NCBI GenBank assembly: GCA_017936785.1
Contig: JAGBEV010000055.1
Span: 1-64,000 of the forward strand
From: Lachnospiraceae bacterium
Lineage (GTDB): Bacteria; Bacillota; Clostridia; Lachnospirales; Lachnospiraceae
DNA: 64,000 nucleotides
Direction of reading: 5' to 3'
The first letter of the stretch is position 1; each line of letters starts with the position of its first letter. A model generated the notes under the pieces. The model saw nothing but the letters and a program-made list of their open reading frames with translations. It was not told the DNA's origin and did not search any database. Below, in pieces: positions 1 to 64,000 of the stretch. Both the position numbers and the translations under genes were made by a program.

Positions 1-101
1 CCAGAGTCCGAATAATTCCACAACGCTTTTTTTCAGACCAGCACTGGTGTGGTGGTTTTATTGTGATACCTGTTTTTCAACCTGTATAAAATTTTCAATG
101 T

Positions 102-638
102 TCAGCAATTTAGCCTTGACTTTTTATTTGCAGGCTCAAAAAATTTATCTATATCCTTCCAAAAAAGAGAGGGTACAATATTGCCATGAATTCCTGATAG
201 CAGTGATGTGTTAATTTCTCTCAATTCATACCCGGCAGGTAAATTGAAATCAACAGATCGTTCCTTTTGGGGATATTCAAATAAATATCTTTTTTCTAAG
301 ATAATATTCTCTTTTAACTGAAAGAATTTTTCTATTTTTTCATCTTTGACCAATAAAACAAAACGTCTGGGATTTGTATTATTTTTATTTAATATCAGCT
401 CATATATATTTTCTAAAAAGGTCTCGTCAGGTTTCCCCGCAAAAAATGCAAAGCCACTATGATGCCAGAACAGCACAGCACTATGATCATTTATTGAATT
501 TGCAAATATTTCGCCATCCTGAATTCCCTCTGCAATAGACAGTGGATACACTTTACCGCAATCAATGGTCTCAGCATAATGAATAAAATCCGAATACATG
601 GAAAAATCAACTTTTTGTGCTTCTACTGTTGGTATCAT
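102..638 (-). pseudogene. GNAT-type N-acetyltransferase, N-terminal part only (3' truncated)
   Basis: About 178 residues read from the ATG at 638, which has GGGAGG nine bases upstream; the longer TTG start at 674 has no such site. The sequence resembles the N-terminal half of the roughly 260-residue GNAT proteins of the PF12746 type, up to a stretch reading SLFWKDIDKFF. The acetyl-CoA binding half that should follow is replaced by EPANKKSRLNC and a stop. I recognise nothing in the remaining 100 bases to the window edge. Loss of the catalytic half suggests a dead gene cut by recombination. It lies directly downstream of the RibD-like gene on the same strand. Family assignment is from memory of the conserved pattern. 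Confidence 0.5.
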
Positions 639-703
639 CACAATGAACCTCCCAAAATGCTTCTCTGTTTTCAATGTTTACGTCATCACATTGCGAACCC
701 GTT

Positions 704-1234
704 TTATCTCCGTTCATATATTAAATCGGTTATACCATTATAATTCTGAGTTCCTACCAGCCATAGTTTAAGCCTGTTCTCCATGGTTTCAAAAAGGCGG
801 ATGCCATTTCCTAAAATGGTTGGAATCACTGAAATATAGTAAGTGTCAATTAAATTTTCCTGCATAAGCTGTTGAATGATATTTGCTCCCCCACAGATCC
901 AAATATTTTTTCCGTCCTCCTGCATTAACCTTTTAACCAGGTCACATGGATTTTCCCGGGAAAATATCATCTGCTCTGTTGACGGAATATTTTTATGGGT
1001 AATGATATAGCTGGTCAGATTTGAATATACCCACTCCGTCGGCGACAGCTCTGTTACCACTTGATGATAAGTATTCCATCCCATAATGACAGTATCAACA
1101 TCCTTTATGAATGTTGAATAAACATCCTTATTCTCCCCATTTTCATCCTGCCCATTTAACCAATCTACTCCACCATTGCTGTCTGCAATATATCCATCAA
1201 GACTCATGGCAATAAATAAAACGACTTTCCTCAT
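704..1234 (-). CDS. RibD C-terminal / dihydrofolate reductase-like protein
   Basis: A 176-residue single-domain protein of the RibD_C (PF01872) superfamily, the group of small stand-alone reductases such as YyaP and YwjB. Visible motifs are the N-terminal MSLDGYIADSNGGVDWL, IMGWNTYHQV near residue 50 and the NADPH-binding ICGGANIIQQL near residue 112. Family members are cytosolic NAD(P)H-binding proteins; the substrate is rarely known and cannot be read here. It follows a 29-codon open frame by six bases and precedes the truncated GNAT, so the three are probably co-transcribed. Length is normal for the family. Confidence 0.85.
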   Translation of the reverse strand: MRKVVLFIAMSLDGYIADSNGGVDWLNGQDENGENKDVYSTFIKDVDTVIMGWNTYHQVVTELSPTEWVYSNLTSYIITHKNIPSTEQMIFSRENPCDLVKRLMQEDGKNIWICGGANIIQQLMQENLIDTYYISVIPTILGNGIRLFETMENRLKLWLVGTQNYNGITDLIYERR

Positions 1235-1240
1235 GATTCT

Positions 1241-1330
1241 TTAATCCTGCCTTCCACAATCAATACACAAAATGGTGTCTGCAGCATAGTTGTATAATAT
1301 CCCGTCTTCTTCTGATTCGACAGAATTCAT
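1241..1330 (-). CDS. Small open frame (29 aa), unknown
   Basis: ATG at 1330 is preceded by AAAGGAG nine bases upstream and the frame runs 29 codons to TAA, ending six bases before the RibD-like start. The peptide ends CIDCGRQD, a possible half zinc site. Just upstream, between the ankyrin stop and this RBS, lies an imperfect palindrome (ATGCAAAGCTTTTGCAT, 1348-1364 region) that could fold next to the ribosome site. It may be a coupling peptide for the downstream gene or a fragment of a lost gene. No family recognised. Confidence 0.35.
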   Translation of the reverse strand: MNSVESEEDGILYNYAADTILCIDCGRQD

Positions 1331-1370
1331 TCAAAAACACTCCTTTACATGCAAAGCTTTTGCATAACGG

Positions 1371-2102
1371 CTAAATAAATCCACGCTTTCTACAGTAATC
1401 CTGCATAACTTTCCTTGTATGGGCAGTCCGGTCTATATCGCCTTTTATAACGGTTGACATTACTTCTCCTTGTACCGTATATTCCTGCACCTTATCCGGC
1501 ACCGGCATAAAGTCATCTAAATAGCGTACCCGGTTGGACTCTCCCGGGTTCGGTTCCGGAAAATGTCCTTTCTGCGCCCAGTGTTCAAAATCTGCTCCAT
1601 GATCGATCAGCATATCCAAAAGTTCCATCAATCTCTTTTCCGTAATCTCCTGTATGGAAGTATATGCTGATTGACGTTCAAGAATATTTTCTGCTTGTGC
1701 CACACATTCATCTATAGCGGCAAATCCGTTAGAAGCACACTTGTTAGGATCTGCACCCTTTTCTAACAATGTTTTGAGCAATAGCAACCCCTTCTCCGAA
1801 ACAGCAAATCTTTCATAACACAAGCTCTGAAAAACCGTCCGTATTGCATCATGTAAAACAGGCGTTCTCCATGTAACTCCTTCAGCTTCTTCTTCCATAA
1901 AATTCACATCAGCTCCCTGTTCTATCAGGTAATAGGCGATATCAAATGCTCCAATTTTAACTGCCACCTGAAGGGGCGACTGACCTATATCCTTTTTCGG
2001 CGGTGGCGTTGAAATACTGGATATTGCTTCCGGCTTTTTTTGCAGGATCGCTTTCACTTCTTCCATGTCATTGCTGCGGATTGCTTTAAATAACTTTTTC
2101 AT
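1371..2102 (-). CDS. Ankyrin-repeat protein
   Basis: About 243 residues from the ATG at 2102 (MKKLFKAIRSND), which has AGAAAGGG upstream. The same frame stays open further upstream, but that part encodes a relic of an MBL hydrolase, so the longer start is rejected. Ankyrin units are visible as GQSPLQVAVKIGAFDIAYYL followed by IEQGADVN, then LLKTLLEKGADPN, then LLDMLIDHGADF. Such proteins are cytosolic protein-interaction modules; partner unknown. The C-terminus (AHTRKVMQDYCRKRGFI) is basic. It shares a strand with the small frame and the RibD-like gene, perhaps as an operon. Confidence 0.75.
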   Translation of the reverse strand: MKKLFKAIRSNDMEEVKAILQKKPEAISSISTPPPKKDIGQSPLQVAVKIGAFDIAYYLIEQGADVNFMEEEAEGVTWRTPVLHDAIRTVFQSLCYERFAVSEKGLLLLKTLLEKGADPNKCASNGFAAIDECVAQAENILERQSAYTSIQEITEKRLMELLDMLIDHGADFEHWAQKGHFPEPNPGESNRVRYLDDFMPVPDKVQEYTVQGEVMSTVIKGDIDRTAHTRKVMQDYCRKRGFI

Positions 2103-2480
2103 ACCTTTTACCCTTTCTTCCATGCCCATAAAATATTGTTTTTGCATTGCATCTCTCACAAACAGTTCGTCTGATGACAATATCACACCTACAGAACCTT
2201 TTGTATGTCCGGGGAATGCGATCACTTTTCCGCCTATTCCGTAATTCAGTAAAGACTAAACTTTCCGCTTCTGACCTTTTCCAAGAAGCGGAACATCCTC
2301 GCTTGCTATACCCATAGGACAACTTAATTTGAGTGGCTTAATATGCTGCGCTTTGACAGTGGTCAAAATGACCGTGTGTCAACAGTAATTTGCCATTCCA
2401 CAGGCAATGGTTTCTATTTTAATGCAATTTCTCTTTTCTGCATGGAGCAAAATTTTCTGCAAAAATCCTGCCGATTTTAA
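2103..2480 (-). pseudogene. Relic of an MBL-fold metallo-hydrolase
   Basis: In two minus-strand frames this stretch encodes broken pieces of a metallo-beta-lactamase-fold protein. One reads LLLTHGHFDHCQSAAY (about 2341-2390), carrying the HxHxDH zinc motif. The other reads FPGHTKGSVGVILSSDELF (about 2150-2216), the usual third-histidine strand. Frameshifts and stops separate them, and LKSAGFLQKILLH upstream may be its N-terminal helix. The distal piece is accidentally in frame with the ankyrin gene, which could mislead start prediction. Order and spacing match one decayed gene of about 200 codons. Confidence 0.7.
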
Positions 2481-2505
2481 CTTATCTTCAAATGGAATAT
2501 GAAAA

Positions 2506-2565
2506 TCAATGTCCTATTTTTTATGTCTCAATGTCCTGTTTTTATGTCTCAATGTCCTGTTTTAG
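2506..2565. repeat. Short tandem repeat, about 21-bp unit, 2.8 copies
   Basis: Three head-to-tail copies of a unit beginning TCAATGTCCTGTTTTTATGTC, starting at 2506, 2528 and 2549, the first with one extra T and a G-to-A change and the last partial. Tandem blocks of this kind are reminiscent of the transposase-binding end repeats of IS21-type elements. No transposase gene remains nearby, so this assignment is a guess. Confidence 0.7.
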
Positions 2566-2576
2566 AGAAAATCACA

Positions 2577-2625
2577 TAACACATTATAACACAAAATATA
2601 TAAAACAAAGGAAACTGATTAAACA
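2577..2625 (-). promoter_or_regulatory. AT-rich promoter block, copy A
   Basis: On the minus strand this block carries an extended -10, TGTTATAAT (the -10 hexamer at 2583-2588), upstream of the MBL relic and ankyrin gene. It closely resembles the block at 9026-9074 and more loosely that at 14428-14470, as if one promoter module had been spread to three loci. No convincing -35 is visible. Confidence 0.4.
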
Positions 2626-2735
2626 ATTATTAATGCATTGATCTGTTAAAGCAAACGAAAGCGGGTAATAAGCCATTCTTACCACCCGCTTTCTGAAGCA
2701 TATTTTCCACACTCTTTTTATAATCTCCGTACTGT

Positions 2736-3653
2736 TTATAAATATTTATTCATAAATGCAATATTTTCTTCCAAAATCTGTTTTGTTTCCGGTGTTCCTG
2801 TTCCAATAGTCGCAAACGCATGAAATGTTCCTTTTACTTCAACTAATTCAACATCCACATTTGCATTTTCTAATTTTTCGTATAATGCTTTTGCATCAGC
2901 ATAAAGAGTTTCATTATAATCGCAAGTAATAAATGTAGGAGGGAAATCAATATAATTACCAAACAAAGGCGAAATAAAAGGATTTCCGGTTTCATCTTCT
3001 CCAACATATATTTCATTTAATGGTTTAAGACAGCCTTCTTTTACTGTAAAATCATCAATTTCGTGTTCTGTTCTATCTAAACTGCCAGTAAAATCAACAA
3101 TAGGGGAATGAACCAATACACAAGCAACTTTTTTCATTTCCTTAACCTTTAAAGCAAGTGCAAGACACAAATTCGCACCAGCACTCTCACCTACCAAAGT
3201 TATTTTTGCCCTTGGATACATTCTTATTATTTCACAAAATGCATTATAGCAGTCATTAAAACCTTTGGGGAAAGCATTCTCTGGTGCTAACGCATAATCA
3301 ACTGCAATTACCTTGCAACCGGAATATTTAGCCAACATTGAACTATATCCTTTTGAAGATGCAGCACTACCAGAAACAAAACCTCCACCATGAATATACA
3401 TAATAATATTTTCATTGTTTAACTGTCCGTATTCTGAAACAAGTGCATTGGTATTACCCAATCTTATTTTTTTATACTTTACACCCTTTTCCTTCGGCAT
3501 AAACTGATACCCAAAATTAGAGATTATCCTTACAAATGACCAATTGACTTTGCCCATATTTTCGTCAAATCCCATTCCTTTTGTCATTTGTTGAACTGTA
3601 TAAATATTCTTTCTCATTTCTTCGCTTTGAGCTTCTCTAACCTGTATTCCCAT
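2736..3653 (-). CDS. HSL-family alpha/beta hydrolase (esterase)
   Basis: A 305-residue cytosolic hydrolase of the hormone-sensitive-lipase group (Abhydrolase_3). The oxyanion motif YIHGGGF lies near residue 87, the nucleophile elbow GESAGAN near residue 155 and the histidine in FHAF near residue 278. An aspartate in ITCDYNETLYADA fits the acid position. Family members hydrolyse short-chain carboxyl esters; the real substrate is unknown. ATG at 3653 has GGAGG six bases upstream. It is about 55 bases downstream of an unrelated hypothetical gene on the same strand. Confidence 0.9.
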   Translation of the reverse strand: MGIQVREAQSEEMRKNIYTVQQMTKGMGFDENMGKVNWSFVRIISNFGYQFMPKEKGVKYKKIRLGNTNALVSEYGQLNNENIIMYIHGGGFVSGSAASSKGYSSMLAKYSGCKVIAVDYALAPENAFPKGFNDCYNAFCEIIRMYPRAKITLVGESAGANLCLALALKVKEMKKVACVLVHSPIVDFTGSLDRTEHEIDDFTVKEGCLKPLNEIYVGEDETGNPFISPLFGNYIDFPPTFITCDYNETLYADAKALYEKLENANVDVELVEVKGTFHAFATIGTGTPETKQILEENIAFMNKYL

Positions 3654-3707
3654 ATCACGCCTCCAAAACCTAACCCCAAAGATTTAGTAATAATAAAATT
3701 CAGCAAA

Positions 3708-4085
3708 TCACCCCTCAATAACCAATTCACTATACCCGTCCACTTCTTTACTATAAACATGCTTTCCAATTATGGTACGGAGATTTTTCACATCTTCCAG
3801 ATCATCACTTGCAAATTCCTGATAGCAGATTTCTGAATCTTTCGTATTCAATTCCTCATAAAAATCAGAAATATAGCAATAAAACTCATCTAAGATGTCC
3901 TCCAAGGGAACTTGGGATATATAGCTGGCATTATCGCCCTCATCCAGTTCAGGCTCCTGAATAAATGACAGGCTGGTCACATAGATAACCTTACCATCAT
4001 TTTCCAGTTTGTAGATTCCCTCTTCCACCTTTGTATACTTATCATTTTCATATTTTGCAGAATTAAAATTTTCTATATTTTTCAT
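3708..4085 (-). CDS. Hypothetical acidic protein
   Basis: A 125-residue acidic protein with no signal peptide or membrane segment and no motif I recognise. The middle is rich in Asp, Glu and Tyr (LEDILDEFYCYISDFYEEL). ATG at 4085 follows GGAGG by five bases. Size, acidity and isolation among other singletons recall immunity proteins of contact-dependent or polymorphic toxins, but no toxin gene is near, so this is only a suggestion. Confidence 0.6.
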   Translation of the reverse strand: MKNIENFNSAKYENDKYTKVEEGIYKLENDGKVIYVTSLSFIQEPELDEGDNASYISQVPLEDILDEFYCYISDFYEELNTKDSEICYQEFASDDLEDVKNLRTIIGKHVYSKEVDGYSELVIEG

Positions 4086-4190
4086 TGCACCCTCCCCAAA
4101 TTATTTTTCTTCATAATCACTTAATGCTTCCTTTAATTTTTTAATTGCCTTTTCCGCTGTATGCTGCATTGCATATATCCGGTCTTTTAG

Positions 4191-5174
4191 TTACCTTTCC
4201 TCCCTGAAATATGCCTCTCCCAGGGACGCCGGCGGCTGCTGCTCCCGTTTCTTTCTAAGGCTGGTAAATACCAGTACCACCAAGGTTACCAGATATGGAA
4301 GCATCTTAAACAGCTCCTGGGAGCTGCGGTTCAAACCTGCGATATAGAAATACATCCAATAGAGAATACCAAACAGATAAGCGCCCCAGATGGCATTTTT
4401 CGGTCTCCATGTTGTAAAGATTACCAATGCTACCGCAAGCCAGCCCAGTTTTTCGATACCGCCGTCATTTGCCCAGGTTCCCTTGGTATAGTCCATAACA
4501 TAGAACAGACCGCCCAGACCGGAAATGCCTGCACCTATGGTAACGGCAAGATATTTATAAAGAGTTACGTTAATGCCTGCTGCATCTGCTGTAGCAGGGC
4601 TTTCACCAATGGCTCTCAGATTCAGTCCTTTTCTGCTCTTAGACAAAAAGTACTGCATAAAAAGCGCCAGAATAATGATCATGTAAACCATAAATCCATA
4701 GGAAAAGAAAATCTTTCCCACAAATCCCAGACCGGAAAGCCCCGGAATGCTGGCACGGTAAACAGAGCTTGTGGCAGGCACTGAAATCTGTCCTACACCT
4801 CCTGCCATCTTATTGAGCGTACCGCCAAAGAAGTTGGCAATACCGGAACCAAAGATCGTCAGGGTCAGACCTGTTACGTTTTGATTTGCCTTTAGGGTAA
4901 TGGTTAAAAATCCAAAGAGAAGTCCGCCCAACGCTGCCGCTATAAAAGCACAGGCAAAGGAAATCAGCAGACAGATAAATTTATTGGGGTCTTCTGCATT
5001 GCTCTCATAAAAGAATGCCCCTGCAAGGGAACTGATACCGCCTAAGTACATGATACCGGGTACGCCCAGATTTAAGATTCCTGCTTTTTCCGTACAGATC
5101 TCTCCCACGCAACCGAACATGATAACTGTACCAAAAACTACAGCTGCCTGAAATAATGAAATGAACTGGTCCAT
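4191..5174 (-). CDS. nupC: Nucleoside ABC transporter, permease subunit 2
   Basis: A 327-residue integral membrane protein of the BPD_transp_2 family, homologous to Lactococcus NupC and Bacillus NupQ (YufQ). Typical signatures are the N-terminal FGCVGEICTEKAGILNLGVPG and, near residue 190, RAIGESPATADAAGIN, the cytoplasmic coupling region. About nine hydrophobic helices are visible. With nupB it forms the membrane channel importing nucleosides delivered by a BMP-type lipoprotein. It starts one base after the nupB stop, so translation is coupled. It is the last gene of the operon. Confidence 0.9.
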   Translation of the reverse strand: MDQFISLFQAAVVFGTVIMFGCVGEICTEKAGILNLGVPGIMYLGGISSLAGAFFYESNAEDPNKFICLLISFACAFIAAALGGLLFGFLTITLKANQNVTGLTLTIFGSGIANFFGGTLNKMAGGVGQISVPATSSVYRASIPGLSGLGFVGKIFFSYGFMVYMIIILALFMQYFLSKSRKGLNLRAIGESPATADAAGINVTLYKYLAVTIGAGISGLGGLFYVMDYTKGTWANDGGIEKLGWLAVALVIFTTWRPKNAIWGAYLFGILYWMYFYIAGLNRSSQELFKMLPYLVTLVVLVFTSLRKKREQQPPASLGEAYFREER

Positions 5175-5175
5175 C

Positions 5176-6306
5176 TTACGCTTCCTCCTTCTTTGTCTTT
5201 TTGCTTACGATCACTTTATAATTACAGAAAAATTCACTGCCTAAGATGAAGAACAGGATAATACCCGAAACAACATCGGAAGCAAATTCATTTAAACCAA
5301 ACTGGGAAGCGATCTCCGCCGCACCACGATCAAGGAATGTCAAAAGCAGGGCAATGGCGATCATGGTATAGGTGTTGAACTTCGCCAGCCATGCCACGAT
5401 GATCGCTGTAAATCCACGCCCTCCTACAGTGTTGGTGGAAATAGTATGGTCAATTCCCGCTACGCCCATAAAGCCTGCCATGCCGCAGATAGCACCGGAA
5501 ATGAGCATGGTCCGGATAATGACCTTTTTTACGCTGATACCGGCATATTTTGCAGTATCCTGAGATTCTCCCACAACACTGATCTCATAGCCCTGTTTAC
5601 TCTTTTTCATATAAAGGTAAACGCCGATGGTAACAGCCATGGCAAGTATCACATTGAGCAGATAATTCTGTCCGAGAACGGATGGAAACCAGCCTGCCAT
5701 GGAATTTTGATTGATGATTCCCACGGAATTGGAACCGTAGGGATTTTCCCACAATGCTACGCAGAAGGATGTGAGCTGGATTGCCACATAATTCATCATC
5801 AAAGTAAACAATGTTTCATTGGTATTCCATTTTGCTTTAAAAATTGCAGGAATCAATCCCCAAAGAGCTCCGGCAAGACAGCTTGCCACAAACATGACGA
5901 TCAAAAGCAATGCCGCAGGCATACTTTCTCCAAAATAGATCATGATACCTGCAGTAACAATACCGCCCATCAATACCTGTCCTTCTGCACCGATATTCCA
6001 AAACTTCATTTTAAAAGCGGGAGCCAGCGCAACAGATATTGTCAAAAGGAACATGGTATCACGAATGGTGATCCAGCTTCTTCTCATGGTCGCAGAAAGG
6101 GTGGTGCCGCCGAAAGCACCCTGAAACATCGCCTTGTAAACAGCCACAGGATTTAATCCTGTAATGAAATAAATAAATAATGCACTTGCTAAAAGCGCCA
6201 ATACAATAGCGGCAAGACGGACAAGAATTTTTCGTTTCATGGAAACGGAAGTCCTTTTGGCTATTCTCACGAAAGGCTCATGGCCTGTTGTTTTTGTTTT
6301 ACTCAT
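5176..6306 (-). CDS. nupB: Nucleoside ABC transporter, permease subunit 1
   Basis: A 376-residue membrane protein matching NupB/NupP permeases. It has an N-terminal basic cytoplasmic tail, then about ten helices. Family landmarks are FKMKFWNIGAEGQVLMGGI near residue 105 and VVGESQDTAKYAGISVKKV near residue 245, the coupling loop contacting the ATPase. It overlaps the nupA stop by eight bases, indicating translational coupling. It imports purine or pyrimidine nucleosides together with nupC and nupA. Confidence 0.9.
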   Translation of the reverse strand: MSKTKTTGHEPFVRIAKRTSVSMKRKILVRLAAIVLALLASALFIYFITGLNPVAVYKAMFQGAFGGTTLSATMRRSWITIRDTMFLLTISVALAPAFKMKFWNIGAEGQVLMGGIVTAGIMIYFGESMPAALLLIVMFVASCLAGALWGLIPAIFKAKWNTNETLFTLMMNYVAIQLTSFCVALWENPYGSNSVGIINQNSMAGWFPSVLGQNYLLNVILAMAVTIGVYLYMKKSKQGYEISVVGESQDTAKYAGISVKKVIIRTMLISGAICGMAGFMGVAGIDHTISTNTVGGRGFTAIIVAWLAKFNTYTMIAIALLLTFLDRGAAEIASQFGLNEFASDVVSGIILFFILGSEFFCNYKVIVSKKTKKEEA

Positions 6307-7843
6307 GGTCCTTTCCTCCTGTCTTTAACTGAGTCATCAGAAGTCCCACTTCTTCTTTGGTGGTTTTTCTGCCATCCAGAATGCCGTTTACCCTGCCGCC
6401 GCAAAGCACCAGAATCCGGTCACTCAATTCCAGCAGTACATCCAGATCCTCTCCTACATAAATGACTGCAACGCCCTTTTTCTTTTGCTCATTTAAGAGA
6501 TGATAAATGGTATAGGAAGTATTGATGTCAAGTCCCCTGACCGCATAAGCAGTCATCAGGACAGTGGGATTTGCCCCGATCTCCCTTCCCACCAGAACCT
6601 TCTGCACGTTGCCCCCGGAAAGAGTTTTAACAGGAGTATTGATATCGGGTGTTACAACTTCCAGTTTCTCCTTTACCTGCAATGCCATTTCTTTTGGTTC
6701 TTTTTTATTTAAAAAGAATTGATGTCCTTTGTTATAATCCTTTAACATCATATTATCGATCATGCCCATGGAACCTACCAGTCCCATACCAAGCCTGTCC
6801 TCCGGTACAAAGGAGAGTGCAATTCCCTGCTCCTTGATCATACGTGGATTTTCTCCTACCAGTTCATGAATATTGGCAGTATCCGGTTCATAATAGAGAA
6901 TGCTGCCGCCCTCTTCTACATACTGCAGTCCGGCGATCGCCTCTAAAAGCTCCTTCTGTCCACAACCGGAAATACCTGCAATACCAAGAATTTCTCCGCT
7001 GTATGCTTCAAAGCTCACATCATCTAATGCCTTGATGCCGTCTTTGTTAAAGCAGGTCACATTTTTAACCTCCAGACGTTTCTTCGGTTCTACAGGCTCC
7101 GGTCTTTCGATATTCAGCTCTACCTTTTTACCCACCATCATTTCCGTCAGAGAATTCTCTGTGGCATCTTTGGTCTCCACAGTTCCCGCAAATTCACCTT
7201 TCCTCAAAACGGAAACCCGGTCCGATACAGAGAGCACTTCATGGAGCTTGTGGGTAATGATCACGATTGCTTTGCCGTTATCCCTCATATTGCGGATGAC
7301 CTTGAAAAGCTTTTCGGTCTCCTGGGGTGTGAGAACAGCCGTAGGCTCGTCCAGGATCAGAATGTCCGCCCCGCGGTACAGCACCTTAATGATTTCCAAA
7401 GTCTGTTTCTGGGAAACGGACATATTATAAACCTTCTGCTCCGGGTCCAGATCAAATCCGTATTTATCGCAGATTTCTTTTATTTTTTCTCCTACTGCTT
7501 TCCGGTCCAGCTTTCCTTTTTCATCTAATCCCAAAACAACATTTTCTGCAGCAGTAAATAAATCCACCAATTTAAAATGCTGGTGAATCATACCGATTCC
7601 GTATTCAAAAGCTGTCTTGGGGGAGCTGATGGCAGCAGGCTTTCCATCAATATAGATTTCTCCGCTGTCGGGATAGTAAATGCCCGAAAGCATATTCATA
7701 AGAGTTGTCTTACCGCTTCCGTTTTCTCCTAAAAGAGAAAGGATTTCGCCTTTGCGAATCTCAAGATTGACATCATGATTGGCAAGGACTTCTCCAAAGG
7801 ATTTGGTGATGTGTTTCATTTCAACGGCGTTTTGAGGCTCCAT
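6299..7843 (-). CDS. nupA: Nucleoside ABC transporter, fused double ATPase
   Basis: About 514 residues from the ATG at 7843 (MEPQNAVEMKHI), preceded by AAGGAG seven bases upstream; the GTG at 7861 contains that RBS and is not used. Two ABC domains are fused, as in the sugar/nucleoside CUT2-like class. The first has Walker A GENGSGKTT, signature MSVSQKQ and Walker B ILILDEPTAVL. The second has the degenerate Walker A GISGCGQKE and signature LSGGNVQK. It powers nupBC. Its RBS directly abuts the stop of an unrelated hypothetical gene, and no bmpA precedes it, which is unusual (see findings). Confidence 0.92.
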   Translation of the reverse strand: MEPQNAVEMKHITKSFGEVLANHDVNLEIRKGEILSLLGENGSGKTTLMNMLSGIYYPDSGEIYIDGKPAAISSPKTAFEYGIGMIHQHFKLVDLFTAAENVVLGLDEKGKLDRKAVGEKIKEICDKYGFDLDPEQKVYNMSVSQKQTLEIIKVLYRGADILILDEPTAVLTPQETEKLFKVIRNMRDNGKAIVIITHKLHEVLSVSDRVSVLRKGEFAGTVETKDATENSLTEMMVGKKVELNIERPEPVEPKKRLEVKNVTCFNKDGIKALDDVSFEAYSGEILGIAGISGCGQKELLEAIAGLQYVEEGGSILYYEPDTANIHELVGENPRMIKEQGIALSFVPEDRLGMGLVGSMGMIDNMMLKDYNKGHQFFLNKKEPKEMALQVKEKLEVVTPDINTPVKTLSGGNVQKVLVGREIGANPTVLMTAYAVRGLDINTSYTIYHLLNEQKKKGVAVIYVGEDLDVLLELSDRILVLCGGRVNGILDGRKTTKEEVGLLMTQLKTGGKDHE

Positions 7844-7860
7844 TGATTTTCTCCTTTCCA

Positions 7861-8319
7861 CTACTCATAAGCATGTTGTACATAAATCGTATCCGATTCT
7901 GAAAAATCAATATTTTTTATTATATTATATTTTAGTAATTTTTGCATCTCTTCTGACAGATTATTAAAGTTTAGGGGGATTAAGGGATAGGATACTTTTG
8001 TATAATATTCATGGAGGGTACATATTCCTTTTTTGGTACAATCATCGGAATCATAGTAAAATAAGCCCTTTTTTGAAAACTCCTCTGCCACTTCTGTTGC
8101 TCTTGGGGTCAGATCAAATCGAATTTTGCACTCGGATGAAAATGAAAGTTTTTCAAAGAGCTCCATGAGCCGGTCGGCACGTTCTCTGTCTTCACATACA
8201 AATTCAGGAAGATTTCCACATCCTGCACTGCAAAAGACGGCAATATTTCCATTGCTGTCAACAGCATACCATTCCATATCCATGTGCGGACACTCTCCTT
8301 GGGAAATTCTACTCATCAT
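7861..8319 (-). CDS. Hypothetical protein
   Basis: A 152-residue cytosolic protein. The N-terminus contains MEWYAVDSNGNIAVFCSAG followed by a cysteine pair, a pattern I associate loosely with uncharacterised immunity-like families, but I cannot name one. Cysteines also occur near residues 94 and 99 (DDCTKKGIC). Start codon is ATG at 8319 or 8316, with GGAG upstream. Its stop lies at the nupA ribosome site, so nupABC transcription probably passes through this gene. Confidence 0.6.
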   Translation of the reverse strand: MMSRISQGECPHMDMEWYAVDSNGNIAVFCSAGCGNLPEFVCEDRERADRLMELFEKLSFSSECKIRFDLTPRATEVAEEFSKKGLFYYDSDDCTKKGICTLHEYYTKVSYPLIPLNFNNLSEEMQKLLKYNIIKNIDFSESDTIYVQHAYE

Positions 8320-8343
8320 TTTGCTCCTTTATAAATTTGAATT

Positions 8344-8970
8344 CTATATCCTGACCAGATTATTATCAACAATATATTTTAAATTACACCTGTTAAGCAT
8401 CCAGCTCATATCCCTGGCTCCGTTTTTATAATCTATAATCTGCTGTTTGATCTCATCCGATATACTATCATTGATTTCCCGGACTTTCTCCTCTATAGCT
8501 GAAACACCCAGCTTGTCCGCTATAAAGTCCAGCCGTATATCATATTTATCAAACTCCGAATTTAACAATTTATTGACCGCTTTAATATAATCCTTTTCAA
8601 ATTGTATACTCAGGTCTACTGCAGTCTCTGAAATGATCTTTGTTAATTCCTCAAGTACATTTTCTAATTTCTCTTTCGTTGAAATATCATACCAATATCC
8701 ATTCTCCGGACGATAAGACATACCTCCTACAATATTATTTACAGGCAGCTTTCCATAAGTTTTACACCACAATATAAAATCTGCATTTACTTCTACACTT
8801 TCATACGAGACATTCCACTTAGACGAAAAAAAATCTATTTCAAATACCAGATCCTTTACTGTTTTCTTTAAACAATTCTGACTCTTCAGATATTTCCATC
8901 CCGTTGCCTCGGCAAGCCCGCTATATAGCGTCGTTTTCGCTTCTTCTACAGAAAGCAGGTTTTTCATCAT
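8344..8970 (-). CDS. Hypothetical protein
   Basis: About 208 residues from the ATG at 8970 (GGAGG six bases upstream; the ATG at 8976 is too close to the RBS). There is no signal peptide or membrane segment. An N-terminal region with alternating strands (LVFEIDFFSSKWNVSYESVEV) recalls DUF4304-like proteins, while the C-terminal half is helical. It is transcribed from promoter block B upstream and is followed after 24 bases by the 152-residue hypothetical gene. Function unknown. Confidence 0.6.
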   Translation of the reverse strand: MMKNLLSVEEAKTTLYSGLAEATGWKYLKSQNCLKKTVKDLVFEIDFFSSKWNVSYESVEVNADFILWCKTYGKLPVNNIVGGMSYRPENGYWYDISTKEKLENVLEELTKIISETAVDLSIQFEKDYIKAVNKLLNSEFDKYDIRLDFIADKLGVSAIEEKVREINDSISDEIKQQIIDYKNGARDMSWMLNRCNLKYIVDNNLVRI

Positions 8971-9025
8971 ATTCATCCTCCGTGTTTCATTTAAACGCTT
9001 TCAGATAAGTGACCGGAAAGCTTAT

Positions 9026-9074
9026 AACATAGTATAACACAAAGTATATGGAATAGTGTAAACTGATTGAAATG
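9026..9074 (-). promoter_or_regulatory. AT-rich promoter block, copy B
   Basis: Minus-strand extended -10 TGTTATACT with its hexamer at 9031-9036, and a possible -35 TTTACA about 20 bases upstream. Located 56 bases ahead of the gene starting at 8970. About three quarters of the 49 bases match copy A at 2577-2625. Confidence 0.45.
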
Positions 9075-9109
9075 ATGCACGTTTGACTTGTTTTCTCCGA
9101 ATTTCATTA

Positions 9110-9138
9110 TTGATTTTTAGTTTTATGTATCATATAAT
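9110..9138 (+). promoter_or_regulatory. Sigma-A promoter of the MATE gene
   Basis: TTGATT (9110-9115) and TATAAT (9133-9138) are separated by exactly 17 bases on the plus strand. Transcription would begin about 9145, giving a leader of about 120 bases before the MATE start, which contains a tiny open frame and a terminator hairpin. Confidence 0.65.
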
Positions 9139-9148
9139 ACTCCAAAAT

Positions 9149-9178
9149 ATGAATTGGCTTTTCCTTGCCGCCGGGTAA
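9149..9178 (+). CDS. Candidate leader peptide MNWLFLAAG
   Basis: Nine codons plus TAA starting only a few bases after the predicted transcription start, with no ribosome site, so it would be read leaderless or nearly so. It lies between the promoter and a terminator hairpin in front of an efflux pump gene, the arrangement expected for ribosome-mediated attenuation. A local hairpin (TTCCTT/AAGGAA, 9161-9182) covers its second half. Speculative. Confidence 0.3.
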   Translation: MNWLFLAAG

Positions 9179-9186
9179 GGAATTAA

Positions 9187-9243
9187 GCGTCAGACTTTCT
9201 ATCGTTAGGCCTTTGAAGACAGAAAGTTCTGGCGCTATTTTTT
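9187..9243 (+). terminator. Intrinsic terminator in the MATE leader (attenuator)
   Basis: Left arm GCGTCAGACTTTCT (9187-9200) pairs with AGAAAGTTCTGGCGC (9221-9235) and is followed by TATTTTTT. It sits after the promoter and only about 20 bases before the MATE start codon, so it should act on that transcript rather than on an upstream gene, because the upstream gene is on the other strand. Confidence 0.75.
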
Positions 9244-9263
9244 AGGTCTTGGGAGAGTGAAAA

Positions 9264-10595
9264 ATGGAACAACAATTCTGTATGCGGGATTTTGCACGTT
9301 ATACAATTTTAAGTGTATTGGGAACCTTAGGGGTATCCTGTTACATTTTAGCTGATACCTTTTTTGTGTCAAAAGGCTTGGGTACAAACGGACTTGCTTC
9401 CTTAAACCTTGCAATTCCTGTCTATAATTTCATTCACGGAACAGGACTTATGCTTGGTATGGGCGGTGCAACAAGATTTTCCATCTTCAAAAGTCAGGGC
9501 AAATATAAGGAAGTCAATGAAATCTATACCAATACCATATATCTTGCCTTATTTTTTTCAGCAGTCTTTGTCCTGCCCGGCTTATTCTTTTCTGATCAGC
9601 TGGCAATACTTTTAGGAGCAGACGCAAGTATATTGGAAATGACAGATACTTATCTGCAATGGCTGTTAGTTTTTTCACCCGCTTTTATTTTAAATGATGT
9701 GCTGCTCTGCTTTGTAAGAAATGATGAAAGCCCACAGCTTTCCATGATGGCTATGCTGATAGGCAGCTTTTCCAATATTGTGCTTGATTACATTTTTATT
9801 TTTCCTATGAAGATGGGTGTTTTCGGTGCTGTTTTTGCTACAGGTCTGTCACCGGTCATCAGCATCATCATTATGCTCCCGCATTGGATCAGTAAGAAAA
9901 ATACATTCCATTTTATAAAGACAAAAATAGAAGCTGACATCATAAAGCAGGATCTGTCATTAGGTTTTCCTTCTTTGATCTCACAGCTTTCTTCCGGTAT
10001 TGTAATGATCACTTTTAATGGGATTATCCTAAAATTAGAGGGAAATACGGGAATTGCCGCTTATGGTGTGATCGCCAATATTTCCCTTGTGATCGTAGCC
10101 ATATACACCGGAATTGCCCAGGGAATCCAGCCGCTTATCAGCACTTTTTACGGCATCGGAAATAACAAGCAGGCAAGAACGGTGCTGCGGTATGCTATGG
10201 TGACCATGCTGACCGTATCCTGTGCGGTTTATCTGCTGCTTTTTGTTTTTGCCCGGCCCATTACTGCTGTTTTTAACAGCGAAAACAATGTGGAATTACA
10301 ACGAATTGCAGTAAGCGGACTGAAACTGTATTTCGTATCGGTTGTTTTTGTGGGATACAATATCATTTTAGCCACATTTTTCACTTCCGTAGAGAAAGCG
10401 CTGCCTGCCCATATTCTGTCGATTTTACGAGGACTTATCCTGATCATTCCAATGGCATTTTTAATGTCGGCATTATGGGGAATGACCGGCATATGGCTTA
10501 CCTATCCGATAACGGAATTTATTACTGCATTACTTGGATTTGTAATATACAGGCATTATATATTTCAAAGCAAAAAGAAAGGAAATACGGATTAA
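9264..10595 (+). CDS. MATE family efflux transporter
   Basis: A 443-residue integral membrane protein with about twelve helices in two halves, typical of the MatE family (MepA/NorM-like). The N-terminus contains ILADTFFVSKGLGTNGLASL, the usual first-helix signature, and the linker contains YGVIANISLVIVAIYTGIAQG. It would export cationic drugs or metabolites in exchange for sodium or protons. ATG at 9264 follows GGGAGAG by a few bases. It is one of very few plus-strand genes here and is preceded by a promoter and an attenuator-like terminator, so induction by a translation inhibitor or ligand is likely. Confidence 0.92.
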   Translation: MEQQFCMRDFARYTILSVLGTLGVSCYILADTFFVSKGLGTNGLASLNLAIPVYNFIHGTGLMLGMGGATRFSIFKSQGKYKEVNEIYTNTIYLALFFSAVFVLPGLFFSDQLAILLGADASILEMTDTYLQWLLVFSPAFILNDVLLCFVRNDESPQLSMMAMLIGSFSNIVLDYIFIFPMKMGVFGAVFATGLSPVISIIIMLPHWISKKNTFHFIKTKIEADIIKQDLSLGFPSLISQLSSGIVMITFNGIILKLEGNTGIAAYGVIANISLVIVAIYTGIAQGIQPLISTFYGIGNNKQARTVLRYAMVTMLTVSCAVYLLLFVFARPITAVFNSENNVELQRIAVSGLKLYFVSVVFVGYNIILATFFTSVEKALPAHILSILRGLILIIPMAFLMSALWGMTGIWLTYPITEFITALLGFVIYRHYIFQSKKKGNTD

Positions 10596-10623
10596 AGAAG
10601 TCCACAAGACAATATGTTTGAAT

Positions 10624-10983
10624 TTATAATTTCATAAATGTGTCCTTATCCAGATAATAGTTTAATGCTTTTACCAATTCCTCATTGGTCACATCGCTTT
10701 TTTGCCTGAGGGCATTGATGATCACATCTTGAAAAATATCCGGCACGATGGAGCGGTCCATGCCATTTGCAACAGCAAAGTCCGGTATGATCTCTTCATC
10801 AGTTTCATCATCAAACTCAGGCGGAGCCGTAACACAACAAGGAGTCGTTAAAAGCAGTTCCTCATCCGCCTCATAAATATGCCAGTCATTATCTGCATAA
10901 ACAGCAGGTTCTCCTTCTTTCAGATACTTATCTTTTACCAGATCAATAACATCTTCAATGGTACATTTTATATTTTGTTTCAA
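10624..10983 (-). CDS. Small acidic protein of the NADAR operon
   Basis: A 119-residue acidic protein starting at TTG (10983) with GGGGG seven bases upstream. It resembles the DUF7716 type as I remember it: a central TTPCCVTAPPEFDDETDEE acidic stretch and a C-terminal helical part reading VIINALRQKSDVTNEELVKA then LNYYLDKDTF. No enzymatic motif is visible. It is the last gene of the macro-RlaP-RlaP-NADAR operon, 34 bases after the NADAR stop, and may be an accessory or immunity component. The convergent MATE gene ends 28 bases away. Confidence 0.65.
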   Translation of the reverse strand: MKQNIKCTIEDVIDLVKDKYLKEGEPAVYADNDWHIYEADEELLLTTPCCVTAPPEFDDETDEEIIPDFAVANGMDRSIVPDIFQDVIINALRQKSDVTNEELVKALNYYLDKDTFMKL

Positions 10984-11017
10984 ATAATCACCCCCTGTTT
11001 TGATCTATCTGCCAGCC

Positions 11018-11854
11018 TCAATCATCTATTTCATTCTCATATTTTCGCAGTCTTGCAATTTCTTCTCTTACCTCCATCAGCGCAAAGCCCAACAGGTTGC
11101 TTCCCCGCCAGTCATTGATATCACACTGTTTTGCTTCTTTTTCTGTCATTCCGATTCCCCAAATAGTATCATAGGGGCTTGCCTCTGCCAGTATGGCATC
11201 GCCGGTACTGAGCAGACATTGCCTCGCCTTTTTTAACTGGGAGAACTTATAGTAGTTGCCTGTCAATACGATCAAAGACTTAAACTCATTCCAGATGTCT
11301 TCATCAAAGCCCCTTACCTTTCTGCCCAGTCCTTTGATCTCTCCTTGTGTTCCAGCCTTCATAATAAGTTCATTTGTCTCCTGGTCTCCAAAAAGCAATG
11401 CCTTCTTGGACATCATATATTGTTCCATACAGCAATACTTTATGTGCCCCACATAAAAATCAGCCATATACCACTGACTAAAGCATTCTTTCCCCACACT
11501 GCCATCCTCGCCCGGATGATGACCCCAGAAAAATATGGTTTCTCTTTTCCATCCATCCCTCTGCTCTTTTCTGATCCTTTCGTTGGAATACGCATATTCC
11601 TTTGCTGTTTCCCAATTATAGATCCAGAAACCCTGATGATGTTTTAAATTGGATTTTTCCAGGCTCCAACAAACAGGGGCAGGAAATTTTTTATCATATT
11701 CTGCCTGCTGCTCTTTACTCAGCTTATGATACCACCCGGCAAATTCCATGGAATACGCTTCTCCATATCCCATTCTCCAGCCTATACTTCCCTGAGGAAT
11801 ACCGGGATATTTTAACCATACCGGTGCCATCACTCTCTCTGTTTTGTCTGGCAT
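11018..11854 (-). CDS. NADAR family N-glycosidase-like protein
   Basis: A 278-residue protein with a C-terminal NADAR (YbiA-like, PF08719) domain from about residue 105. Diagnostic elements are IFFWGH, FSQWYMADFYVG, CCMEQYMMSKKALLFGD with the glutamate expected for catalysis, IKGLGRKVRGFDEDIWNEF, LLSTGDAILAEASPYDTIWG and GSNLLGFALM. About 100 N-terminal residues are extra. NADAR proteins cleave N-glycosidic bonds of ADP-ribosyl or riboflavin-type substrates, and some remove ADP-ribose from guanine in nucleic acid. Neighbours with a macro domain and nucleotidyltransferase folds support an ADP-ribose or nucleic-acid repair role. ATG at 11854 follows GGGGGATAAAG. Confidence 0.88.
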   Translation of the reverse strand: MPDKTERVMAPVWLKYPGIPQGSIGWRMGYGEAYSMEFAGWYHKLSKEQQAEYDKKFPAPVCWSLEKSNLKHHQGFWIYNWETAKEYAYSNERIRKEQRDGWKRETIFFWGHHPGEDGSVGKECFSQWYMADFYVGHIKYCCMEQYMMSKKALLFGDQETNELIMKAGTQGEIKGLGRKVRGFDEDIWNEFKSLIVLTGNYYKFSQLKKARQCLLSTGDAILAEASPYDTIWGIGMTEKEAKQCDINDWRGSNLLGFALMEVREEIARLRKYENEIDD

Positions 11855-11879
11855 CTTTATCCCCCTCTCTATCAGATTG

Positions 11880-12197
11880 CTATTTCTCTAAAATCTTTAA
11901 AACCCACTCAAATAAAGTTGCATTTCCCTTGTGAAACTGGACAAGGGTTTTCTTCAGATCCCATCCGTTAATATCCAGCACTTCATCAAGCTGCCATTCA
12001 ATGACATCTCTTTTTTCCTGAAGGCTTAAATAATCATTTCCGGGGCGTACATAGACAAATCTTACATCATAATCGCTATCCGGCGATTCCACACCCCATG
12101 CCCTGCTGCCGGATTCCACTGCATATAAAACTCTCACATTTTCTTTTTCTTCTATTTCTGCCAGTTTTTCCTCAATCTCTTTTCTGATGTCCCTCAC
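11880..12197 (-). CDS. RlaP-like nucleotidyltransferase, C-terminally truncated
   Basis: A 105-residue protein starting at GTG (12197), overlapping the preceding stop by four bases. It carries the nucleotidyltransferase signature GSRAWGVESPDSDYDVRF near residues 30-47, with the two metal aspartates at about 42 and 44, as in PF10127 proteins. Relatives are about 230-260 residues; here the protein stops soon after FHKGNATLFEW, so the helical C-terminal half is missing. It may be inactive or act together with the longer paralogue next to it. Second nucleotidyltransferase of the operon. Confidence 0.75.
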   Translation of the reverse strand: MRDIRKEIEEKLAEIEEKENVRVLYAVESGSRAWGVESPDSDYDVRFVYVRPGNDYLSLQEKRDVIEWQLDEVLDINGWDLKKTLVQFHKGNATLFEWVLKILEK

Positions 12198-13216
12198 GAA
12201 AAATCACCTTCTATTGCCTTTCTGTTCACGTATTCAACAAATTGTTCCACCTTTTCCATGTCAGGATTGTCCGGTAATTTTGTATTCTGTGTCGCAGTCT
12301 CTAATTTACTTTCATAATCAGATAACATGTCATAGAATTCCTTAGAAAATGTTTTGTCTTCCTTCTGGAAATCTCCTCTCCTTATGCTCTTGAGCAATTC
12401 CAGATCATCCACTCTGTGAGTTCTGATTTCACCTTTTTCCAGAATATCTATTGCCATCATGAAAAGGCGTATCAGATGCATGGCATGTTTATTCAGATGG
12501 TCATCATCCTTTTTCTTATTACGCTTACCGATCTTGTCATAGTCCCTGATCACGTTATTCATAGCACCTAACATATTTTCATAATCCCGTAATGGCAAGT
12601 GCTTATATTCTGCATCTATGAATATTTCCGTCTGAAACTCCGGATTATCCGACTCATCAATATAAATATGGATATTGCCTTTTTCAAACATTTCATTCTT
12701 CCGCCTGAAATCTTCCAAAGCATTTTTAACAGAATTATAAATATGCTGCTCCCGTTCCTGCTGCGGCATGGAATCTCTGGCAATGGCATTCTGCAGCCTT
12801 CTCAACTGGGCGCTTGCGTATCCTCCAAAGGACTTTGCCGCTCTCTTTGACAAAAACAGGTTCTTATGATCTAATAACTCCTGCCCTAATGCGGTCCTGA
12901 TCAGATACTGGTCATCATCCAATCCCAACAGCTCTATGGTGTTAGGATTACACTCCAGCAAAAGCTTCACGATTTTGTTAAAGGAATAGATCACCGTATC
13001 TGTGCCATCATCCTCATATTGTTCAAATTCGGTTAATCCCAACAGATCTGAGGGCAGATTCAATGTGATCCCTCTAAAATCAATGTCACTGTTTTCATTA
13101 TTTGTTCCATATGCATAACTTCCTCCAAGACCCATGAGAATTATGCGTTTCCCAAGCCTTGGATTTTCACGAAGGAAATCATATTCAGATGAATTCATGA
13201 TCTTAATAAAATCCAT
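12194..13216 (-). CDS. RlaP-like nucleotidyltransferase
   Basis: A 340-residue cytosolic protein of the DNA polymerase beta-like nucleotidyltransferase fold (PF10127, RlaP type). The active-site motif is GGSYAYGTNNENSDIDFRG at about residues 31-49, with aspartates 44 and 46 as metal ligands. A helical C-terminal half includes the conserved stretch HAMHLIRLFMMAIDILE. RlaP-type enzymes have been linked by gene neighbourhood to RNA repair. ATG follows the macro-domain stop by two bases and overlaps the truncated paralogue by four, so translation is coupled. The nucleotide and acceptor are unknown. Confidence 0.82.
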   Translation of the reverse strand: MDFIKIMNSSEYDFLRENPRLGKRIILMGLGGSYAYGTNNENSDIDFRGITLNLPSDLLGLTEFEQYEDDGTDTVIYSFNKIVKLLLECNPNTIELLGLDDDQYLIRTALGQELLDHKNLFLSKRAAKSFGGYASAQLRRLQNAIARDSMPQQEREQHIYNSVKNALEDFRRKNEMFEKGNIHIYIDESDNPEFQTEIFIDAEYKHLPLRDYENMLGAMNNVIRDYDKIGKRNKKKDDDHLNKHAMHLIRLFMMAIDILEKGEIRTHRVDDLELLKSIRRGDFQKEDKTFSKEFYDMLSDYESKLETATQNTKLPDNPDMEKVEQFVEYVNRKAIEGDFS

Positions 13217-13218
13217 TG

Positions 13219-13743
13219 TTATTCCTGCTCCCTATAATACCTGTTTACCTCTGCCTCATATACTCTTTCCGTGTTTTCATCAAACAAGACCCACTCCACC
13301 AGGTCTATCTTTCCGGCATTTTCTTCCAGAAACCCTGCTACAGTACCAACCGCTATCTTCGCCGCTTTATCCACAGGAAAATGATAGATTCCGGTAGATA
13401 TGGATGGAAATGCAATCCTGCGGATATTATGCTCTACCGCCAACTTCATGGAATTATAATAACAGCTTGCCAGCAATTCCTCTTCGTTCTTTTTGCCGCC
13501 ATTCCATACAGGACCAACGGTGTGGATCACATAAGCGCAGGGCAGATGATACCCTTTGGTTATCTTTGCCTGACCGGTTTTGCAGCCCCCAAGCAGCCGG
13601 CATTCAAATAAAAGTTCCGGTCCTGCGGCACGATGAATCGCACCATCAACGCCGCCACCGCCTAAAAGACTGGTATTTGCTGCATTTACAATTGCCTGCA
13701 CATCTGTAATTTTTGTAATATCTCCTCTGATTGTTTTTATCAT
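13219..13743 (-). CDS. Macro domain protein (ADP-ribose binding/hydrolysing)
   Basis: A 174-residue single macro domain of the MacroD/YmdB class. The adenine-aspartate region [17 protein letters not shown] starts at residue 7, the catalytic glycine-rich loop [14 protein letters not shown] at about 28-41, and the phosphate loop reads ISTGIYHFP near 120. Such proteins bind ADP-ribose and remove it from proteins or O-acetyl-ADP-ribose. AAAGG precedes the ATG. It is the first gene of a tightly packed operon with two nucleotidyltransferases and NADAR. A TATAAT at 13798-13803 on the minus strand, just past the previous gene, may be the operon -10, but its -35 is poor. Confidence 0.92.
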
Positions 13744-13814
13744 CTCTATACCTTTCTAACCTAAATCCCTTACCATAAACTTGAATTTTAAAATTATATC
13801 CCCCTTATATCTTA

Positions 13815-14369
13815 TTAAGATTTCAGACGGGATTCCAATATTTTCATCTCAAGCTGTATATCCGTTTTTACCGCCTCAGCCCCAAGATTATCTTCTTCAG
13901 ACACAATGTGAAATTTCATATCATTTGAAGAATTATAGATATCAATCAATTTTAAATATAAGCTGACGGGAAACTCATAAGACCACGATTCTCTATACCC
14001 TAACAAACCATATTTTTTAAGGATGCAGGTCATAGCCTCCAAAAAAGAGTTTAAAAATTCAAAATAATCAAAATGAAATTCTTTAACAGTCTCTAATTTC
14101 TTACTTTCAAAATCCTTGTAACTTTTAATGACCACATGTAAAGAATCATTCTCACACTCCAGCTCCCAAATATCCGTTGCCGGTTCCCTATGTGCAACAA
14201 AAGTATTCTTTGGTCCATCATCCGTTAAATCGCCATGAGCATATATAAGTGCCAGCATCAGATCATTTACAAAATCATTGATATAAGAATAGTCAAAGAA
14301 ATGCTTTAAACTGTCATCCTGCATTTCCCCCATGATCCAGCCTGAGGAAATTCTTAATATCTGAAACAT
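13815..14369 (-). CDS. Hypothetical protein
   Basis: About 184 residues from the ATG at 14369 (MFQILRISSGWIMGEMQ), which has AGGAG and AAGG upstream; the longer frame from 14408 lacks an RBS. The N-terminal phrase LRISSGWIMGEM followed by FFDYSYIN and an acidic middle recalls orphan immunity-type proteins, but I cannot assign a family. It precedes the macro-domain operon by 71 bases on the same strand and could be part of it. Confidence 0.55.
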   Translation of the reverse strand: MFQILRISSGWIMGEMQDDSLKHFFDYSYINDFVNDLMLALIYAHGDLTDDGPKNTFVAHREPATDIWELECENDSLHVVIKSYKDFESKKLETVKEFHFDYFEFLNSFLEAMTCILKKYGLLGYRESWSYEFPVSLYLKLIDIYNSSNDMKFHIVSEEDNLGAEAVKTDIQLEMKILESRLKS

Positions 14370-14427
14370 ATCAACCTTACTCCTGAAAATGTTTTTATCT
14401 TCAATCACTTCTGAACTGTGAAATCAC

Positions 14428-14470
14428 ATAATAAATATAACATATTATAAACAAACTGTGTAAATTGGTA
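14428..14470 (-). promoter_or_regulatory. AT-rich promoter block, copy C
   Basis: On the minus strand TTTACA (14459-14464) precedes two overlapping AT-rich -10 candidates, TATAAT (14444-14449) and TATATT (14434-14439). The downstream TTATGTGATTT is shared with copy A. It lies upstream of the gene starting at 14369. Confidence 0.35.
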
Positions 14471-14587
14471 AAAAACTTTCTACATCTGCAAAAAACCTAA
14501 AGATTACGAGAAAAAATCCGAAATATAATGTAACAGATCAGTAAAAGGATTTGCTATTTGAAATAATTTGATCACGGAGGATCGTAT

Positions 14588-15649
14588 ATGAATATAAATG
14601 GAAATAGCATTTTCATGGGTGCCTATGAAGAAAGAAAACATCAAAGTTACCAGCTTAATCCCAGGCTGTTGAATGTTAGCGAAGAGAAACAGGCTGAAAT
14701 CGAAAGCAAGCTTGAAGCTGCAATAAAGAGTATTGATTGGAATAATGATAAATCTCAGAATGCAAAAGTATCTATTTCAAAGGAAGATATGGATTTCTTA
14801 TGTAGTGAAGAAGGCTTTGAAAAGATGAAAAAAGATGCTGCTGATCTTTACCTGACAAATGCAAATATACAAACGGAAATTGCAACGGGAAGAGAAGAAA
14901 CGGATGCATTTTGGAAAAACACCGGCAATCAATGGCTGATTTTCAGCGAATATCTGTATAACAACGATTTTTATACAAATATGACCGATGAAGAAGTGCA
15001 GGAAACGGAGAAGACTCTTGCACAAATAACAGCAGGGATGGATCACTTGAGCCGGACACAATACACAACAGGTATAGAATTCAGTGATTATTTTGGACAT
15101 GGCGCAAATTATTTCATGAGCTCCAGTGAAGTTTTGGTGGAATTGGAAGCATCAACAAGTGCATTAAGATATTTTTCAGATAAATTTGTTTCAGAAGATA
15201 AAAAAGAACAGTTTGATGAGTTAATCAATCTTTATCATACCCATAATACTGAGATCATAGGAGGATATGTGAACCCTATAGAAAGTTTTAATAAAATGGT
15301 GCATAATATCCATTCGGGCAAATACCCTGATTCCAGTGTGTTAAAAATATCCGCTGAAAAAATAGTAGATGAATATAAATATACATTATTGTTAGGAAAT
15401 ATTTCCAAGACGGATACAGAACGGGCTGCTTTTCAGAAAAAAATCACGTCTGTGTTTGATGCAATATTTCAGAAAGCAGATTTGTCTGAGACATTCTGGA
15501 CACAGCTAAAAGATACCTATTTAGCTTATACAACTAATGATAGTGAAGATGAAGCTTTTAGGAATTATATATGGGATAACTCTTCGTTCACAATGAATCG
15601 TATTCAAAATTATTGGTATCATATGATAAATCAAGATTTTATTTATTAG
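14588..15649 (+). CDS. Hypothetical protein, plus strand
   Basis: A 353-residue soluble, acidic, mostly helical protein without signal peptide or transmembrane segment. I do not recognise the family; there is no obvious repeat or catalytic motif. The start is well supported by GGAGG seven bases before ATG, and a TATAAT about 65 bases upstream could be its -10. Its 3' end overlaps a small minus-strand frame by eleven bases. It is the only plus-strand gene between 10.6 and 59 kb, which suggests independent acquisition. Confidence 0.6.
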   Translation: MNINGNSIFMGAYEERKHQSYQLNPRLLNVSEEKQAEIESKLEAAIKSIDWNNDKSQNAKVSISKEDMDFLCSEEGFEKMKKDAADLYLTNANIQTEIATGREETDAFWKNTGNQWLIFSEYLYNNDFYTNMTDEEVQETEKTLAQITAGMDHLSRTQYTTGIEFSDYFGHGANYFMSSSEVLVELEASTSALRYFSDKFVSEDKKEQFDELINLYHTHNTEIIGGYVNPIESFNKMVHNIHSGKYPDSSVLKISAEKIVDEYKYTLLLGNISKTDTERAAFQKKITSVFDAIFQKADLSETFWTQLKDTYLAYTTNDSEDEAFRNYIWDNSSFTMNRIQNYWYHMINQDFIY

Positions 15650-15770
15650 TATCCCTGCCACAGTGGGGACACCTGACTTTTAACAGCATCCATACACAAG
15701 AAAAAATAATCAGCAAAATAGCTATAATAATCAATATAGGATTCTTTCCTGGAAAATTCAAACTGATCAA
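15639..15770 (-). CDS. Small membrane-anchored zinc-half-site protein
   Basis: A 43-codon frame from TTG at 15770, overlapping the stop of the zinc-ribbon gene above (TTGA overlap), so it could be made by coupled translation. The peptide has a clear single transmembrane helix (ILIIIAILLIIFSCVWMLL) followed by VRCPHCGRDTNK, a CxxC knuckle. Composition is far from random, but there is no independent strong RBS. No family recognised. Confidence 0.4.
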   Translation of the reverse strand: MISLNFPGKNPILIIIAILLIIFSCVWMLLKVRCPHCGRDTNK

Positions 15771-16327
15771 TTCTCATCTGATCTCCAGATATGTATCCGT
15801 TCATTATTTACTCTCATCATGGCACTTCTAATGATTCCCTTACTTACCATATCTTCAAATATTTCATAATATCGTTCCATAAACGATTCTTTATCATCAA
15901 ATTCAGTATTATCATATTCCAGATTACAGCCCGGCATTATATAGCCTTTATGTTCACGCCAGTCCGGTTTCTCATCATTCCATTCAGCATGAAGCAAACC
16001 TTTCCATTGTTTTCCCTTTTCAGAAACGAGAAGTTTTTTACTGACAACAGCGCTTTCCGGTTTAAAAAAGTGCAATTTACTATTGTCTTCAATATCTTCC
16101 AATATAACTCGTCCGCACTCCGGGCACTGATACATATAACGCCCCATGGAAGAACAGGAAAACCGTATATTCTCTTTTTCCCTGTGATTCATCGTCTCAT
16201 CATCAACGAGCTGATCAATACCGTTCCAAAAATCTTCATAATCCTGATCCGGCAGAACATGAGCTTTGTATGAAAGAAAATCCGTTTGATCAGTTATCCT
16301 TTTTCCGCAAATACAATAGAAATGCAT
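15767..16327 (-). CDS. Zinc-ribbon-containing hypothetical protein
   Basis: About 186 residues from the ATG at 16327 (MHFYCICGKRI), preceded by GGGAGG; the frame from 16351 has no RBS. It has CxC at the N-terminus and CPECG near residue 60, probably one zinc site. The C-terminal half (NLEYDNTEFDDKESFMERYY) is acidic and ends IHIWRSDEN. Proteins of this kind recur as orphan genes in gut Clostridia; function unknown. Followed immediately by a small membrane zinc-motif frame. Confidence 0.6.
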   Translation of the reverse strand: MHFYCICGKRITDQTDFLSYKAHVLPDQDYEDFWNGIDQLVDDETMNHREKENIRFSCSSMGRYMYQCPECGRVILEDIEDNSKLHFFKPESAVVSKKLLVSEKGKQWKGLLHAEWNDEKPDWREHKGYIMPGCNLEYDNTEFDDKESFMERYYEIFEDMVSKGIIRSAMMRVNNERIHIWRSDEN

Positions 16328-16533
16328 TTTTCCTCCCTGTTTCCGCTTCAATATTCAATATGCATTTTGCATGTTGGCAAGCATTCCCACGGCAAGCAAT
16401 GTCAAAAACAAAGATACCATTTTTTAATATTTATGATATTTCTTAAGCATGGAACCAGCCTCCAACTATATAATATATCTAAACTTCCTGCATGCCAAGT
16501 GGCAATTAATGCAGAATGCTTATAATAAAAACT

Positions 16534-16573
16534 AAGGGACAGCTAATTACCATTCTTTCATTAGCCGTCCCTT
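16534..16573 (-). terminator. Intrinsic terminator after the aquaporin gene
   Basis: AAGGGACAGCTAAT (16534-16547) pairs with ATTAGCCGTCCCTT (16560-16573) with one mismatch. On the minus strand it is followed by AGTTTTTATT, just after the aquaporin stop at 16603. A T-rich flank also lies on the plus side, so it may work in both directions. Confidence 0.8.
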
Positions 16574-16602
16574 GATCATTTTTTATCCGATATGTATCTT
16601 TT

Positions 16603-17337
16603 TTATAAAGCGCCCTTTATCACAGTAGTTGCGATCACCGCCAAAATACCGCCGATAGAGGAACCTACAAGATTAACAATCAACTGATACTGCCAGTCCA
16701 CCTTTTCTTTTCCCTTGTTTGGAATTGGAAGAAGCGCAAACCAGATACTGCTGAATACGGAACGCATTGCATTCATGCTGAATCCTGTGCTGTTTAATGA
16801 CAATGCCAAAAAGGCAACTGCCCCAAAACCGACCAGACCAACGATCAATGACTGATTTCCGGCTTTCAGATCGCTTACTCCGGCAATCGCCATAAAGACA
16901 AGGAATAAAAATACAAAAGTTGCGATCACTTCCTGCACAAAGTTAAGCGGCAGATTTTTTTCTACCGGATATGCAGAGAAAATCCCTCTCTTCGGCGCAT
17001 CTCCGGAAGCCTTAAAGGAATCCCAGAAGAAGATCATGCAAATGAGCACTGCTGCTCCTGCTGCCAGAAACTCCATCAATAAGTATATACATCCTTCTCC
17101 GACTGCCAGTCCGTTCCAGATCATGCTGCCCAATACAACGCCCGGATTTAAGTATGCAGGTCCGCCCATGATCGCTGCCACCGCAAGTCCGAATCCGACT
17201 GCCAGGCTCCATGCAAAGACAAGCTCAATATAATTGAGCGTTCCCACCAATGTTTTCTTCAGAGAAATATTGCACATATATGCATATCCTCCGAGTAAAA
17301 AAATAAGACTTCCTACAAATTCCGCTAAGTACGCCAT
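16603..17337 (-). CDS. Atypical aquaporin / glycerol-facilitator family channel
   Basis: A 244-residue membrane protein with six helices and the internal duplication of the MIP family. The first half-helix loop reads AYLNPGVVLGS, where the canonical NPA is NPG. The second reads GFSMNAMRSVFSS, where NPA-R has become NAM-R. The channel family is therefore likely but the pore selectivity filter is altered, so the solute could be other than water or glycerol. ATG at 17337 has GGGGG upstream. A consensus promoter and a leader of about 190 bases with a 35-codon frame precede it; a terminator follows. Confidence 0.75.
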   Translation of the reverse strand: MAYLAEFVGSLIFLLGGYAYMCNISLKKTLVGTLNYIELVFAWSLAVGFGLAVAAIMGGPAYLNPGVVLGSMIWNGLAVGEGCIYLLMEFLAAGAAVLICMIFFWDSFKASGDAPKRGIFSAYPVEKNLPLNFVQEVIATFVFLFLVFMAIAGVSDLKAGNQSLIVGLVGFGAVAFLALSLNSTGFSMNAMRSVFSSIWFALLPIPNKGKEKVDWQYQLIVNLVGSSIGGILAVIATTVIKGAL

Positions 17338-17398
17338 AGCGGTTCCCCCTTTTGTTAATTAAATTGATCCGCTTATGACACTCCCCAAAATAGTGCCA

Positions 17399-17506
17399 TC
17401 ATTGGATTTCCTTTTTCTCCCAATGCGCCAGTTCCTTTTGGATGCTCGGCAACAAAAAACTCTCCGCCAGTAAATCCAACAGAGAGTATTCAATTACATA
17501 TTTCAT
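17399..17506 (-). CDS. Small open frame (35 aa) in the aquaporin leader
   Basis: ATG at 17506 starts a 35-residue amphipathic peptide ending HWEKKEIQ, located between a strong promoter and the aquaporin start. There is no good RBS. An overlapping ATGATGG at its stop begins a nine-codon frame (MMALFWGVS), closing before the aquaporin RBS. It might be a regulatory leader or simply unstructured leader sequence. Confidence 0.3.
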   Translation of the reverse strand: MKYVIEYSLLDLLAESFLLPSIQKELAHWEKKEIQ

Positions 17507-17536
17507 TGGGAATTTTTTGTTAATATTGTTATCTTT

Positions 17537-17564
17537 ATTATACACAATATGAAAAATATGTCAA
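17537..17564 (-). promoter_or_regulatory. Sigma-A promoter of the aquaporin gene
   Basis: Minus strand TTGACA (17559-17564) and TATAAT (17537-17542) with a 16-base spacer. The predicted start is near 17530, leaving a long leader before the start codon at 17337. Confidence 0.7.
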
Positions 17565-17604
17565 ATTCTGTCAATTATTCAATGGAAAACAGGGAAACCA
17601 GCCT

Positions 17605-18906
17605 TTATTTTTTATCGTTTTCCTGTCTGTATACCATTTCTACCTTATCCTTTATATCCAGAAACACCTCTGCTAAGAGGGGATCAAAATCCTGTCCGCT
17701 CCCCTCTGAAATAATGTCAAAGCACTGCTCTAACGGCATTGCCTTCCTGTAGCATCTGTTCTGTGATACTGCATCAAATACATCTGCGATCGCCATGATC
17801 CGGGCACAGAGTGGGATTTCTTTTCGCTTTAATCCGGCTGGATAACCTTTTCCGTTCCATTTTTCATGGTGGTACATGGCAATGTTATAGGCAATTTCCA
17901 TATATTGCCGATCTCCCATGCGGCTGAAGGTCTGACGGATGATCTCCCCGCCTTTGGAAGCGTGCAGCTTCATCTTTTCAAATTCTTCCGCTGTCAGCTT
18001 ATCCGGCTTTTGCAAAATTGCATCCGGCACGGCAATTTTCCCGATGTCGTGCATGGGCGCTGCCATCAGAATATTTCTCATATAATCCTTTGTCAGCACC
18101 CGACGGTAGTATCCACGGCTGCGCAGTTCCTCCGTCAACAGCTTTACATACTGGGTTGTCCGTTTTACATGACCTCCAGTATTTTCATCCCGGTTCTCAA
18201 TAAGCGTCGCGAATCCCATTACCATTTCTTCGTGATACCGGAGCAGTTCCTGCATGGCTGGATCTTCCTGGTTCATGTATGCTCCCAGAATGACCATCAT
18301 AGCAGCAACGCCGGAGATCAGTGCATCCGGGAAAATCATCTGATAGCCTGTTACGCCGATCAGGACAACCAGGCAGGAAATCATATTAAAACGTTTGTGG
18401 CTTTGTATGTAATTCCAGCGCCTAAACATCAGCGCCAGTGTCAGCAGAATATAAAAACTTGCCATGATAAAGCAAGTATAAGCTGAAATTCCCATTGAGT
18501 AGTTGCTCAACTTGCCGCTCCGATATTCCAGATCTTTTAAGAAAAATACAACCACGCATATGTTTACGAAGAACGGAGCACATAACAGGAAACGCTTCCG
18601 CTTACCGGCAGGCAGTCCTTCCGCTGCGGAAAGCATATACAAAAACATGGCAAATATAAGTGTATCGATACTGATCAGAAACAGCCCGTGCAGGATCATG
18701 TTCAATTCCTTGCTTACCATGTCAGGATGGTTGACCGTATATGCAGTAATAGCATCCAGTATCAGGTTCACAAAACCGATAAGCAGCAGCGCATCATACA
18801 TTGAAAACCTGCCCCGGATATGAAACCGCTTCTTTTCCTTAAAATAAATGATCAAGATATATAAAAGAACCAGCAGACACCCTATCTGCAATTTACAATA
18901 TTCCAT
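17605..18906 (-). CDS. 7TM-domain HD-GYP phosphodiesterase
   Basis: A 433-residue membrane protein. The N-terminal ~200 residues form about seven hydrophobic helices containing DAITAYTVNHPDMVSKELN. The C-terminal HD-GYP domain (about 215-420) shows GGHVKRTTQYVKLL, HDIGKI, HHEKWNGKGYPAGL and IMAIADVFDAVSQNR. HD-GYP enzymes hydrolyse cyclic di-GMP or related dinucleotides, so this is probably a membrane sensor that lowers a second messenger. The same N-terminal module occurs on the histidine kinase at 28166. It begins 25 bases after the chemoreceptor gene and is likely co-transcribed with it. Confidence 0.9.
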   Translation of the reverse strand: MEYCKLQIGCLLVLLYILIIYFKEKKRFHIRGRFSMYDALLLIGFVNLILDAITAYTVNHPDMVSKELNMILHGLFLISIDTLIFAMFLYMLSAAEGLPAGKRKRFLLCAPFFVNICVVVFFLKDLEYRSGKLSNYSMGISAYTCFIMASFYILLTLALMFRRWNYIQSHKRFNMISCLVVLIGVTGYQMIFPDALISGVAAMMVILGAYMNQEDPAMQELLRYHEEMVMGFATLIENRDENTGGHVKRTTQYVKLLTEELRSRGYYRRVLTKDYMRNILMAAPMHDIGKIAVPDAILQKPDKLTAEEFEKMKLHASKGGEIIRQTFSRMGDRQYMEIAYNIAMYHHEKWNGKGYPAGLKRKEIPLCARIMAIADVFDAVSQNRCYRKAMPLEQCFDIISEGSGQDFDPLLAEVFLDIKDKVEMVYRQENDKK

Positions 18907-18931
18907 ATATTCCCCTCGCTTTCCGCCGACG

Positions 18932-20458
18932 TTACCCTAAAACAACCGCATTCAACTGCTCAGAAAGCCCTTTGATCTGCTCTACGATCTCCGCAAGGCT
19001 CTCCGTTCCGGCACTATTTTCCTGGGTTGCAGCCGTTACATGCTCTACCGCACTGCAATTTTGCTGCGTGTTATTGCTGATCCTCTTCATTCCGTCAGAA
19101 ACCTCGCCGCTCTTTTCCCGGATGACCTTAGCAGCCTTATCTATTTCATAAATCTGCTGTGCCAGTTCTCCATTGGAAGCTGTAATGATCGCAGAGGATT
19201 CATTTGCCTTCTGAATGCTTTCCATCCCATTTTGTGTATAAATCACATTCTGCTCCATTGCAGTTACTGCATTTTCCGTATTTTTTACCACTTCATGTAC
19301 AATGATCTCTATATTTCCGACTGCTGCCTTTGTCTGCTCAGAAAGCTTCTGGATCTCCTCAGCGACCACGGCAAATCCTTTTCCGTGTTCACCTGCCCTT
19401 GCCGCTTCTATTGTAGCATTCAGCGCTAAAATATTGGTTCTCCCGGATATACTGGTGATCGTCTGGATAATTCCTATGATCTCTTTGGATTCTTCTCCCA
19501 GATTGCTGATGATCTGCTTACACTCATTTGTACTGCTATGTATCTGTTCCATGCTGGCGGTTGCATCATCCATCCGGCTTTGATTTTCTTTTGTGTTTTC
19601 TTCAATCTGATCTGTAAGCAATGCTGTCTTGTGGTTCATATCGCTTAACTGGGAAAGTTCTTTTGCAATGTCCTGAACTCTATTATCTGCATTTTCAACT
19701 GCTGCCGCATTCTCCATGGAACCTCCTAATAAATGTTCCGCTTCTTCTGCAATGCTCTGGTTTGCCTGTAGGGAGTTTTCCGTGATTCCTGAAAGCTCTG
19801 TTACCATATCAAATAATGTTTCGGAGGTCTGTGCTGCATTCTCCCTCATTTTCTTCATCTGTTCCAGCATTTCCTTCTGCTCTTCCGCTCCCAACAGATT
19901 GGAAAGCAAAGATGCTGTTCTTTCACAAAGCATGGTAAAAATTGCCGCCACTGCGATCAATACCAATGCACGGGGAATCACTCCGAAAATGATCACTTTA
20001 CTAAAAACCGTAAAATTATCGTCCGGCAGTGTATTCAGATAAAAAGCCAAGATCTGTCCTATGGAGACGCCTGCCACTGTAAGACCGGTCGCCATTATAT
20101 TCAGCCTTTTTGAGAAGTAAAGGCTTGCGATCGCTATGGAATAAACATAAATTGCGACCACATGATAAGTGAGCGTGATACTGAGCAAGGTCACAAATAT
20201 TGCCGCACATGCCACATTTACATATTTAACCCAGCTATGATTCTGATTCAGCACATTTACCAGCAAGGTGGGAAGCAGCAGCAATATGCTTCCACACAAG
20301 TATGCAATCGTCATGATCGTAATATCAACGATAAATATGCCAACCAGATCTAACACATACACAAAGGAAAAGATCAAAAACGTAATACGCATGACTTTTG
20401 ATACGATCTTATTTGCCTGTTTCTCATTTTCTTTTAACATTCCGTTTTGTACTGCCAT
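18932..20458 (-). CDS. Methyl-accepting chemotaxis protein with polytopic membrane domain
   Basis: About 508 residues from the ATG at 20458, which has GGAGG eight bases upstream; the ATG at 20482 abuts an RBS and is unlikely. The first ~190 residues form about six hydrophobic helices with almost no external loop, and no HAMP or Cache domain is seen. The signalling domain includes [20 protein letters not shown] and [15 protein letters not shown]. It should signal to a CheA-CheW array or to a c-di-GMP pathway with the adjacent HD-GYP protein. Sensing probably takes place within the membrane or cytoplasm. Confidence 0.9.
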
Positions 20459-20534
20459 TTCACATTCCTCCAAATTAATCATCCTCCTGAAATGAACATC
20501 ATCAAATATAAAAGAGCCAACAAACTTATGTTTT

Positions 20535-20747
20535 TCACAAGTTCATCGGCTCTGCGTCTTTGCGGCTCTGCGCCTTTGCGTCTGGCTCTTTGATGATGTT
20601 TAATTTCATATTTTCTATTTCTATCAGGGTTTCATTTTTGCATTTGGGACAATAAAGGGGATAATTGCGAATCAATGTATCTTTTCTTATTTTGTCCCGG
20701 GTTTTATTTCCACATACAGGGCACCTGATCCATTCAGTTTCTACCAT
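20535..20747 (-). CDS. Cysteine-rich KTR protein
   Basis: A 70-residue zinc-ribbon protein with [16 protein letters not shown] and [13 protein letters not shown], the hallmarks of the KTR family (PF14205) carried by Tn916/Tn1549-type conjugative elements. Relatives end near EPDAKTQSR. Here a tandem step of about 16 bp at the 3' end (20550-20585) changes and extends the tail to [13 protein letters not shown] at 20747 has GGTGG upstream. A second copy of its last nine codons lies at 27355-27384, and a matching upstream segment lies at 29550. Function unknown; probably nucleic-acid binding. Confidence 0.85.
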
Positions 20748-20816
20748 ATGTCTTCCACCTTTCTTGATCGGTCATATAAGTATCCTAACGCAAAATCCTA
20801 TGGGAATATAGGCGGG

Positions 20817-20839
20817 TTTTTATTGTAAATGTGTCAAAA
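20817..20839. repeat. 23-bp dispersed repeat, copy 1
   Basis: This sequence, starting TTTTTATTGTAAATG and ending GTGTCAAAA, is identical to 29550-29572. Here it lies 70 bases upstream of the KTR gene; the other copy lies 70 bases upstream of the YesM-like kinase. It probably marks the conserved upstream flank of a mobile KTR locus. Confidence 0.75.
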
Positions 20840-20849
20840 ATATAGATTA

Positions 20850-21010
20850 TCACGATTCCCATGGTTTCTCTCTATCAAGCCAGCCATTTTCTTTCCAGTA
20901 CAGCATCTCGGATGATACAAAAACCTGATCCTTCTTTCTGGATGCCGGCTGTCGTGGAAATCACGACAGCCTTTTTGGAGAACATGCGTCTTTTTCCAAA
21001 TAGACAATTT
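20850..21010 (-). pseudogene. Relic of a flavodoxin-family NAD(P)H oxidoreductase
   Basis: Minus-strand frames give FGKRRMFSKKAVVISTTAG, a beta-strand segment typical of small FMN-binding flavodoxin-family proteins. After a frame change comes YWKENGWLDREKPWES and a stop at 20850, matching the usual C-terminal end of such proteins. The catalytic and FMN-binding N-terminal region is absent. A strong hairpin at 20947-20971 is made by the codons for AVVISTTA and is not a terminator of another gene. Confidence 0.55.
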
Positions 21011-21021
21011 CCTTCAAGTCG

Positions 21022-21525
21022 TCATGCTATGCACAATTCCATCTCAATACATTCCCATTCACCAATAGGCATTTTATATTTTTCAGTTCTTCCAACAGGC
21101 TGAAATCCGACGGATTCATAACAATATCTCGCGCTATCGTTATTTGTAAATACCCCTAATGTAATTTTAGAAGCACACAAAATACTTTTTGCATAGTCTA
21201 TTGCCGACCGCAGCATTTTTTTGCCATTTCCGCATCCTCTTAAAACAGGATCAACAATAACGAATCCGAAACGCACAACACTATCATCGTTTTCATCCGG
21301 ATACCTGATAGTCAGATGTCCCACAAGATTGCCTTCATCATCAAATGCACTAAGCGGAATAAACCTGCCTCCCTGGATCATAGGTGCGTAATTTTCATTT
21401 AAGTCATCATCTGTCAGCGGAAATTTCCCTATTCTGTCAGCAGACCATTGATATAAGCTCTTTTCATCTTTGATCCAGCTGCATATCGTTGCTGCGTCTT
21501 CTTTTTGATATTTTTTTAATTCCAT
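21022..21525 (-). CDS. GNAT family N-acetyltransferase
   Basis: A 167-residue single-domain GNAT. The acetyl-CoA pyrophosphate loop reads VDPVLRGCGNGKKML near residues 92-106, followed by NNDSARYCYESVGF, the usual motif B. Substrate cannot be deduced; relatives acetylate small amines or ribosomal proteins. ATG at 21525 follows GAGGAAG. It lies ten bases after the MBL hydrolase gene, so the two are probably co-transcribed. Confidence 0.9.
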   Translation of the reverse strand: MELKKYQKEDAATICSWIKDEKSLYQWSADRIGKFPLTDDDLNENYAPMIQGGRFIPLSAFDDEGNLVGHLTIRYPDENDDSVVRFGFVIVDPVLRGCGNGKKMLRSAIDYAKSILCASKITLGVFTNNDSARYCYESVGFQPVGRTEKYKMPIGEWECIEMELCIA

Positions 21526-21534
21526 ATTTCTTCC

Positions 21535-22353
21535 TCAAATTTCAAGATGCGAGCCACTGTGAAAAGCCTGCAGCCGGTCACCCATGATTTCTTTCATAAT
21601 GTCAAAGGCTTTCTGTCCGGTGCAATGTCCTGTGTAAAACAGTGCCTTTGTTTCCAACAATTCGTAAGCAGTCTGCCGGATATGATCAACTTCTTCTTGT
21701 GTATAGTCACTACTTTTCATCATATGAAAACCACTGATAACCGTTTGCGGATATATGCCGAACAGTTGATAATAACGGTCGAGAATACTCAAAATACCAT
21801 TATGTGCACATCCTGATAACAATGTTTGATGCTCTTCTTGCCTGATTACAAGACATTGCTCGTGTGAAAAGGTATCCTGTATATAAGTGTTACCGACTTT
21901 TTGTTTTAGTTCCCGGTTACTCCACTTAGGATACCGCTCTCCATTAAGATCAGTGAATAAAAACAGTTCATCATCTATTTCCAGACTTCCTTGCACCCTA
22001 ATAATCTGAGGTAATTTCATAATATTTTTATCTATTCCGATATATTTCTTGCTCTGTGATGATATATGATAGTAATCACCGCCAACAGTATCTTTCAGAT
22101 AAATTTTAGCCTTTGGGTTTATTTCAGCAAATGCAGGCAAACCGCCGGCATGGTCATAGTGCCCATGACTTAAAATAAAAATATCTACCTGTGTCAAATC
22201 CACACCCAGTACATCGGCATTATGTATAAACATATCCGTGGCTCCGCTGTCCACCAGCAGCTTATGTTTCTCTGTCTCAATGTAAAAACTCAGTCCATGT
22301 TCATTCAAGCAATTACTGCCCTTTGTATCCTCCACAAGATTGATAATCATCAT
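21535..22353 (-). CDS. MBL-fold metallo-hydrolase (dihydropterin-phosphate synthase-like)
   Basis: A 272-residue protein with the zinc motif SHGHYDHAGG near residue 62, SGCAHNGILSILD near 180, ISGFHMM and TGHCTGQKAF near the C-terminus. This matches the subgroup annotated as 7,8-dihydropterin-6-methyl-4-(beta-D-ribofuranosyl)-aminobenzene 5'-phosphate synthase in archaea and gut Clostridia; the bacterial reaction is not established. Its ATG overlaps the stop of the XRE-TPR regulator (ATGA), so its expression is tied to that gene. Confidence 0.88.
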   Translation of the reverse strand: MMIINLVEDTKGSNCLNEHGLSFYIETEKHKLLVDSGATDMFIHNADVLGVDLTQVDIFILSHGHYDHAGGLPAFAEINPKAKIYLKDTVGGDYYHISSQSKKYIGIDKNIMKLPQIIRVQGSLEIDDELFLFTDLNGERYPKWSNRELKQKVGNTYIQDTFSHEQCLVIRQEEHQTLLSGCAHNGILSILDRYYQLFGIYPQTVISGFHMMKSSDYTQEEVDHIRQTAYELLETKALFYTGHCTGQKAFDIMKEIMGDRLQAFHSGSHLEI

Positions 22354-23066
22354 AACAAATTTTCCCCCAAAGATTGCGATTTGTTGTTCTCTTTATTTCC
22401 TTTTTTCGTCCTTGTTGCAAATTGGAATCTGTATATAAGATTCTCCCAAGGTTCATATCCTTTCATAAAGCTAAAATCATCTTCATCTCTAAAAACTTCT
22501 AGCAATTTTTCTTTTATTTCTTGAAAATATGAACCATCAGCATTTCTGAATTTCTTGTGTCTATATAACTTTGATTTTTGGAAATCACCTATACTGTCCA
22601 CGTTCTCCAACAACTGCTCTACTACCTTATAAGTACCTTCAATATTTTTTTCTGCATATACAATGTCAAGCATAGATGCATACTCGTTATATTTTCCCAT
22701 GTCAAAAATTTGGGACAATGTACTCATTTTCTCTGTCAAAAATCTTGCATATGCAGTATCATCTTCTTCAAGAGCCAATCCAGCCATCAGAGAAAATGCA
22801 AAATTCAAAGTACTGTACTCAGAAAAAAGTACATTCTCAAACATCTCATATGCATCTTCTATCTTTCCTTGTTCTTTATACAACCGTCCCCAATATACCT
22901 TTTTCATAGGGTCATAATCAGAAAAATAGCTTAAATATTTCTCTGCCATTGTATAATTCTTTTTTCTTAAATAGAAACCAAACAATGAATCAGCTGCATG
23001 ATGTCTTATTTCTTCATTTTCATCATTCAATGCCATTTCAATACCATGAATTGATTTGCTCATCAT
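22350..23066 (-). CDS. TPR-like C-terminal part of an XRE regulator (split by frameshift)
   Basis: A 238-residue helical repeat protein (FYLRKKNYTMAEKYLSYF, VYWGRLYKEQGKIEDAYEMF) that matches the C-terminal part of the long HTH-XRE/TPR regulators of gut Clostridia. It overlaps the HTH-bearing frame by 29 bases in another frame. Dropping one base near 23040 would join SWY to the residues EMALNDENEE and restore one protein of about 360 residues. The frame listed here starts with an incidental ATG and has no good RBS. Either a recent mutation or a sequence error. Confidence 0.7.
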   Translation of the reverse strand: MMSKSIHGIEMALNDENEEIRHHAADSLFGFYLRKKNYTMAEKYLSYFSDYDPMKKVYWGRLYKEQGKIEDAYEMFENVLFSEYSTLNFAFSLMAGLALEEDDTAYARFLTEKMSTLSQIFDMGKYNEYASMLDIVYAEKNIEGTYKVVEQLLENVDSIGDFQKSKLYRHKKFRNADGSYFQEIKEKLLEVFRDEDDFSFMKGYEPWENLIYRFQFATRTKKGNKENNKSQSLGENLL

Positions 23067-23460
23067 ATTTATCAGGCTCCTTGCACTCTCCAGTCAGTCT
23101 TCTTGCATCAAGCATTACAGCGACTTGCCAAATAAGCATATTACAATTTGGATACTCTTTAATGACTCTCATAGCCCATTCATAAGTCTTATCGTAACCC
23201 TCTTTTGAAAACATCTTATCCATTTGCCTGATAATCTCTTCAATTTCAACATCTGTAAGTTTTTCATGAAAAGAAAGCAATGTATCAAGAGAAATATTCA
23301 ACAGTCTGGCAATTGGAGACAATAACTCGATATCAGGATTAGAATTACCATTTTCCCACTTATTCACAGCTGGCGTTGTTACGCCTAACCTATTTGCCAT
23401 TTCTTCTTGTGTAAGACCAATATCTTTTCTATATTTTTTTATTACACTGCCAATATCCAT
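23038..23460 (-). CDS. HTH XRE-type regulator, N-terminal part
   Basis: A 140-residue frame with a clear XRE helix-turn-helix: IGLTQEEMANRLGVTTPAVN followed by KWENGNSNPDIELL. A linker (DKMFSKEGYDKTYEWAMRVI) begins the TPR-like region, then a stop at 23038 interrupts it. It would normally be the DNA-binding part of one long regulator controlling the downstream MBL and GNAT genes. A promoter (TTGTGC, 17 bases, TATGAT) lies at 23506-23534. Confidence 0.8.
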   Translation of the reverse strand: MDIGSVIKKYRKDIGLTQEEMANRLGVTTPAVNKWENGNSNPDIELLSPIARLLNISLDTLLSFHEKLTDVEIEEIIRQMDKMFSKEGYDKTYEWAMRVIKEYPNCNMLIWQVAVMLDARRLTGECKEPDKYDEQINSWY

Positions 23461-23805
23461 TTTAAATCATCCCCTAAAATTTAATTCAAAAGCTTTTGTA
23501 AATAAATCATAACAAGATTTCTCCCACTGCACAATTGAATGGTTGTTAAATCTCTTTCAATTTATTTAACCATTAGGAAATATACAAACACACAAAAGTA
23601 CAATTCTCATCTATCACCATTTCTTATCTCCATAAACCGGAAGCTATAGCTTACAAAACAATATGTTGTTGACTTGTTCTGTTACATATATTTCATTTTC
23701 AACCACTTCAAGTTTATAACTCTCAATAATACTTTTATCATGTTTCCTTTATGCTCAGTTTACGGGGATTCATCCCTCCCCGTAAACCGAAACACATGTA
23801 TTCCT
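23461..23805. other. 345-bp non-coding gap
   Basis: No gene is seen. It holds a minus-strand promoter for the XRE regulator (23506-23534), an AT-rich imperfect dyad around 23550-23576 (GGTTGTTAAAT with ATTTAACC), and a hairpin at 23758-23787 (GTTTACGGGGA with TCCCCGTAAAC) after the RNHCP gene. That hairpin lacks a T-tract, so its role as a terminator is doubtful. Confidence 0.5.
23506..23534 (-). promoter_or_regulatory. Promoter of the XRE regulator
   Basis: Minus strand TTGTGC (23529-23534), 17-base spacer, TATGAT (23506-23511) with an extended TG. About 45 bases upstream of the start codon at 23460. Confidence 0.5.
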
Positions 23806-24237
23806 TTAGTCTCTGCTAATCTGACCATCGCCGCCCATCAGCGCTGTCATTTCTTCGATGCGCTCCAACGGGAATGGCGGAGCACACAAAGGCTTCATTG
23901 CAATGCTCATTAGCTTCATGGGATTGTCATCTGCTGCTATACGGTTGGACGACAATACGCCACAGCGGCGGCAACGGTGAATGATCGCCCATTCGCCGCC
24001 TTTCCTTACCCAGACTGTCACCGGCTCCATGATACCGCCGCAATCGGCGGCACGATCTCCCGGCTCTATATCCACATGAAGGCTGGACAGGCAGTTGGGA
24101 CAATGGTTCCGGTGCCCGCTCCCTGCCCCTGCAGAAACAACCGGTCTGCCACAGACTTTACAGGTAAAGCTGTCGGTACAGGCATGTGTTTTATAGTATC
24201 CTTTTTCGTATTTCTTTCTTTTATTTTCACTATTCAT
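23806..24237 (-). CDS. RNHCP domain protein
   Basis: About 143 residues from the ATG at 24237, with AGGAGG upstream; the longer frame to 24321 is not supported. The defining RNHCPNCLSSLHVD motif (PF12647) follows an earlier CKVCGRPVV pair, and HRCRRCGVLSSNRIAADDNP follows later, giving two zinc knuckles. Found widely in Firmicutes; the name comes from the motif and function is unknown, probably nucleic-acid binding. Stands alone between two minus-strand genes. Confidence 0.9.
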   Translation of the reverse strand: MNSENKRKKYEKGYYKTHACTDSFTCKVCGRPVVSAGAGSGHRNHCPNCLSSLHVDIEPGDRAADCGGIMEPVTVWVRKGGEWAIIHRCRRCGVLSSNRIAADDNPMKLMSIAMKPLCAPPFPLERIEEMTALMGGDGQISRD

Positions 24238-24379
24238 TTGTTTTTCCTCCTGAAGATTACTGTTCATCCTTTCGGGAGGAATGGAGATAATATTCCCGCA
24301 GACCTCCCGGTCAGCGCTCAATCTCCGGTATTAAGATATTATGTTTCAAAAAGCAAAACTCCTTTTTTAATTTATTTGA

Positions 24380-24658
24380 TCAGCTTTCTTCATTCCGCTT
24401 TATCCACCCCGTCGTCAAAGATGCGATAGCCATACCCAGCATCGGTCCCATGGTAAAACAAATGGCATTGCTTTCCAGAAAGCCGCACACATTCAGGATT
24501 TGACCAAATACGATACCCAGACCTGCGCCAATTACCAGACCCTGATCGAATTTTTTCTCATTCTCTTGTTCCTTTGCTTTGACAAATTCTACAGCGATCA
24601 CCGCCAGAGACAATCCCAGCAGCAGCAATGGAAATGCGGCAGTCATAAATTCTTTCAT
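24380..24658 (-). CDS. Small two-helix membrane protein
   Basis: A 92-residue protein. An N-terminal hydrophobic helix (FPLLLLGLSLAVIAVEFV) is followed by a charged stretch (KAKEQENEKKFD), and a glycine-rich second hydrophobic region (LVIGAGLGIVFGQIL and MGPMLGMAIASLTTG) ends in a basic tail. No family assigned. GGAGG precedes the ATG by seven bases. A single-gene unit in a string of small accessory genes. Confidence 0.65.
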   Translation of the reverse strand: MKEFMTAAFPLLLLGLSLAVIAVEFVKAKEQENEKKFDQGLVIGAGLGIVFGQILNVCGFLESNAICFTMGPMLGMAIASLTTGWIKRNEES

Positions 24659-24813
24659 CTCAAATCCTCCTTCACTCTTTCAAGCAATAGATTGTATTTC
24701 CGTTTCCAATCCCCACTCAAGGTATTGCTTTTTCAAAATCAGCATGTCACCGGTAAGAAATGCAAGGAAGGAAAGGCACCTCCCTATTTCTATCATAGAG
24801 GAAAACTTATATT

Positions 24814-25035
24814 TCACAATCGACGCTCCGTAGAGATGGATTGGAAAATAACTGTCTGGTTCTTCATCGATATTTTTTCGACTCGATAGCCATATTCTAT
24901 AAGCTCTTTTTTGTATTTCAAAAAGGAGTGGTCTATCGGGATCTGGGCAATATTTTCTATCTCTTTAAACGATAACCGGATGGACTGGCTTCCGTTTTTT
25001 TGTACATATTCCCATAAAGAGTTATATTTACTCAT
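24814..25035 (-). CDS. Small hypothetical protein (DUF7662-like)
   Basis: A 73-residue basic cytosolic protein beginning MSKYNSLWEYVQKNG. A central FKEIENIAQIPIDHSFL resembles small proteins that I remember as DUF7662, possibly nucleic-acid-binding winged-helix-like. AGGAG lies upstream of ATG at 25035. The assignment is tentative. Confidence 0.6.
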   Translation of the reverse strand: MSKYNSLWEYVQKNGSQSIRLSFKEIENIAQIPIDHSFLKYKKELIEYGYRVEKISMKNQTVIFQSISTERRL

Positions 25036-25102
25036 TGTCCTTTATCTCCTTGCAAATATTAGATTTGCTCCTGTTTTGTGCAATACTGTGAGTTTTAAAT
25101 GA

Positions 25103-25429
25103 TCAGTTTTTTATGCTCTTCTTTTTCGGCTTCGGAACAGGCGTTACTCTTTCTAAAATAGCAACGACATCTTTTGAAAAATCTGCATCATCAATATCCA
25201 AAATATAGTGCTCCTTTGCGCCATCATATGGGTATCCCACATCTGCCCGTTTCATTTTCTCTTTGATTTCCGGGAGCATTTTGACAAACACGGTATTGTC
25301 ACAGACGGAAAGAACAGGCTTATCATTCACATATACCATATATTCACCAAACATTTTCTTGAATCCGATTGTTCCGACACCTTTTATTTGCTCACAAACA
25401 AATACGATATATTCAATAGTAGTTGCCAT
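25103..25429 (-). CDS. TfoX N-terminal domain protein
   Basis: A 108-residue protein of the TfoX_N family (PF04993). The conserved pattern KKMFGEYMVYVNDKPVLSVC followed by FVKML and YPYDGAKEHYILD is clear. The domain is named for a competence regulator, but stand-alone copies in Firmicutes have no proven role. Ends in a lysine-rich tail. There is no strong RBS before ATG (25429). Confidence 0.88.
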   Translation of the reverse strand: MATTIEYIVFVCEQIKGVGTIGFKKMFGEYMVYVNDKPVLSVCDNTVFVKMLPEIKEKMKRADVGYPYDGAKEHYILDIDDADFSKDVVAILERVTPVPKPKKKSIKN

Positions 25430-25499
25430 TATAATTTAACCCACTTTCCATATTGTCCTGTCATTTATTGTTACTGCGACAAATCGCTCCATGATCATT

Positions 25500-26279
25500 T
25501 TATAAAAAGATCAGCCAGATTAACTTTGAAATGATATGGGTTCCTGCATGGGCGGTCATGGCATATTGAATCCCTTTCTTTTGATACAGCCACCCATAGA
25601 CCATGCCCAGAATGCCGTTTAAAAAGACTATCCTGAACAAAAGCAACGGTGTCAATGTGCCAAACATGCTCATTGCAGTGGGCAGATGCCCTGCCGCAAA
25701 CACCAGCGCGCTCAGGACATTCGCTGCAATGATCGCAGAAGCCGGTGCTTCTTTTTCAGAGCGGAAGAATATCTTCCAGATGATCAATGCCAGGACGGAC
25801 ATAACGCACAGCCGGAGCATGACTTCCTCGATCACGCCGCCATAAAATATTGATGCCAGCCAGTTGTCTATGCTTTTATATAGGATACCATCTGCATATA
25901 ATGCCCGAACCTTGGGAATGGCGGCGCCAAAAGTCCAATAATCCAGTGCCATAATGACGCCGCACCCTATGGTTATACCGATGGTTGGGAGTAACTCTTG
26001 TTTCTTAAAGTACAGTGACTTCATCAGACCGATTTTTACGGATACCAGATAGCCGATCACACCGAATACAAATGCATAGAGCGCGCTTTGTATCATTGCA
26101 ATAACAGCCAGCATCTGTATGCTGCCGATCTGATCAAGGATGGTCTGCTGCACTTCCGGAGAATAGGAAGCTATGGCATATTTCCCCGTGAAATATCCGC
26201 CGATCGCTCCGATAGGGAGCAGACAGGCAGCAAAGATAAAAGCTTCTTTTATTATTTGATTTCTTCCCTTAATTTTCAT
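25500..26279 (-). CDS. CPBP family intramembrane metalloprotease
   Basis: A 259-residue membrane protein with about seven helices and the Abi/CAAX-protease motifs: GGVIEEVMLRL near residue 147, AAGHLPTAM near residue 196 and TAHAGTHIISKL at the end. These glutamates and histidines form the glutamate-type metallo-active site. Bacterial members act in membrane-protein maturation or self-immunity to bacteriocins. GGAGG precedes ATG, which overlaps the upstream DUF2975-like gene by 11 bases, so the two membrane proteins are co-translated. Confidence 0.9.
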   Translation of the reverse strand: MKIKGRNQIIKEAFIFAACLLPIGAIGGYFTGKYAIASYSPEVQQTILDQIGSIQMLAVIAMIQSALYAFVFGVIGYLVSVKIGLMKSLYFKKQELLPTIGITIGCGVIMALDYWTFGAAIPKVRALYADGILYKSIDNWLASIFYGGVIEEVMLRLCVMSVLALIIWKIFFRSEKEAPASAIIAANVLSALVFAAGHLPTAMSMFGTLTPLLLFRIVFLNGILGMVYGWLYQKKGIQYAMTAHAGTHIISKLIWLIFL

Positions 26280-26808
26280 TTTTACCTCCTGTTATTGTCT
26301 CTAATTCTGCTCCATAGCGGAACACCAAAGATACCAATATCAACATGATCCCCAGCATTACACTGGTTTCATTGCTCTGATTACCGGAATTGGCAACGCT
26401 GAAGCATTCATAAATAACAGCAGAAATGACAATCGCCACAATGGGCATCACAATAGTTTTAATACCCAGGCTTTTAAGCTTATCCGCACCGTTTTGTGTG
26501 AAGGGAGTACCCTCTTTCTGCTCTGTCCTGAAATATGAAAAAGCATACATGAAGAGAATTCCGTCAGTCAGTGCATATACTGCATAGGACAACAATGCGG
26601 CGATCATCTGCTTTATGGCAGAGCTCCCGGTCAGCGACATCATGGTTTCCATATCTGCACCGGTCACCCCACCGCCATTGTGCCATATCGCTATAAGCAG
26701 TAAATATAATAATGCATTCCCACATATAACAAAGGATACGATCATGGCAACTTTAGACAAAACTTGAAATACCTTAAAGGTTTTTTGAATGGTAGTTAAA
26801 CTATTCAT
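26269..26808 (-). CDS. DUF2975-like four-helix membrane protein
   Basis: A 179-residue membrane protein with four hydrophobic helices and the DUF2975-like C-terminal phrase LILVSLVFRYGAELE. The loop between helices 2 and 3 holds TEQKEGTPFTQNGADKLKSL, also typical. These proteins are often encoded with a small XRE regulator; none is present here, but a CPBP protease follows. Function unknown. Confidence 0.75.
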   Translation of the reverse strand: MNSLTTIQKTFKVFQVLSKVAMIVSFVICGNALLYLLLIAIWHNGGGVTGADMETMMSLTGSSAIKQMIAALLSYAVYALTDGILFMYAFSYFRTEQKEGTPFTQNGADKLKSLGIKTIVMPIVAIVISAVIYECFSVANSGNQSNETSVMLGIMLILVSLVFRYGAELETITGGKNEN

Positions 26809-26897
26809 ATTCTTTCAACTCCTTTTTATTTTTTTGCTATATTTAAATTACAAATTCTCCTTCTGACATCTTCAAACAGGATCGCCAGCCCGGAAGT

Positions 26898-27269
26898 TCA
26901 ATCCAGAATTTTGTCATCTGCACATTGTACAGCCGGTTTGTGTTGCAGCTCCCATTGCAGTCCGGTATAGGTATCGTTGACACGATCCGCTTCCTTCTCG
27001 TTTTCGATGGGATACCAGTCCTCAAACTGATAAGCCGCATATTTAGAAAATTTGTTCAGATGATATGCCTGGATCAGAAAAAAACTGCCGCAATGTCTGC
27101 ACCGTACAAGCCGGCGTACGCCGCTCTTTCCGTCATCCCAGCGATATAAAAACCATCGGATACTGCCGTCCTTATTTCTGGGGCAGGGATCATATTCCTT
27201 TATGACAACAAAATTTTTCATCAGTTTATCTTTGGTGGAAGCCTCTGTTGTCAGCCGGCAACATAGCAT
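26898..27269 (-). CDS. Hypothetical zinc-knuckle protein
   Basis: About 123 residues from the ATG at 27269, with GGAGG eight bases upstream. The open frame continues to 27431, but that part runs through a KTR relic and is rejected. The protein carries YDPCPRNKDGSIRW and LVRCRHCGSFFLIQ, a possible zinc site, then an aromatic stretch KYAAYQFEDWYPIENEKEAD. Similar orphan genes occur near mobile elements in Clostridia; no function known. Confidence 0.65.
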   Translation of the reverse strand: MLCCRLTTEASTKDKLMKNFVVIKEYDPCPRNKDGSIRWFLYRWDDGKSGVRRLVRCRHCGSFFLIQAYHLNKFSKYAAYQFEDWYPIENEKEADRVNDTYTGLQWELQHKPAVQCADDKILD

Positions 27270-27354
27270 AAAAAACACCTCCGTTACAATCTTAACAATA
27301 CCTTTTTCATTTGGCAGAAAAGAAAATGCAGACCCATTCATCCATATCTTTGGA

Positions 27355-27384
27355 TTACCGGCTCTGCGTCTTAGCGTCTGGCTC
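27355..27384 (-). pseudogene. 3'-terminal relic of a KTR gene
   Basis: Thirty minus-strand bases encode EPDAKTQSR and TAA, the canonical end of KTR proteins, with near-identical DNA at the intact gene (20550-20590). The rest of the gene is missing; the preceding 30 bases diverge and the YesN regulator gene ends at 27415. Confidence 0.7.
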
Positions 27385-27414
27385 TGATAAAAATTGTCAT
27401 ATGAAATTAAATGT

Positions 27415-28161
27415 TTACTCCGCCTCCACAAATTCCCTGCGGTATTGTGAGGGTGTCATATTTTCTGCTTTCTTAAATACCTTGGTAAAAACCCGGTAAT
27501 CACCGTATCCGACCCGCCCTGCAACTTCTGTGATCGGCAGCGCCGTTGTCAGCAGAATCTTCTTCGCCTTTTCCATGCGCAGGTTCGTCAGATATGCAAG
27601 GAAATTCACCCCGATCTCGCTCTTAAACAGCTGACTGATATATTGTGGACTGAGATGAAACTTTTCCGCCAAAATACCAAGGCTGATATCTTCCTCCATA
27701 TGCTCATGAAGGTATTTTGTAATATTGATGATCGTCCTTGTTTCCTGCTCTCCCGTATCCTTTTCTGACTGCTGTCCGGACTCATATAACGCAACCTTCA
27801 GGCGGTTAATGCACATTCCAAATTCCTCAAAATTAACAGGCTTTAAAATATAATCCGTGATCTGCAGCCGCAGCGCCTGCCTGCAATATGAAAAGTCATC
27901 ATATCCCGATACAATGATAAACGCCATGGAAGGATACTTCATACGGCTTAATTCAATGACCTTTAATCCGCTCATGATCGGAATGTTAATATCCATGATC
28001 ACAATATCCGGCTTTAAAAGCTCGATCTGATTGATGGCTTCCATGCCATCCGATGCTTCTCCCACGACTTCACAGCCATGCTCCTTCCAGTCAAACAGAC
28101 GCTTGAAGCCTTCCCGGATCTTGATCTCATCATCCACTAAAAGCACATTTAACTTTTTCAC
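27415..28161 (-). CDS. AraC-type response regulator (YesN-like)
   Basis: A 248-residue regulator starting at GTG (28161) with GGGAGG upstream. The receiver domain covers about residues 1-120, with acidic pocket VDDE near 10, phospho-acceptor aspartate in IVIMDINIP near 56 and KPVNFEE near 107. The C-terminal AraC domain (about 145-248) includes LAEKFHLSPQYISQLFKSE and VAGRVGYGDYRVFTKVFKKA. It starts five bases after the kinase stop, forming a two-component pair that would activate transporter or carbohydrate genes in typical members; the target here is unknown. Confidence 0.93.
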   Translation of the reverse strand: MKKLNVLLVDDEIKIREGFKRLFDWKEHGCEVVGEASDGMEAINQIELLKPDIVIMDINIPIMSGLKVIELSRMKYPSMAFIIVSGYDDFSYCRQALRLQITDYILKPVNFEEFGMCINRLKVALYESGQQSEKDTGEQETRTIINITKYLHEHMEEDISLGILAEKFHLSPQYISQLFKSEIGVNFLAYLTNLRMEKAKKILLTTALPITEVAGRVGYGDYRVFTKVFKKAENMTPSQYRREFVEAE

Positions 28162-28165
28162 AGCT

Positions 28166-29479
28166 TCACCTCCCGCGTCCTTTTGTCATACGCAGCAGCA
28201 TATGTGCAGTCACGCCGCAATCTTCATTTTCCGTATACCAGAGACCGTATTCTTTCCCGCAAAGCAGCTTGATCCTCTTCTGCACATTGAGGATACCGAT
28301 GCTGTTGCCTTCCAGTTTTTGCTCTTTCTCTTTATAATGTAAAAGAAGCTCCTCTATCTTTTCCTTTGTCTCTTTATTGAACCCGCTTCCGGTATCAATT
28401 ACCTGTACTTCAATGGCAGATAATTGTCCCTCATATTTTTTTGCAGCAACCTTTAGTTCACCCTGATAGCCTTTATTTTTTAATCCGTGAAGCAGACTGT
28501 TTTCCACCAGCGGCTGTAAGATAAAATTAGGCACCATCACTTCCCCAAGCTCCGGATCGATCTCGTAACTTACCTTTAGATTCGGATACCGGTAACACAT
28601 CAGTTCCATATAGGCATATAGCAGTTCCATTTCATCATCCAGAGCTACCATCTGCCTGTCAACCTTCACACTCAGCCGGAAGAACTTTACCAGATGCATA
28701 AGCTGGTTTGCCACTTCCTTATCCTGATTCAGCTGCGCCTGAATGCGGATGGTATCCAGTGTATTGTACAAAAAATGCGGATTGACCTGGCTTTTCAGAT
28801 ATAACATGGACAGCTTCTGTTCGATCAGTTCTCCCATGAGTATATCCGGGTTTTCCAGTGTCAGATAAAATGCCATGGTCATAAGTGTAAGCCCCATTCC
28901 GCTGATAAGGCTTGTCGGAATGACCGCCTGTACGAACGATACGCACAGTTCAATGATGAGCGCCGCTGCAATGACCAGCTTTTTCTTTTTGTTGATCCTT
29001 TTCCAATAGAAAACGAGCATCCCCACGCAAAGTAAAAGATAAAAGCTCATACTGACATAAATAACCGATGCATGGATGCCATCGGAATAATTTCCCTGTG
29101 ACGTTACCGCATAGTGTACCGGAAGCACCCATGCTCCCAGCTGTGCCGCCACGAGAAATATGTTGGCAAACCGTATAAAACGCATCTGTATACCTGTTTC
29201 ATCCTCCACTACAAAGGAAATATGTCTGTAAAACAAATACACCACCAGAACCATCGTTCCTATGAAAAAGCGGTGCAGGACGTCATTTAACAGCCTTGGC
29301 ACGCTTTCCAGATGATTTACCGTGTAAATCGTAAGCGCATCAAACACCAGATGGACCAGCATGGCGATCAAAAGTGCTGAAAATGTTTTATGCAGCGATG
29401 TATTTCTTTTTCCTGCAGAAAAATATATAAATGCAACAAAGCCCAGTATTAAGAAACAGGCAATTTCCATCCGAATCAT
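28166..29479 (-). CDS. Membrane sensor histidine kinase (YesM/LytS-like) with 7TM domain
   Basis: A 437-residue kinase with seven N-terminal helices (about 1-210), a His_kinase domain with KSQVNPHFLYNTLDTIRIQA near 232-251, and an HATPase domain with ILQPLVENSLLHGL and VIDTGSGF. The N-terminal module shares DALTIYTVNHLESVPRLLN with the HD-GYP protein at 17605. It phosphorylates the AraC-type regulator downstream. GGGAGG precedes ATG. The promoter region holds a 23-bp repeat also found upstream of the KTR gene. Confidence 0.92.
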   Translation of the reverse strand: MIRMEIACFLILGFVAFIYFSAGKRNTSLHKTFSALLIAMLVHLVFDALTIYTVNHLESVPRLLNDVLHRFFIGTMVLVVYLFYRHISFVVEDETGIQMRFIRFANIFLVAAQLGAWVLPVHYAVTSQGNYSDGIHASVIYVSMSFYLLLCVGMLVFYWKRINKKKKLVIAAALIIELCVSFVQAVIPTSLISGMGLTLMTMAFYLTLENPDILMGELIEQKLSMLYLKSQVNPHFLYNTLDTIRIQAQLNQDKEVANQLMHLVKFFRLSVKVDRQMVALDDEMELLYAYMELMCYRYPNLKVSYEIDPELGEVMVPNFILQPLVENSLLHGLKNKGYQGELKVAAKKYEGQLSAIEVQVIDTGSGFNKETKEKIEELLLHYKEKEQKLEGNSIGILNVQKRIKLLCGKEYGLWYTENEDCGVTAHMLLRMTKGRGR

Positions 29480-29549
29480 AGGGTTCCTCCCAAAGCACTT
29501 ATATCATCATAGCCATCCTATCAAAAAAGTATATAAGAAAAAAGGCGCT

Positions 29550-29572
29550 TTTTTATTGTAAATGTGTCAAAA
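29550..29572. repeat. 23-bp dispersed repeat, copy 2
   Basis: Identical to 20817-20839, including the GGCG a few bases to its left. Here it lies between the AAC(3) stop (29574) and the kinase gene, suggesting the upstream flank of a lost KTR gene. Confidence 0.75.
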
Positions 29573-29573
29573 T

Positions 29574-30311
29574 TTAACATTCCAATCCGTATAGTTTAAA
29601 AGGATTCTTCTCCAATTCTTTTCTATACAGGCTGACAACGTCCCAAATGTCAAAAAACATATACTTGCACACTCCGATATACCCATCCCTGATCATGCCT
29701 TTTTTGTATGCCATATCCTGAATCGTATACCACGGTTTTACCGGCGGTTCCCCGGTTTCTACAAACCATTGATCAGCCGGATATTTCCTGCATACTTCTT
29801 CATTTGGTGCAAAAATATCACTGATTTCTTTTGGCAAAATGTCTTCCATGTAATGCATTGCCGTTAATTTATAAATATCAACGCCAAGTAATAAGGCTTT
29901 TCCGCCGTTATGTATCACATGATCAAGACCGCCTTTTGCAGCCTCACCGGCATGTAAGCCCCAGCCGGAGGTCCTAATAATGCCCTTGCCCGTAATAACA
30001 TCCGTCCGCCTGCGAAATGTATCGGCAATGATGCCCATATCCGTTCTAAGAGCGTCTTCAGGAAGAACTTTGATCTTTACAGTAATTCCCATATCTTGAT
30101 CTTCATCTGTCAGCTTCATTGGCGGACCAAGTCTCAAAGCCGGCATAAAAATGCTTCCGTTCTCTCCTACACATTCCATCAACGCCTCTATTACTGTTTC
30201 CGCTCCGCCTTCCACATATCCAAAACTGCTAAGCGAGCTATGTACTTCAAGCTCCATTCCTTCACAGATTCCGATGCTCTTCAATTCTTTTATCAATGTG
30301 TTCTTGTTCAA
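29574..30311 (-). CDS. AAC(3)-family aminoglycoside N-acetyltransferase
   Basis: A 245-residue protein of the Antibiotic_NAT family (PF02522). The N-terminal EVHSSLSSFGYVEGGAETVI and the acetyl-CoA and active-site region GVDIYKLTAMHYMEDIL (with D, T, H and E spaced as in AAC(3)) are clear. The family transfers acetyl groups to the 3-amino group of aminoglycosides, but many chromosomal members have other amines as substrates, so resistance is not proven. TTG start at 30311 with GAGGG upstream. Follows the ArsR-like regulator by 33 bases. Confidence 0.88.
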   Translation of the reverse strand: MNKNTLIKELKSIGICEGMELEVHSSLSSFGYVEGGAETVIEALMECVGENGSIFMPALRLGPPMKLTDEDQDMGITVKIKVLPEDALRTDMGIIADTFRRRTDVITGKGIIRTSGWGLHAGEAAKGGLDHVIHNGGKALLLGVDIYKLTAMHYMEDILPKEISDIFAPNEEVCRKYPADQWFVETGEPPVKPWYTIQDMAYKKGMIRDGYIGVCKYMFFDIWDVVSLYRKELEKNPFKLYGLEC

Positions 30312-30343
30312 TTCTATTTACCCTCAATATTTATACTGATCCG

Positions 30344-30841
30344 CTATTTGCATGGGGATGAAATCAAAGTAACCTGTCTGGGACTGGCTCCTTCTGCCGG
30401 CTCTTTAATAATATAGTCCATTGTAAGATCATTGATCCGGGCAAGAAATTCCTTGAACTCATCATCCGTCAGCATCAAAGTGCAACCGGTCAGTGAGAGC
30501 ATGTCTCTTCGCGGGTCTGCATGGTCATCGGCAAAATATTTTGCAAATGAAATACAAATACTCAGCAACGATGCCTGAACAACCAGACCGTCGTCATCTT
30601 CAACAGCTAAAGCATTGGGATTCAACTGATAGACGCTCTCAACAGTTCCTCTTATCCTGTTTTCCTCCACAACAACGATCACGGCGTTTTCTGCCAGGAT
30701 TTTTACATGGCGGTACAGACTTGGGGTCGGAACATCATTCAGTTCGCTGCCGATCTCTTTCACAGTTCCTTTATCATGTACCATCAGAAACTGAATGATC
30801 CTTTGTCGCACAGGGTTCATAATAACTTCTGCAATATTCAT
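30344..30841 (-). CDS. ArsR-like winged-helix transcriptional regulator
   Basis: A 165-residue regulator. The N-terminal winged helix reads PVRQRIIQFLMVHDKGTVKE and then PTPSLYRHVKILAENAVIVV. The C-terminal ~80 residues form a ligand or dimer domain as in HTH_20-type proteins. It probably controls itself and AAC(3). Upstream lies a perfect promoter and the palindrome ATTGTTATCAACAAT (30857-30871), placed over the transcription start, the likely operator. Confidence 0.85.
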   Translation of the reverse strand: MNIAEVIMNPVRQRIIQFLMVHDKGTVKEIGSELNDVPTPSLYRHVKILAENAVIVVVEENRIRGTVESVYQLNPNALAVEDDDGLVVQASLLSICISFAKYFADDHADPRRDMLSLTGCTLMLTDDEFKEFLARINDLTMDYIIKEPAEGASPRQVTLISSPCK

Positions 30842-30856
30842 TATGATCTCGCCTCC

Positions 30857-30900
30857 ATTGTTATCAACAATAATTATATTCTCATTTTTGATAATGTCAA
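30857..30900 (-). promoter_or_regulatory. Promoter and operator of the ArsR-AAC(3) operon
   Basis: Minus strand TTGACA (30895-30900), 16-base spacer, TATAAT (30873-30878). The dyad ATTGTT-n3-AACAAT at 30857-30871 directly follows the -10, so a bound repressor would block RNA polymerase. Confidence 0.75.
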
Positions 30901-30908
30901 TGGATATT

Positions 30909-32141
30909 TTAACTATTTTCCTCCAGTTTTCGGACCGCTCTTATGGGATAAACAGAAAGTGCCAAGATACCAAGCAGCACTCCGGAAGCCATGATCACTA
31001 CGGCAGCTCCGCGCCCGACTCCTACCTGAAACCGTTCTCCGATCCCGTCTGCCAAAACGCCCGACAATCCATAAGCTGCCACATAACTGATCTGCGACAG
31101 AAAGCCGATCAATCCCCACGCTCTGCCCTGCAGTTCATCCGCAATATTTGTCCTTACAAGATAATCCAGACAGTTATTGGCAAAAGGCAGCATGGCAAAA
31201 AACAAAAATCCCGCAGCACAGATCAAGTAAATATTTTCCTTGAGCCCAAAGATGACCATGGCGATCCCCGCTACTGTAAGAGATATGGACAATGTCTTCA
31301 CATATCCTTTTTTAATGCCCTTTGCCCCCAGAAACAAGCCGGATACCAGCATTCCGCTGGCACATACCGTCTCTCCGATCCCCAGTGTGGCGCTGTCCGC
31401 AAAATCCAGGATCAGGGGTTCCGCCAGAATTTGAAACGCTCCCATAAAGCATGTCATGACAGAGGAAAGCAGAATCAAAAGAAAAACCCCTTTCTCTTCC
31501 GTAACAGCCTGCCACCCGATCTTCAAAGCTGTAAAAAACGGTTCTTTTTCTTCTGCCGCTTTTGCCGCCAGCCCCTTCCTGACCACTCCGGTACAGATCA
31601 CGGTCAGGAAAAATGTACAAATATCCAGGATCAGGAGCAGCCGGATATCCGATACCGTTAAAAGCGCTCCGGCAATAATAGGCGAGACCAGATACCTTGC
31701 ACTTCCTGCGAGACTGACCATCCCGCTGGCTTTGGAATATTCTTCCGTATCCAAAAGATCTGTTACCGTCGCACGATAGGAAGGCTCCAGCAGAGATGAA
31801 AACACCGAGCTGATCGTTACCCCGATACAGATTTCCGTCAGGCTCGCACCACCATTTAACACACAACACAGAATGAACAAAATACCCACCGCCGAACAAC
31901 CGTCTCCGATCATCATAAGCAGCCTCCTGTCATAACGGTCCGCCAGGACGCCAGCCGGAACGCTTAAAAGCAGCGTCGGCAGAAAAGCCAGCAGTGTGAC
32001 CAGAGCCATATCCGCTGCACTTCCTGTCTGATGAAACACATAAACTCCCAGCCCGAAGCTGGTAAGTCCGCCTCCTATTCCCGATACCAGTTCTCCCACC
32101 CACAACAGCAGAAACCGCTTGTAATTGCTTTTCTTTTTCAT
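30909..32141 (-). CDS. MFS efflux transporter
   Basis: About 410 residues from the ATG at 32141 (or 32144), with AAAGGAG upstream; the longer frame is unsupported. Twelve hydrophobic helices, with the MFS motif A as AGVLADRYDRRLLM after helix 2. It resembles MefA-like macrolide efflux proteins (LLWVGELVSGIGGGLTSFGL). A 17-bp TetR-type operator lies 24 bases upstream, and the TetR gene is encoded just before it on the same strand, so induction by a drug ligand is likely. Confidence 0.9.
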   Translation of the reverse strand: MKKKSNYKRFLLLWVGELVSGIGGGLTSFGLGVYVFHQTGSAADMALVTLLAFLPTLLLSVPAGVLADRYDRRLLMMIGDGCSAVGILFILCCVLNGGASLTEICIGVTISSVFSSLLEPSYRATVTDLLDTEEYSKASGMVSLAGSARYLVSPIIAGALLTVSDIRLLLILDICTFFLTVICTGVVRKGLAAKAAEEKEPFFTALKIGWQAVTEEKGVFLLILLSSVMTCFMGAFQILAEPLILDFADSATLGIGETVCASGMLVSGLFLGAKGIKKGYVKTLSISLTVAGIAMVIFGLKENIYLICAAGFLFFAMLPFANNCLDYLVRTNIADELQGRAWGLIGFLSQISYVAAYGLSGVLADGIGERFQVGVGRGAAVVIMASGVLLGILALSVYPIRAVRKLEENS

Positions 32142-32164
32142 CATATGCTCCTTTCTTCCATTAG

Positions 32165-32181
32165 ACCGACTGTCTGTCGGT
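32165..32181. promoter_or_regulatory. TetR operator upstream of the MFS gene
   Basis: ACCGACTGTCTGTCGGT, perfect 6-bp arms around a 5-bp centre. The same arms recur at 32922-32938 before tetR itself. Confidence 0.8.
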
Positions 32182-32195
32182 AAATATTGAAATAT

Positions 32196-32226
32196 AATAG
32201 AAAGCGCATTCAGCAAGCTTTCTATT
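32196..32226. other. Hairpin between tetR and the MFS gene
   Basis: AATAGAAAGC (32196-32205) and GCTTTCTATT (32217-32226) form a perfect 10-bp stem with an 11-base loop, 22 bases after the tetR stop. It has no T-run on the minus strand, so it may be an mRNA-stability element or weak terminator. Confidence 0.5.
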
Positions 32227-32247
32227 ATCATAGGCAGAAGCGCTCTA

Positions 32248-32883
32248 TCAGCTTCTTTTGAATATCTTCATAAGGGCGTCCTGCAGACTTCCCTCTTCCA
32301 TCCCCATCAGCCGTTCCACATTATAGATAAATCCGGCAATCTTCTTTTCCCTCTCCGCCTGACTCAGATTTGCCATATCAATGTCATCAAAGGCAGTATT
32401 GGCATACAGCATGGTCATTTCCACCACTTCTTCCGGATAATCCGTATGACAGATCCCCTGCCTGATTCCCTCCTCTATCAGTTCTGTAAAAATGGGATTG
32501 ATACCCGTCAGAAGAGTTTTCTGCATCTTCTGGTGCATGAGTGCATTCTGGGGTCTATGTACCTGCTCCATTACCTCATAGCCGATCTTCGTATCCACAT
32601 TTAAGGACAGGATCGCTTTCGTAAGACGTTCTAACAACGGCAGCTCCTGATCCCGGACGATCTTTTCAGCCTCCGCCATCAGCTGCCCTGTTATCCGCTC
32701 AATTACTCCGTCTAAAATCTCTTCTTTGGATTTAAAATGATAGTAAAGGGTTCCCCTGGCTATTCCTACTTCCTCCAGAATATCGTTCGTACTGGTATTG
32801 TCAAAGCCTTTCATGCCAAACAACTTTTCTGCCGCATCCAGGATTTCCTCTTTTCTTTCTTCCGCTTCTTTTACAATCCGCAT
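32248..32883 (-). CDS. TetR-family repressor
   Basis: A 211-residue regulator with a typical N-terminal HTH (LDAAEKLFGMKGFDNTSTND, GIARGTLYYHFKSKEEILDG) and a helical ligand domain. A perfect 17-bp dyad sits just downstream of its own -10 and another before the MFS gene, so it most likely represses both itself and the pump. AAGGAAG precedes ATG at 32883. There are 107 bases to the MFS start. Confidence 0.92.
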   Translation of the reverse strand: MRIVKEAEERKEEILDAAEKLFGMKGFDNTSTNDILEEVGIARGTLYYHFKSKEEILDGVIERITGQLMAEAEKIVRDQELPLLERLTKAILSLNVDTKIGYEVMEQVHRPQNALMHQKMQKTLLTGINPIFTELIEEGIRQGICHTDYPEEVVEMTMLYANTAFDDIDMANLSQAEREKKIAGFIYNVERLMGMEEGSLQDALMKIFKRS

Positions 32884-32921
32884 ATCTCATCTTCCTTACT
32901 TCTCTACGTTCCTATCCGCAG

Positions 32922-32971
32922 ACCGACTGACTGTCGGTTGATAGTATACACAAATTCTTTCCTGTTGTCAA
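32922..32971 (-). promoter_or_regulatory. Promoter and operator of tetR
   Basis: Minus strand TTGACA (32966-32971), 17 bases, TATACT (32943-32948). The operator ACCGACTGACTGTCGGT (32922-32938) lies over the start point. Confidence 0.85.
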
Positions 32972-32990
32972 TGAACGGATCTGTTTGAAT

Positions 32991-33179
32991 TTCTGCGTTT
33001 TGAAATCTGCCTTAAAAAGCTTTGCATATGCAATGCGGACACACTCTCGTTCGGATAAAAACGCAGCGGATACTAAGGATTTTTCGGCGCTTAGGCTTGA
33101 AAAATCCAAGTACCGGCGTTTTTATACGGTCCTTATGTGCATATGCAAAGCTTTTTAAGGCAGATTCCAAAACGCGGAA
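32991..33179. repeat. Long foldback (inverted-repeat) element, about 190 bp
   Basis: Outer arms of 42 bases (32991-33032 and 33138-33179) are complementary at 40 positions. Inside them, further pairs match: ATAAAAACGC with GCGTTTTTAT and GGATTTTT with AAAAATCC, around a small apical loop. The whole piece can form one long interrupted hairpin in DNA or RNA. It begins three bases from the MerR stop codon. Short frames on both strands encode the same phrase AYAKLFKAD because of the symmetry and are not genes. It resembles a MITE or other dispersed foldback repeat. Confidence 0.85.
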
Positions 33180-33181
33180 AC

Positions 33182-34039
33182 TTAAAACGATCCGGGCTTT
33201 CTTACCGGAATCTGTATTTCAGAAAGCCATTCTGATTCGTTCTCCTTATTCCAGATGCCATCAATATACTTCTCGCGGATATTTCCGCAGATCTCATACC
33301 CGTTCTTCTCTATATATTTCAGAATTGCTGCATAGGTGTGTGGAAAATCATTATATGAACCTTTATGATAGATGCAGGCAGCCTGGATCTCCGGAAATTC
33401 TTTGAATTTTACAAGGTCTGTATCCTCTTTTTTTACCGTTACAGCATCGCAGGTCTCTATCAGGATTTGTTCATCCTTATAGCCGGTTTCCAGATAATGC
33501 GTAAAACAATATTCCGGAAGCGCACACTCACAGCCAAGGCGCTCCATTTCTGCTCCCATGACCGGCATCATATCAAAAAGCGCATCATAGGTCTCGATCC
33601 GTTTCTGCATTGTCGCTGCGATCACCGGCGGAATCCTTTTGATCAGCACCGGTGCTTCCAAATATTCATTGGAGTCCGCCATATATCCATCTATCATGGC
33701 AAGCTGCATGGTAAGCCCGGCAATCTTTGACAGGATTTCTTCTTTTTTCTTTGCAAGAAAATCAGCCGGATCAGGATCACTGTTTAACTTTCTGATGTCC
33801 TCAAGAGTAAACCCAGCCTGCTTTAATGCCATGATCCGGTGAAGGACCGCCATCTGGTCCATGGTATAATACCGGTATCCGTTCTCACTGTCCACAAAAG
33901 CGGGAAGCAAAAGTTCCTGCTCTTCGTAGAAACGCAGCGTCTTGATCGTTGTATGGTTCATCTGTGCAAACACGCCGATCTTATACAAATGATTTTTCTC
34001 TTTTATTTCACAACATTTATGTTCTTCCTTCATTTTCAT
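33182..34039 (-). CDS. MerR-family regulator with GyrI-like effector domain
   Basis: About 285 residues. The MerR HTH (IGVFAQMNHTTIKTLRFYEE, then YRYYTMDQMAVLHRIMALKQ) is followed by a coiled-coil (KKKEEILSKIAGLTMQLAMID) and a C-terminal GyrI-like ligand domain with PEIQAACIYHKGSYNDF. Start at 34039 ATG or 34048 GTG; a GGGTGG lies between. Last gene of the ABC operon. The MerR-type dyad before the operon (35545-35574) is the probable target, so drug binding would turn on the exporter and the regulator. Confidence 0.9.
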   Translation of the reverse strand: MKMKEEHKCCEIKEKNHLYKIGVFAQMNHTTIKTLRFYEEQELLLPAFVDSENGYRYYTMDQMAVLHRIMALKQAGFTLEDIRKLNSDPDPADFLAKKKEEILSKIAGLTMQLAMIDGYMADSNEYLEAPVLIKRIPPVIAATMQKRIETYDALFDMMPVMGAEMERLGCECALPEYCFTHYLETGYKDEQILIETCDAVTVKKEDTDLVKFKEFPEIQAACIYHKGSYNDFPHTYAAILKYIEKNGYEICGNIREKYIDGIWNKENESEWLSEIQIPVRKPGSF

Positions 34040-34049
34040 AACAGCCACC

Positions 34050-34790
34050 CTATTCCCACCGAAATGCCTTTACAGATATGATACTACAGATCAAAGTAAT
34101 CAGCACAAGCAGAATGATCTTATAGCCTACAGCATCCGGACATATTCCCATAGACGCCGCCTTCATCAACTTGATCCCCTGGGTCAGCGGCAGCACAGCA
34201 GCCACATTCTGTAGCCCCTTTGGAAAGAGCTCATAGGGAATTGTTGCCCCCGACAAAAACAGCATTGGAAAATAAACTGCACTTGTTACTGCATTCATTA
34301 CCTTAACAGTCCTGCAAAGGCTTGCGATCATCAAACCTATGGAGAACATAGAGACAAGCGTCAGCAGCCATGCTCCGATAAATGCTAATACATTTCCCTG
34401 CATCCGGTATCCGAAACAAAGCACAGAAACAATCGATACCAGTAATGCAGAGACCACAGCCATAACTGCGCTACAGATCGTGTCTGCTCCAAGTATCCAA
34501 ATCGGACTGCAAGGGCTGCAGTAGAAGTGTTTCAGTATTTTCTTATCCCTATAATCAACAATGACAATGGGAATGCTCATAAACGCACTACAGCAGATAC
34601 CAACTGCCACCAAAGATGCAAATGCGCTTTGCAAATAAGTCATTCCGCTGTCTCCTGCCGCCTTACCTCCGGCGATCATGGCGATCAGGACCAGCGTTGC
34701 CACAGGCATGCAGAGATTAAACACAAATACATCTGCAGAACGGAAAAACAGTTTTTGTTCAATACCATATACTTTGAGAAATCTTTTCAT
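34050..34790 (-). CDS. ABC-2 type drug exporter, permease
   Basis: A 246-residue membrane protein with six hydrophobic helices, typical of ABC2_membrane permeases (FFRSADVFVFNLCMPVATLV near the N-terminus, LFLSGATIPYELFPKGLQNV near residue 185). It overlaps the ATPase stop by four bases (ATGA). Together they would form a daunorubicin-type exporter; the substrate is unknown. Confidence 0.9.
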   Translation of the reverse strand: MKRFLKVYGIEQKLFFRSADVFVFNLCMPVATLVLIAMIAGGKAAGDSGMTYLQSAFASLVAVGICCSAFMSIPIVIVDYRDKKILKHFYCSPCSPIWILGADTICSAVMAVVSALLVSIVSVLCFGYRMQGNVLAFIGAWLLTLVSMFSIGLMIASLCRTVKVMNAVTSAVYFPMLFLSGATIPYELFPKGLQNVAAVLPLTQGIKLMKAASMGICPDAVGYKIILLVLITLICSIISVKAFRWE

Positions 34791-35512
34791 AGTCCGACCT
34801 CCTCACCCATATACCAAAGATATGCTTCTTCCAGATTGTCGTAGGGAGAAGCCTTTACTACTTCCGACACCGTTCCTTCCGTAACCTTTTTGCCATTCCT
34901 TATCAGCATGACCCTGTCACAGAGGTTTTCCGCTTCTTCCATATAGTGAGTGGTAAGGAAAACCGTAAGTCCGCTTTCCTTCAATCTTTTCAACGTTCTC
35001 CAGACCTCCCGGCGCGCAGCCACATCCAGCCCTGTTGTAAGTTCATCCAGAAAAACGATTTCCGGATTTCCGATCAATGCCAGGACCACCGACAGTTTCT
35101 GTCTTTCTCCTCCTGAAAGCTTTACTACCTGACTCTTCTCCAATTTCCCAAGACCAAACTCTTCCAAAAGTTCATGATAATCCCGGGAATGTAGGTAAAG
35201 TGCGGCATACTCTCTGCACACCTCATCCACTCTGATCGCAGCCTGATAATTGGAAGCCTGAAGTTGTACTCCTACCCTTTGGAAGATTTCCTTTCTGCAT
35301 TTTCCTGCCTCTCTGCCAAGGATCGCCGCCCTCCCGCTATCCGGTTTCTTCAGCCCGAGGATCATTTCAATGGTTGTGCTCTTGCCTGCTCCGTTTTGCC
35401 CAAGAAGCCCAAACACTTGTCCTTTTCCTACAGAAAATGAGAGACCGTCTACAACTTTTCGCCCGCAAAATGATTTTGTCAGTTCGTAAACCTTAATGCA
35501 CTCTGTACTCAT
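34787..35512 (-). CDS. ABC-2 type drug exporter, ATPase
   Basis: A 241-residue ABC protein with Walker A LLGQNGAGKSTT, signature VKLSGGERQKLSVVLAL, and Walker B IVFLDELTTGLD, then the switch histidine in LTTHYMEEAENLCD. It pairs with the permease encoded next. ATG at 35512 has GGAGG upstream. A MerR-type promoter precedes the gene. Confidence 0.93.
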   Translation of the reverse strand: MSTECIKVYELTKSFCGRKVVDGLSFSVGKGQVFGLLGQNGAGKSTTIEMILGLKKPDSGRAAILGREAGKCRKEIFQRVGVQLQASNYQAAIRVDEVCREYAALYLHSRDYHELLEEFGLGKLEKSQVVKLSGGERQKLSVVLALIGNPEIVFLDELTTGLDVAARREVWRTLKRLKESGLTVFLTTHYMEEAENLCDRVMLIRNGKKVTEGTVSEVVKASPYDNLEEAYLWYMGEEVGL

Positions 35513-35544
35513 TTAATTCCTCCTTTGGCTTGTTATGGAGCAAT

Positions 35545-35574
35545 TTTATATCCTCCCCTTTAGGGTAGAGTCAA
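35545..35574 (-). promoter_or_regulatory. MerR-type promoter/operator
   Basis: Minus strand TTGACT (35569-35574) and an AT-rich -10 starting TATAAA (35545-35550) flank 18-20 bases containing the dyad CTACCCTAAAGGGGAG. A lengthened spacer with a centred dyad is the classic MerR/BmrR layout. Confidence 0.75.
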
Positions 35575-35587
35575 GAGCAAAATATTT

Positions 35588-36415
35588 TTACAGTACAACA
35601 ATCCTTGCAAGATGATCATTTTCAACTGCCAGCACCAGATCAGCAGCAAAATTGGATACATCCGCTCTCAGATAGTCTTCCAATTCCGGCACCATCCTCC
35701 ATTTTTCCCGGACCATGCAGCAGATCATGGTATCCAGTGCAATTTCCAGCTGCCCTTTAGAATATCTGCTGACAGCCTTTTCCAGTTTCATGTACTCCGC
35801 CCGGTCATTTTCCACTCCCGGCTTTTTCCCGATCAGCATACATCCCAGCACATGTCTGTAGAAAATACTGCACAGGTTATAAAACTGCTTTTCATAGTCC
35901 CTCTGAAACCTTCTGAATATCCCATAAACATATTCTTTTGGAAAGGCTCCCATGAATTTTTGTTCCAGATCGATATATGCCACATATTTTTCCACCGCAT
36001 CTATTCCCGACTTTCCAATCGGGCAAAGAACCGGATAATCCATAGTAATGACCATATCCTGCGGCGCAAACAATACATCATAATAGCGGAAAAAAGCCGG
36101 CAATGCCTTTGTAACCGTATCATGATAATTTTCATTTCCATAGGCACAAAAGCTCAAAATCATTGTATTATAGCGTTCCTGTGTCCTCTTTACTTTTTCA
36201 ATTACCTTTTCATATCCGAGCCGGTATGCTTCTTTTGCCGGAACTTTGGCATTACTTACCAGTGCATTTTCCTTTTCATTCTCACCTATACAGTAAAGAA
36301 CAGCGCCCATAAGCCGGTTTGCCCTTTCATAAGTGACGGAAGTGCTCTCGCCGGACGTATACCTTTCGGTAAGCTTTGCCACGATCGGCAATAATTCTTC
36401 TAACGTATATTCCAT
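35588..36415 (-). CDS. Uncharacterised protein (DUF6179-like)
   Basis: A 275-residue, soluble, mostly helical protein with no motif that suggests a reaction. From memory it matches the Lachnospiraceae family DUF6179 and is usually paired with a DUF6323 protein, as here. GGAGG precedes ATG; only 12 bases separate it from the partner gene. The pair sits downstream of the bmpA terminator. I cannot assign a function. Confidence 0.65.
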   Translation of the reverse strand: MEYTLEELLPIVAKLTERYTSGESTSVTYERANRLMGAVLYCIGENEKENALVSNAKVPAKEAYRLGYEKVIEKVKRTQERYNTMILSFCAYGNENYHDTVTKALPAFFRYYDVLFAPQDMVITMDYPVLCPIGKSGIDAVEKYVAYIDLEQKFMGAFPKEYVYGIFRRFQRDYEKQFYNLCSIFYRHVLGCMLIGKKPGVENDRAEYMKLEKAVSRYSKGQLEIALDTMICCMVREKWRMVPELEDYLRADVSNFAADLVLAVENDHLARIVVL

Positions 36416-36427
36416 AAATTTCCTCCA

Positions 36428-36958
36428 TCACATCAGATCGCTCAATGCCTGCAAAAAAACTTCCCTATCCCACCGCCTGACAATATCCATCTTTTTAAAT
36501 TCACCTCTGCCGCCGGTTTCCTGATAGCCCCGGTAGCCTGCACGGATCGCCTGTGCAAAAATATCCAGACAGGTCTCTTCCAGATAGTCAGGATCCCCAA
36601 AGCATACCGTATCAAACTGTTCTCTCATAAATTCCAAAAGCTCATCATCCGTAATCTCATCCAGCATTTCGTTCTTATACAAATAAAAAATCTCCTGCAG
36701 CCTTGCAATGATTTGGACATAATTGTTCTGATCAATGTAAGAAGAATCGCAAAATGTATCGATCAGCTTTGGCAATATCCCCTCCCCAAATTCAACTCGC
36801 TGCTGCTCTCTTAGATTGTCACGGCGCAGCGAAACAAGCTGCTGTGCCTCCGATTCCGTAAGCGCAAGACCGAACTTTTCCGTTTTCCGGTTCATTCCGA
36901 CGACAGCCTGGATCTGATTCTGCCCAAAGACCAACGCCATCCATTCTTTCTCTTCCAT
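36428..36958 (-). CDS. Uncharacterised protein (DUF6323-like)
   Basis: About 176 residues from the ATG at 36958 (MEEKEWMALVFGQN). The open frame runs to 37126, but that would cross the bmpA terminator, so the short start is chosen; AAAGGCGGG lies upstream. The protein contains LALTESEAQQLVSLRR and an acidic helical middle (DEITDDELLEFMREQFD). From memory it resembles DUF6323. Likely forms a unit with the following gene. Confidence 0.65.
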   Translation of the reverse strand: MEEKEWMALVFGQNQIQAVVGMNRKTEKFGLALTESEAQQLVSLRRDNLREQQRVEFGEGILPKLIDTFCDSSYIDQNNYVQIIARLQEIFYLYKNEMLDEITDDELLEFMREQFDTVCFGDPDYLEETCLDIFAQAIRAGYRGYQETGGRGEFKKMDIVRRWDREVFLQALSDLM

Positions 36959-37073
36959 TTCAATACCCGCCTTTCCACATAGTTTTTTGATTATACGACA
37001 GGCAGACATCGATTGGTAGACTTGAAAATTTTGCGTTTTTATGGTAATGCAGCTTTTCTTAGGATGCTTGGCA

Positions 37074-37102
37074 ATAAAAAAGGAAGCCCCAACGGACTTC
37101 CT
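37074..37102 (-). terminator. Terminator of bmpA
   Basis: On the minus strand AGGAAGTCCGTTGGGGCTTC and CT form a stem followed by TTTTTTATT, about 25 bases after the bmpA stop. Confidence 0.85.
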
Positions 37103-37127
37103 CTTTTCAAATATTTCTATTGTCAAT

Positions 37128-38408
37128 TTAGTTCAACTCGGTAATGCCATCCACACGAATGTCAAAAGAAGGAGCTGATCTGAATTCGGATTCATGGAAA
37201 TAGCCATCCCAGATCGCATTCTGGTCTTCTTCATCATCTGTATCAAAATCGCCTGTCAGATCGATCACATACTCATCAAGTGTTGCACCGCCAACAGTAA
37301 ATTTAGAAGTATCGAATACATGTAAAGAACCGTCCTTTAATGCTGCTTCTACTTCCGCAACTTTTTCTGCTGTTCCTTCTGCACATGCGCTGCCAAGCTC
37401 AGTGATCTTAACGGCATCTTCAGCATAACCTTTTGCCCAGTTCTGAGGAATTGCTTCACCCTTCGCTGCTGTGGCAATGGCATATTCATAATATACACTC
37501 CAGTTATTGGTTGCACTTGTTAAAGCTACATCAGGTGCTACGGAAAGCATGTCCACATTATAGCCTACGCTGTAAGCAACTGTACCTGCTTCATGTGCTG
37601 CCTGTACTGCTGCAGGAGCGCCGGTAGAATCTGCGTGCTGACCGATAATCAGACATCCATCGGACATGAGAGCCTTTGCAGCCTCACCTTCTGCTGTAAT
37701 ATCAAACCAGGAGTTTGTATAGGAAACTTCCATCACTACATTTTCATATACACTCTTTACACCTAAATAGAAAGCTGTATAACCGGATACAACCTCTGCA
37801 TAAGGATAAGCGCCTACATAACCGATCTTAACATTTCCGTCTGCATCTATGCTTACTGCGGGAATTTCCCCCTTTGCATCCATTTCTGCAATCTTCATAC
37901 CTGCAACTACACCGGAAACATAGCGGCTTTCATAGACATTGGTAAATGCGTTGCACAGATTGGGAAGCCCGCTGACTGTTGCGGTATCACCAGTCATGGC
38001 TACAAATGTAACATCAGGAACTTCCGCTGCTGCCTGCTGCATATACGTCTGATGTCCGTAGCTGTTGGAAAAGATCACGTTACATCCTGCATCTACAAGG
38101 TCCATAGCCGCATCATAACAGGAAGCATCTTCTGAAATGTTATATTTCCATACAACCTGATCTTCCGGTACACCAAGTGCTTCACAAGCCTTTTTGATAC
38201 CATCGATATGAGCAAAGGTATAACCTTCATTCTCATCGCCCAGCATGATTGCACCGACTTTAAAGTCTGCAGGAATTGCTGTGGATTCCTCTGTTCCCTC
38301 TGCCACATTTTCTCCGGCAGATGGCTCTTCTGTTGCCGCATTATTTCCGCATGCCACTAAAGAAAACACCATAGCACCCGTCAACAACAAGCTAACAAGT
38401 TTTTTCAT
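37128..38408 (-). CDS. bmpA: BMP-family nucleoside-binding lipoprotein
   Basis: About 426 residues from the ATG at 38408 (GGGAGGA upstream; the frame to 38465 runs into the leader hairpin). A lipoprotein signal peptide ends in SLVACGN with the lipidated cysteine at residue 20, then an acidic low-complexity linker (TEEPSAGENVAEGTEE). The BMP domain has VIFSNSYGHQTYMQQAA, VSGVVAGMKIAE and LIIGQHADSTGAPAAVQAA. It is an extracellular substrate-binding protein for nucleosides serving a NupABC transporter. The only such transporter in this window is about 29 kb away at 4191-7843. Strong promoter, operator-like dyad and hairpin precede it. Confidence 0.93.
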   Translation of the reverse strand: MKKLVSLLLTGAMVFSLVACGNNAATEEPSAGENVAEGTEESTAIPADFKVGAIMLGDENEGYTFAHIDGIKKACEALGVPEDQVVWKYNISEDASCYDAAMDLVDAGCNVIFSNSYGHQTYMQQAAAEVPDVTFVAMTGDTATVSGLPNLCNAFTNVYESRYVSGVVAGMKIAEMDAKGEIPAVSIDADGNVKIGYVGAYPYAEVVSGYTAFYLGVKSVYENVVMEVSYTNSWFDITAEGEAAKALMSDGCLIIGQHADSTGAPAAVQAAHEAGTVAYSVGYNVDMLSVAPDVALTSATNNWSVYYEYAIATAAKGEAIPQNWAKGYAEDAVKITELGSACAEGTAEKVAEVEAALKDGSLHVFDTSKFTVGGATLDEYVIDLTGDFDTDDEEDQNAIWDGYFHESEFRSAPSFDIRVDGITELN

Positions 38409-38465
38409 AATTTTATCCTCCCTGAAAATTTTGTGATCAAGCACTGCATTCTCTTTGGAATACAA

Positions 38466-38488
38466 AAAGAGGCTTATTGTGCCTCTTT
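38466..38488 (-). terminator. Hairpin in the bmpA leader (terminator or attenuator)
   Basis: Minus strand AAAGAGGC-ACAATAA-GCCTCTTT plus two further T residues. It lies downstream of both the exporter stop (38564) and the bmpA promoter, so it may terminate the exporter transcript and also attenuate bmpA. Confidence 0.7.
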
Positions 38489-38491
38489 GCT

Positions 38492-38536
38492 TAATGGATT
38501 ATGCCATTAGTATAACATGCAGATTTTGTCTGTCAA
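38492..38536 (-). promoter_or_regulatory. bmpA promoter with operator-like dyad
   Basis: TTGACA (38531-38536), 16 bases, TATACT (38509-38514) with extended TG. The dyad TAATGGATTATGCCATTA (38492-38509) begins at the last -10 base and spans the expected start site, suggesting repressor control of nucleoside uptake. Confidence 0.7.
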
Positions 38537-38563
38537 TGTCAAAATTATCCGAAAAAATTACTT

Positions 38564-40378
38564 TTATGTTATATTTCCTGCAAACTGTGTCATATACAGC
38601 TCATAATATTTTCCTTTTTGCCTCAGCAATTCCTCATGATTGCCGATTTCCGCAATCCTTCCTTCATCCATTACCACAATACAGTCCGCATCCTGAATGG
38701 TTGAAATGCGGTGGGCAATGATCAGGCTGGTACGGTCCTTCATAAGATTTACCATAGCATCCTGGATATGCTTTTCCGTTCTGGTGTCCACACTGGAAGT
38801 TGCTTCATCCAGGATGAGGATTCTGGGATCAGCCAAAAATGCCCTTGCAATGGACAAAAGCTGCCTTTGTCCCTGGGAAAGATTTTGTCCTCCCTCTGTC
38901 AGCATGGTATTCATTTTATCAGGCAGATGTCTGATCAGCTCGGTACAATAGCTTAATCTGACAGCTTCATCCAGCTCTTTCCATCCCGCCTCCGGGTTAG
39001 AGTAACGAATAATATTTTCCACCGTATCCGAAAACAGAACTGTATCCTGCAATACAATGGCGATATTTTTGCGCAGGTTATCACAGGAAATATCCCGGAT
39101 ATCCACACCGTCGATTTTTATGGCTCCGCTGTCAGGCTGATAAAAACGCATCAGCAGATTGACCACTGTTGTCTTTCCGCTTCCTGTAGCTCCTACCAGG
39201 GCGATCTTATGCCCTGCCCTGACGTCAAAATCAAATCCGTGAAGTACTTCTTTTCCGGGGACATAGGAAAAATGTACATTTTCAAAGGTAACTGTGCCTA
39301 TGGCATCATCCATGATCTTATTGCCCCTTTGATCCTCTGAGGGCTCATCCATCAGGGCAAAAACCCTTTCTGCGCCGGCTAATGCCGTCTGGATCTGTCC
39401 GTATATCTGGGCAAGCTCCTCTATAGGTCTGCCAAACTGCCTGGCATAAACGATAAAAGCCGAGATCGTCCCTACGGATATGACCCCTTTTATGGCAAAG
39501 TATCCTCCAAAGGCAGCAATGATCACAAACCCGATATTGTTAATGACATTCATGACCGGTCCCATGGAGCCGCTGAGGATTTCAGCTATGATTCCGGCTT
39601 TTGTCAGTTCATCAGAAGTTTGCCGGAAATCATTTAAAACAGCTTCCTGTCTGTTATATGCCACAACTGTTTTGTAGCCTGTTACCATCTCTTCTACAGT
39701 TCCGTTGATCTGACCCAAAAGCTCCTGCCTTTTGCTGAAGAAATTTTTCATGGCACCGGACAGATATCTGGTGGCAAATATGGTTAAAATAACCGTTACG
39801 CAGGATAACAGCGCAAGCTGGGGACATATCCAGACCATCATGATGACTGTCCCTGAAATTGTAAGCACACCGGATACCAGAGAGCTCATGGACTGGGATA
39901 TCATATTGGAAATATTCTCCACATCATTGGTCATACGGCTCATAATGTCTCCATGGGAATGCCGGTCCAGATAGGCAATAGGCAGATGAACGATCTTACG
40001 GAACAGATCCTCTCTCAGTTTTTCCACTACAGCCTGGCTGAGTCTGGCGCTGCAAAGGCTTTGGGCATAGGTTACCGCTCCATGGATCACATATAAGACC
40101 AGCATGATCATTAAAACCTTATTTAACCCCTGAAAATCTCCCTGGGTGATCAGATCTATGGTCCCACTCTGCAGTCTGGGCGCATACACCATGCAGCACA
40201 CCACAACTATTACTGCCCCGGTCAGTCCAAGCATCAGATTTTTCTGCTTTGCAAAATAAGCCATCAGCCTGAGAATGGTTTCTTTTCCATTATCCGCCTT
40301 TTCATAGGTAATAGGACTTCTGGGTCCCCGCATTCCCGGTATATTATAATTTTGTGCCTTTTTTTCTGCTTCAGCCAA
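38564..40378 (-). CDS. Heterodimeric ABC exporter, subunit with canonical ATP site
   Basis: About 604 residues; the frame opens at ATG 40393, but GGAGG is best placed for the TTG at 40378. A six-helix exporter membrane domain is followed by an ABC domain with Walker A GATGSGKTT, signature LSQGQRQLLSIARAF and Walker B ILILDEATSSVDTRTE carrying the catalytic glutamate. It resembles TM288/MdlB-type subunits and pairs with the gene upstream, which has a degenerate site. A multidrug or lipid-linked substrate is likely. The bmpA leader hairpin may be its terminator. Confidence 0.92.
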   Translation of the reverse strand: MAEAEKKAQNYNIPGMRGPRSPITYEKADNGKETILRLMAYFAKQKNLMLGLTGAVIVVVCCMVYAPRLQSGTIDLITQGDFQGLNKVLMIMLVLYVIHGAVTYAQSLCSARLSQAVVEKLREDLFRKIVHLPIAYLDRHSHGDIMSRMTNDVENISNMISQSMSSLVSGVLTISGTVIMMVWICPQLALLSCVTVILTIFATRYLSGAMKNFFSKRQELLGQINGTVEEMVTGYKTVVAYNRQEAVLNDFRQTSDELTKAGIIAEILSGSMGPVMNVINNIGFVIIAAFGGYFAIKGVISVGTISAFIVYARQFGRPIEELAQIYGQIQTALAGAERVFALMDEPSEDQRGNKIMDDAIGTVTFENVHFSYVPGKEVLHGFDFDVRAGHKIALVGATGSGKTTVVNLLMRFYQPDSGAIKIDGVDIRDISCDNLRKNIAIVLQDTVLFSDTVENIIRYSNPEAGWKELDEAVRLSYCTELIRHLPDKMNTMLTEGGQNLSQGQRQLLSIARAFLADPRILILDEATSSVDTRTEKHIQDAMVNLMKDRTSLIIAHRISTIQDADCIVVMDEGRIAEIGNHEELLRQKGKYYELYMTQFAGNIT

Positions 40379-42122
40379 TGCATTCACCTCCATCCTTTAA
40401 CTGAGACTGATAGATCTCCCTGTAAATTCCGCAGGTTTCCAACAACCGTTCATGGCTGTCACAGGCGGCGATCCTGCCGTTTTCCATTACAGCGATCCGG
40501 TCTGCATTGCGAATAGAGGCAATCCGTTGTGCAATGATCACCTTTGTCATATTTCCATAATTTTCTGAAAGCATCTGATACAGATCTGCTTCTGTTTTTA
40601 AATCCAAAGCACTGGTAGCATCATCCAGAATCAGAATTTCCCCATCACGGATAATTCCACGGCTGATGGCAATTCTCTGCTTCTGTCCTCCCGAAAGGCT
40701 CATTCCCTGCTGGGCGATGACCGTATCAAGCCCCTCCGGAAGCTTTTGGATAAAATCCCATGCCTGTGCCGTTTTTGCTGCTTTTTCCAGCTCTTTAGGA
40801 CCTGCCTGGGGATTTCCCCATAAAATATTTTCTCTGACCGTAGTGGAATAAATTTCACTCTTCTGCAGGGCAATAGCCACCTTATTTCTTAATTCCTGCT
40901 TTTTATAATCCCTTACATTTTTCCCATCTACAAACACATTCCCCTTTGTTGCATCAAAAAACCTGGGGATCAGATTGACAAGTGTGGATTTGCCGCAGCC
41001 GGTGGCACCGATAATTCCAAAAGTCTCCCCGGGATGAATGGTCAGATCAATATCTCTTAACACCGGTTCCCTGCTTCCCTCAGGATAGACAAAGGAAACC
41101 TGTTCAAAGCGGATTTCCCCTCTGCACTCCCCGGATGTATTGCCATCTTCAACAGAACCGTCCTTTAAATCTTCGGGGCATTCCAAAACCTCTCTGATAC
41201 GCTTTGCAGAAGCACTTCCCCTGGAAACGCTTTGAAAGATCATGACTGTACGCATGACAGCGTTGAGGATCTGGGATATATAAGTGATCGCCGCCATGAC
41301 ATTGCCCGGAGTGGCTTCCCCGCCTTCCACCAGGATACCGCCGACCTTGATCACAGCTACCACGGAAATATTTAAGATCACATTCATAATAGGTGTCATA
41401 TATGAAAACAGTTCCAATACCCTCAGCTGGGTCCCCACAAGCCCCTGATTTGCCTCACGAAACCGTTCTGTCTCATACTCTTCCCTGACATACGCCTTTA
41501 CTACCCTCGCACCGGACACATTTTCCTGCATAACATGATTGACCTTATCCAGACGGGTCTGCAAAAGTCCAAACATAGGATCTGCCTTTTTCATAAAGAA
41601 GACCACACAAAATAAGATCGGTATAAAGGCGCAGAAAACCACCGTACCAAACTGCATATTCAGTGAAAGCATACATACAATGCCTCCTGCAAAAAGCAGA
41701 AAGGTCCGGACAAATCCCCGGATACTCATAGAAACCAGATTCTGTACCTGCGTAATATCATTGGTCACCCTTGTGACCAGAGATCCTGTGGAAAACCGGT
41801 CTGTCTGGGCAAATGAAAAGGACATGACCTTTTCAAAGGTGTCCTTTCTCAGATCATTGCCGAAATTCTGGCTGCAAAGGTTGGCAAACACGCCTGATAC
41901 CACGCCGCAGATACCTCCCACTGCCACCAGTCCGATCATCTGCAGCCCCGTATTGATCACCAGATCCAGATTGCCCACCCCGCCGTTATTCAAGCCTAAT
42001 ACGCCGTCATCTACGATCACACTCATAAGGCGGGGCTGCCAAAGATCCATAACAACCTCTCCTAACATAAATAACGGTGTCAAAATAATAAATAACCAAT
42101 ACTTTTTTAAATACGAAAACAT
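40371..42122 (-). CDS. Heterodimeric ABC exporter, subunit with degenerate ATP site
   Basis: 583 residues: six-helix membrane domain, then an ABC domain with Walker A GATGCGKST, signature LSGGQKQRIAISRGI and Walker B ILILDDATSALD, where aspartate replaces the catalytic glutamate. This is the hallmark of the degenerate subunit in TM287/288 and BmrCD exporters. The gene overlaps its partner by a few bases. Only a weak RBS precedes ATG (42122), 24 bases after the small hydrolase gene. Confidence 0.92.
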   Translation of the reverse strand: MFSYLKKYWLFIILTPLFMLGEVVMDLWQPRLMSVIVDDGVLGLNNGGVGNLDLVINTGLQMIGLVAVGGICGVVSGVFANLCSQNFGNDLRKDTFEKVMSFSFAQTDRFSTGSLVTRVTNDITQVQNLVSMSIRGFVRTFLLFAGGIVCMLSLNMQFGTVVFCAFIPILFCVVFFMKKADPMFGLLQTRLDKVNHVMQENVSGARVVKAYVREEYETERFREANQGLVGTQLRVLELFSYMTPIMNVILNISVVAVIKVGGILVEGGEATPGNVMAAITYISQILNAVMRTVMIFQSVSRGSASAKRIREVLECPEDLKDGSVEDGNTSGECRGEIRFEQVSFVYPEGSREPVLRDIDLTIHPGETFGIIGATGCGKSTLVNLIPRFFDATKGNVFVDGKNVRDYKKQELRNKVAIALQKSEIYSTTVRENILWGNPQAGPKELEKAAKTAQAWDFIQKLPEGLDTVIAQQGMSLSGGQKQRIAISRGIIRDGEILILDDATSALDLKTEADLYQMLSENYGNMTKVIIAQRIASIRNADRIAVMENGRIAACDSHERLLETCGIYREIYQSQLKDGGECIG

Positions 42123-42146
42123 TTTTCAAATTCCCTTTTTATCCCG

Positions 42147-42554
42147 TTACACCAAATTCCTTATATATTCTTCACTCTGTTCCATAATGGACCCGAGATT
42201 CTCCAGATCCTTCCCGACTTTTCCGGTTTCCAGTGAGTGATCTGCCCCTTCCGTAATATGGAGAGGAAGTTTTCTTTCCTCACATGCCTTCTTTATCACA
42301 TCGATTTTCACCCAGGGGTCGTCAGTGCCGCAGAATACAATTCCATCCTGCTCAATAAACTCAAAGGACTGTGCCAAAGCACTGAAAAAAGACTCCTTCA
42401 TTTTCTCTTCAGAGCCTTTTACATTCTTTGGAAAATTCCCATACGGAACCTCCCTGATCTCATATCCGTAAGCCTTTGCTAACTTTTTGGCATAATAAAG
42501 AAGCGGCTTATCCGTATGATATCCGATTCCCGGAAAAATAACTGCAAGTTTCAT
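42147..42554 (-). CDS. Alpha/beta hydrolase with internal deletion
   Basis: A 135-residue protein beginning MKLAVIFPGIGYHTDKPLLY and ending with the histidine-bearing TEGADHSLETG and LGSIMEQSEEY. In the related ~190-residue hydrolases of gut Clostridia, about 60 residues with the nucleophile elbow (a KSxGT-type serine) lie between SALAQ and SFEFIEQ. Here these two segments are joined directly. The protein therefore keeps the first strands and the acid/histidine part but lacks the catalytic serine. Either a dead enzyme or one with a new role. AAGG precedes ATG. Confidence 0.65.
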   Translation of the reverse strand: MKLAVIFPGIGYHTDKPLLYYAKKLAKAYGYEIREVPYGNFPKNVKGSEEKMKESFFSALAQSFEFIEQDGIVFCGTDDPWVKIDVIKKACEERKLPLHITEGADHSLETGKVGKDLENLGSIMEQSEEYIRNLV

Positions 42555-42627
42555 GATCCTTCATCCCTTCTCGGCAATTCCTTTTTCATCCTGCTATCTG
42601 TCCGCACCTTATACCCGGCACAGCCTT

Positions 42628-43383
42628 CTATTTTCTTTTCATCTGCTTTATCATTTCTTTTACTTCCGGCTGGGGAATCAGGGATTCCACGATTTTCTGC
42701 AATGCACGGTTATAAGTAACATCATCCAACCGGTTTTCCTGCAAAAATAAATACACCTGAGCCGGATAACAGCTAAATGCTTCTGCAATGGTCCATGCCG
42801 CCGCCATAGAGGCATAGTACTGTGGGAATTCCCTGTTCAAAGCCTCCAATATTCTTGACAAATATGGACCATCCTCCTGCTGCACTTTCATGCAATCTTC
42901 AAAAGTAATGGTTCTAAGCCGTTTAGTGGTTTTGCCGTTCTCATCACACTTTAATAAATGCTGCATCATTATGATAATTCCTACCCTGACTTCAAATTCC
43001 TTGTCCGAATACAGATATGGCTGAATGAAATCCCATGTCTTTTCCCTGTCCGTACGCAGCAAATCCATCTTGGAAAATACGCTGTCGCAGACAGACCAGT
43101 TATTGACTCTGGGAATGAAATCTTCTATATAGGGAAGTATCTCCTCAAGAGTCCCCTTCACATAGCTGATCATCATGCCCCGCAGCATGATTTCTTCAAA
43201 ATAAATATCTTCTGTTTCTAATTCTTCTTTCCAATTACCCTTTGCTAACTCTTTTGCCTTTTTTCTTAAAACAGGCAGGCGGATACCCAGCATGTTAATT
43301 TCGCCGGGAATCAGGCTGCCGGAAAATTCCTTATATTTTTCTTCAGCATTTTCTATCAGAAACGCCCTTGTTGCTTCCAACAT
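42628..43383 (-). CDS. AlkD-like DNA alkylation repair protein
   Basis: A 251-residue protein built of HEAT-like helical repeats, family DNA_alkylation (PF08713). Landmarks are GIRLPVLRKKAKELAKGNW near residue 33, NNWSVCDSVFSKM near residue 94 with the conserved tryptophan and aspartate, and VRVGIIIMM near 133 with the conserved arginine. AlkD excises N3- and N7-alkylpurines without base flipping. GGAG precedes ATG. A monocistronic unit with TATAAT just upstream (minus strand). Confidence 0.9.
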   Translation of the reverse strand: MLEATRAFLIENAEEKYKEFSGSLIPGEINMLGIRLPVLRKKAKELAKGNWKEELETEDIYFEEIMLRGMMISYVKGTLEEILPYIEDFIPRVNNWSVCDSVFSKMDLLRTDREKTWDFIQPYLYSDKEFEVRVGIIIMMQHLLKCDENGKTTKRLRTITFEDCMKVQQEDGPYLSRILEALNREFPQYYASMAAAWTIAEAFSCYPAQVYLFLQENRLDDVTYNRALQKIVESLIPQPEVKEMIKQMKRK

Positions 43384-43442
43384 TCTCTATTTCTCCTTAT
43401 AAACACATTATACATTTAACCATCAGGCGGTAGTATATGATT

Positions 43443-43826
43443 CTATACAGTTATTTCAATCCGATTCCCTTCCGGTCCCTCTACACAGCTTTCATAATAG
43501 CCGTCTCCTGTTGTACGCGGTCCGCTCAGGGTCCGGTAACCGTCTGCATTGAGGCGCATTGTCAGTTCATCCACCTTTTCTTTACTTCCCGTGCTGAATG
43601 CAATATGCGCAAATCCATAGGATTCAGCCTCCCAATCATTACCTTTCAGATCAGGCTTTGTCATAATCTCCAGACGTCCTCCATCTGCAAAAGCCAGAAA
43701 GTAAGATTGAAAGCCCGTTTTCCGATTATGATACTTTTCATTGGAAACCGCTCCGAAATAGCGCACAAAAAACGCCTTTGCCCCTTCTAAATCCCTGACA
43801 TATAAGGCAACATGATCTATTTTCAT
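43443..43826 (-). CDS. VOC family (glyoxalase-like) protein
   Basis: About 127 residues from the ATG at 43826, with GGAGG eight bases upstream; the longer frame is unsupported. Typical VOC start KIDHVALYVRDLEGAKAFF, then GGRLEIMTKPD and AHIAFSTGSKEKVDEL, and the final metal-ligand strand GPEGNRIEIT. Possible metal ligands are H4, E52, H70 and E124. Function could be glyoxalase-like or antibiotic binding; not determinable. Confidence 0.9.
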   Translation of the reverse strand: MKIDHVALYVRDLEGAKAFFVRYFGAVSNEKYHNRKTGFQSYFLAFADGGRLEIMTKPDLKGNDWEAESYGFAHIAFSTGSKEKVDELTMRLNADGYRTLSGPRTTGDGYYESCVEGPEGNRIEITV

Positions 43827-43872
43827 ATTCCGTACCTCCATTGTCCTATTATAGCACCGGCAAAGGCGTTTT

Positions 43873-44109
43873 TCATATTCTTTTTCTGTTTTTATCAAAT
43901 TCCTTATGCAGGGCATGTTCCGTAAAAAACACTGCACTGAGCAAAAGCACTACCTGACAGAGACAAATAATTCCTCCCACTGAACCTGTCACTTTCTCGC
44001 TTTTTCCTATAACAAAAAGCAATATAAGAAAGGTAATGGACAGCGCCCCCAATCCGCTTTTATACCATATCCTTCCGCAATAATGGTGGGCAAATATCCA
44101 TGTATCCAT
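43873..44109 (-). CDS. SdpI-like small membrane protein
   Basis: About 78 residues from the ATG at 44109 (MDTWIFAHHYCGRIWYKSG), with AGAAGGG upstream. The N-terminal phrase matches the SdpI/YhfL domain (PF13630), followed by two helices. SdpI itself gives immunity to the SdpC toxin of Bacillus; this short form has only one domain. It follows a second small membrane protein by 13 bases. Confidence 0.7.
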   Translation of the reverse strand: MDTWIFAHHYCGRIWYKSGLGALSITFLILLFVIGKSEKVTGSVGGIICLCQVVLLLSAVFFTEHALHKEFDKNRKRI

Positions 44110-44122
44110 ATTTTCCCTTCTC

Positions 44123-44461
44123 TTATTCTTTCCTTCTATATTTTCCTTCGATTTTAATCGTGTAAACACCGGAAGCAACAATAACTTCCATTGATGCACC
44201 AAGGATGGTAACAGCAATTCCTGCTGAATTCTGTCCACATATAAGGGGTAGTCCCAATAAAATAAATATAATGCCAAACACAACCCACAATTTTCCTAAT
44301 GCACGGTTATATCTCTTTACATCAGATATTGGTGCAACTGATGCGTTTGCCCAGAACCCAAAAGGTTTTTCTTTTTTTGAAAAGTAAGTATAAATTCCCA
44401 TTCCTGTAAATGCCAGCCCACACAGCAGCCAAACAATAAATCCCAGCCATCGTCCCGTCAT
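44123..44461 (-). CDS. Small membrane protein with KKEKPFGFWAN motif
   Basis: A 112-residue protein with three hydrophobic helices. A conserved-looking linker reads KKEKPFGFWANASVAPISDV and then KRYNRALGKLWVVFGI, typical of small Clostridial membrane proteins of unknown function. GGGGG precedes ATG. It forms a unit with the SdpI-like gene; the DUF3887-type gene lies 15 bases upstream. Confidence 0.7.
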   Translation of the reverse strand: MTGRWLGFIVWLLCGLAFTGMGIYTYFSKKEKPFGFWANASVAPISDVKRYNRALGKLWVVFGIIFILLGLPLICGQNSAGIAVTILGASMEVIVASGVYTIKIEGKYRRKE

Positions 44462-44476
44462 ATTTTCCCCCCTTTC

Positions 44477-45127
44477 CTATTTCATATAAAATCCACACAA
44501 CTTCATATTTTTATCAAATGAAATGGTATAGGTAATCGCCGTATTTTCATAGGTGACATTGATCTGTACAACTGCTGTTGATTTTCCCATTTGAACAATT
44601 TCCGAGGTATAGGCATTTCCATAGGAAACAATGCTGCCCCAGTCATCTCCGAATATCTTTCTTGTTTCTTCAAGATTTTCTCCGGTCATGACCTGTGCCA
44701 TTTTTTCTGTAGAACACTTTGCCTGAATTGCCTCATAATCTTCTTCACTGAAATATTTGATCACTACTAATGCTTCTGTAACTACCTCTTCTTCCGAATA
44801 GTTTCCTCTCTCTTCAATGGGATAACCTTTAGGCAGTATATAAAAGCCGGCAGCCAGCAGAACTGCCAAAGCTGCTGCAACAATGCCGATTATGCTCCAT
44901 ATTTTTTTCCTTTTAGCCGCTTTTAACTCTTCCTTTGAAAAGTTTTCATTAAACTCCGCTGCAACGGCAGATGCTTCTCCCATACGTTTCCTTATTTCTT
45001 CCCAGGTCTCGCCGCCTTCCATGGCTCCGGCAATATCCGATTCCAATTCCCTGCGGATATCCTTCTTTTTCCCGCTGCTGCATTTTAACCTCTTTAATAC
45101 TGATCTTACATATTGTTCCTGATTCAT
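44477..45127 (-). CDS. Membrane protein with DUF1700-like and DUF3887-like parts
   Basis: About 216 residues from the ATG at 45127, overlapping the padR stop by four bases. N-terminal cytoplasmic helices (LKCSSGKKKDIRRELESDI and MGEASAVAAEFNENF) resemble DUF1700/HAAS domains that partner PadR regulators. Then one transmembrane helix (about 75-95) and an exported C-terminal domain like DUF3887 (EALVVIKYFSEEDYEAIQAK). It probably senses or modulates the envelope together with PadR. Confidence 0.75.
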   Translation of the reverse strand: MNQEQYVRSVLKRLKCSSGKKKDIRRELESDIAGAMEGGETWEEIRKRMGEASAVAAEFNENFSKEELKAAKRKKIWSIIGIVAAALAVLLAAGFYILPKGYPIEERGNYSEEEVVTEALVVIKYFSEEDYEAIQAKCSTEKMAQVMTGENLEETRKIFGDDWGSIVSYGNAYTSEIVQMGKSTAVVQINVTYENTAITYTISFDKNMKLCGFYMK

Positions 45128-45465
45128 AGCTTTTCCTCCATGATCCTTATGACCTGTTCTGAAAATTGCTCCCAAAGAGCTTTTAATTCTTCAAGCCCCT
45201 TTTTTCCCTCTTCAGTAATCTCATAATATTTTCTGGAAACTTCCTTTCCCTTGGGCTCACTCCAACGGCTTACCACCAGCCCGTCATCCTCAAGCCTGTA
45301 TAAAATGGGATAAAGCGTACCTTCCTTGAGGGTAAACATCCCATCACTCTTTTCTTTTAACTGGCTAATCAGCTGATAGCCGTATTTTTCTTCTTTTTCC
45401 AGTTGCTTTAATACCAGCATTTCCAAAACACCCTTTTTCATCTGTTGTTCATATCGTCCCTGCAA
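45124..45465 (-). CDS. PadR-family transcriptional regulator
   Basis: A 113-residue PadR winged helix starting at TTG (45465) with GGCGG upstream. Signature sequences are KKGVLEMLVLKQLEKEEKYG, FTLKEGTLYPILYRLEDDGL and SRKYYEITEEGKKGLEELK. It likely autorepresses through two dyads in its promoter. The next gene, a HAAS-type membrane protein, is translationally coupled, the common PadR-HAAS arrangement. Confidence 0.92.
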   Translation of the reverse strand: MQGRYEQQMKKGVLEMLVLKQLEKEEKYGYQLISQLKEKSDGMFTLKEGTLYPILYRLEDDGLVVSRWSEPKGKEVSRKYYEITEEGKKGLEELKALWEQFSEQVIRIMEEKL

Positions 45466-45478
45466 TTTATCACCGCCT

Positions 45479-45526
45479 ATTTAGTATTGCTAAATACATA
45501 TTATTGCAATAATATATTTTTGTCAA
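45479..45526 (-). promoter_or_regulatory. padR promoter with two palindromes
   Basis: Minus strand TTGACA (45521-45526), 17 bases, TAATAT (45498-45503). A perfect 18-bp palindrome ATATTATTGCAATAATAT (45498-45515) covers the -10 and spacer, and a second dyad ATTTAG-n5-CTAAAT (45479-45495) covers the start site. Confidence 0.75.
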
Positions 45527-45570
45527 CAAAAAAGACAGGTGTAAAAATTATTTTTCTACTCCTGTCCTTT
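45527..45570 (-). terminator. Terminator after the 62-residue gene
   Basis: GACAGGTGTA (45534-45543) pairs with TACTCCTGTC (45557-45566) around an AT-rich loop, followed on the minus strand by TTTTTT and just before the padR promoter. Confidence 0.8.
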
Positions 45571-45600
45571 ATCCATTATATTTTGTTTTCCCAAAATCTC

Positions 45601-45789
45601 TTAATGAAAGCTGTCCCGCTCTCCCAGATTCTGTATTAACTGCTCCATCTCATGCTTGGAGGTCACATTTCTCGCCTGCTCTATTACCTGTGCACGCTCT
45701 TCCTCGCTCATTTTGGCAAAGTTATTCAGCGCCTTTTCATTTGCAGACATGGAAAAAGAAAATCCCATCGGCATATCACCACTTCCCAT
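45601..45789 (-). CDS. Small conserved protein of Lachnospiraceae
   Basis: A 62-residue soluble protein: MGSGDMPMGFSFSMSANEKA followed by two helices (MSEEERAQVIEQARNV and EMEQLIQNLGE). Similar short proteins beginning MPMGFGMALAQNE recur in this family of bacteria; role unknown. GGATGG lies six bases before ATG and a good terminator follows, supporting a real monocistronic gene. Confidence 0.75.
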   Translation of the reverse strand: MGSGDMPMGFSFSMSANEKALNNFAKMSEEERAQVIEQARNVTSKHEMEQLIQNLGERDSFH

Positions 45790-45867
45790 AAAATACCATC
45801 CTTTCTATCTGTCATTATCCATAGTATTTACAGGAATTCCCAATATTATCCCGATCCGAAAAAATAA

Positions 45868-46578
45868 TTATCCTTCCAAAAATGCCTCTACTGCCCGGTT
45901 AAACTCTTCCGGGTTTTTATTTGCCACAAAATGATCGCCCGGGATCAGCTGAAGCCTTCCCTTGGGCAGACTTGCCGCAATAAGCTTCGTATGTTTTTCC
46001 CTGATCATATCATTGGTTCCGGCGACCACCAGGGTTTCCATCGTCAGTTTTGACAATTCCTCCGGCTCTATATTGGGATCATGGACCATCAGCCCCAGCA
46101 TTTCCGCATTCTTTTTTGCCTCTTCGCTTTTCTTTGCAAAAAGAGATGCAATTTTATATCCCGCCACGATCGGAATCTGTATGAAGGCTTTCACACCGGA
46201 CGGCTTCAGGTTTGCCCCGTTTAATATGAGTTTTTCCACCCTTTCCGGGTATTTCAGCGCAAAGATCAAAGCAATATTGCCTCCATCAGAGAAGCCAAGG
46301 ATATTTGACTTTTCAATCCCCAGCTTATCCATAAACGCACGCAGGTCCTCGGCAAACTGTCTGATGTTAAAAGGAACTTCCCCTCTGGGAGACTGCCCGT
46401 GCCCACGGGTGTCCACAGCAATTACCCTGTATCTGTCCTTAAAATATTCTATCTGATGAATGAAGTATTCGTGATTTTCACCATTTCCATGCAGCAGAAT
46501 CAAAGGATTTCCCGATCCGCTTTCCACATAATAAAGTTCTATATCCGTCTTTGTCCTTTTCTCACTGATCGTTTTCAA
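45868..46578 (-). CDS. Alpha/beta hydrolase
   Basis: A 236-residue hydrolase with oxyanion motif LLHGNGENHEYF near residue 29, nucleophile elbow GFSDGGNIA near residue 97, and histidine in PGDHFVANKNPEEF near 213. The acid is probably the aspartate in VVAGTNDMI. Resembles proline-iminopeptidase/esterase-type family members. Starts at TTG (46578) with GGGG upstream. Convergent or adjacent genes give no clue to its substrate. Confidence 0.9.
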   Translation of the reverse strand: MKTISEKRTKTDIELYYVESGSGNPLILLHGNGENHEYFIHQIEYFKDRYRVIAVDTRGHGQSPRGEVPFNIRQFAEDLRAFMDKLGIEKSNILGFSDGGNIALIFALKYPERVEKLILNGANLKPSGVKAFIQIPIVAGYKIASLFAKKSEEAKKNAEMLGLMVHDPNIEPEELSKLTMETLVVAGTNDMIREKHTKLIAASLPKGRLQLIPGDHFVANKNPEEFNRAVEAFLEG

Positions 46579-46605
46579 AATTTGTGATTCCCCTCAATCT
46601 GCCCC

Positions 46606-46962
46606 TTATGAAAACAGCGGAATATTTTCCTCCTGAATTTTTGCAATGACTGAAAGCATTTCTTCATAGGCAAGTTTCAACGCGTCAACCTGTTCCTTCT
46701 CAGGCATTTCTCCCCCTCTTAACACTTCCGTCATAGGAACCAGAACTGCATTGACGGATTTTAAAGACAGATTGGCAGCAAGTCCTTTCATGGTATGTGC
46801 TGCACGGAAGGCTTCCTCTGCTGTTCCGTTTTCTAACAGATCAAACAATTCCTGGAATCCCTTTTCTCCCGGAAAACGAAATAAAAATTTTTTAAATATC
46901 CCATCATTTTTCATAAATCTTTCAGCGGCATCTGCCACATCAATATAATTGCTGATTTCCAT
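46606..46962 (-). CDS. Hpt domain phosphotransfer protein
   Basis: A 118-residue four-helix protein with the phosphorylatable histidine in AFRAAHTMKGLAANLSL near residue 56. It would shuttle phosphate between the hybrid kinases encoded nearby and a receiver. It lies about 50 bases after the receiver/HD-GYP gene. GGTGAC precedes ATG. Confidence 0.92.
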   Translation of the reverse strand: MEISNYIDVADAAERFMKNDGIFKKFLFRFPGEKGFQELFDLLENGTAEEAFRAAHTMKGLAANLSLKSVNAVLVPMTEVLRGGEMPEKEQVDALKLAYEEMLSVIAKIQEENIPLFS

Positions 46963-47010
46963 TTGTTTGTCACCTCATTTCCTGTTGTACTTTATGATTT
47001 TGGGTCCTGA

Positions 47011-47739
47011 CTATTTTTGTTTATCTGCCAGAGCTTCAAAATCCTTGCGGACATGTCTGAAACACTCCAGAAGTTTTGGGGAGAACACGCCGCATTCCCC
47101 ATTGACGATCATATGGAATGCCTCATCCTTGGTGTAGGCACCCTTATATACTCTTTCGGTTACCAAAGCATCATATACGTCAGCAACGGAAACGATCTGT
47201 GCCGCAATGGGAATTTCCTCTCCCTTTAAGCCGTCAGGATAGCCTTTTCCGTCATATCTCTCATGATGATGTCTGCATATATCATAGCTGAGTTTTCCAT
47301 AAGAGTCATCCCAGACGCCTTCAATACTGTTAAGAATATCACATCCCCTTGTTGTATGGGATTTCATATAATCAAATTCTTCCTCTGTCAGTCTGCCCGG
47401 CTTTAACAAAATATGATCGGGTATGGCGATCTTTCCGATATCATGAAGGGCAGACGCAGAAGAGATCATTTCCACACTCTTAGGTGTCAGACCGTATTCG
47501 GGATATTCTTCCATTAAGCGCTCTGCCAAAATCTTTGTAAATCCCTTTACACGGTTAATATGCTCTCCGCTTTCCAGATTTCGGTATTCCACTACAGTAC
47601 CCAGAATATCAATGATCTTTACATTGCTCTGCTGCAGCTTTTCAGCCTGAAGCTGAAGCACCTTATACTGCTTTCTTAAGGTCTCAGTCTGGATCTGTAC
47701 TTTTTCTTCCAGATGATTTTTGTACAGAAACAGATCCAC
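47011..47739 (-). CDS. HD-GYP domain, C-terminal part of a split response regulator
   Basis: A 242-residue frame: coiled-coil (HLEEKVQIQTETLRKQYKVL) then an HD-GYP domain with LHDIGKIAIPDHIL, HHHERYDGKGYPDGL and VADVYDALVTERVYK. It overlaps the receiver frame by 64 bases. If the A5 run at 47742-47746 (minus strand) had six A residues, the receiver would continue as KNVVDLFLYKNHLEE into this frame. The intact protein would be an RpfG-like c-di-GMP phosphodiesterase of about 360 residues. The listed start has no RBS. Confidence 0.85.
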   Translation of the reverse strand: MDLFLYKNHLEEKVQIQTETLRKQYKVLQLQAEKLQQSNVKIIDILGTVVEYRNLESGEHINRVKGFTKILAERLMEEYPEYGLTPKSVEMISSASALHDIGKIAIPDHILLKPGRLTEEEFDYMKSHTTRGCDILNSIEGVWDDSYGKLSYDICRHHHERYDGKGYPDGLKGEEIPIAAQIVSVADVYDALVTERVYKGAYTKDEAFHMIVNGECGVFSPKLLECFRHVRKDFEALADKQK

Positions 47740-48098
47740 AACATTTTTACCCTTTTCTTTACCAGCTTATTGTCAAAGGGTTTTTTGATAAAATCGGAAA
47801 TTCCATAATCAAAACATTTCTTTTCTATTTCAACTGAATTCTCGCCGCTGATGATCAGAACGGGCATTTTGTCCATCCACTTGTTTTCTTTTATCACTTC
47901 CAGAACCTGAAATCCATCCATCTCCGGCATGATCAGATCCAATAAAATAACTGCGATCTCTTCCTGATCGTTCTGAATGATCTCCAGTGCCCGCTTTCCG
48001 TTCTCTGCCTGAATGACTGTATATTCATCCTTTAATATCTCTTCCAGAATATCTCTGTTCAGTTCCACATCATCTACAACTAATACTTTCTCTCGCAT
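47676..48098 (-). CDS. Response-regulator receiver domain, N-terminal part of a split RpfG-like protein
   Basis: A 140-residue frame. The receiver domain (1-118) has VVDDVELNRDILEEIL, phospho-acceptor aspartate in VILLDLIMPEMDGF and KPFDNKLVKKRVK. Beyond residue ~118 the reading is out of frame (ICFCTKIIWKKKYRSRLRP). GGAAG precedes ATG. Probably phosphorylated through the Hpt protein to control the HD-GYP output. Confidence 0.88.
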   Translation of the reverse strand: MREKVLVVDDVELNRDILEEILKDEYTVIQAENGKRALEIIQNDQEEIAVILLDLIMPEMDGFQVLEVIKENKWMDKMPVLIISGENSVEIEKKCFDYGISDFIKKPFDNKLVKKRVKMLWICFCTKIIWKKKYRSRLRP

Positions 48099-48142
48099 AT
48101 GTCTTCCTACCGAAGCTTCCTAAGCTCCTCTGTCCTCCTATC

Positions 48143-50311
48143 TTAATTTGAAAATACTACAATTCTGTCATTTACTCTTCTGACAGTTACATTGGTTAAA
48201 CTGGGGGAAATCCATCTTTGCCTGTCTATTTCTATAATGATGCCCTCAAACAGATTACCTCTAACGACCGCTCTGGCACAACCGATCTTATTTACAGCAT
48301 CATCCTGTCGTGCCTTTGCTTTATACAATTTTTCCAATTCCTTTTCCTTAGTATAGATCGCGCTTTCGATTTTCAAATACATTTCCATTGTATTACGGAC
48401 CTCCGGTAGATATTTCCTTTGAAAATCCGTATAAGCATTTCCCAAAATATTTAATTCCTTATTGACCTCCTTTAATTTGTTTTCTATTCTCATTCCATTT
48501 TGCAGGATTGCTTCATTAACGCCTATTTTCAGATAGGTGGGAATTCCTGCACGGTTCCCCACATTATAGGCAAAAAGCCCTTTTATGGCAGTAATGGTTC
48601 CCCCTGCAAGTGTTCCTTTGCTTCCTGAAATGGTGATCTGACCTTCAGCATATAAGTCACAGTTCAGGCAATAATTTGCCTGAATATTTCCATTGGCGTA
48701 CACCTTTGCCGCTTCAAAAAAGCTGCCGGTCACATCCTTTGCCGCCTTGATAAAACCGTTGCCGGAGGCGTTGACCCCCTGGCGCAGCAAAATACTGCCG
48801 CCGCTTTCGATCATGGCTCCTTCCACAAAGCCGTCGATCATAATATCCTCTGTAGCAGTGATAGAAGTTCCGGTTCCTACATTGCCTTTTATATAAATAC
48901 ATCCGTCAAAGGTTATATTTCCCGTAGCAAGGGTAATTTCATTTACCACCAGCAGTCTGGATACCTCCAGCCTGTTTTTTGCCAGATCCACCCTGCCTTT
49001 AACAGCTGATGTATAGGTTTTCCTGTCTTCCTCAAGAATAAATCCCCTGCCAGCCAGCACGCTCTGCTCTTTTCCTTTTTTACCCTCAATGACTCTGCCG
49101 GTTACGGTATAACCACATATGCCTTCTTCCGCATCATGATAATAAGCCAGCTTCTGCCCTGCTTCCACCATCTCAAACCATTCTATACTCTGATAATCCA
49201 CAGAGCCGTCCGGCAGAAGCTTGGGGGATTTATCCACCTGAGTCCTGAAGAAAAACTCATAATAGCCATCCCTGCCATGTTGGGCTTTTACACCTTTCGC
49301 AATGAGGATTTTTTTATCAAATCCATTTCCCGATACCAGCTCTCCCATGCCGCTTTCGCAGATTCCCCGGGTTATTCCCTTCTGCTTCAGGGCATCAGCA
49401 ATTTCCTGACGGCTGATTTCCTGAATGCTGCCCGGTACTTCAATATATGCCTCCATCTCATCTCCGCTAAGGGTAATAATGAACTGGTCTGTCCTAAGGA
49501 CAGCGCTTTCCTTCTTTACCGGTTCCGATTCCGCTTCTTTTTGCAGACGGATACGGGCTTTTTGCATTTCTTTGGCAGTATACATCAGACTTTTGTAACT
49601 GCTTACATCAATTCCGTTTTCCAGGCCCAGACGAATTTCCTTCATCTGCTGCCATGAATAAAGAGTACGGGCATAAATCGTGATATCCACCCTGTTTTCC
49701 AGACCGATCCTGATCTCACGCATCTGCTGCCATCCAAACTTAGGATCAGCATAGACAGAAACATCCAATCCTCTTTCCAGACCGTTGGCAATCTCACAAA
49801 TGGAAACTCCCCGAAAATCCTTGCACAGATATTTACTGATATCCAGCTTTTTCTCCAAAGCCAGACGAATTTCCTTTAACTGCTCCTCAACATAGCCCTG
49901 ATTAATATATTCCACAATATTTATTTTGGAAACCAGGGCTTTTCTCAATTCCTTCAAAACCCCGGCATTTAGATACAGATAAGGCGTTAAGTCAATTCCC
50001 CTTAACAATCCCTTCCGTACCTGGCGCATCTTATCATATGGGATTTCAGGTCTGGCATAAATCCCCGTATTCAATCCTGCCACAAGACCTTTGCGTATCT
50101 CTTCCATCTGAAACCAGTCAAAATCCGTATTGGCATAAACCTCTACCGGAAGTCCTTCCATCATTCCCATACGGATCTGCCGCATTTGAATTGCCATAAA
50201 TTCTTTTTTGGCATAGACAGAAACATCCAGCCCCTTTTCCCGTCCTTCATCGATTTCACGGATCTGGTCAGCCGAAAATTCTTTCTCTAATAACATTTCC
50301 TCTGCACTCAT
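48143..50311 (-). CDS. FapA/DUF342 protein with N-terminal repeat array
   Basis: A 722-residue soluble protein. Residues ~1-250 contain about nine repeats of ~25 residues with the core QMREIRxGLExGxDVSxYA, such as WQQMREIRIGLENRVDITIY and WQQMKEIRLGLENGIDVSSY. From about 270 onward it matches FapA (PF03961): a beta-helix with VVNEITLATGNITFDG, then a C-terminal coiled coil. FapA-like proteins are linked to flagella or signalling, but their function is unclear. It sits between a hybrid kinase and the receiver/HD-GYP gene. Confidence 0.88.
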   Translation of the reverse strand: MSAEEMLLEKEFSADQIREIDEGREKGLDVSVYAKKEFMAIQMRQIRMGMMEGLPVEVYANTDFDWFQMEEIRKGLVAGLNTGIYARPEIPYDKMRQVRKGLLRGIDLTPYLYLNAGVLKELRKALVSKINIVEYINQGYVEEQLKEIRLALEKKLDISKYLCKDFRGVSICEIANGLERGLDVSVYADPKFGWQQMREIRIGLENRVDITIYARTLYSWQQMKEIRLGLENGIDVSSYKSLMYTAKEMQKARIRLQKEAESEPVKKESAVLRTDQFIITLSGDEMEAYIEVPGSIQEISRQEIADALKQKGITRGICESGMGELVSGNGFDKKILIAKGVKAQHGRDGYYEFFFRTQVDKSPKLLPDGSVDYQSIEWFEMVEAGQKLAYYHDAEEGICGYTVTGRVIEGKKGKEQSVLAGRGFILEEDRKTYTSAVKGRVDLAKNRLEVSRLLVVNEITLATGNITFDGCIYIKGNVGTGTSITATEDIMIDGFVEGAMIESGGSILLRQGVNASGNGFIKAAKDVTGSFFEAAKVYANGNIQANYCLNCDLYAEGQITISGSKGTLAGGTITAIKGLFAYNVGNRAGIPTYLKIGVNEAILQNGMRIENKLKEVNKELNILGNAYTDFQRKYLPEVRNTMEMYLKIESAIYTKEKELEKLYKAKARQDDAVNKIGCARAVVRGNLFEGIIIEIDRQRWISPSLTNVTVRRVNDRIVVFSN

Positions 50312-50358
50312 AAACCTTTAACTGCCTCCATTATTTCTTTCCCGGTTCCAAAGGGCAT

Positions 50359-52905
50359 TTAATCTTTTTTCCTATCCCAAAGCTTTATCAGCGTACTGCT
50401 TAATATGTCAAAATCTATGGGCTTTGCAATATGTGCATCCATCCCTGCTTTCATAGTGCGGGCAATATCCTCTGCAAAAGCATTTGCCGTTACTGCGATA
50501 ATAGGAACTGACTTTGCATCCGCTCTCTTTAAGGCACGGATCGCTTTTGTGGCTTCACATCCGTCCAAAACGGGCATCTGCATATCCATTAACACAGCAT
50601 CAAAGGAAAATTCCTCAGAGGCTTCAAAGATTTCCAATGCCTCTTTTCCGTTCCATGCCTGAACCACCTCTACACCGCGCAGCTTTAGAATATCCGTAGC
50701 CAATTCCATATTCAGTTCATAATCCTCTGCCAACAGAATTCTCTTATCCGCCAGACAGCAATCCTGCTTTTCTTCCGTTTCCGCTTTTTCTTCCGTTCCC
50801 GCTTTTTCTTCCGGTTGCCGGGACAAAGGCTTTGCTGTATCAAAAGGCAGGATGATCGTAACCCGGGTTCCCTCTCCCGGAACACTGTCCACATGGATTT
50901 CACCGCCCATAAGGGAAACCAGATTCTTAACGATCAGCATTCCCATTCCTGCCTCTTCATTATTCTGTACGCCAAATCTTTTTCCATGTTTGTATGGAAT
51001 ATAGGTCTGTTCCTGAAATTCCCGGTTCATCCCCATTCCGTTATCGGATACCACAATCTGGTACTTGCTGTATTCCTGATTTTCAATCTCATTTAATTCT
51101 ATGGAAATGCGGTCTCCCTTTTGGGTAAACCGCAGGGAACTGGATATCAGATTGTTCATGATCTGCTCCAGCTGAACCTGATTTCCAAATACCTCTTTAT
51201 GCTGAACATTGCAGGTAAAATCCAGCTTTTTCTTTTCTTTTTCAACCCTGGCCTCAAACATACCCACACTTTGTTCCAGTTTTTCACACAGGTCAAAGTT
51301 TTCACCGCCCGCCGTCTCCTGCTCTACTCTGGACATTTCCAAAATGTGATTGATCAGTTTTAGAAGCTGTTTACTGGAATAATTTATTTTACTCAGATAT
51401 TCTTTGACCTTATTCCTGTCTTCTATATTCTCTTCTGCCATTTCTGACATATTGATGATCACATTTAAGGGCGTTCTCATATCGTGGCTGATACCGGCAA
51501 AAAACTTCTTTTGTGACTGACTGCTGGCATTTGCCGCCTTCAGGGAATCCTCCAGCAGAGTCATACGCTTTAACTGCTGTTCCTTTTCCTGCTCCACATG
51601 GCGGAAGCAGAGAACTGCCTCTTCTTTATTTAAGGAAGGGGAAAACATAATATGTATATTTACCCATTTCCATTCCTTTCCAAAAAGGCGCAGGAAATCT
51701 CCGCCGAAATCCTCGATCCTGTTCTCGATCTGTCTATGTATATTCTCCAGTGAGAAGCTCTCTTTAAATTCTTCAAAGGTATCCTCAGCTATGACATCTT
51801 TAAAAACATTTAAAAGATCCTGATAATTCCCATAAAGAGGCAGCCTGGAACGCACATATTCGGAACCCTTTATCATATCATAAGTACCTTTATTGATATT
51901 GACCCTGTAAAACGCATAATAAGAATTGCCCAAAATATGTACCGTCTCATTGATACGCCGTCTGTCCCTGTCCATCTGCCTCTGCCTAAACCACATAAAA
52001 GCAAAAACTGCCAATATCACTGCCATAAAAGCGATAAATAAACTCACCACAAATTCCCAGTTCTCAAGAAGATAAGCATTGGGTATCATCAGAACAGATA
52101 TCCAGCCTGTTGGTTCTTCCCTGTAATAAACCGACATTTCTTTATCTTCCGCTTCCAAATAATAATCATTCCAATTCCGGAAGCTGCCATTTGTGATTCC
52201 GTCAAATAACTCTCTGAAACTATCATGAAGAACTTCGCTGTCAATATGGGATTCGTTTTCTTCATATAATAAATTTCCCTTTGAATCACATACAAAATAA
52301 ACGCTTCCTTCGGGAAGTTCCTGAGAATTGACATGCACCCTAAAGTTTTCCGGATAAATATCAAAGGCAATGACGTTTCCGTTATCTCCGCATTCTTTTG
52401 CAATGGTTATAACCGGTTTATCGTATACGGAATCAGTATATACATCCGTAAATATGATCTCTCCGCCGGCACTTATGGCCTTTTTATACCATTCTTTCTC
52501 TAAAGCATTATATTCTTCTATATTTTCCCATGGATTCGCCGCAATCACTTTTCCGTTTATCACCGCATAGGGATTTATGATATCATCTCCCGCTGCCTCT
52601 GTGATCTTAATGAGATAATCCTTGATCCACTCATCAACAAATTCTTCTTCAACTTCATCTTCAACAAATCCTTCAATATATTGGGAACCGATGGTGATCA
52701 GCGACTGGTAAAATTCCAGATTATGTTCCTCTTCCACCGAATAGCTGTTAGCGATTTCTTCCCCCATGTTCTGTGCATTTTCCATCAGCATCTTACGGGA
52801 AAAAAGCAGACTGATTCCCGAAACAATGATCACAATAAAGAGTAAAACAGCATTTCCCCAAAACACAATAGAACGACTTTTTCTATCATTTATATGTCTT
52901 TTCAA
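50359..52905 (-). CDS. Hybrid sensor histidine kinase
   Basis: 848 residues starting at TTG (52905) with GGGGG upstream. Two helices (about 13-35 and 287-308) flank a ~250-residue extracellular domain of Cache type. Then HisKA with FFAGISHDMRTPLNVIINMS, HATPase with VVSDNGMGM and EEAGMGMLIVKNL, a low-complexity linker rich in EEKAGTEEKAETEE, and a receiver domain with VLMDMQMPVLDGCE. It probably feeds the Hpt and receiver/HD-GYP proteins downstream. Separated from the spoVAC gene by about 145 bases. Confidence 0.93.
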   Translation of the reverse strand: MKRHINDRKSRSIVFWGNAVLLFIVIIVSGISLLFSRKMLMENAQNMGEEIANSYSVEEEHNLEFYQSLITIGSQYIEGFVEDEVEEEFVDEWIKDYLIKITEAAGDDIINPYAVINGKVIAANPWENIEEYNALEKEWYKKAISAGGEIIFTDVYTDSVYDKPVITIAKECGDNGNVIAFDIYPENFRVHVNSQELPEGSVYFVCDSKGNLLYEENESHIDSEVLHDSFRELFDGITNGSFRNWNDYYLEAEDKEMSVYYREEPTGWISVLMIPNAYLLENWEFVVSLFIAFMAVILAVFAFMWFRQRQMDRDRRRINETVHILGNSYYAFYRVNINKGTYDMIKGSEYVRSRLPLYGNYQDLLNVFKDVIAEDTFEEFKESFSLENIHRQIENRIEDFGGDFLRLFGKEWKWVNIHIMFSPSLNKEEAVLCFRHVEQEKEQQLKRMTLLEDSLKAANASSQSQKKFFAGISHDMRTPLNVIINMSEMAEENIEDRNKVKEYLSKINYSSKQLLKLINHILEMSRVEQETAGGENFDLCEKLEQSVGMFEARVEKEKKKLDFTCNVQHKEVFGNQVQLEQIMNNLISSSLRFTQKGDRISIELNEIENQEYSKYQIVVSDNGMGMNREFQEQTYIPYKHGKRFGVQNNEEAGMGMLIVKNLVSLMGGEIHVDSVPGEGTRVTIILPFDTAKPLSRQPEEKAGTEEKAETEEKQDCCLADKRILLAEDYELNMELATDILKLRGVEVVQAWNGKEALEIFEASEEFSFDAVLMDMQMPVLDGCEATKAIRALKRADAKSVPIIAVTANAFAEDIARTMKAGMDAHIAKPIDFDILSSTLIKLWDRKKD

Positions 52906-53051
52906 CGCATTTTCCCCCTATAGCACTTATGCCTTTCTGTTTTTATGCAAATTTAGACAAACTCCCACATAATAATAAAATTATATTAAAACATGCTTTT
53001 AATGTCAATTTCATATTCCATAAAGACATGATCAAAAAAGCGCAAAGACCA

Positions 53052-53522
53052 TTATACTATACCAACTATCTTGCCGATCCAATAGATCAGCCCCAACAGC
53101 CAGCTTGTAAAGATGCCATATAGGATAACCGGTCCGGCAATGGTAAATATTTTTACCCCTACTCCGAAAACCTGTCCTTCCGTCTGAAATTCGATTGCCG
53201 GGGCACATACGGAGTTGGCAAATCCCGTAATGGGAACCAGGGCTCCCGCTCCACCAAAATCTGCAATAGGCTGATATAAACTGAGTCCCGTAAGAATGAC
53301 GCTCAACAAAATCAGCAAAAGCGAGCACCAGGTTCCCGCCATATCCTTATCCAGTCCCATTGCCTTTGCGCCTTCCAGAATTCCCTGTCCTATGGTGCAG
53401 ATAATACCGCCTGTAATAAATGCCTTGATCATCTGTAAAGGCAGATTATTCTTAGGCGTTACCTGTTTTACCAGTTCATCATATTGTTTGATCTTTTCCT
53501 GTTCCAATTCTTTTTTTGTCAT
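53052..53522 (-). CDS. spoVAC: Stage V sporulation protein AC
   Basis: About 156 residues from the ATG at 53522 (AAAGGA upstream). A membrane protein with about four helices: PKNNLPLQMIKAFITGGIIC, GTWCSLLLILLSVILTGLSL, DFGGAGALVPITGFANS. SpoVAC is a mechanosensitive channel of the spore inner membrane required for dipicolinic-acid movement. It follows spoVAB by about 22 bases. The usual spoVAD and spoVAE do not follow; the next gene is a hybrid kinase. Confidence 0.93.
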   Translation of the reverse strand: MTKKELEQEKIKQYDELVKQVTPKNNLPLQMIKAFITGGIICTIGQGILEGAKAMGLDKDMAGTWCSLLLILLSVILTGLSLYQPIADFGGAGALVPITGFANSVCAPAIEFQTEGQVFGVGVKIFTIAGPVILYGIFTSWLLGLIYWIGKIVGIV

Positions 53523-53544
53523 GAATTCCATTCCTTTCACACGA

Positions 53545-53988
53545 TTATTCTATTCCCTGTATAAAATACACTAAAGAACCGGTCATTTTTCCCAATGCCA
53601 TAGTAAAGATCGCTATGCCGATTCCCCATTTCAGCCTTACCCTTCTGGTAAATATGGGAATGGAGTCTAACATCTCCGCAATGGACAATGCAAGGCATCC
53701 CACAAAGCAGCCGGTAAAAAAACCAATAATGCTTCCCACTATGGGACTCCATCCTGCCAATATCAATTTGCTGTACTGGTGCAATTCTTCAAAGATGCTG
53801 AACAGCATTCCCGTAATGGTGCCAAAGACCACGAAATTCTCATAGATCAAAATGTGATTTGCCGTATGGGTTTTTCCTGCAAATCTGGGAACCAGACCAA
53901 TTGCTGCCAATACCGTAAAAACTCCTGCTGCCGCCAGGGCTCCAAAGGAAACGCCGGATATGACCAGCAATAAATATTTAAGGAGCAT
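53545..53988 (-). CDS. spoVAB: Stage V sporulation protein AB
   Basis: About 147 residues; TTG at 53991 or ATG at 53988, both downstream of GGGAGGG that lies inside the spoVAA end. Four hydrophobic helices, with FAGKTHTANHILIYENFVVF and GSIIGFFTGCFVGCLALSIA matching SpoVAB. It is part of the SpoVA channel for dipicolinic acid in forespores. Overlaps spoVAA by about 11-14 bases. Confidence 0.92.
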   Translation of the reverse strand: MLLKYLLLVISGVSFGALAAAGVFTVLAAIGLVPRFAGKTHTANHILIYENFVVFGTITGMLFSIFEELHQYSKLILAGWSPIVGSIIGFFTGCFVGCLALSIAEMLDSIPIFTRRVRLKWGIGIAIFTMALGKMTGSLVYFIQGIE

Positions 53989-54601
53989 CAATGATATTTC
54001 CCTCCCTGTCCCATGTCTCTGTCAACGTCATATTGACATCATCCTCGTATTTTCTCATGGAAACCTCTATAGGCGTTGGATCATGGGTGATCCTGCGCTT
54101 ACCGATGTGATTAAAGAATATGATGATCCCTGCAGCCAGACCAAAAGAGTAAGCGATCTCAATGGTCATCATGCCCCTGCCTGCTTCTCCCGTTATCAGA
54201 GATGATATCTGTTCAAAAACTTCCCGTATTCCGATATCGTTATGAAATGCCATAATGGTAAATCCTGTTCCGAAAAAACTGACACAGGAAACAAAAATAA
54301 CCTTCAGTATCTCCCATGCTTTATTATGTTTTGGATTGGAAGAGTATTCCAAAATGACTTCCCGGGCTCCCAGGGGTATGACCATTACCGACTGACATGC
54401 CTTCTCGATGCAGCTGATGATCTTTAACTGGCTGACGATCCGTCTGGTATGGTCCTCCTGGAACTGGTATACCGGAACCTGTCTGACCTTTTCCATCAGC
54501 TCTTTATTTTTTCCGGTTACTTCTGCCACGTCATTTACTGTGATCTGGCTGTGGGTACTCTGCATTTTAGGACTAAGATTCAAATAGATTATATCTGTCA
54601 T
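53978..54601 (-). CDS. spoVAA: Stage V sporulation protein AA
   Basis: A 207-residue protein with an N-terminal soluble domain (IYLNLSPKMQSTHSQITVND) and two C-terminal helices, ending RRITHDPTPIEVSMRKYEDD, as in SpoVAA. First gene of spoVAA-AB-AC. GGAG precedes ATG. The 78-base gap upstream has no clear sigma-G promoter (a GAATA at about -35 and ATTA near -10 only). Confidence 0.9.
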   Translation of the reverse strand: MTDIIYLNLSPKMQSTHSQITVNDVAEVTGKNKELMEKVRQVPVYQFQEDHTRRIVSQLKIISCIEKACQSVMVIPLGAREVILEYSSNPKHNKAWEILKVIFVSCVSFFGTGFTIMAFHNDIGIREVFEQISSLITGEAGRGMMTIEIAYSFGLAAGIIIFFNHIGKRRITHDPTPIEVSMRKYEDDVNMTLTETWDREGNIIDAP

Positions 54602-54679
54602 CTTTTCATCTCCAACGGTTTTTCTAATAGTTTCTCTTAAACCGGAAAAAATATTCGCAAACCGTCTAAGATTGAATTT

Positions 54680-55777
54680 TTACTTTTTCTCTTTTATTCC
54701 CAGCAAAAGAAATCTGAGAAGGGGAACCCTGCTGACAATTTCATATAAAACAGGAAGCAGAATAACCTCCCCGGTCAGGATCAGCAGATAATTAAGGAGC
54801 ATGGGCAGCTGCATATAAGAAGTAATAACATATGCGATTATCACTAACAACGGATAATGCAATACATAAAATCCGAAATTTCTCTTTGTCATATACTCTG
54901 CAAAGGCATTTGTTCCGTTAAAATGCGCTTTAAACAGTCCCAGTACCGCCAATATCATGATCCATGCATAGAAATTGGTAAACGGATGCTTTAAACAACT
55001 TTGTGACGCATAATTTTCTCCGTAAAAATAAATGGTATAACCGATTCCCGTTCCCACTGCCAGGATCGTCAGCCATATATGGTGCTCTGCAAGGGCATCT
55101 GTGACCTTTTCATGAGAAAACACGTAATAACCCAGCAAAAACATAAATATGTAAATTCCATTCCGGTACACTTCGATCAAAGGGGTATTTAATATACTGG
55201 AACTTCCCCATACTGCAATGACCAACAAAAACAGAACAGCCATATTGACCTTACCGCCCAGTTCCCACTGCCTGTCATTTTTATCAATGCAGCGGAGCAA
55301 AAGCAGGATCATGGATGCAAGAAACAGTTCATGGGCAAACCACAAGGGTCCGATTCCCATGAGACAAAAGATGAAATATTTGATAAAACCGGGAATCACA
55401 TCTCCGTTTCCCCCAAACATATCCGTATACCGGTTCGTAACCCAGCCTGAGATCCATCCCAAAATAAAAATCCCTGCCAGGGAAGGGATAAGAAGGCGTT
55501 TCACCCGTTCATCTGCAAATGCTTTATTACTTCTTTTTTCCAGAGAATATCTTGCGCTCATTCCCCCGATGACAAAGAGCAGACACATAAACCAGGGATA
55601 TATGAAATACAAAATCCCATCCATCTGGGGAATTCCTGTTACACTGATATTGCTGATCACGCCCTTACTGTTAAACAGATACACCACATGGTAAAGAACA
55701 ACCAATGCTACTGTTACCCAGCGGATATTATCAATATAATGCTTTCTTGTATTACTGTTCTCCATTTTGGTTTCCAT
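54680..55777 (-). CDS. Acyltransferase family membrane protein
   Basis: A 365-residue membrane protein with about ten helices of the Acyl_transf_3 family (PF01757). The N-terminus reads RKHYIDNIRWVTVALVVLYH, containing the usual D-RW and histidine motif, then YPWFMCLLFVIGGMSARYSL and GIGPLWFAHELFLASMIL. Members O-acylate exported polysaccharides or envelope glycans. It overlaps the XRE-AbrB regulator by 26 bases, so it is probably under its control. Confidence 0.88.
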   Translation of the reverse strand: METKMENSNTRKHYIDNIRWVTVALVVLYHVVYLFNSKGVISNISVTGIPQMDGILYFIYPWFMCLLFVIGGMSARYSLEKRSNKAFADERVKRLLIPSLAGIFILGWISGWVTNRYTDMFGGNGDVIPGFIKYFIFCLMGIGPLWFAHELFLASMILLLLRCIDKNDRQWELGGKVNMAVLFLLVIAVWGSSSILNTPLIEVYRNGIYIFMFLLGYYVFSHEKVTDALAEHHIWLTILAVGTGIGYTIYFYGENYASQSCLKHPFTNFYAWIMILAVLGLFKAHFNGTNAFAEYMTKRNFGFYVLHYPLLVIIAYVITSYMQLPMLLNYLLILTGEVILLPVLYEIVSRVPLLRFLLLGIKEKK

Positions 55778-56228
55778 CCTTCTTTTCTCCCTTATCCTTC
55801 TCTTTTTTATGAAACAGATTATTCCTTACAATATCGACCATTTCAAACACACTTCTTTTGGGAACGATCCCGATTCCCTTTTCTTCATCTCCAAACAGAA
55901 GCAGCTGGTCTCCCGGTTCTATTTCAAACACCTCTCTCGCCTTTTTGGGAATCACGATCTGTCCCCGTTCCCCTACTGTAACAGAGCCAAAGAAATATTT
56001 CCCCTTAGGCGGTATGGGAATTCCTTCTTCCTTCTCGGAATATTTGACCAGATCATCTATGGTAACATGAAATAAATCCGCCAGCGCTGCGCAGCAGTTC
56101 ATATCAGGAAGGCTTTCACCTTTTTCCCATTTGGCGACTGCCTGTCTGGATACCCCTATCCTTTCAGCCACTTCCTCCTGGGTCATATGATTTCTCTTTC
56201 TTAAAGTTGTTAAATTCATATTTATCAT
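55752..56228 (-). CDS. HTH XRE regulator fused to an AbrB/SpoVT domain
   Basis: About 158 residues from the ATG at 56228 (AGGAGG upstream; 56267 has none). XRE helix-turn-helix (HMTQEEVAERIGVSRQAVAK) at the N-terminus, then an AbrB-like swapped-hairpin domain GSVTVGERGQIVIPKKAREV with LLLFGDEEKGIGIVP, and a charged tail (KKEKDKGEKKDGNQ). Two DNA-binding modules in one protein are unusual but recur in Clostridia. TATAAT lies about 25 bases upstream of the RBS. Likely regulates the coupled acyltransferase gene. Confidence 0.9.
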   Translation of the reverse strand: MINMNLTTLRKRNHMTQEEVAERIGVSRQAVAKWEKGESLPDMNCCAALADLFHVTIDDLVKYSEKEEGIPIPPKGKYFFGSVTVGERGQIVIPKKAREVFEIEPGDQLLLFGDEEKGIGIVPKRSVFEMVDIVRNNLFHKKEKDKGEKKDGNQNGEQ

Positions 56229-56354
56229 ATTTTTCATACCTCCTGAAATCATTATAATCTCTGACATACTTATATTCCATTAACAGATATTAACATTGAT
56301 GTATATATTCATTAACAATCAGTCTGTTTCTCTTTCGGTTCAATTGACAGCAGG

Positions 56355-56400
56355 CATAAAAAATTGGAATCTGTCAATAGGCAGATTCCAATTTTTTATG
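56355..56400. terminator. Bidirectional terminator after hybrid kinase 2
   Basis: GCATAAAAAATTGGAATCTG (from 56354) pairs perfectly with CAGATTCCAATTTTTTATGC (from 56382), flanked by T/A tracts, 37 bases from the kinase stop. Confidence 0.88.
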
Positions 56401-56436
56401 CCCTATGCTGCAGCTATATTTAGATCTTAATCTTCC

Positions 56437-58968
56437 CTACATATATTTCTGCAGCTCATGGATCAATTTTTTCACGTCTATGGGTTTTGCTATATGCGCA
56501 TTCATGCCGCACTGAAGGCAGCGCTGGATATCCTCTGAAAACGCATCTGCAGTCATTGCAATAATAGGCAGTCCCGCATCCTGGCGGTCCAAAGCCCGTA
56601 TAGCCTTTGCAGCCTCATAACCATCCATGACCGGCATCCGGATATCCATCAAAATGAGATCATAAGTCCCCGGCTCTGACTGTTCAAATTTTTCAACACA
56701 GATCTTACCATTTTCCGCCCGGTCCAGTTCAAATCCCGCACATGTCAGGATCTCATTTGCGATCTCCCAGTTCAGGTCATTGTCCTCTGCCAGTAGAATA
56801 CGCTTCCCGGCAAAGTCCCGGATATGCTCTTCTTTTTGTTCCGGCACGCCGGACTCTTCCTCTACAAACCGGCTCAGTCCCATGAATAGATTGGACTTAA
56901 ACAGCGGCTTGGAAATAAATCCCTGTGCTCCTGCTTCCAGAGCCTCTTTCTCTATGTCACTCCAGTCATAAGCGGAAATGATCAGAATGGGAACATCCTT
57001 ACCCAGACGTTTCCTAAGCTCCCGTGTGGTTTCCAGTCCGTCCATATCCGGCATTTTCCAGTCGATCAGTACAAGCTGGTAATCATCATGCACTCCATGG
57101 TGTTTTTCTGCCATATCTACGGCTGTTCTGCCATCTAACGCCCAATCTGCGCTAATGCCGATTTCACCCAGCACATCCACGGCACTGCTGCAAAGATCCT
57201 TATTATTGTCCACTACCAGCACATGCCATGGCGGAAGTATCATTTCTTCCTCCTTTGCCGCAACCTTCTCAAGATCCAGGGTAACATGGAATTCGCTTCC
57301 TTTCCCCGGCACACTGGTTACCTTTATCTCACCCTTCATGGCATCTACAATATATTTGGTGATCGCCATGCCCAGACCGGTTCCCTCAGTCTTGTTTACC
57401 TGTTCATTCTTTTCTCTTGTAAAAGTCTCAAAGATATTTTGCTGGAATTCCTCAGACATTCCGATTCCCGTATCCTTTACCCGGAAATGACAGCGGACAT
57501 AATGATCTCCCGCAGGTGATGCCTCCTGAGCCAGATAGACATTGATGGTCCCGCCCTCAGGGGTAAATTTTATAGCATTGGACAGCAGATTGATCAACAC
57601 CTGATTCAACCGGACGCTGTCGCAATATACATCTTCTGTCTGAATTTTACTGATAAAAATATCAAAATGCTGATTCTTTGCCTTGATCTGCGGCTGTACG
57701 ATATTGACAATGCTGTCCATGGTATCCCTCAGGGACAGCACATCCATATTCAGGGACAGCTTCCCGCTTTCGATCTTGGACATATCCAGCACATCATTGA
57801 TCAGTCCCAGAAGATGCTTGCTGGATAAGGTGATCTTTTGCAGGCAGTCCTGTACTCTTGCCGTATCCTGTATATTGGTCATGGCAATTGCGGTCATTCC
57901 CACAATTCCGTTCATAGGCGTACGTATATCATGGCTCATGTTGGACAGAAATTCACTTTTAGCCCTGTTGGCACGAACAGCTTCCTGTTCCGCTGTCTCC
58001 AGTTCCCTCAGCTGTCCTCTTGTCATTCTGTAATATAAAGCAAAGATAATGAGAACAGCTATCAAAATAATACTACATGATCCCAGCACAATGTACTGAT
58101 GCTGATTGCTTAAATCACTAACCGTCTCATCCAAAACACCGAAAGGCATGACGGTTACCAGATACCATTCCGAATCCGGCAGGTGCGTACACAACACATG
58201 CCTGTATGTACCGTCAGCCCGGATCGTTGCCGAATAATCCTGATCCGAATTAATGGCTGCCTGCAATTCCCGTGCATACTCTTCTGCCGTTTTTCCGTCT
58301 ACCTCAGTAAACATTTCTCCGATACGGGTAAAATAATCCATATCACGGGTCCTCATTACAAAGGTACCGTCCCTGCGGATAATGTGGGAATACACAATAG
58401 CGTCATCATCGCTGAGAGCAAGAACATTATCCAGATATTCCATGGGCAGCCCCGCCACCATTGCAGTGCTGGTCTTCCCGTTTTTCATGGGATACTCAGC
58501 AGCAATGATCAGCAACAGCATTTTTTCTTCGTCCTGATTGTAGCCGCTGAACACTCTCAGACTATTATCGTTCAAAACTTTCGTAAAGGTTTCTTCATCA
58601 TAAGGCTCCACCGGGTCACCATATATCGTTTCACATTCGCCGTCTGTCGTGTAAAGCCCCAGATAGACAAAGTTACGCACCCTTGCACTTCGGGATAATT
58701 GGTAGATCATTTCAGCCCCATAGTAAAAATCCTCCGGGGGATTGCCTTCCAGAATCCCATTTACCTCCAAAATCTGCAAATCAATAACAGCATCAAATTT
58801 TTGCTGTACCTGTTTAGCCATCTCCGTCATATAAAGCGTTCCGATCTCATTGATCGCTTCATTGCTTTTCTTATTCATGACCGTACCCATCAGTAAGAAA
58901 ATAACGATACATAAAATAATCAGACCACTAAAACTGCTCCACAAAAAAATCTTTGCTTTTCTAAACAT
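56437..58968 (-). CDS. Hybrid sensor histidine kinase with two receiver domains
   Basis: About 843 residues from the ATG at 58968 (GGAG upstream; TTG at 58974 also possible). N-terminal helix (about 10-30), Cache-type sensor region, second helix near 300, HisKA with FLSNMSHDIRTPMNGIVGMT, HATPase with VKDTGIGMSEEF and KTEGTGLGMAITKYI, receiver 1 with LVLIDWKMPDMDG, and receiver 2 with LILMDIRMPVMDGYE. It may share the Hpt protein at 46606. Closed by a strong terminator. Confidence 0.93.
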   Translation of the reverse strand: MFRKAKIFLWSSFSGLIILCIVIFLLMGTVMNKKSNEAINEIGTLYMTEMAKQVQQKFDAVIDLQILEVNGILEGNPPEDFYYGAEMIYQLSRSARVRNFVYLGLYTTDGECETIYGDPVEPYDEETFTKVLNDNSLRVFSGYNQDEEKMLLLIIAAEYPMKNGKTSTAMVAGLPMEYLDNVLALSDDDAIVYSHIIRRDGTFVMRTRDMDYFTRIGEMFTEVDGKTAEEYARELQAAINSDQDYSATIRADGTYRHVLCTHLPDSEWYLVTVMPFGVLDETVSDLSNQHQYIVLGSCSIILIAVLIIFALYYRMTRGQLRELETAEQEAVRANRAKSEFLSNMSHDIRTPMNGIVGMTAIAMTNIQDTARVQDCLQKITLSSKHLLGLINDVLDMSKIESGKLSLNMDVLSLRDTMDSIVNIVQPQIKAKNQHFDIFISKIQTEDVYCDSVRLNQVLINLLSNAIKFTPEGGTINVYLAQEASPAGDHYVRCHFRVKDTGIGMSEEFQQNIFETFTREKNEQVNKTEGTGLGMAITKYIVDAMKGEIKVTSVPGKGSEFHVTLDLEKVAAKEEEMILPPWHVLVVDNNKDLCSSAVDVLGEIGISADWALDGRTAVDMAEKHHGVHDDYQLVLIDWKMPDMDGLETTRELRKRLGKDVPILIISAYDWSDIEKEALEAGAQGFISKPLFKSNLFMGLSRFVEEESGVPEQKEEHIRDFAGKRILLAEDNDLNWEIANEILTCAGFELDRAENGKICVEKFEQSEPGTYDLILMDIRMPVMDGYEAAKAIRALDRQDAGLPIIAMTADAFSEDIQRCLQCGMNAHIAKPIDVKKLIHELQKYM

Positions 58969-59297
58969 ATTCAAAAAACTCCTTCCACAAATAGCAGGCA
59001 GAAATCATTTTATATAATATCAAACCAATTTAAACAAAATTTTTTTAATTATAACATTTTATATGGGTAAAATATACCATTTTTAAAGAATTCATGAAAT
59101 TCAGAATACCTGCTATACACCCATTATTGTTCCGATCCAATAAACCAGCCCAGCAGCCATCCGGTAATATTCCGTTTCCCATTTTTCACCACTTCAAATA
59201 TTACCACATTTTTATAGTACTTAAGTACTTTTTTGTATTGTTTTGTCGAATTTTGTTGTAAAACCAAAATAGATATTATAAAAAAGGGGGAAAAATC
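58969..59297. other. Intergenic region between kinase and chemoreceptor
   Basis: AT-rich divergent promoter area of about 330 bases. It contains a relic of a spoVAC 3' end (59113-59175, minus strand) and, at about 59220-59297, low-complexity A/T DNA with TATTAT or TATAAA -10 candidates for the plus-strand chemoreceptor and an RBS AAGGGGG at 59284-59290. Confidence 0.45.
59113..59175 (-). pseudogene. Relic of a spoVAC-like 3' end
   Basis: In one minus frame it reads AAGLVYWIGTIMGV and stop; in the next frame NITGWLLG. The intact SpoVAC ends FTSWLLGLIYWIGKIVGIV. With one or two base deletions the DNA lines up over about 55 bases with 53052-53110. No upstream part of the gene is present. Confidence 0.55.
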
Positions 59298-59372
59298 TTG
59301 AAAAAATAAATCAAAATAACTCATCTGATCATATTACTGATTATCATTGTCCAGATACTGGTTCTCTCCATA

Positions 59373-61346
59373 TTGTATATGATCGTCGGCTCCTCGATCG
59401 AAGATAATATCAGGGAAAGTACAATTGCAAGTATGCAGACCATGGTTGACGAACGGTCACAGATCATAACCAACTATGTATACGAAGCAGAAAGTTCTCT
59501 TACTGCATACAGCCGCGCAGGAGAAATCAGCAATCTTTTGCCCGATCCCACAAATCCTGATTTCGTAAAAGCAGCCCAGGAATATACAGAGACTTTCAGT
59601 GCTGATATTGCCAATCTGGAAGGCATTTACGTAAGCGAATGGAACACTCACGTTCTGGCACATACCAATCCTGCCGTAGTGGGCATTACCACCAGAGAAG
59701 GGGATTCCTTAAAATCACTACAAGATTCCATGTTAGCTGCTGACGGCGTTTATAATGTAGGATTTATATTTTCACCTGCAAGCGGTAAGCAGATCGTATC
59801 CATGTACGAAGCCTGTTATGACACATCCGGAAATCCGATGGGTCTGGTCGGTGGCGGTATCTATATATCCGGTTTGAAAGAGGTTCTTGACAACCTTCCT
59901 ACTGCCGGAATGGAAAATGCCAAATATTACCTGATCAATTCCCAAACCGGCGAATATATTTTCCACGAAGATGAGGAAATGCTCGGTCAGCCGGCAGAAG
60001 AGGAACATATTCTTAAGATCATCCAAAGCGTATCCGAAAGCAATGAATCCGTTACGGATTACATTGTTTATTCCGATAATGGCACACAAAGTATTGCTGC
60101 CTACCACTATATAGCCGACAGAGACTGGGTTTTTGTCCTTACCGACTCTTATGATGAAATTTTTGCTACTGCAGATCGGACCAAAGCAATCCTATTTGGT
60201 CTTTGTGTGATCGCTTTGATATTATTGATCGTTGTTACCTATATTGTAATTTCAATTTCAATGAAACCATTAAATCCCATCAGCAAAACTTTACTCCAGA
60301 TTGCTGATTGCAATATCAGTAACGATCAGGACATCCAAAAATATACAGCCCGAAAGGATGATCTGGGTGGTATCGCTAAAGCTGTCCGGACAGTGCTCGA
60401 TGCTCTGCGCAACATGATCGGTACTCTGAAGGATTGCTACCTACAGCTAAATGATAAGGTTCAAACGCTGCGTAATTCTTCGGATCAACTTATTGACTGC
60501 GTTACGGAAAATATTGCAACAACCCAGCAATTATCCGCAAGTATCGAAGATGTAAATAATGCCATTAAGCAAGCTGATACAGAAATTGGCAACATACATA
60601 GTTCCATGAGCGGAATTGTTACAAATATTCAAAACAGTTCCACATCAAGTGACACCATGTACAATGGCGCAGTTAAAATGAGTGATTCCGCCAACTCCAC
60701 CTTCGGCCTGATCAATGAACGCCTGACCGCTGTACAGGGATCTATGAAAGAAGCACTGGAAAGCCTTAACAGCCTATCCCAGATCAACGATATGGCTTCC
60801 AACATTCTCAACATTGCCAACCAGACCAATCTGCTATCCTTAAACGCTTCTATTGAAGCTGCAAGAGCCGGAGAAGCCGGAAGAGGCTTTGCCGTTGTCG
60901 CAGAAGAAATCGGCAAACTGGCTGACACCTCCAAAAATGCCGCTGCAAGCATCAGTGAATTGTGCAGTTCATCAAACGAAAGCATCAGCATTGTCAACAA
61001 TTGTGTTCAGGATGTTATGACCTTTATAGAAAATGACATTCTGAGAAGCTTTGAAGATTTTGCAAAGAAATCTAATGAATACAGTACATCTGCTAAAGAT
61101 ATTAAAGAAAATTTCGAGGATCTGAATACATTTATCCAGAATTTAAGCATCTCAATCAATCAGATCCACGAGAATATCTCCAATATTAAACAAATATCCT
61201 TGGAAAATGATAATGCAATTACCGTAATTGTAGACAAAAGCGAAAGTACAGCAAGCATTGCAACACAGATTTCAAAAGAGTCCGAAGAAAATCAGCAGAT
61301 GTCTGACAGCCTGAATGAAATAATCAGCAAATTCATTGTGGAATAA
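59373..61346 (+). CDS. Methyl-accepting chemotaxis protein with damaged 5' end
   Basis: 657 residues from the TTG at 59373. The likely original start is TTG 59298, seven bases after AAGGGGG, whose frame reads L-K-K-stop and then [20 protein letters not shown], the missing first membrane helix, into the present protein. A TAA at codon 4 thus breaks the gene. The rest holds a dCache-like sensor ([20 protein letters not shown]), a second helix ([20 protein letters not shown]), HAMP, and a methyl-accepting domain with [20 protein letters not shown] terminator follows. Confidence 0.85.
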
Positions 61347-61365
61347 TCCAGCAGCACCATTCTAT

Positions 61366-61418
61366 GCCATTGGCAAAATAGCAGAGAGCTCCTGCCATTT
61401 TGCCAATGGCAATTTTTT
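61366..61418 (+). terminator. Terminator of the chemoreceptor gene
   Basis: GCCATTGGCAAAAT (61366-61379) and ATTTTGCCAATGGC (61397-61410) form a perfect stem followed by AATTTTTTC. Confidence 0.9.
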
Positions 61419-61424
61419 CGCAAC

Positions 61425-61461
61425 AAAAAAGGAACCTGTCTATCCACAGATTCCTTTTTTT
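61425..61461 (-). terminator. Terminator of the DUF885 gene
   Basis: AAAAAAGGAACCTGT pairs with ACAGATTCCTTTTTT (one mismatch) with A/T tracts at both sides; it starts right after the DUF885 stop (61464) on the minus strand. Confidence 0.82.
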
Positions 61462-61463
61462 GA

Positions 61464-63233
61464 TCATTGTATATCTTCTTTCTTCTCTTTAATCCATTGT
61501 TCCATCCGCTCCCGGATAATGTAAAAGGGTGCAGGACCGATCTCAATAATAAATTCGTGAAATTCCTTTAATTCAAAATCCTCTCCCAACTGATCCTTTG
61601 CCCTGTTTTTCAAACCGTTAAACTCCAGATAGCCAATAAAATATCTCAGGTATTCTGCCGGTTCTTCCACTACCGCTTCAAAAATATCCCTTGCTGTTTC
61701 TTCATCCTCGATGCCGAAACCGGCAAGATATTCTTCCACATCCGATACGTCCCAGCCGTCATAATTGACCCCCATATCTATATAGGCGGAAATCCCCAGG
61801 GAATATATGTTGTCACAAGCCAGCAGTCTGGCGGCATCCCGGTCCAATCCGCTGATGTTGTAGGAATACATTTCCGTATAGGTAGCCCAGCCTTCCGTAT
61901 AGCCTGGATAGGACAACAGATTTCTCACAAGAGAAAGACCATGAGAGGCTGTGGATACCTCCTGATAAAGATGTCCCGGATATCCTTCATGTGCCAGTGT
62001 GGTATAAATATCCTCATCCATGTACTTTTCATTGATATAAATAACATTATTTTTTATGTCATCAATAGGCGGTGTCAGATAGAAGGCAGGATTTAAATGC
62101 TCTTCCAGGGAAGGATGCACATATTTGATGGTATAATCAACCTGCGGCGGTTCCGGAAAATCCCTTGAGCACTTCTCAATTAAATCCTCCATGATCTCCT
62201 CCGGATCTGTATAGGGAAACCCGTAAGCATCCGGATCAGTAAACACATCAAGCAGATCCGGATTTTCCATTACCAGTGTATAAACCTCTTCTTCCCGGTT
62301 CTCCAAGAACTTCTCCGTACGCTCTTTCAGCTCTTCCACCCCGGCATCAGAGCCGGTTTCCGTCAGCACCAGATACTCATAATACTCCGTGCCATCCTCA
62401 TAATAGCATAGACCAAGGTCGTTTTCGCCCCGTCCTTCCAATTCTTCCAGGGCATCCGCCAGCATCCGGTAGCTGTCCACTACTTCCCCTGTTACCAGCT
62501 CCCGGTTCTTTTCTTTATAAGCTTCCTTATCTTCCTCTGAAATTCCTTCCAGGGCGTCGATCTTATCATCAAACACCTGGATCAGATAATTCTCTTCCGG
62601 CTCTGCAATAAATTCCTCACACTGCTCTATGACGCCTTCCAGGGCGAAATCCGCCATAAAAAATCCCTCATCCGCCTTTTTTTCCTCATAGGCAATAATA
62701 TCTTCAAACATATCATCAACCTGTGTCAGCAGCACCAGATAGTCTTCCACATCCCTTTCTCTTCGGAATGTATACTCCGCCAGCAGTATGGGCAATTGCG
62801 CCTGATATCCGCCCATGGGGGAAAGAGGCTCCCAATAGTATACCAGGTCCACTGCATCCAGCTCCGTATCCACATAGTCCATCAGAAGATCATAGGTAAG
62901 CTTCTGGCTTTCCGTCAGGGCAGACCGGTCATACTTTAAAAGCTCCTCCTTCAGTTCCTTTAATTCCTTTTCCGTATCCTCCATGTCCTCCATGGAAAGC
63001 TCTCCCAAAGTGACTTCATAATCCTCAATGCCGTAATTTTCCGGATACGCCAGAGTATAATGAAGATCTATGGTATTCCGGGAAATATCCTCCAGAAACA
63101 GATTGTCCGTATATTCATCAAAATCTTTTTTGATTTCATCCTTATCCTGTCCATGCCCTGTGCAGCCCGTCAGAAGTATGCTGCACACCAGCATAACACT
63201 GAGCAGACGTTTATGTATATTATTTTCTCTCAT
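61464..63233 (-). CDS. DUF885 family lipoprotein (putative zinc metallopeptidase)
   Basis: A 589-residue exported lipoprotein: signal peptide ending LLTGC with Cys24 lipidated, then an acidic DUF885 domain. The zinc-binding signature TTLAHEGYPGHLYQE lies near residue 415 and the third ligand region YTEGWATYTEMYSYN follows about 35 residues later, resembling M32-like gluzincins. It should act at the cell surface on peptides or another substrate; activity in this family is scarcely tested. Start ATG at 63233 with AAGGAA some way upstream. Confidence 0.88.
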   Translation of the reverse strand: MRENNIHKRLLSVMLVCSILLTGCTGHGQDKDEIKKDFDEYTDNLFLEDISRNTIDLHYTLAYPENYGIEDYEVTLGELSMEDMEDTEKELKELKEELLKYDRSALTESQKLTYDLLMDYVDTELDAVDLVYYWEPLSPMGGYQAQLPILLAEYTFRRERDVEDYLVLLTQVDDMFEDIIAYEEKKADEGFFMADFALEGVIEQCEEFIAEPEENYLIQVFDDKIDALEGISEEDKEAYKEKNRELVTGEVVDSYRMLADALEELEGRGENDLGLCYYEDGTEYYEYLVLTETGSDAGVEELKERTEKFLENREEEVYTLVMENPDLLDVFTDPDAYGFPYTDPEEIMEDLIEKCSRDFPEPPQVDYTIKYVHPSLEEHLNPAFYLTPPIDDIKNNVIYINEKYMDEDIYTTLAHEGYPGHLYQEVSTASHGLSLVRNLLSYPGYTEGWATYTEMYSYNISGLDRDAARLLACDNIYSLGISAYIDMGVNYDGWDVSDVEEYLAGFGIEDEETARDIFEAVVEEPAEYLRYFIGYLEFNGLKNRAKDQLGEDFELKEFHEFIIEIGPAPFYIIRERMEQWIKEKKEDIQ

Positions 63234-63411
63234 CTAAAATACCGTTCCTTTTCTTTTGCTATTCAGGATATCCCAATCCACATTTTTAGTACTTACGACT
63301 TATTTTCTGTTTTTTTACATTTTAACAGATTGTTTTCATCATGACTACGTTTTTCTAAAAAGATTATCAGAATACCACACTCTTTTCAGACTGATTCCAT
63401 TCCATATATTA

Positions 63412-64000
63412 CTACCAGCGTACTGTGACCTGACAGAGCTCCAGCAGGACTCCTCCCATGACTCCGCACAGATACAGCAGACCGATCACCTTCAGATTGT
63501 CCTTTACATCTTCATTTACCCTGCAAAGTACGATCAGCCCCACACCGGCTCCTACCAAAAGCCCCGACATCATGGCACCGAAGCTCATCATGCCCTCCAG
63601 ATACAGGCTGGTAATGATCACCGACGCAGCACAGTTGGGAATCAGACCGATGATCCCGGACAACAGAACGCCCACTACAGGTTTGTTCAAAATAAAGTTG
63701 GAAATACTTTCCTCTCCGATCATTTCAATACAAATATTGAACAGGAAAGAAATCAAAAGCAAAAATAAAAAGATATGTAAGGTATGCTTTATGGCGGACT
63801 TCAAAATGCCGTCGCTGCACTGACAGTTTTCGTTTTCACAGATCTGGTCAATATGAAATTCCTCATCTGCGTGGGGTTTCCCTGCGTATGCCCTGATCTT
63901 CTGATGTCTCGCCCAGATCAGATCCACCAGAAAGCCTGCTGCCATACCCATGACAATTTTGATTCCCAGTATTTTTGCCATGGCAGATATGGGCGCCTGC
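63412..64000 (-). CDS. Putative 10TM metal transporter, C-terminal half (runs off window)
   Basis: About 196 residues of an open frame that continues past the window edge (reading APISAMAKILGIKIVMGMAA). Roughly five helices, a His/Cys-rich loop EEFHIDQICENENCQC, and the family-typical LIPNCAASVIITSLYLEGMM match the ArsP_2/putative manganese transporter type (PF11449). The full protein should be about 390 residues, so the N-terminal half lies outside. It would export a divalent metal or metalloid. The ATG at 63981 is internal. Confidence 0.8.
   Translation of the reverse strand, partial: QAPISAMAKILGIKIVMGMAAGFLVDLIWARHQKIRAYAGKPHADEEFHIDQICENENCQCSDGILKSAIKHTLHIFLFLLLISFLFNICIEMIGEESISNFILNKPVVGVLLSGIIGLIPNCAASVIITSLYLEGMMSFGAMMSGLLVGAGVGLIVLCRVNEDVKDNLKVIGLLYLCGVMGGVLLELCQVTVRW

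Follow-up and report, generated by a model that had tools for sequence, protein, structure and literature searches.

The locus is a minus-strand operon of a gut bacterium and lies in a window of 64 000 nucleotides (by 'window' we mean the whole stretch of DNA that was analysed). All five ORFs of the packed operon described in the original prediction were recovered, with exactly the gaps given there (2, −4, 25 and 34 bases; Table 1). The gaps of 2 and −4 bases are suggestive of translational coupling. No promoter or terminator signals beyond chance were found in the interval 10400–14700. Four of the five genes are what they had been named, namely a macro domain protein, a full-length RlaP-like nucleotidyltransferase (RlaPL), a NADAR protein and a small protein, whereas the second RlaP turned out to be a truncated copy.

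Table 1. Features of the operon, in the order of transcription
Feature	Position	Strand	Basis
MacroD-type macro domain protein, 174 aa	13219–13743	−	PF01661, NF001664, MACROD2 alignment
RlaPL, full-length Pol-beta nucleotidyltransferase, 340 aa	12194–13216	−	PF10127, phrog_388
Truncated RlaP, 105 aa, GTG start	11880–12197	−	PF10127 profile positions 1–96 of 249
RlaP/NADAR junction	11855–11902	−	Homology to intact RlaP ends at ~11903; NADAR start follows
NADAR (YbiA type), 278 aa	11018–11854	−	PF08719, TIGR02464
DUF7716 protein, 119 aa, TTG start	10624–10983	−	PF24832

Protein families encoded by the operon

The macro protein matches its Pfam family with E = 5e-48 and scores above the NCBIfam cut-off for O-acetyl-ADP-ribose deacetylase (225.6 versus 200 bits). 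The alignment with human MACROD2 (4iqy_A) spans residues 4–170 (E = 1.5e-52), and the loop GGGGVDGxIHRAAG, which we take to bear the catalytic Asp, is conserved, with all but one residue the same as in MACROD2. By the equivalog cut-off and the loop together, the protein is a MacroD-type ADP-ribose hydrolase.

RlaPL matches the Pfam family with E = 1.8e-16 (61.1 bits) and is covered over residues 20–336 by the phrog_388 nucleotidyltransferase profile (E = 2.8e-56). Residues G32, S33, S43, D44 and D46 are invariant in an alignment of 34 sequences and correspond to what we assume to be the RlaP nucleotidyltransferase motif, GS followed by DxD. With a full-length match and this motif RlaPL belongs to the RlaP family; the 105-aa protein has the motif but not the full length. 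Sequence searches for relatives of solved structure returned none for RlaPL or RlaP (the two matches of RlaP have E = 0.35 and 0.87). A match to the MntA antitoxin was weak (E = 0.0029) and below the NCBIfam cut-off.

The NADAR domain occupies residues 108–266 (Pfam, E = 2.7e-49), and the protein passes the NCBIfam cut-off for riboflavin biosynthesis intermediates N-glycosidase. The ~100 additional N-terminal residues noticed at the outset are indeed present and form a conserved extension of ~107 residues: 42 of the 51 relatives in genome contigs match from residue 1–9, and 35 of these 42, together with the window protein, make up the 36 sequences of the NADAR alignment. An AlphaFold2 model that includes the extension has a mean pLDDT of 91.7 and a pTM of 0.90. 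Loss of active-site residues had been named beforehand as grounds for abandoning the prediction, and it is not seen: by alignment to 8bau_A the window protein keeps all seven residues (E144, K151, R178, W188, E224, D229 and W232), the reference being E43, K50, R79, W89, E125, D130 and W133 of the P. nicotianae NADAR (PMC11543638; this and the other PMC papers are cited from extracts). D86 and R93 of that protein are replaced by Glu and Lys, respectively. The residue pattern places the window protein in the YbiA subfamily of the NADAR superfamily. Judged from sequence, both ADP-ribose enzymes of the operon, macro and NADAR, look intact.

The small protein is a member of the DUF7716 family (Pfam, E = 2e-16), which is rare, being present in 4 of 250 host-family genomes including the window's own; at the three other loci none of the other four operon genes was found by tblastn. 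Plasmid sequences gave a single DUF7716 match.

The truncated RlaP and the conservation of the gene set

The second RlaP matches PF10127 strongly (Pfam, E = 2.2e-42), but only over the part of the profile given in Table 1. A genome of the same genus (G002) has at the same place an intact RlaP of 259 aa, which overlaps RlaPL by 4 bases and is 87% identical to the window RlaP over residues 1–99. In an alignment of 21 sequences the window protein follows intact RlaP to residue 98 and diverges after LFEW, its last 7 codons being unrelated; it keeps the nucleotidyltransferase domain (residues 1–98) and lacks the C-terminal ~160 residues, which were not found within the window. The DNA match with G002 stops at 11903, and within the junction the sequence AGAGAGGGGG precedes the NADAR start. 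Neither an outstanding repeat nor a break in base composition was found at the junction. The truncated gene has no excess of changes of its own (3 window-specific versus 4 G002-specific among 95 sites). On these alignments the second RlaP is a truncated gene that ends at its join with NADAR; its original assignment to the RlaP family stands, though not as a second kind of enzyme. A distinct minimal enzyme was considered and rejected, as the 22 other RlaP matches are all longer, with open frames of 181–335 aa (the 22 include a weak match of 35% identity in G149, a frame with an internal TAG in G291 and a split gene in G157, contig C40).

The same five-gene order, whose recurrence elsewhere was the first thing to be looked for according to the original prediction, was absent from every other locus examined. 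MacroD, RlaPL and DUF7716 are absent from all 51 NADAR loci, and none of the 35 bacterial RlaPL/RlaP loci has MacroD or DUF7716; since the order is also missing from the viral loci examined, a conserved five-gene system was rejected. The conserved unit here is the RlaPL–RlaP pair: both proteins were matched in 19 of 250 host-family genomes (2.7 expected), and in 17 of these 19 a full-length RlaPL lies adjacent to RlaP, <1 kb away. RlaPL and NADAR are found together in nine host-family genomes, within 10 kb of each other only in the window's own genome and in G157.

It is possible, although we think it rather unlikely, that the operon is a chance mosaic in which the conserved RlaPL–RlaP pair, a common MacroD and an orphan Firmicute NADAR were joined by recombination, sharing a transcript but no joint function, with the truncated RlaP as a scar. 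The absence of the five-gene order from every other locus examined and the truncation of RlaP at the RlaP/NADAR junction are in line with such an origin. So are the neighbourhoods of the single genes: the 46 of 51 NADAR loci with an ORF called have, by eye, no neighbour in common except between closely alike loci, and within the genus the nearest relative of the macro gene (L203) has NAD synthase and isochorismatase-type genes as its neighbours. The spacings that suggest translational coupling argue against chance, however, as does the fact that macro, NADAR and RlaP/RlaPL meet again elsewhere. One locus (L296) encodes a single 476-aa Macro+NADAR fusion protein 13 bases before RlaP, a second (L298) has the order macro…NADAR…RlaP, a phage locus (L240) has RlaPL together with macro and NADAR, and a fourth (L046) has NADAR–RlaP. 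Sequences in which the macro/NADAR/RlaP theme recurs are few, and they come from other bacteria, mobile elements and phages; macro and NADAR are both present only in L240 among 80 phage RlaPL loci and in only 2 of 40 viral RlaP loci. Searches of open-access papers turned up no description of a macro–RlaP–NADAR operon.

RNA-repair context and putative function

The predicted link between RlaP and RNA repair was supported by RNA-repair neighbourhoods outside the host family, in three of the four plasmid records examined, where RtcB adjoins RlaP (L338), RlaP stands in the arrangement Hen1-Pnkp-RlaP (L339), or RlaP follows slipin next to RtcR (L340). The key paper on RlaP is reportedly that of Burroughs and Aravind (2016). 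In phages a CCA-adding enzyme is encoded near RlaPL in 40 of 81 loci, on the same strand and directly downstream in 25; when RlaPL sequences were grouped at 70% identity, the corresponding numbers were 18 and 10 of 25 groups. So frequent a neighbourhood suggests that the target is the tRNA end. Of 82 phage RlaPL loci, 11 have Thg1 and 8 have AAA_33 kinase-like clusters.

KptA is encoded elsewhere in the window's genome, and among host-family genomes it is found in 15 of the 31 that have RlaPL and in 21 of the remaining 219, which gives an odds ratio of 8.8 (p = 8.5e-7, uncorrected for genome size and ancestry). Chance is likewise exceeded by the pairs NADAR–KptA (odds ratio 5.0) and NADAR–RlaPL (2.7), so that the RlaPL–KptA co-occurrence may partly reflect general accessory content. 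The RNA ligase family PF09414 was not found in the whole genome.

We give about even chances to the reading that the operon has a joint function, combining repair of RNA ends (probably of tRNA) with ADP-ribose clean-up, and that it was assembled as a mosaic. Its core would be the Lachnospiraceae RlaPL–RlaP cassette of RNA-repair nucleotidyltransferases, with a MacroD-type hydrolase placed in front and a YbiA-type NADAR and DUF7716 behind. The damage would consist of RNA, most likely tRNA, that has been cleaved or trimmed, and RlaPL may restore the nucleotides lost at the RNA end so that ligation or recharging becomes possible. KptA would strip 2′-phosphates using NAD+, with release of ADP-ribose phosphates, as reported for its family (extract of PMC9503650). 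The macro enzyme may clear these ADP-ribose phosphates or take ADP-ribose off phosphate ends; NADAR, to go by its family, may take ADP-ribose off guanine or clear related derivatives. In favour of this reading are the RlaPL–RlaP pairing, the RNA-repair and CCA neighbourhoods, the co-occurrence with KptA, the recurrence in L296, L298 and L240, and the lack of excess changes in the truncated RlaP. Weighing against it are the single occurrence of the exact set, the scarcity of macro and NADAR at other RlaPL/RlaP loci, the rarity of RlaPL and NADAR within 10 kb of each other, the lack of an RNA ligase gene in the operon, and the absence of promoter or terminator signals beyond chance.

A bolder version, which we hold only tentatively and regard as doubtful, is that macro, NADAR and RlaP/RlaPL constitute an unnamed form of RNA repair, in which ADP-ribose would be stripped from modified RNA bases and ends before trimmed ends are rebuilt. 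A single operon would then reverse both ADP-ribosylation and cleavage, and the genes of the set would be reshuffled, and at times fused, in large phages and in the mobile elements carried by gut Firmicutes. At the other extreme, the two ADP-ribose enzymes could serve metabolite housekeeping, the macro protein deacetylating O-acetyl-ADP-ribose and NADAR cleaving reactive riboflavin intermediates, with the nucleotidyltransferases as bystanders. The NCBIfam cut-offs passed by both proteins fit this explanation, but it accounts neither for the meetings with RlaP/RlaPL in L296, L298, L240 and L046 nor for the conserved NADAR extension outside the Pfam match, and we consider it very improbable.

As to RNA-end repair with ADP-ribose clean-up, the genomes tie NADAR and macro directly to RNA-end nucleotidyltransferases, in one case by way of a macro–NADAR fusion before RlaP, and this gives the reading a testable substrate, ADP-ribosylated and trimmed RNA. 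The original suggestion of a unit that reverses ADP-ribosylation or repairs RNA is backed by the NADAR residues, the macro cut-off, the RlaP repair context and the recurrence in L296, L298 and L240, but not by conservation of gene order.

Comparison with known systems

The operon had also been proposed to counter an outside agent. In that case NADAR and macro would undo the ADP-ribosylation of guanine and phosphate ends by a toxin of a phage or competitor, and RlaPL would rebuild the damaged RNA. The retained catalytic residues of NADAR and its strong match to the PADLOC candidate model PDC-M42C (E = 9.8e-48) are compatible with this, as is the lack of DarT, which had been noted for the window and now extends to the whole genome (PF14487, no match at E ≤ 0.001). 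The anti-phage NADAR model NF053876 gave 26.7 versus a cut-off of 240. Protection against an outside agent nevertheless seems unlikely to us, and the surroundings gave the defence part of the prediction no support: no defence-island or prophage genes were recognised around the operon (window ORFs by eye; six proteins scanned against PADLOC). The ARG-centred counter-ADP-ribosylation systems (extract of PMC9503650, section 3.8) resemble the operon in having ADP-ribose removers without a coupled transferase, and they can include macro and NADAR as variable additions. Unlike these systems, the ten window proteins scanned have no ARG/PARG domain, Nudix domain or WYL regulator, which also speaks against an outside agent.

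An extract of PMC11125620 gives no settled role for NADARs outside DarT operons. With DarT1-NADAR (DarTG1; extract of PMC11543638) the window NADAR shares the residues required for guanine de-ADP-ribosylation and the presence of an extension, which in DarTG1 NADARs is N-terminal to the YbiA fold. It differs in that DarT does not stand beside a hydrolase, so that the operon is not a DarTG toxin–antitoxin system, and in that the equivalent of E. coli C7 D171 is Glu224, as in the YbiA type.

The RlaP RNA-repair systems, in which RlaP is proposed to put back nucleotides lost from RNA ends prior to ligation (extract of PMC7824862), have the same family (PF10127), with relatives accompanied by RtcB, Hen1-Pnkp or RtcR. 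The operon is not a system of this type, as none of its five genes encodes an RNA ligase (RtcB, Rnl, Pnkp); it has instead two tandem RlaP-family genes, the second truncated, with macro and NADAR. In the bacterial Thg1-PNK-MACRO repair operons (extract of PMC2904730) a macro protein likewise adjoins an RNA-end nucleotidyltransferase, but in the present operon RlaPL takes the place of Thg1 and the kinase, and NADAR is added.

The operon and its truncated RlaP gene

The original prediction had described five packed minus-strand genes separated by 2, -4, 25 and 34 bases, and ORF calling reproduced this spacing exactly. Pfam names their products, in operon order, Macro, RlaP, RlaP (part), NADAR and DUF7716. 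NCBIfam identifies the macro protein as an O-acetyl-ADP-ribose deacetylase, at 225.6 bits against a cut-off of 200; TIGR02464 matches the NADAR protein. The same family searches gave no match for a sixth ORF, which could be part of the operon transcript (Table). Judged by eye, the remaining ORFs of the window resemble ordinary chromosome (transport, regulators, hypothetical genes) with no phage structural gene recognised, and a tRNA search of the window found none.

Table. Coordinates of the window operon and of loci discussed in the text
Feature	Record	Coordinates	Strand	Remark
Five-gene operon	window	13743-10624	(-)	
Sixth ORF, 197 aa	window	13815-14408	(-)	71 bases upstream of macro, same strand
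Small proteins without convincing family	window	7861-8976 and 13815-16351		flanking the operon
HTH gene and DUF6036 nucleotidyltransferase	L202 (G002)	6313-7654		precede intact RlaPL-RlaP pair
NADAR, microbial PARG, KptA	L294 (G024:C94)	7702-10209		Lachnospiraceae
Macro-NADAR fusion	L296	4524-5954		
NadV/macro/NADAR/NAD synthase	L240	9727-12994		
RlaPL, CCA-adding enzyme	L232	6998-8359		directly adjacent, same strand
Hen1–Pnkp–RlaP series	L339	1-5759		annotated WYL gene adjacent

Loss of NADAR active-site residues in an alignment had been named as grounds for refutation; all seven residues mapped via 8bau_A (E144, K151, R178, W188, E224, D229 and W232, named in PMC11543638) are kept, and two more contacts carry conservative substitutions (D to E, R to K). 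Because residue 224 is Glu, the protein is assigned by sequence to the YbiA type. The predicted ~100 extra N-terminal residues form a conserved extension, nearly invariant at most positions among 36 aligned sequences (SIGWRMGYGE motif) and modelled with confidence (pLDDT block means 77-95 over residues 11-110). Both ADP-ribose enzymes of the operon look active.

The short second RlaP-like protein is indeed encoded by an RlaP-family gene (105 aa), but this gene is a truncated copy, covering positions 1-96 of the 249-position Pfam model. Its matches, present in 22 of the 250 family genomes, have open frames of 181-335 aa in all 22 rows besides the window's own, and in 21 of these the match ends at residue 98-101. 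In a same-genus relative (G002) the intact RlaP has 259 aa; RlaPL and RlaP are 86% and 87% identical to those of the window, with the same 4-base overlap. The window gene departs from this counterpart directly after ...GNATLFEW, continuing with seven unrelated codons and a stop, and a search of the whole window did not find the lost C-terminal part. With synonymous sites near saturation, the non-synonymous proportion against G002 was 0.067 over the remaining 98 RlaP codons and 0.086 for RlaPL. Amino acid changes in RlaP showed no window excess (3 window-specific, 4 G002-specific; 16 and 19 in RlaPL). These comparisons suggest either a recent truncation or a remnant that still has a use.

Gene order in relatives

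RlaPL was matched in 31 of the 250 Lachnospiraceae genomes, G163 and G196 having fragments only; RlaP was matched in 22, and the two occur together in 19, against 2.7 expected (n = 250). By coordinates, full-length RlaPL lies at most 1 kb from RlaP on the same strand in 17 of these 19 (window genome counted); RlaPL is the upstream gene in 16 of them and the downstream one in G239. An RlaPL remnant alone adjoins RlaP in G196, and the two genes are on separate contigs in G156. In G002 the intact RlaPL-RlaP pair is preceded by genes for an HTH protein and a DUF6036 nucleotidyltransferase, which might form a toxin-antitoxin pair.

The five-gene order, whose conservation the original prediction had proposed to check, was not found in the 51 NADAR loci and 35 RlaPL/RlaP loci (34 fetched plus that of G002) examined. 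Among these 35, MacroD, DUF7716 and KptA were each absent, NADAR occurred once (L137, 7 kb from RlaPL) and a microbial PARG-like match three times. NADAR relatives were found in the species-genome collection by short peptide patterns in a non-exhaustive scan, so they number at least 51; flanks reached up to 8 kb, some ended by contig edges. MacroD, RlaPL and DUF7716 were found in none of these 51 loci, while KptA (L053), a PARG-like match (L038) and an intact RlaP directly downstream of NADAR (L046, a Vallitalea MAG) occurred in one each. Among the family genomes, NADAR was matched in 38, nine of which also have RlaPL, and only in the window genome and G157 are these two <10 kb apart; DUF7716 was matched in 4 of 250. 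The closest macro relative in the genus (G005) adjoins NAD synthase and an isochorismatase-type protein. In its exact form, the window operon is a local, scarred mosaic. Separately, G024 carries NADAR, microbial PARG and KptA within one short stretch, and an RlaPL-RlaP pair on a different contig.

Macro, NADAR and RlaP in mobile and phage contigs

Scanning viral contigs with an RlaP alignment gave 40 loci, two of which (L296 and L298) hold both a MacroD-like macro and NADAR. L296 encodes a single 476-aa protein, Macro (20-131) and NADAR (323-476), ending 13 bases before RlaP; ~190 residues of unknown kind separate the domains. L298 encodes on one strand a macro protein whose end weakly matches HTH, a weak VWA-like protein, a 168-aa protein, NADAR, a 105-aa protein and RlaP. 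L297 has neither macro nor NADAR within the stretch examined, despite an RlaP that shares 88% identity with the one in L296 and a backbone of similar appearance, so the cargo varies. Filed as viral, these contigs look like other mobile elements, given recombinase-like and ParB-like genes seen by eye. Among 80 phage RlaPL loci, the best of 211 matches, a phrog_335 protein resembling a macro domain occurs in eight (in L240 with 21.2 bits for PF01661, just below the cut-off of 22), NADAR in two (L240 and, weakly, L211), macro and NADAR together only in L240, and a second RlaP in none. In L240, NadV, macro, NADAR and NAD synthase are consecutive and overlap at their ends, at a distance of 4 kb from RlaPL. 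Macro, NADAR and RlaP/RlaPL come together rarely but repeatedly, in varied arrangements that include a fusion, and this recurrence speaks for a shared process rather than chance alone.

RNA-end repair as a proposed shared process

KptA is present in 15 of 31 RlaPL genomes versus 21 of 219 others (P = 8.5e-7; P = 3.7e-6 after removal of the window genome and RlaPL fragments), and comparison values in the family genomes were P = 0.027 for RlaPL with NADAR, P = 0.00013 for KptA with NADAR, and, for RNA ligase, P = 0.031 with RlaPL but P = 0.28 with RlaP; none of the values is corrected for genome size, descent or number of tests. The window genome itself encodes KptA and gave no match to the PF09414 ligase or to DarT, a toxin already noted as not visible and now missing genome-wide.

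The association of RlaP with RNA repair by context was borne out in three of the best 4 of 31 plasmid records with a match: RlaP adjoins RtcB in Treponema saccharophilum, belongs to a Hen1–Pnkp–RlaP series in Enterococcus raffinosus, and in Citrobacter freundii comes after slipin beside a gene annotated as RtcR. Domain searches confirmed RtcB, Hen1, Pnkp and slipin. The fourth, an unannotated Subdoligranulum record, had none of the sought repair partners except a 53-residue kinase match (E = 6e-4). Of 81 phage RlaPL loci, which include L208-L287, 40 encode a CCA-adding enzyme, directly downstream on the same strand in 25; in 15 of these the mechanically called ORFs share 8 or 11 bases. When RlaPL was clustered at 70% identity, 25 groups resulted (CCA in 18, directly downstream in 10), and at 60%, 10 groups (7 and 2). 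Since the CCA-adding enzyme often directly follows RlaPL, a phage tRNA-end repair pair is suggested. Of 82 loci, 11 contain Thg1 and 8 an AAA_33 kinase-like cluster (a single member of each was checked; tblastn counts 12 and 4), and one contains KptA, Clostridioides phage AR1086-1, 5 kb from RlaPL.

The original observation of the operon stands; the evidence best supports a process of RNA-end repair with ADP-ribose clean-up, and a defence role is possible. According to PMC11833690, guanosine-ADP-ribosylated RNA is a NADAR substrate and phosphate-end ADP-ribose is acted on by some macrodomains; PMC2904730 reports that some Thg1–kinase operons contain macro genes.
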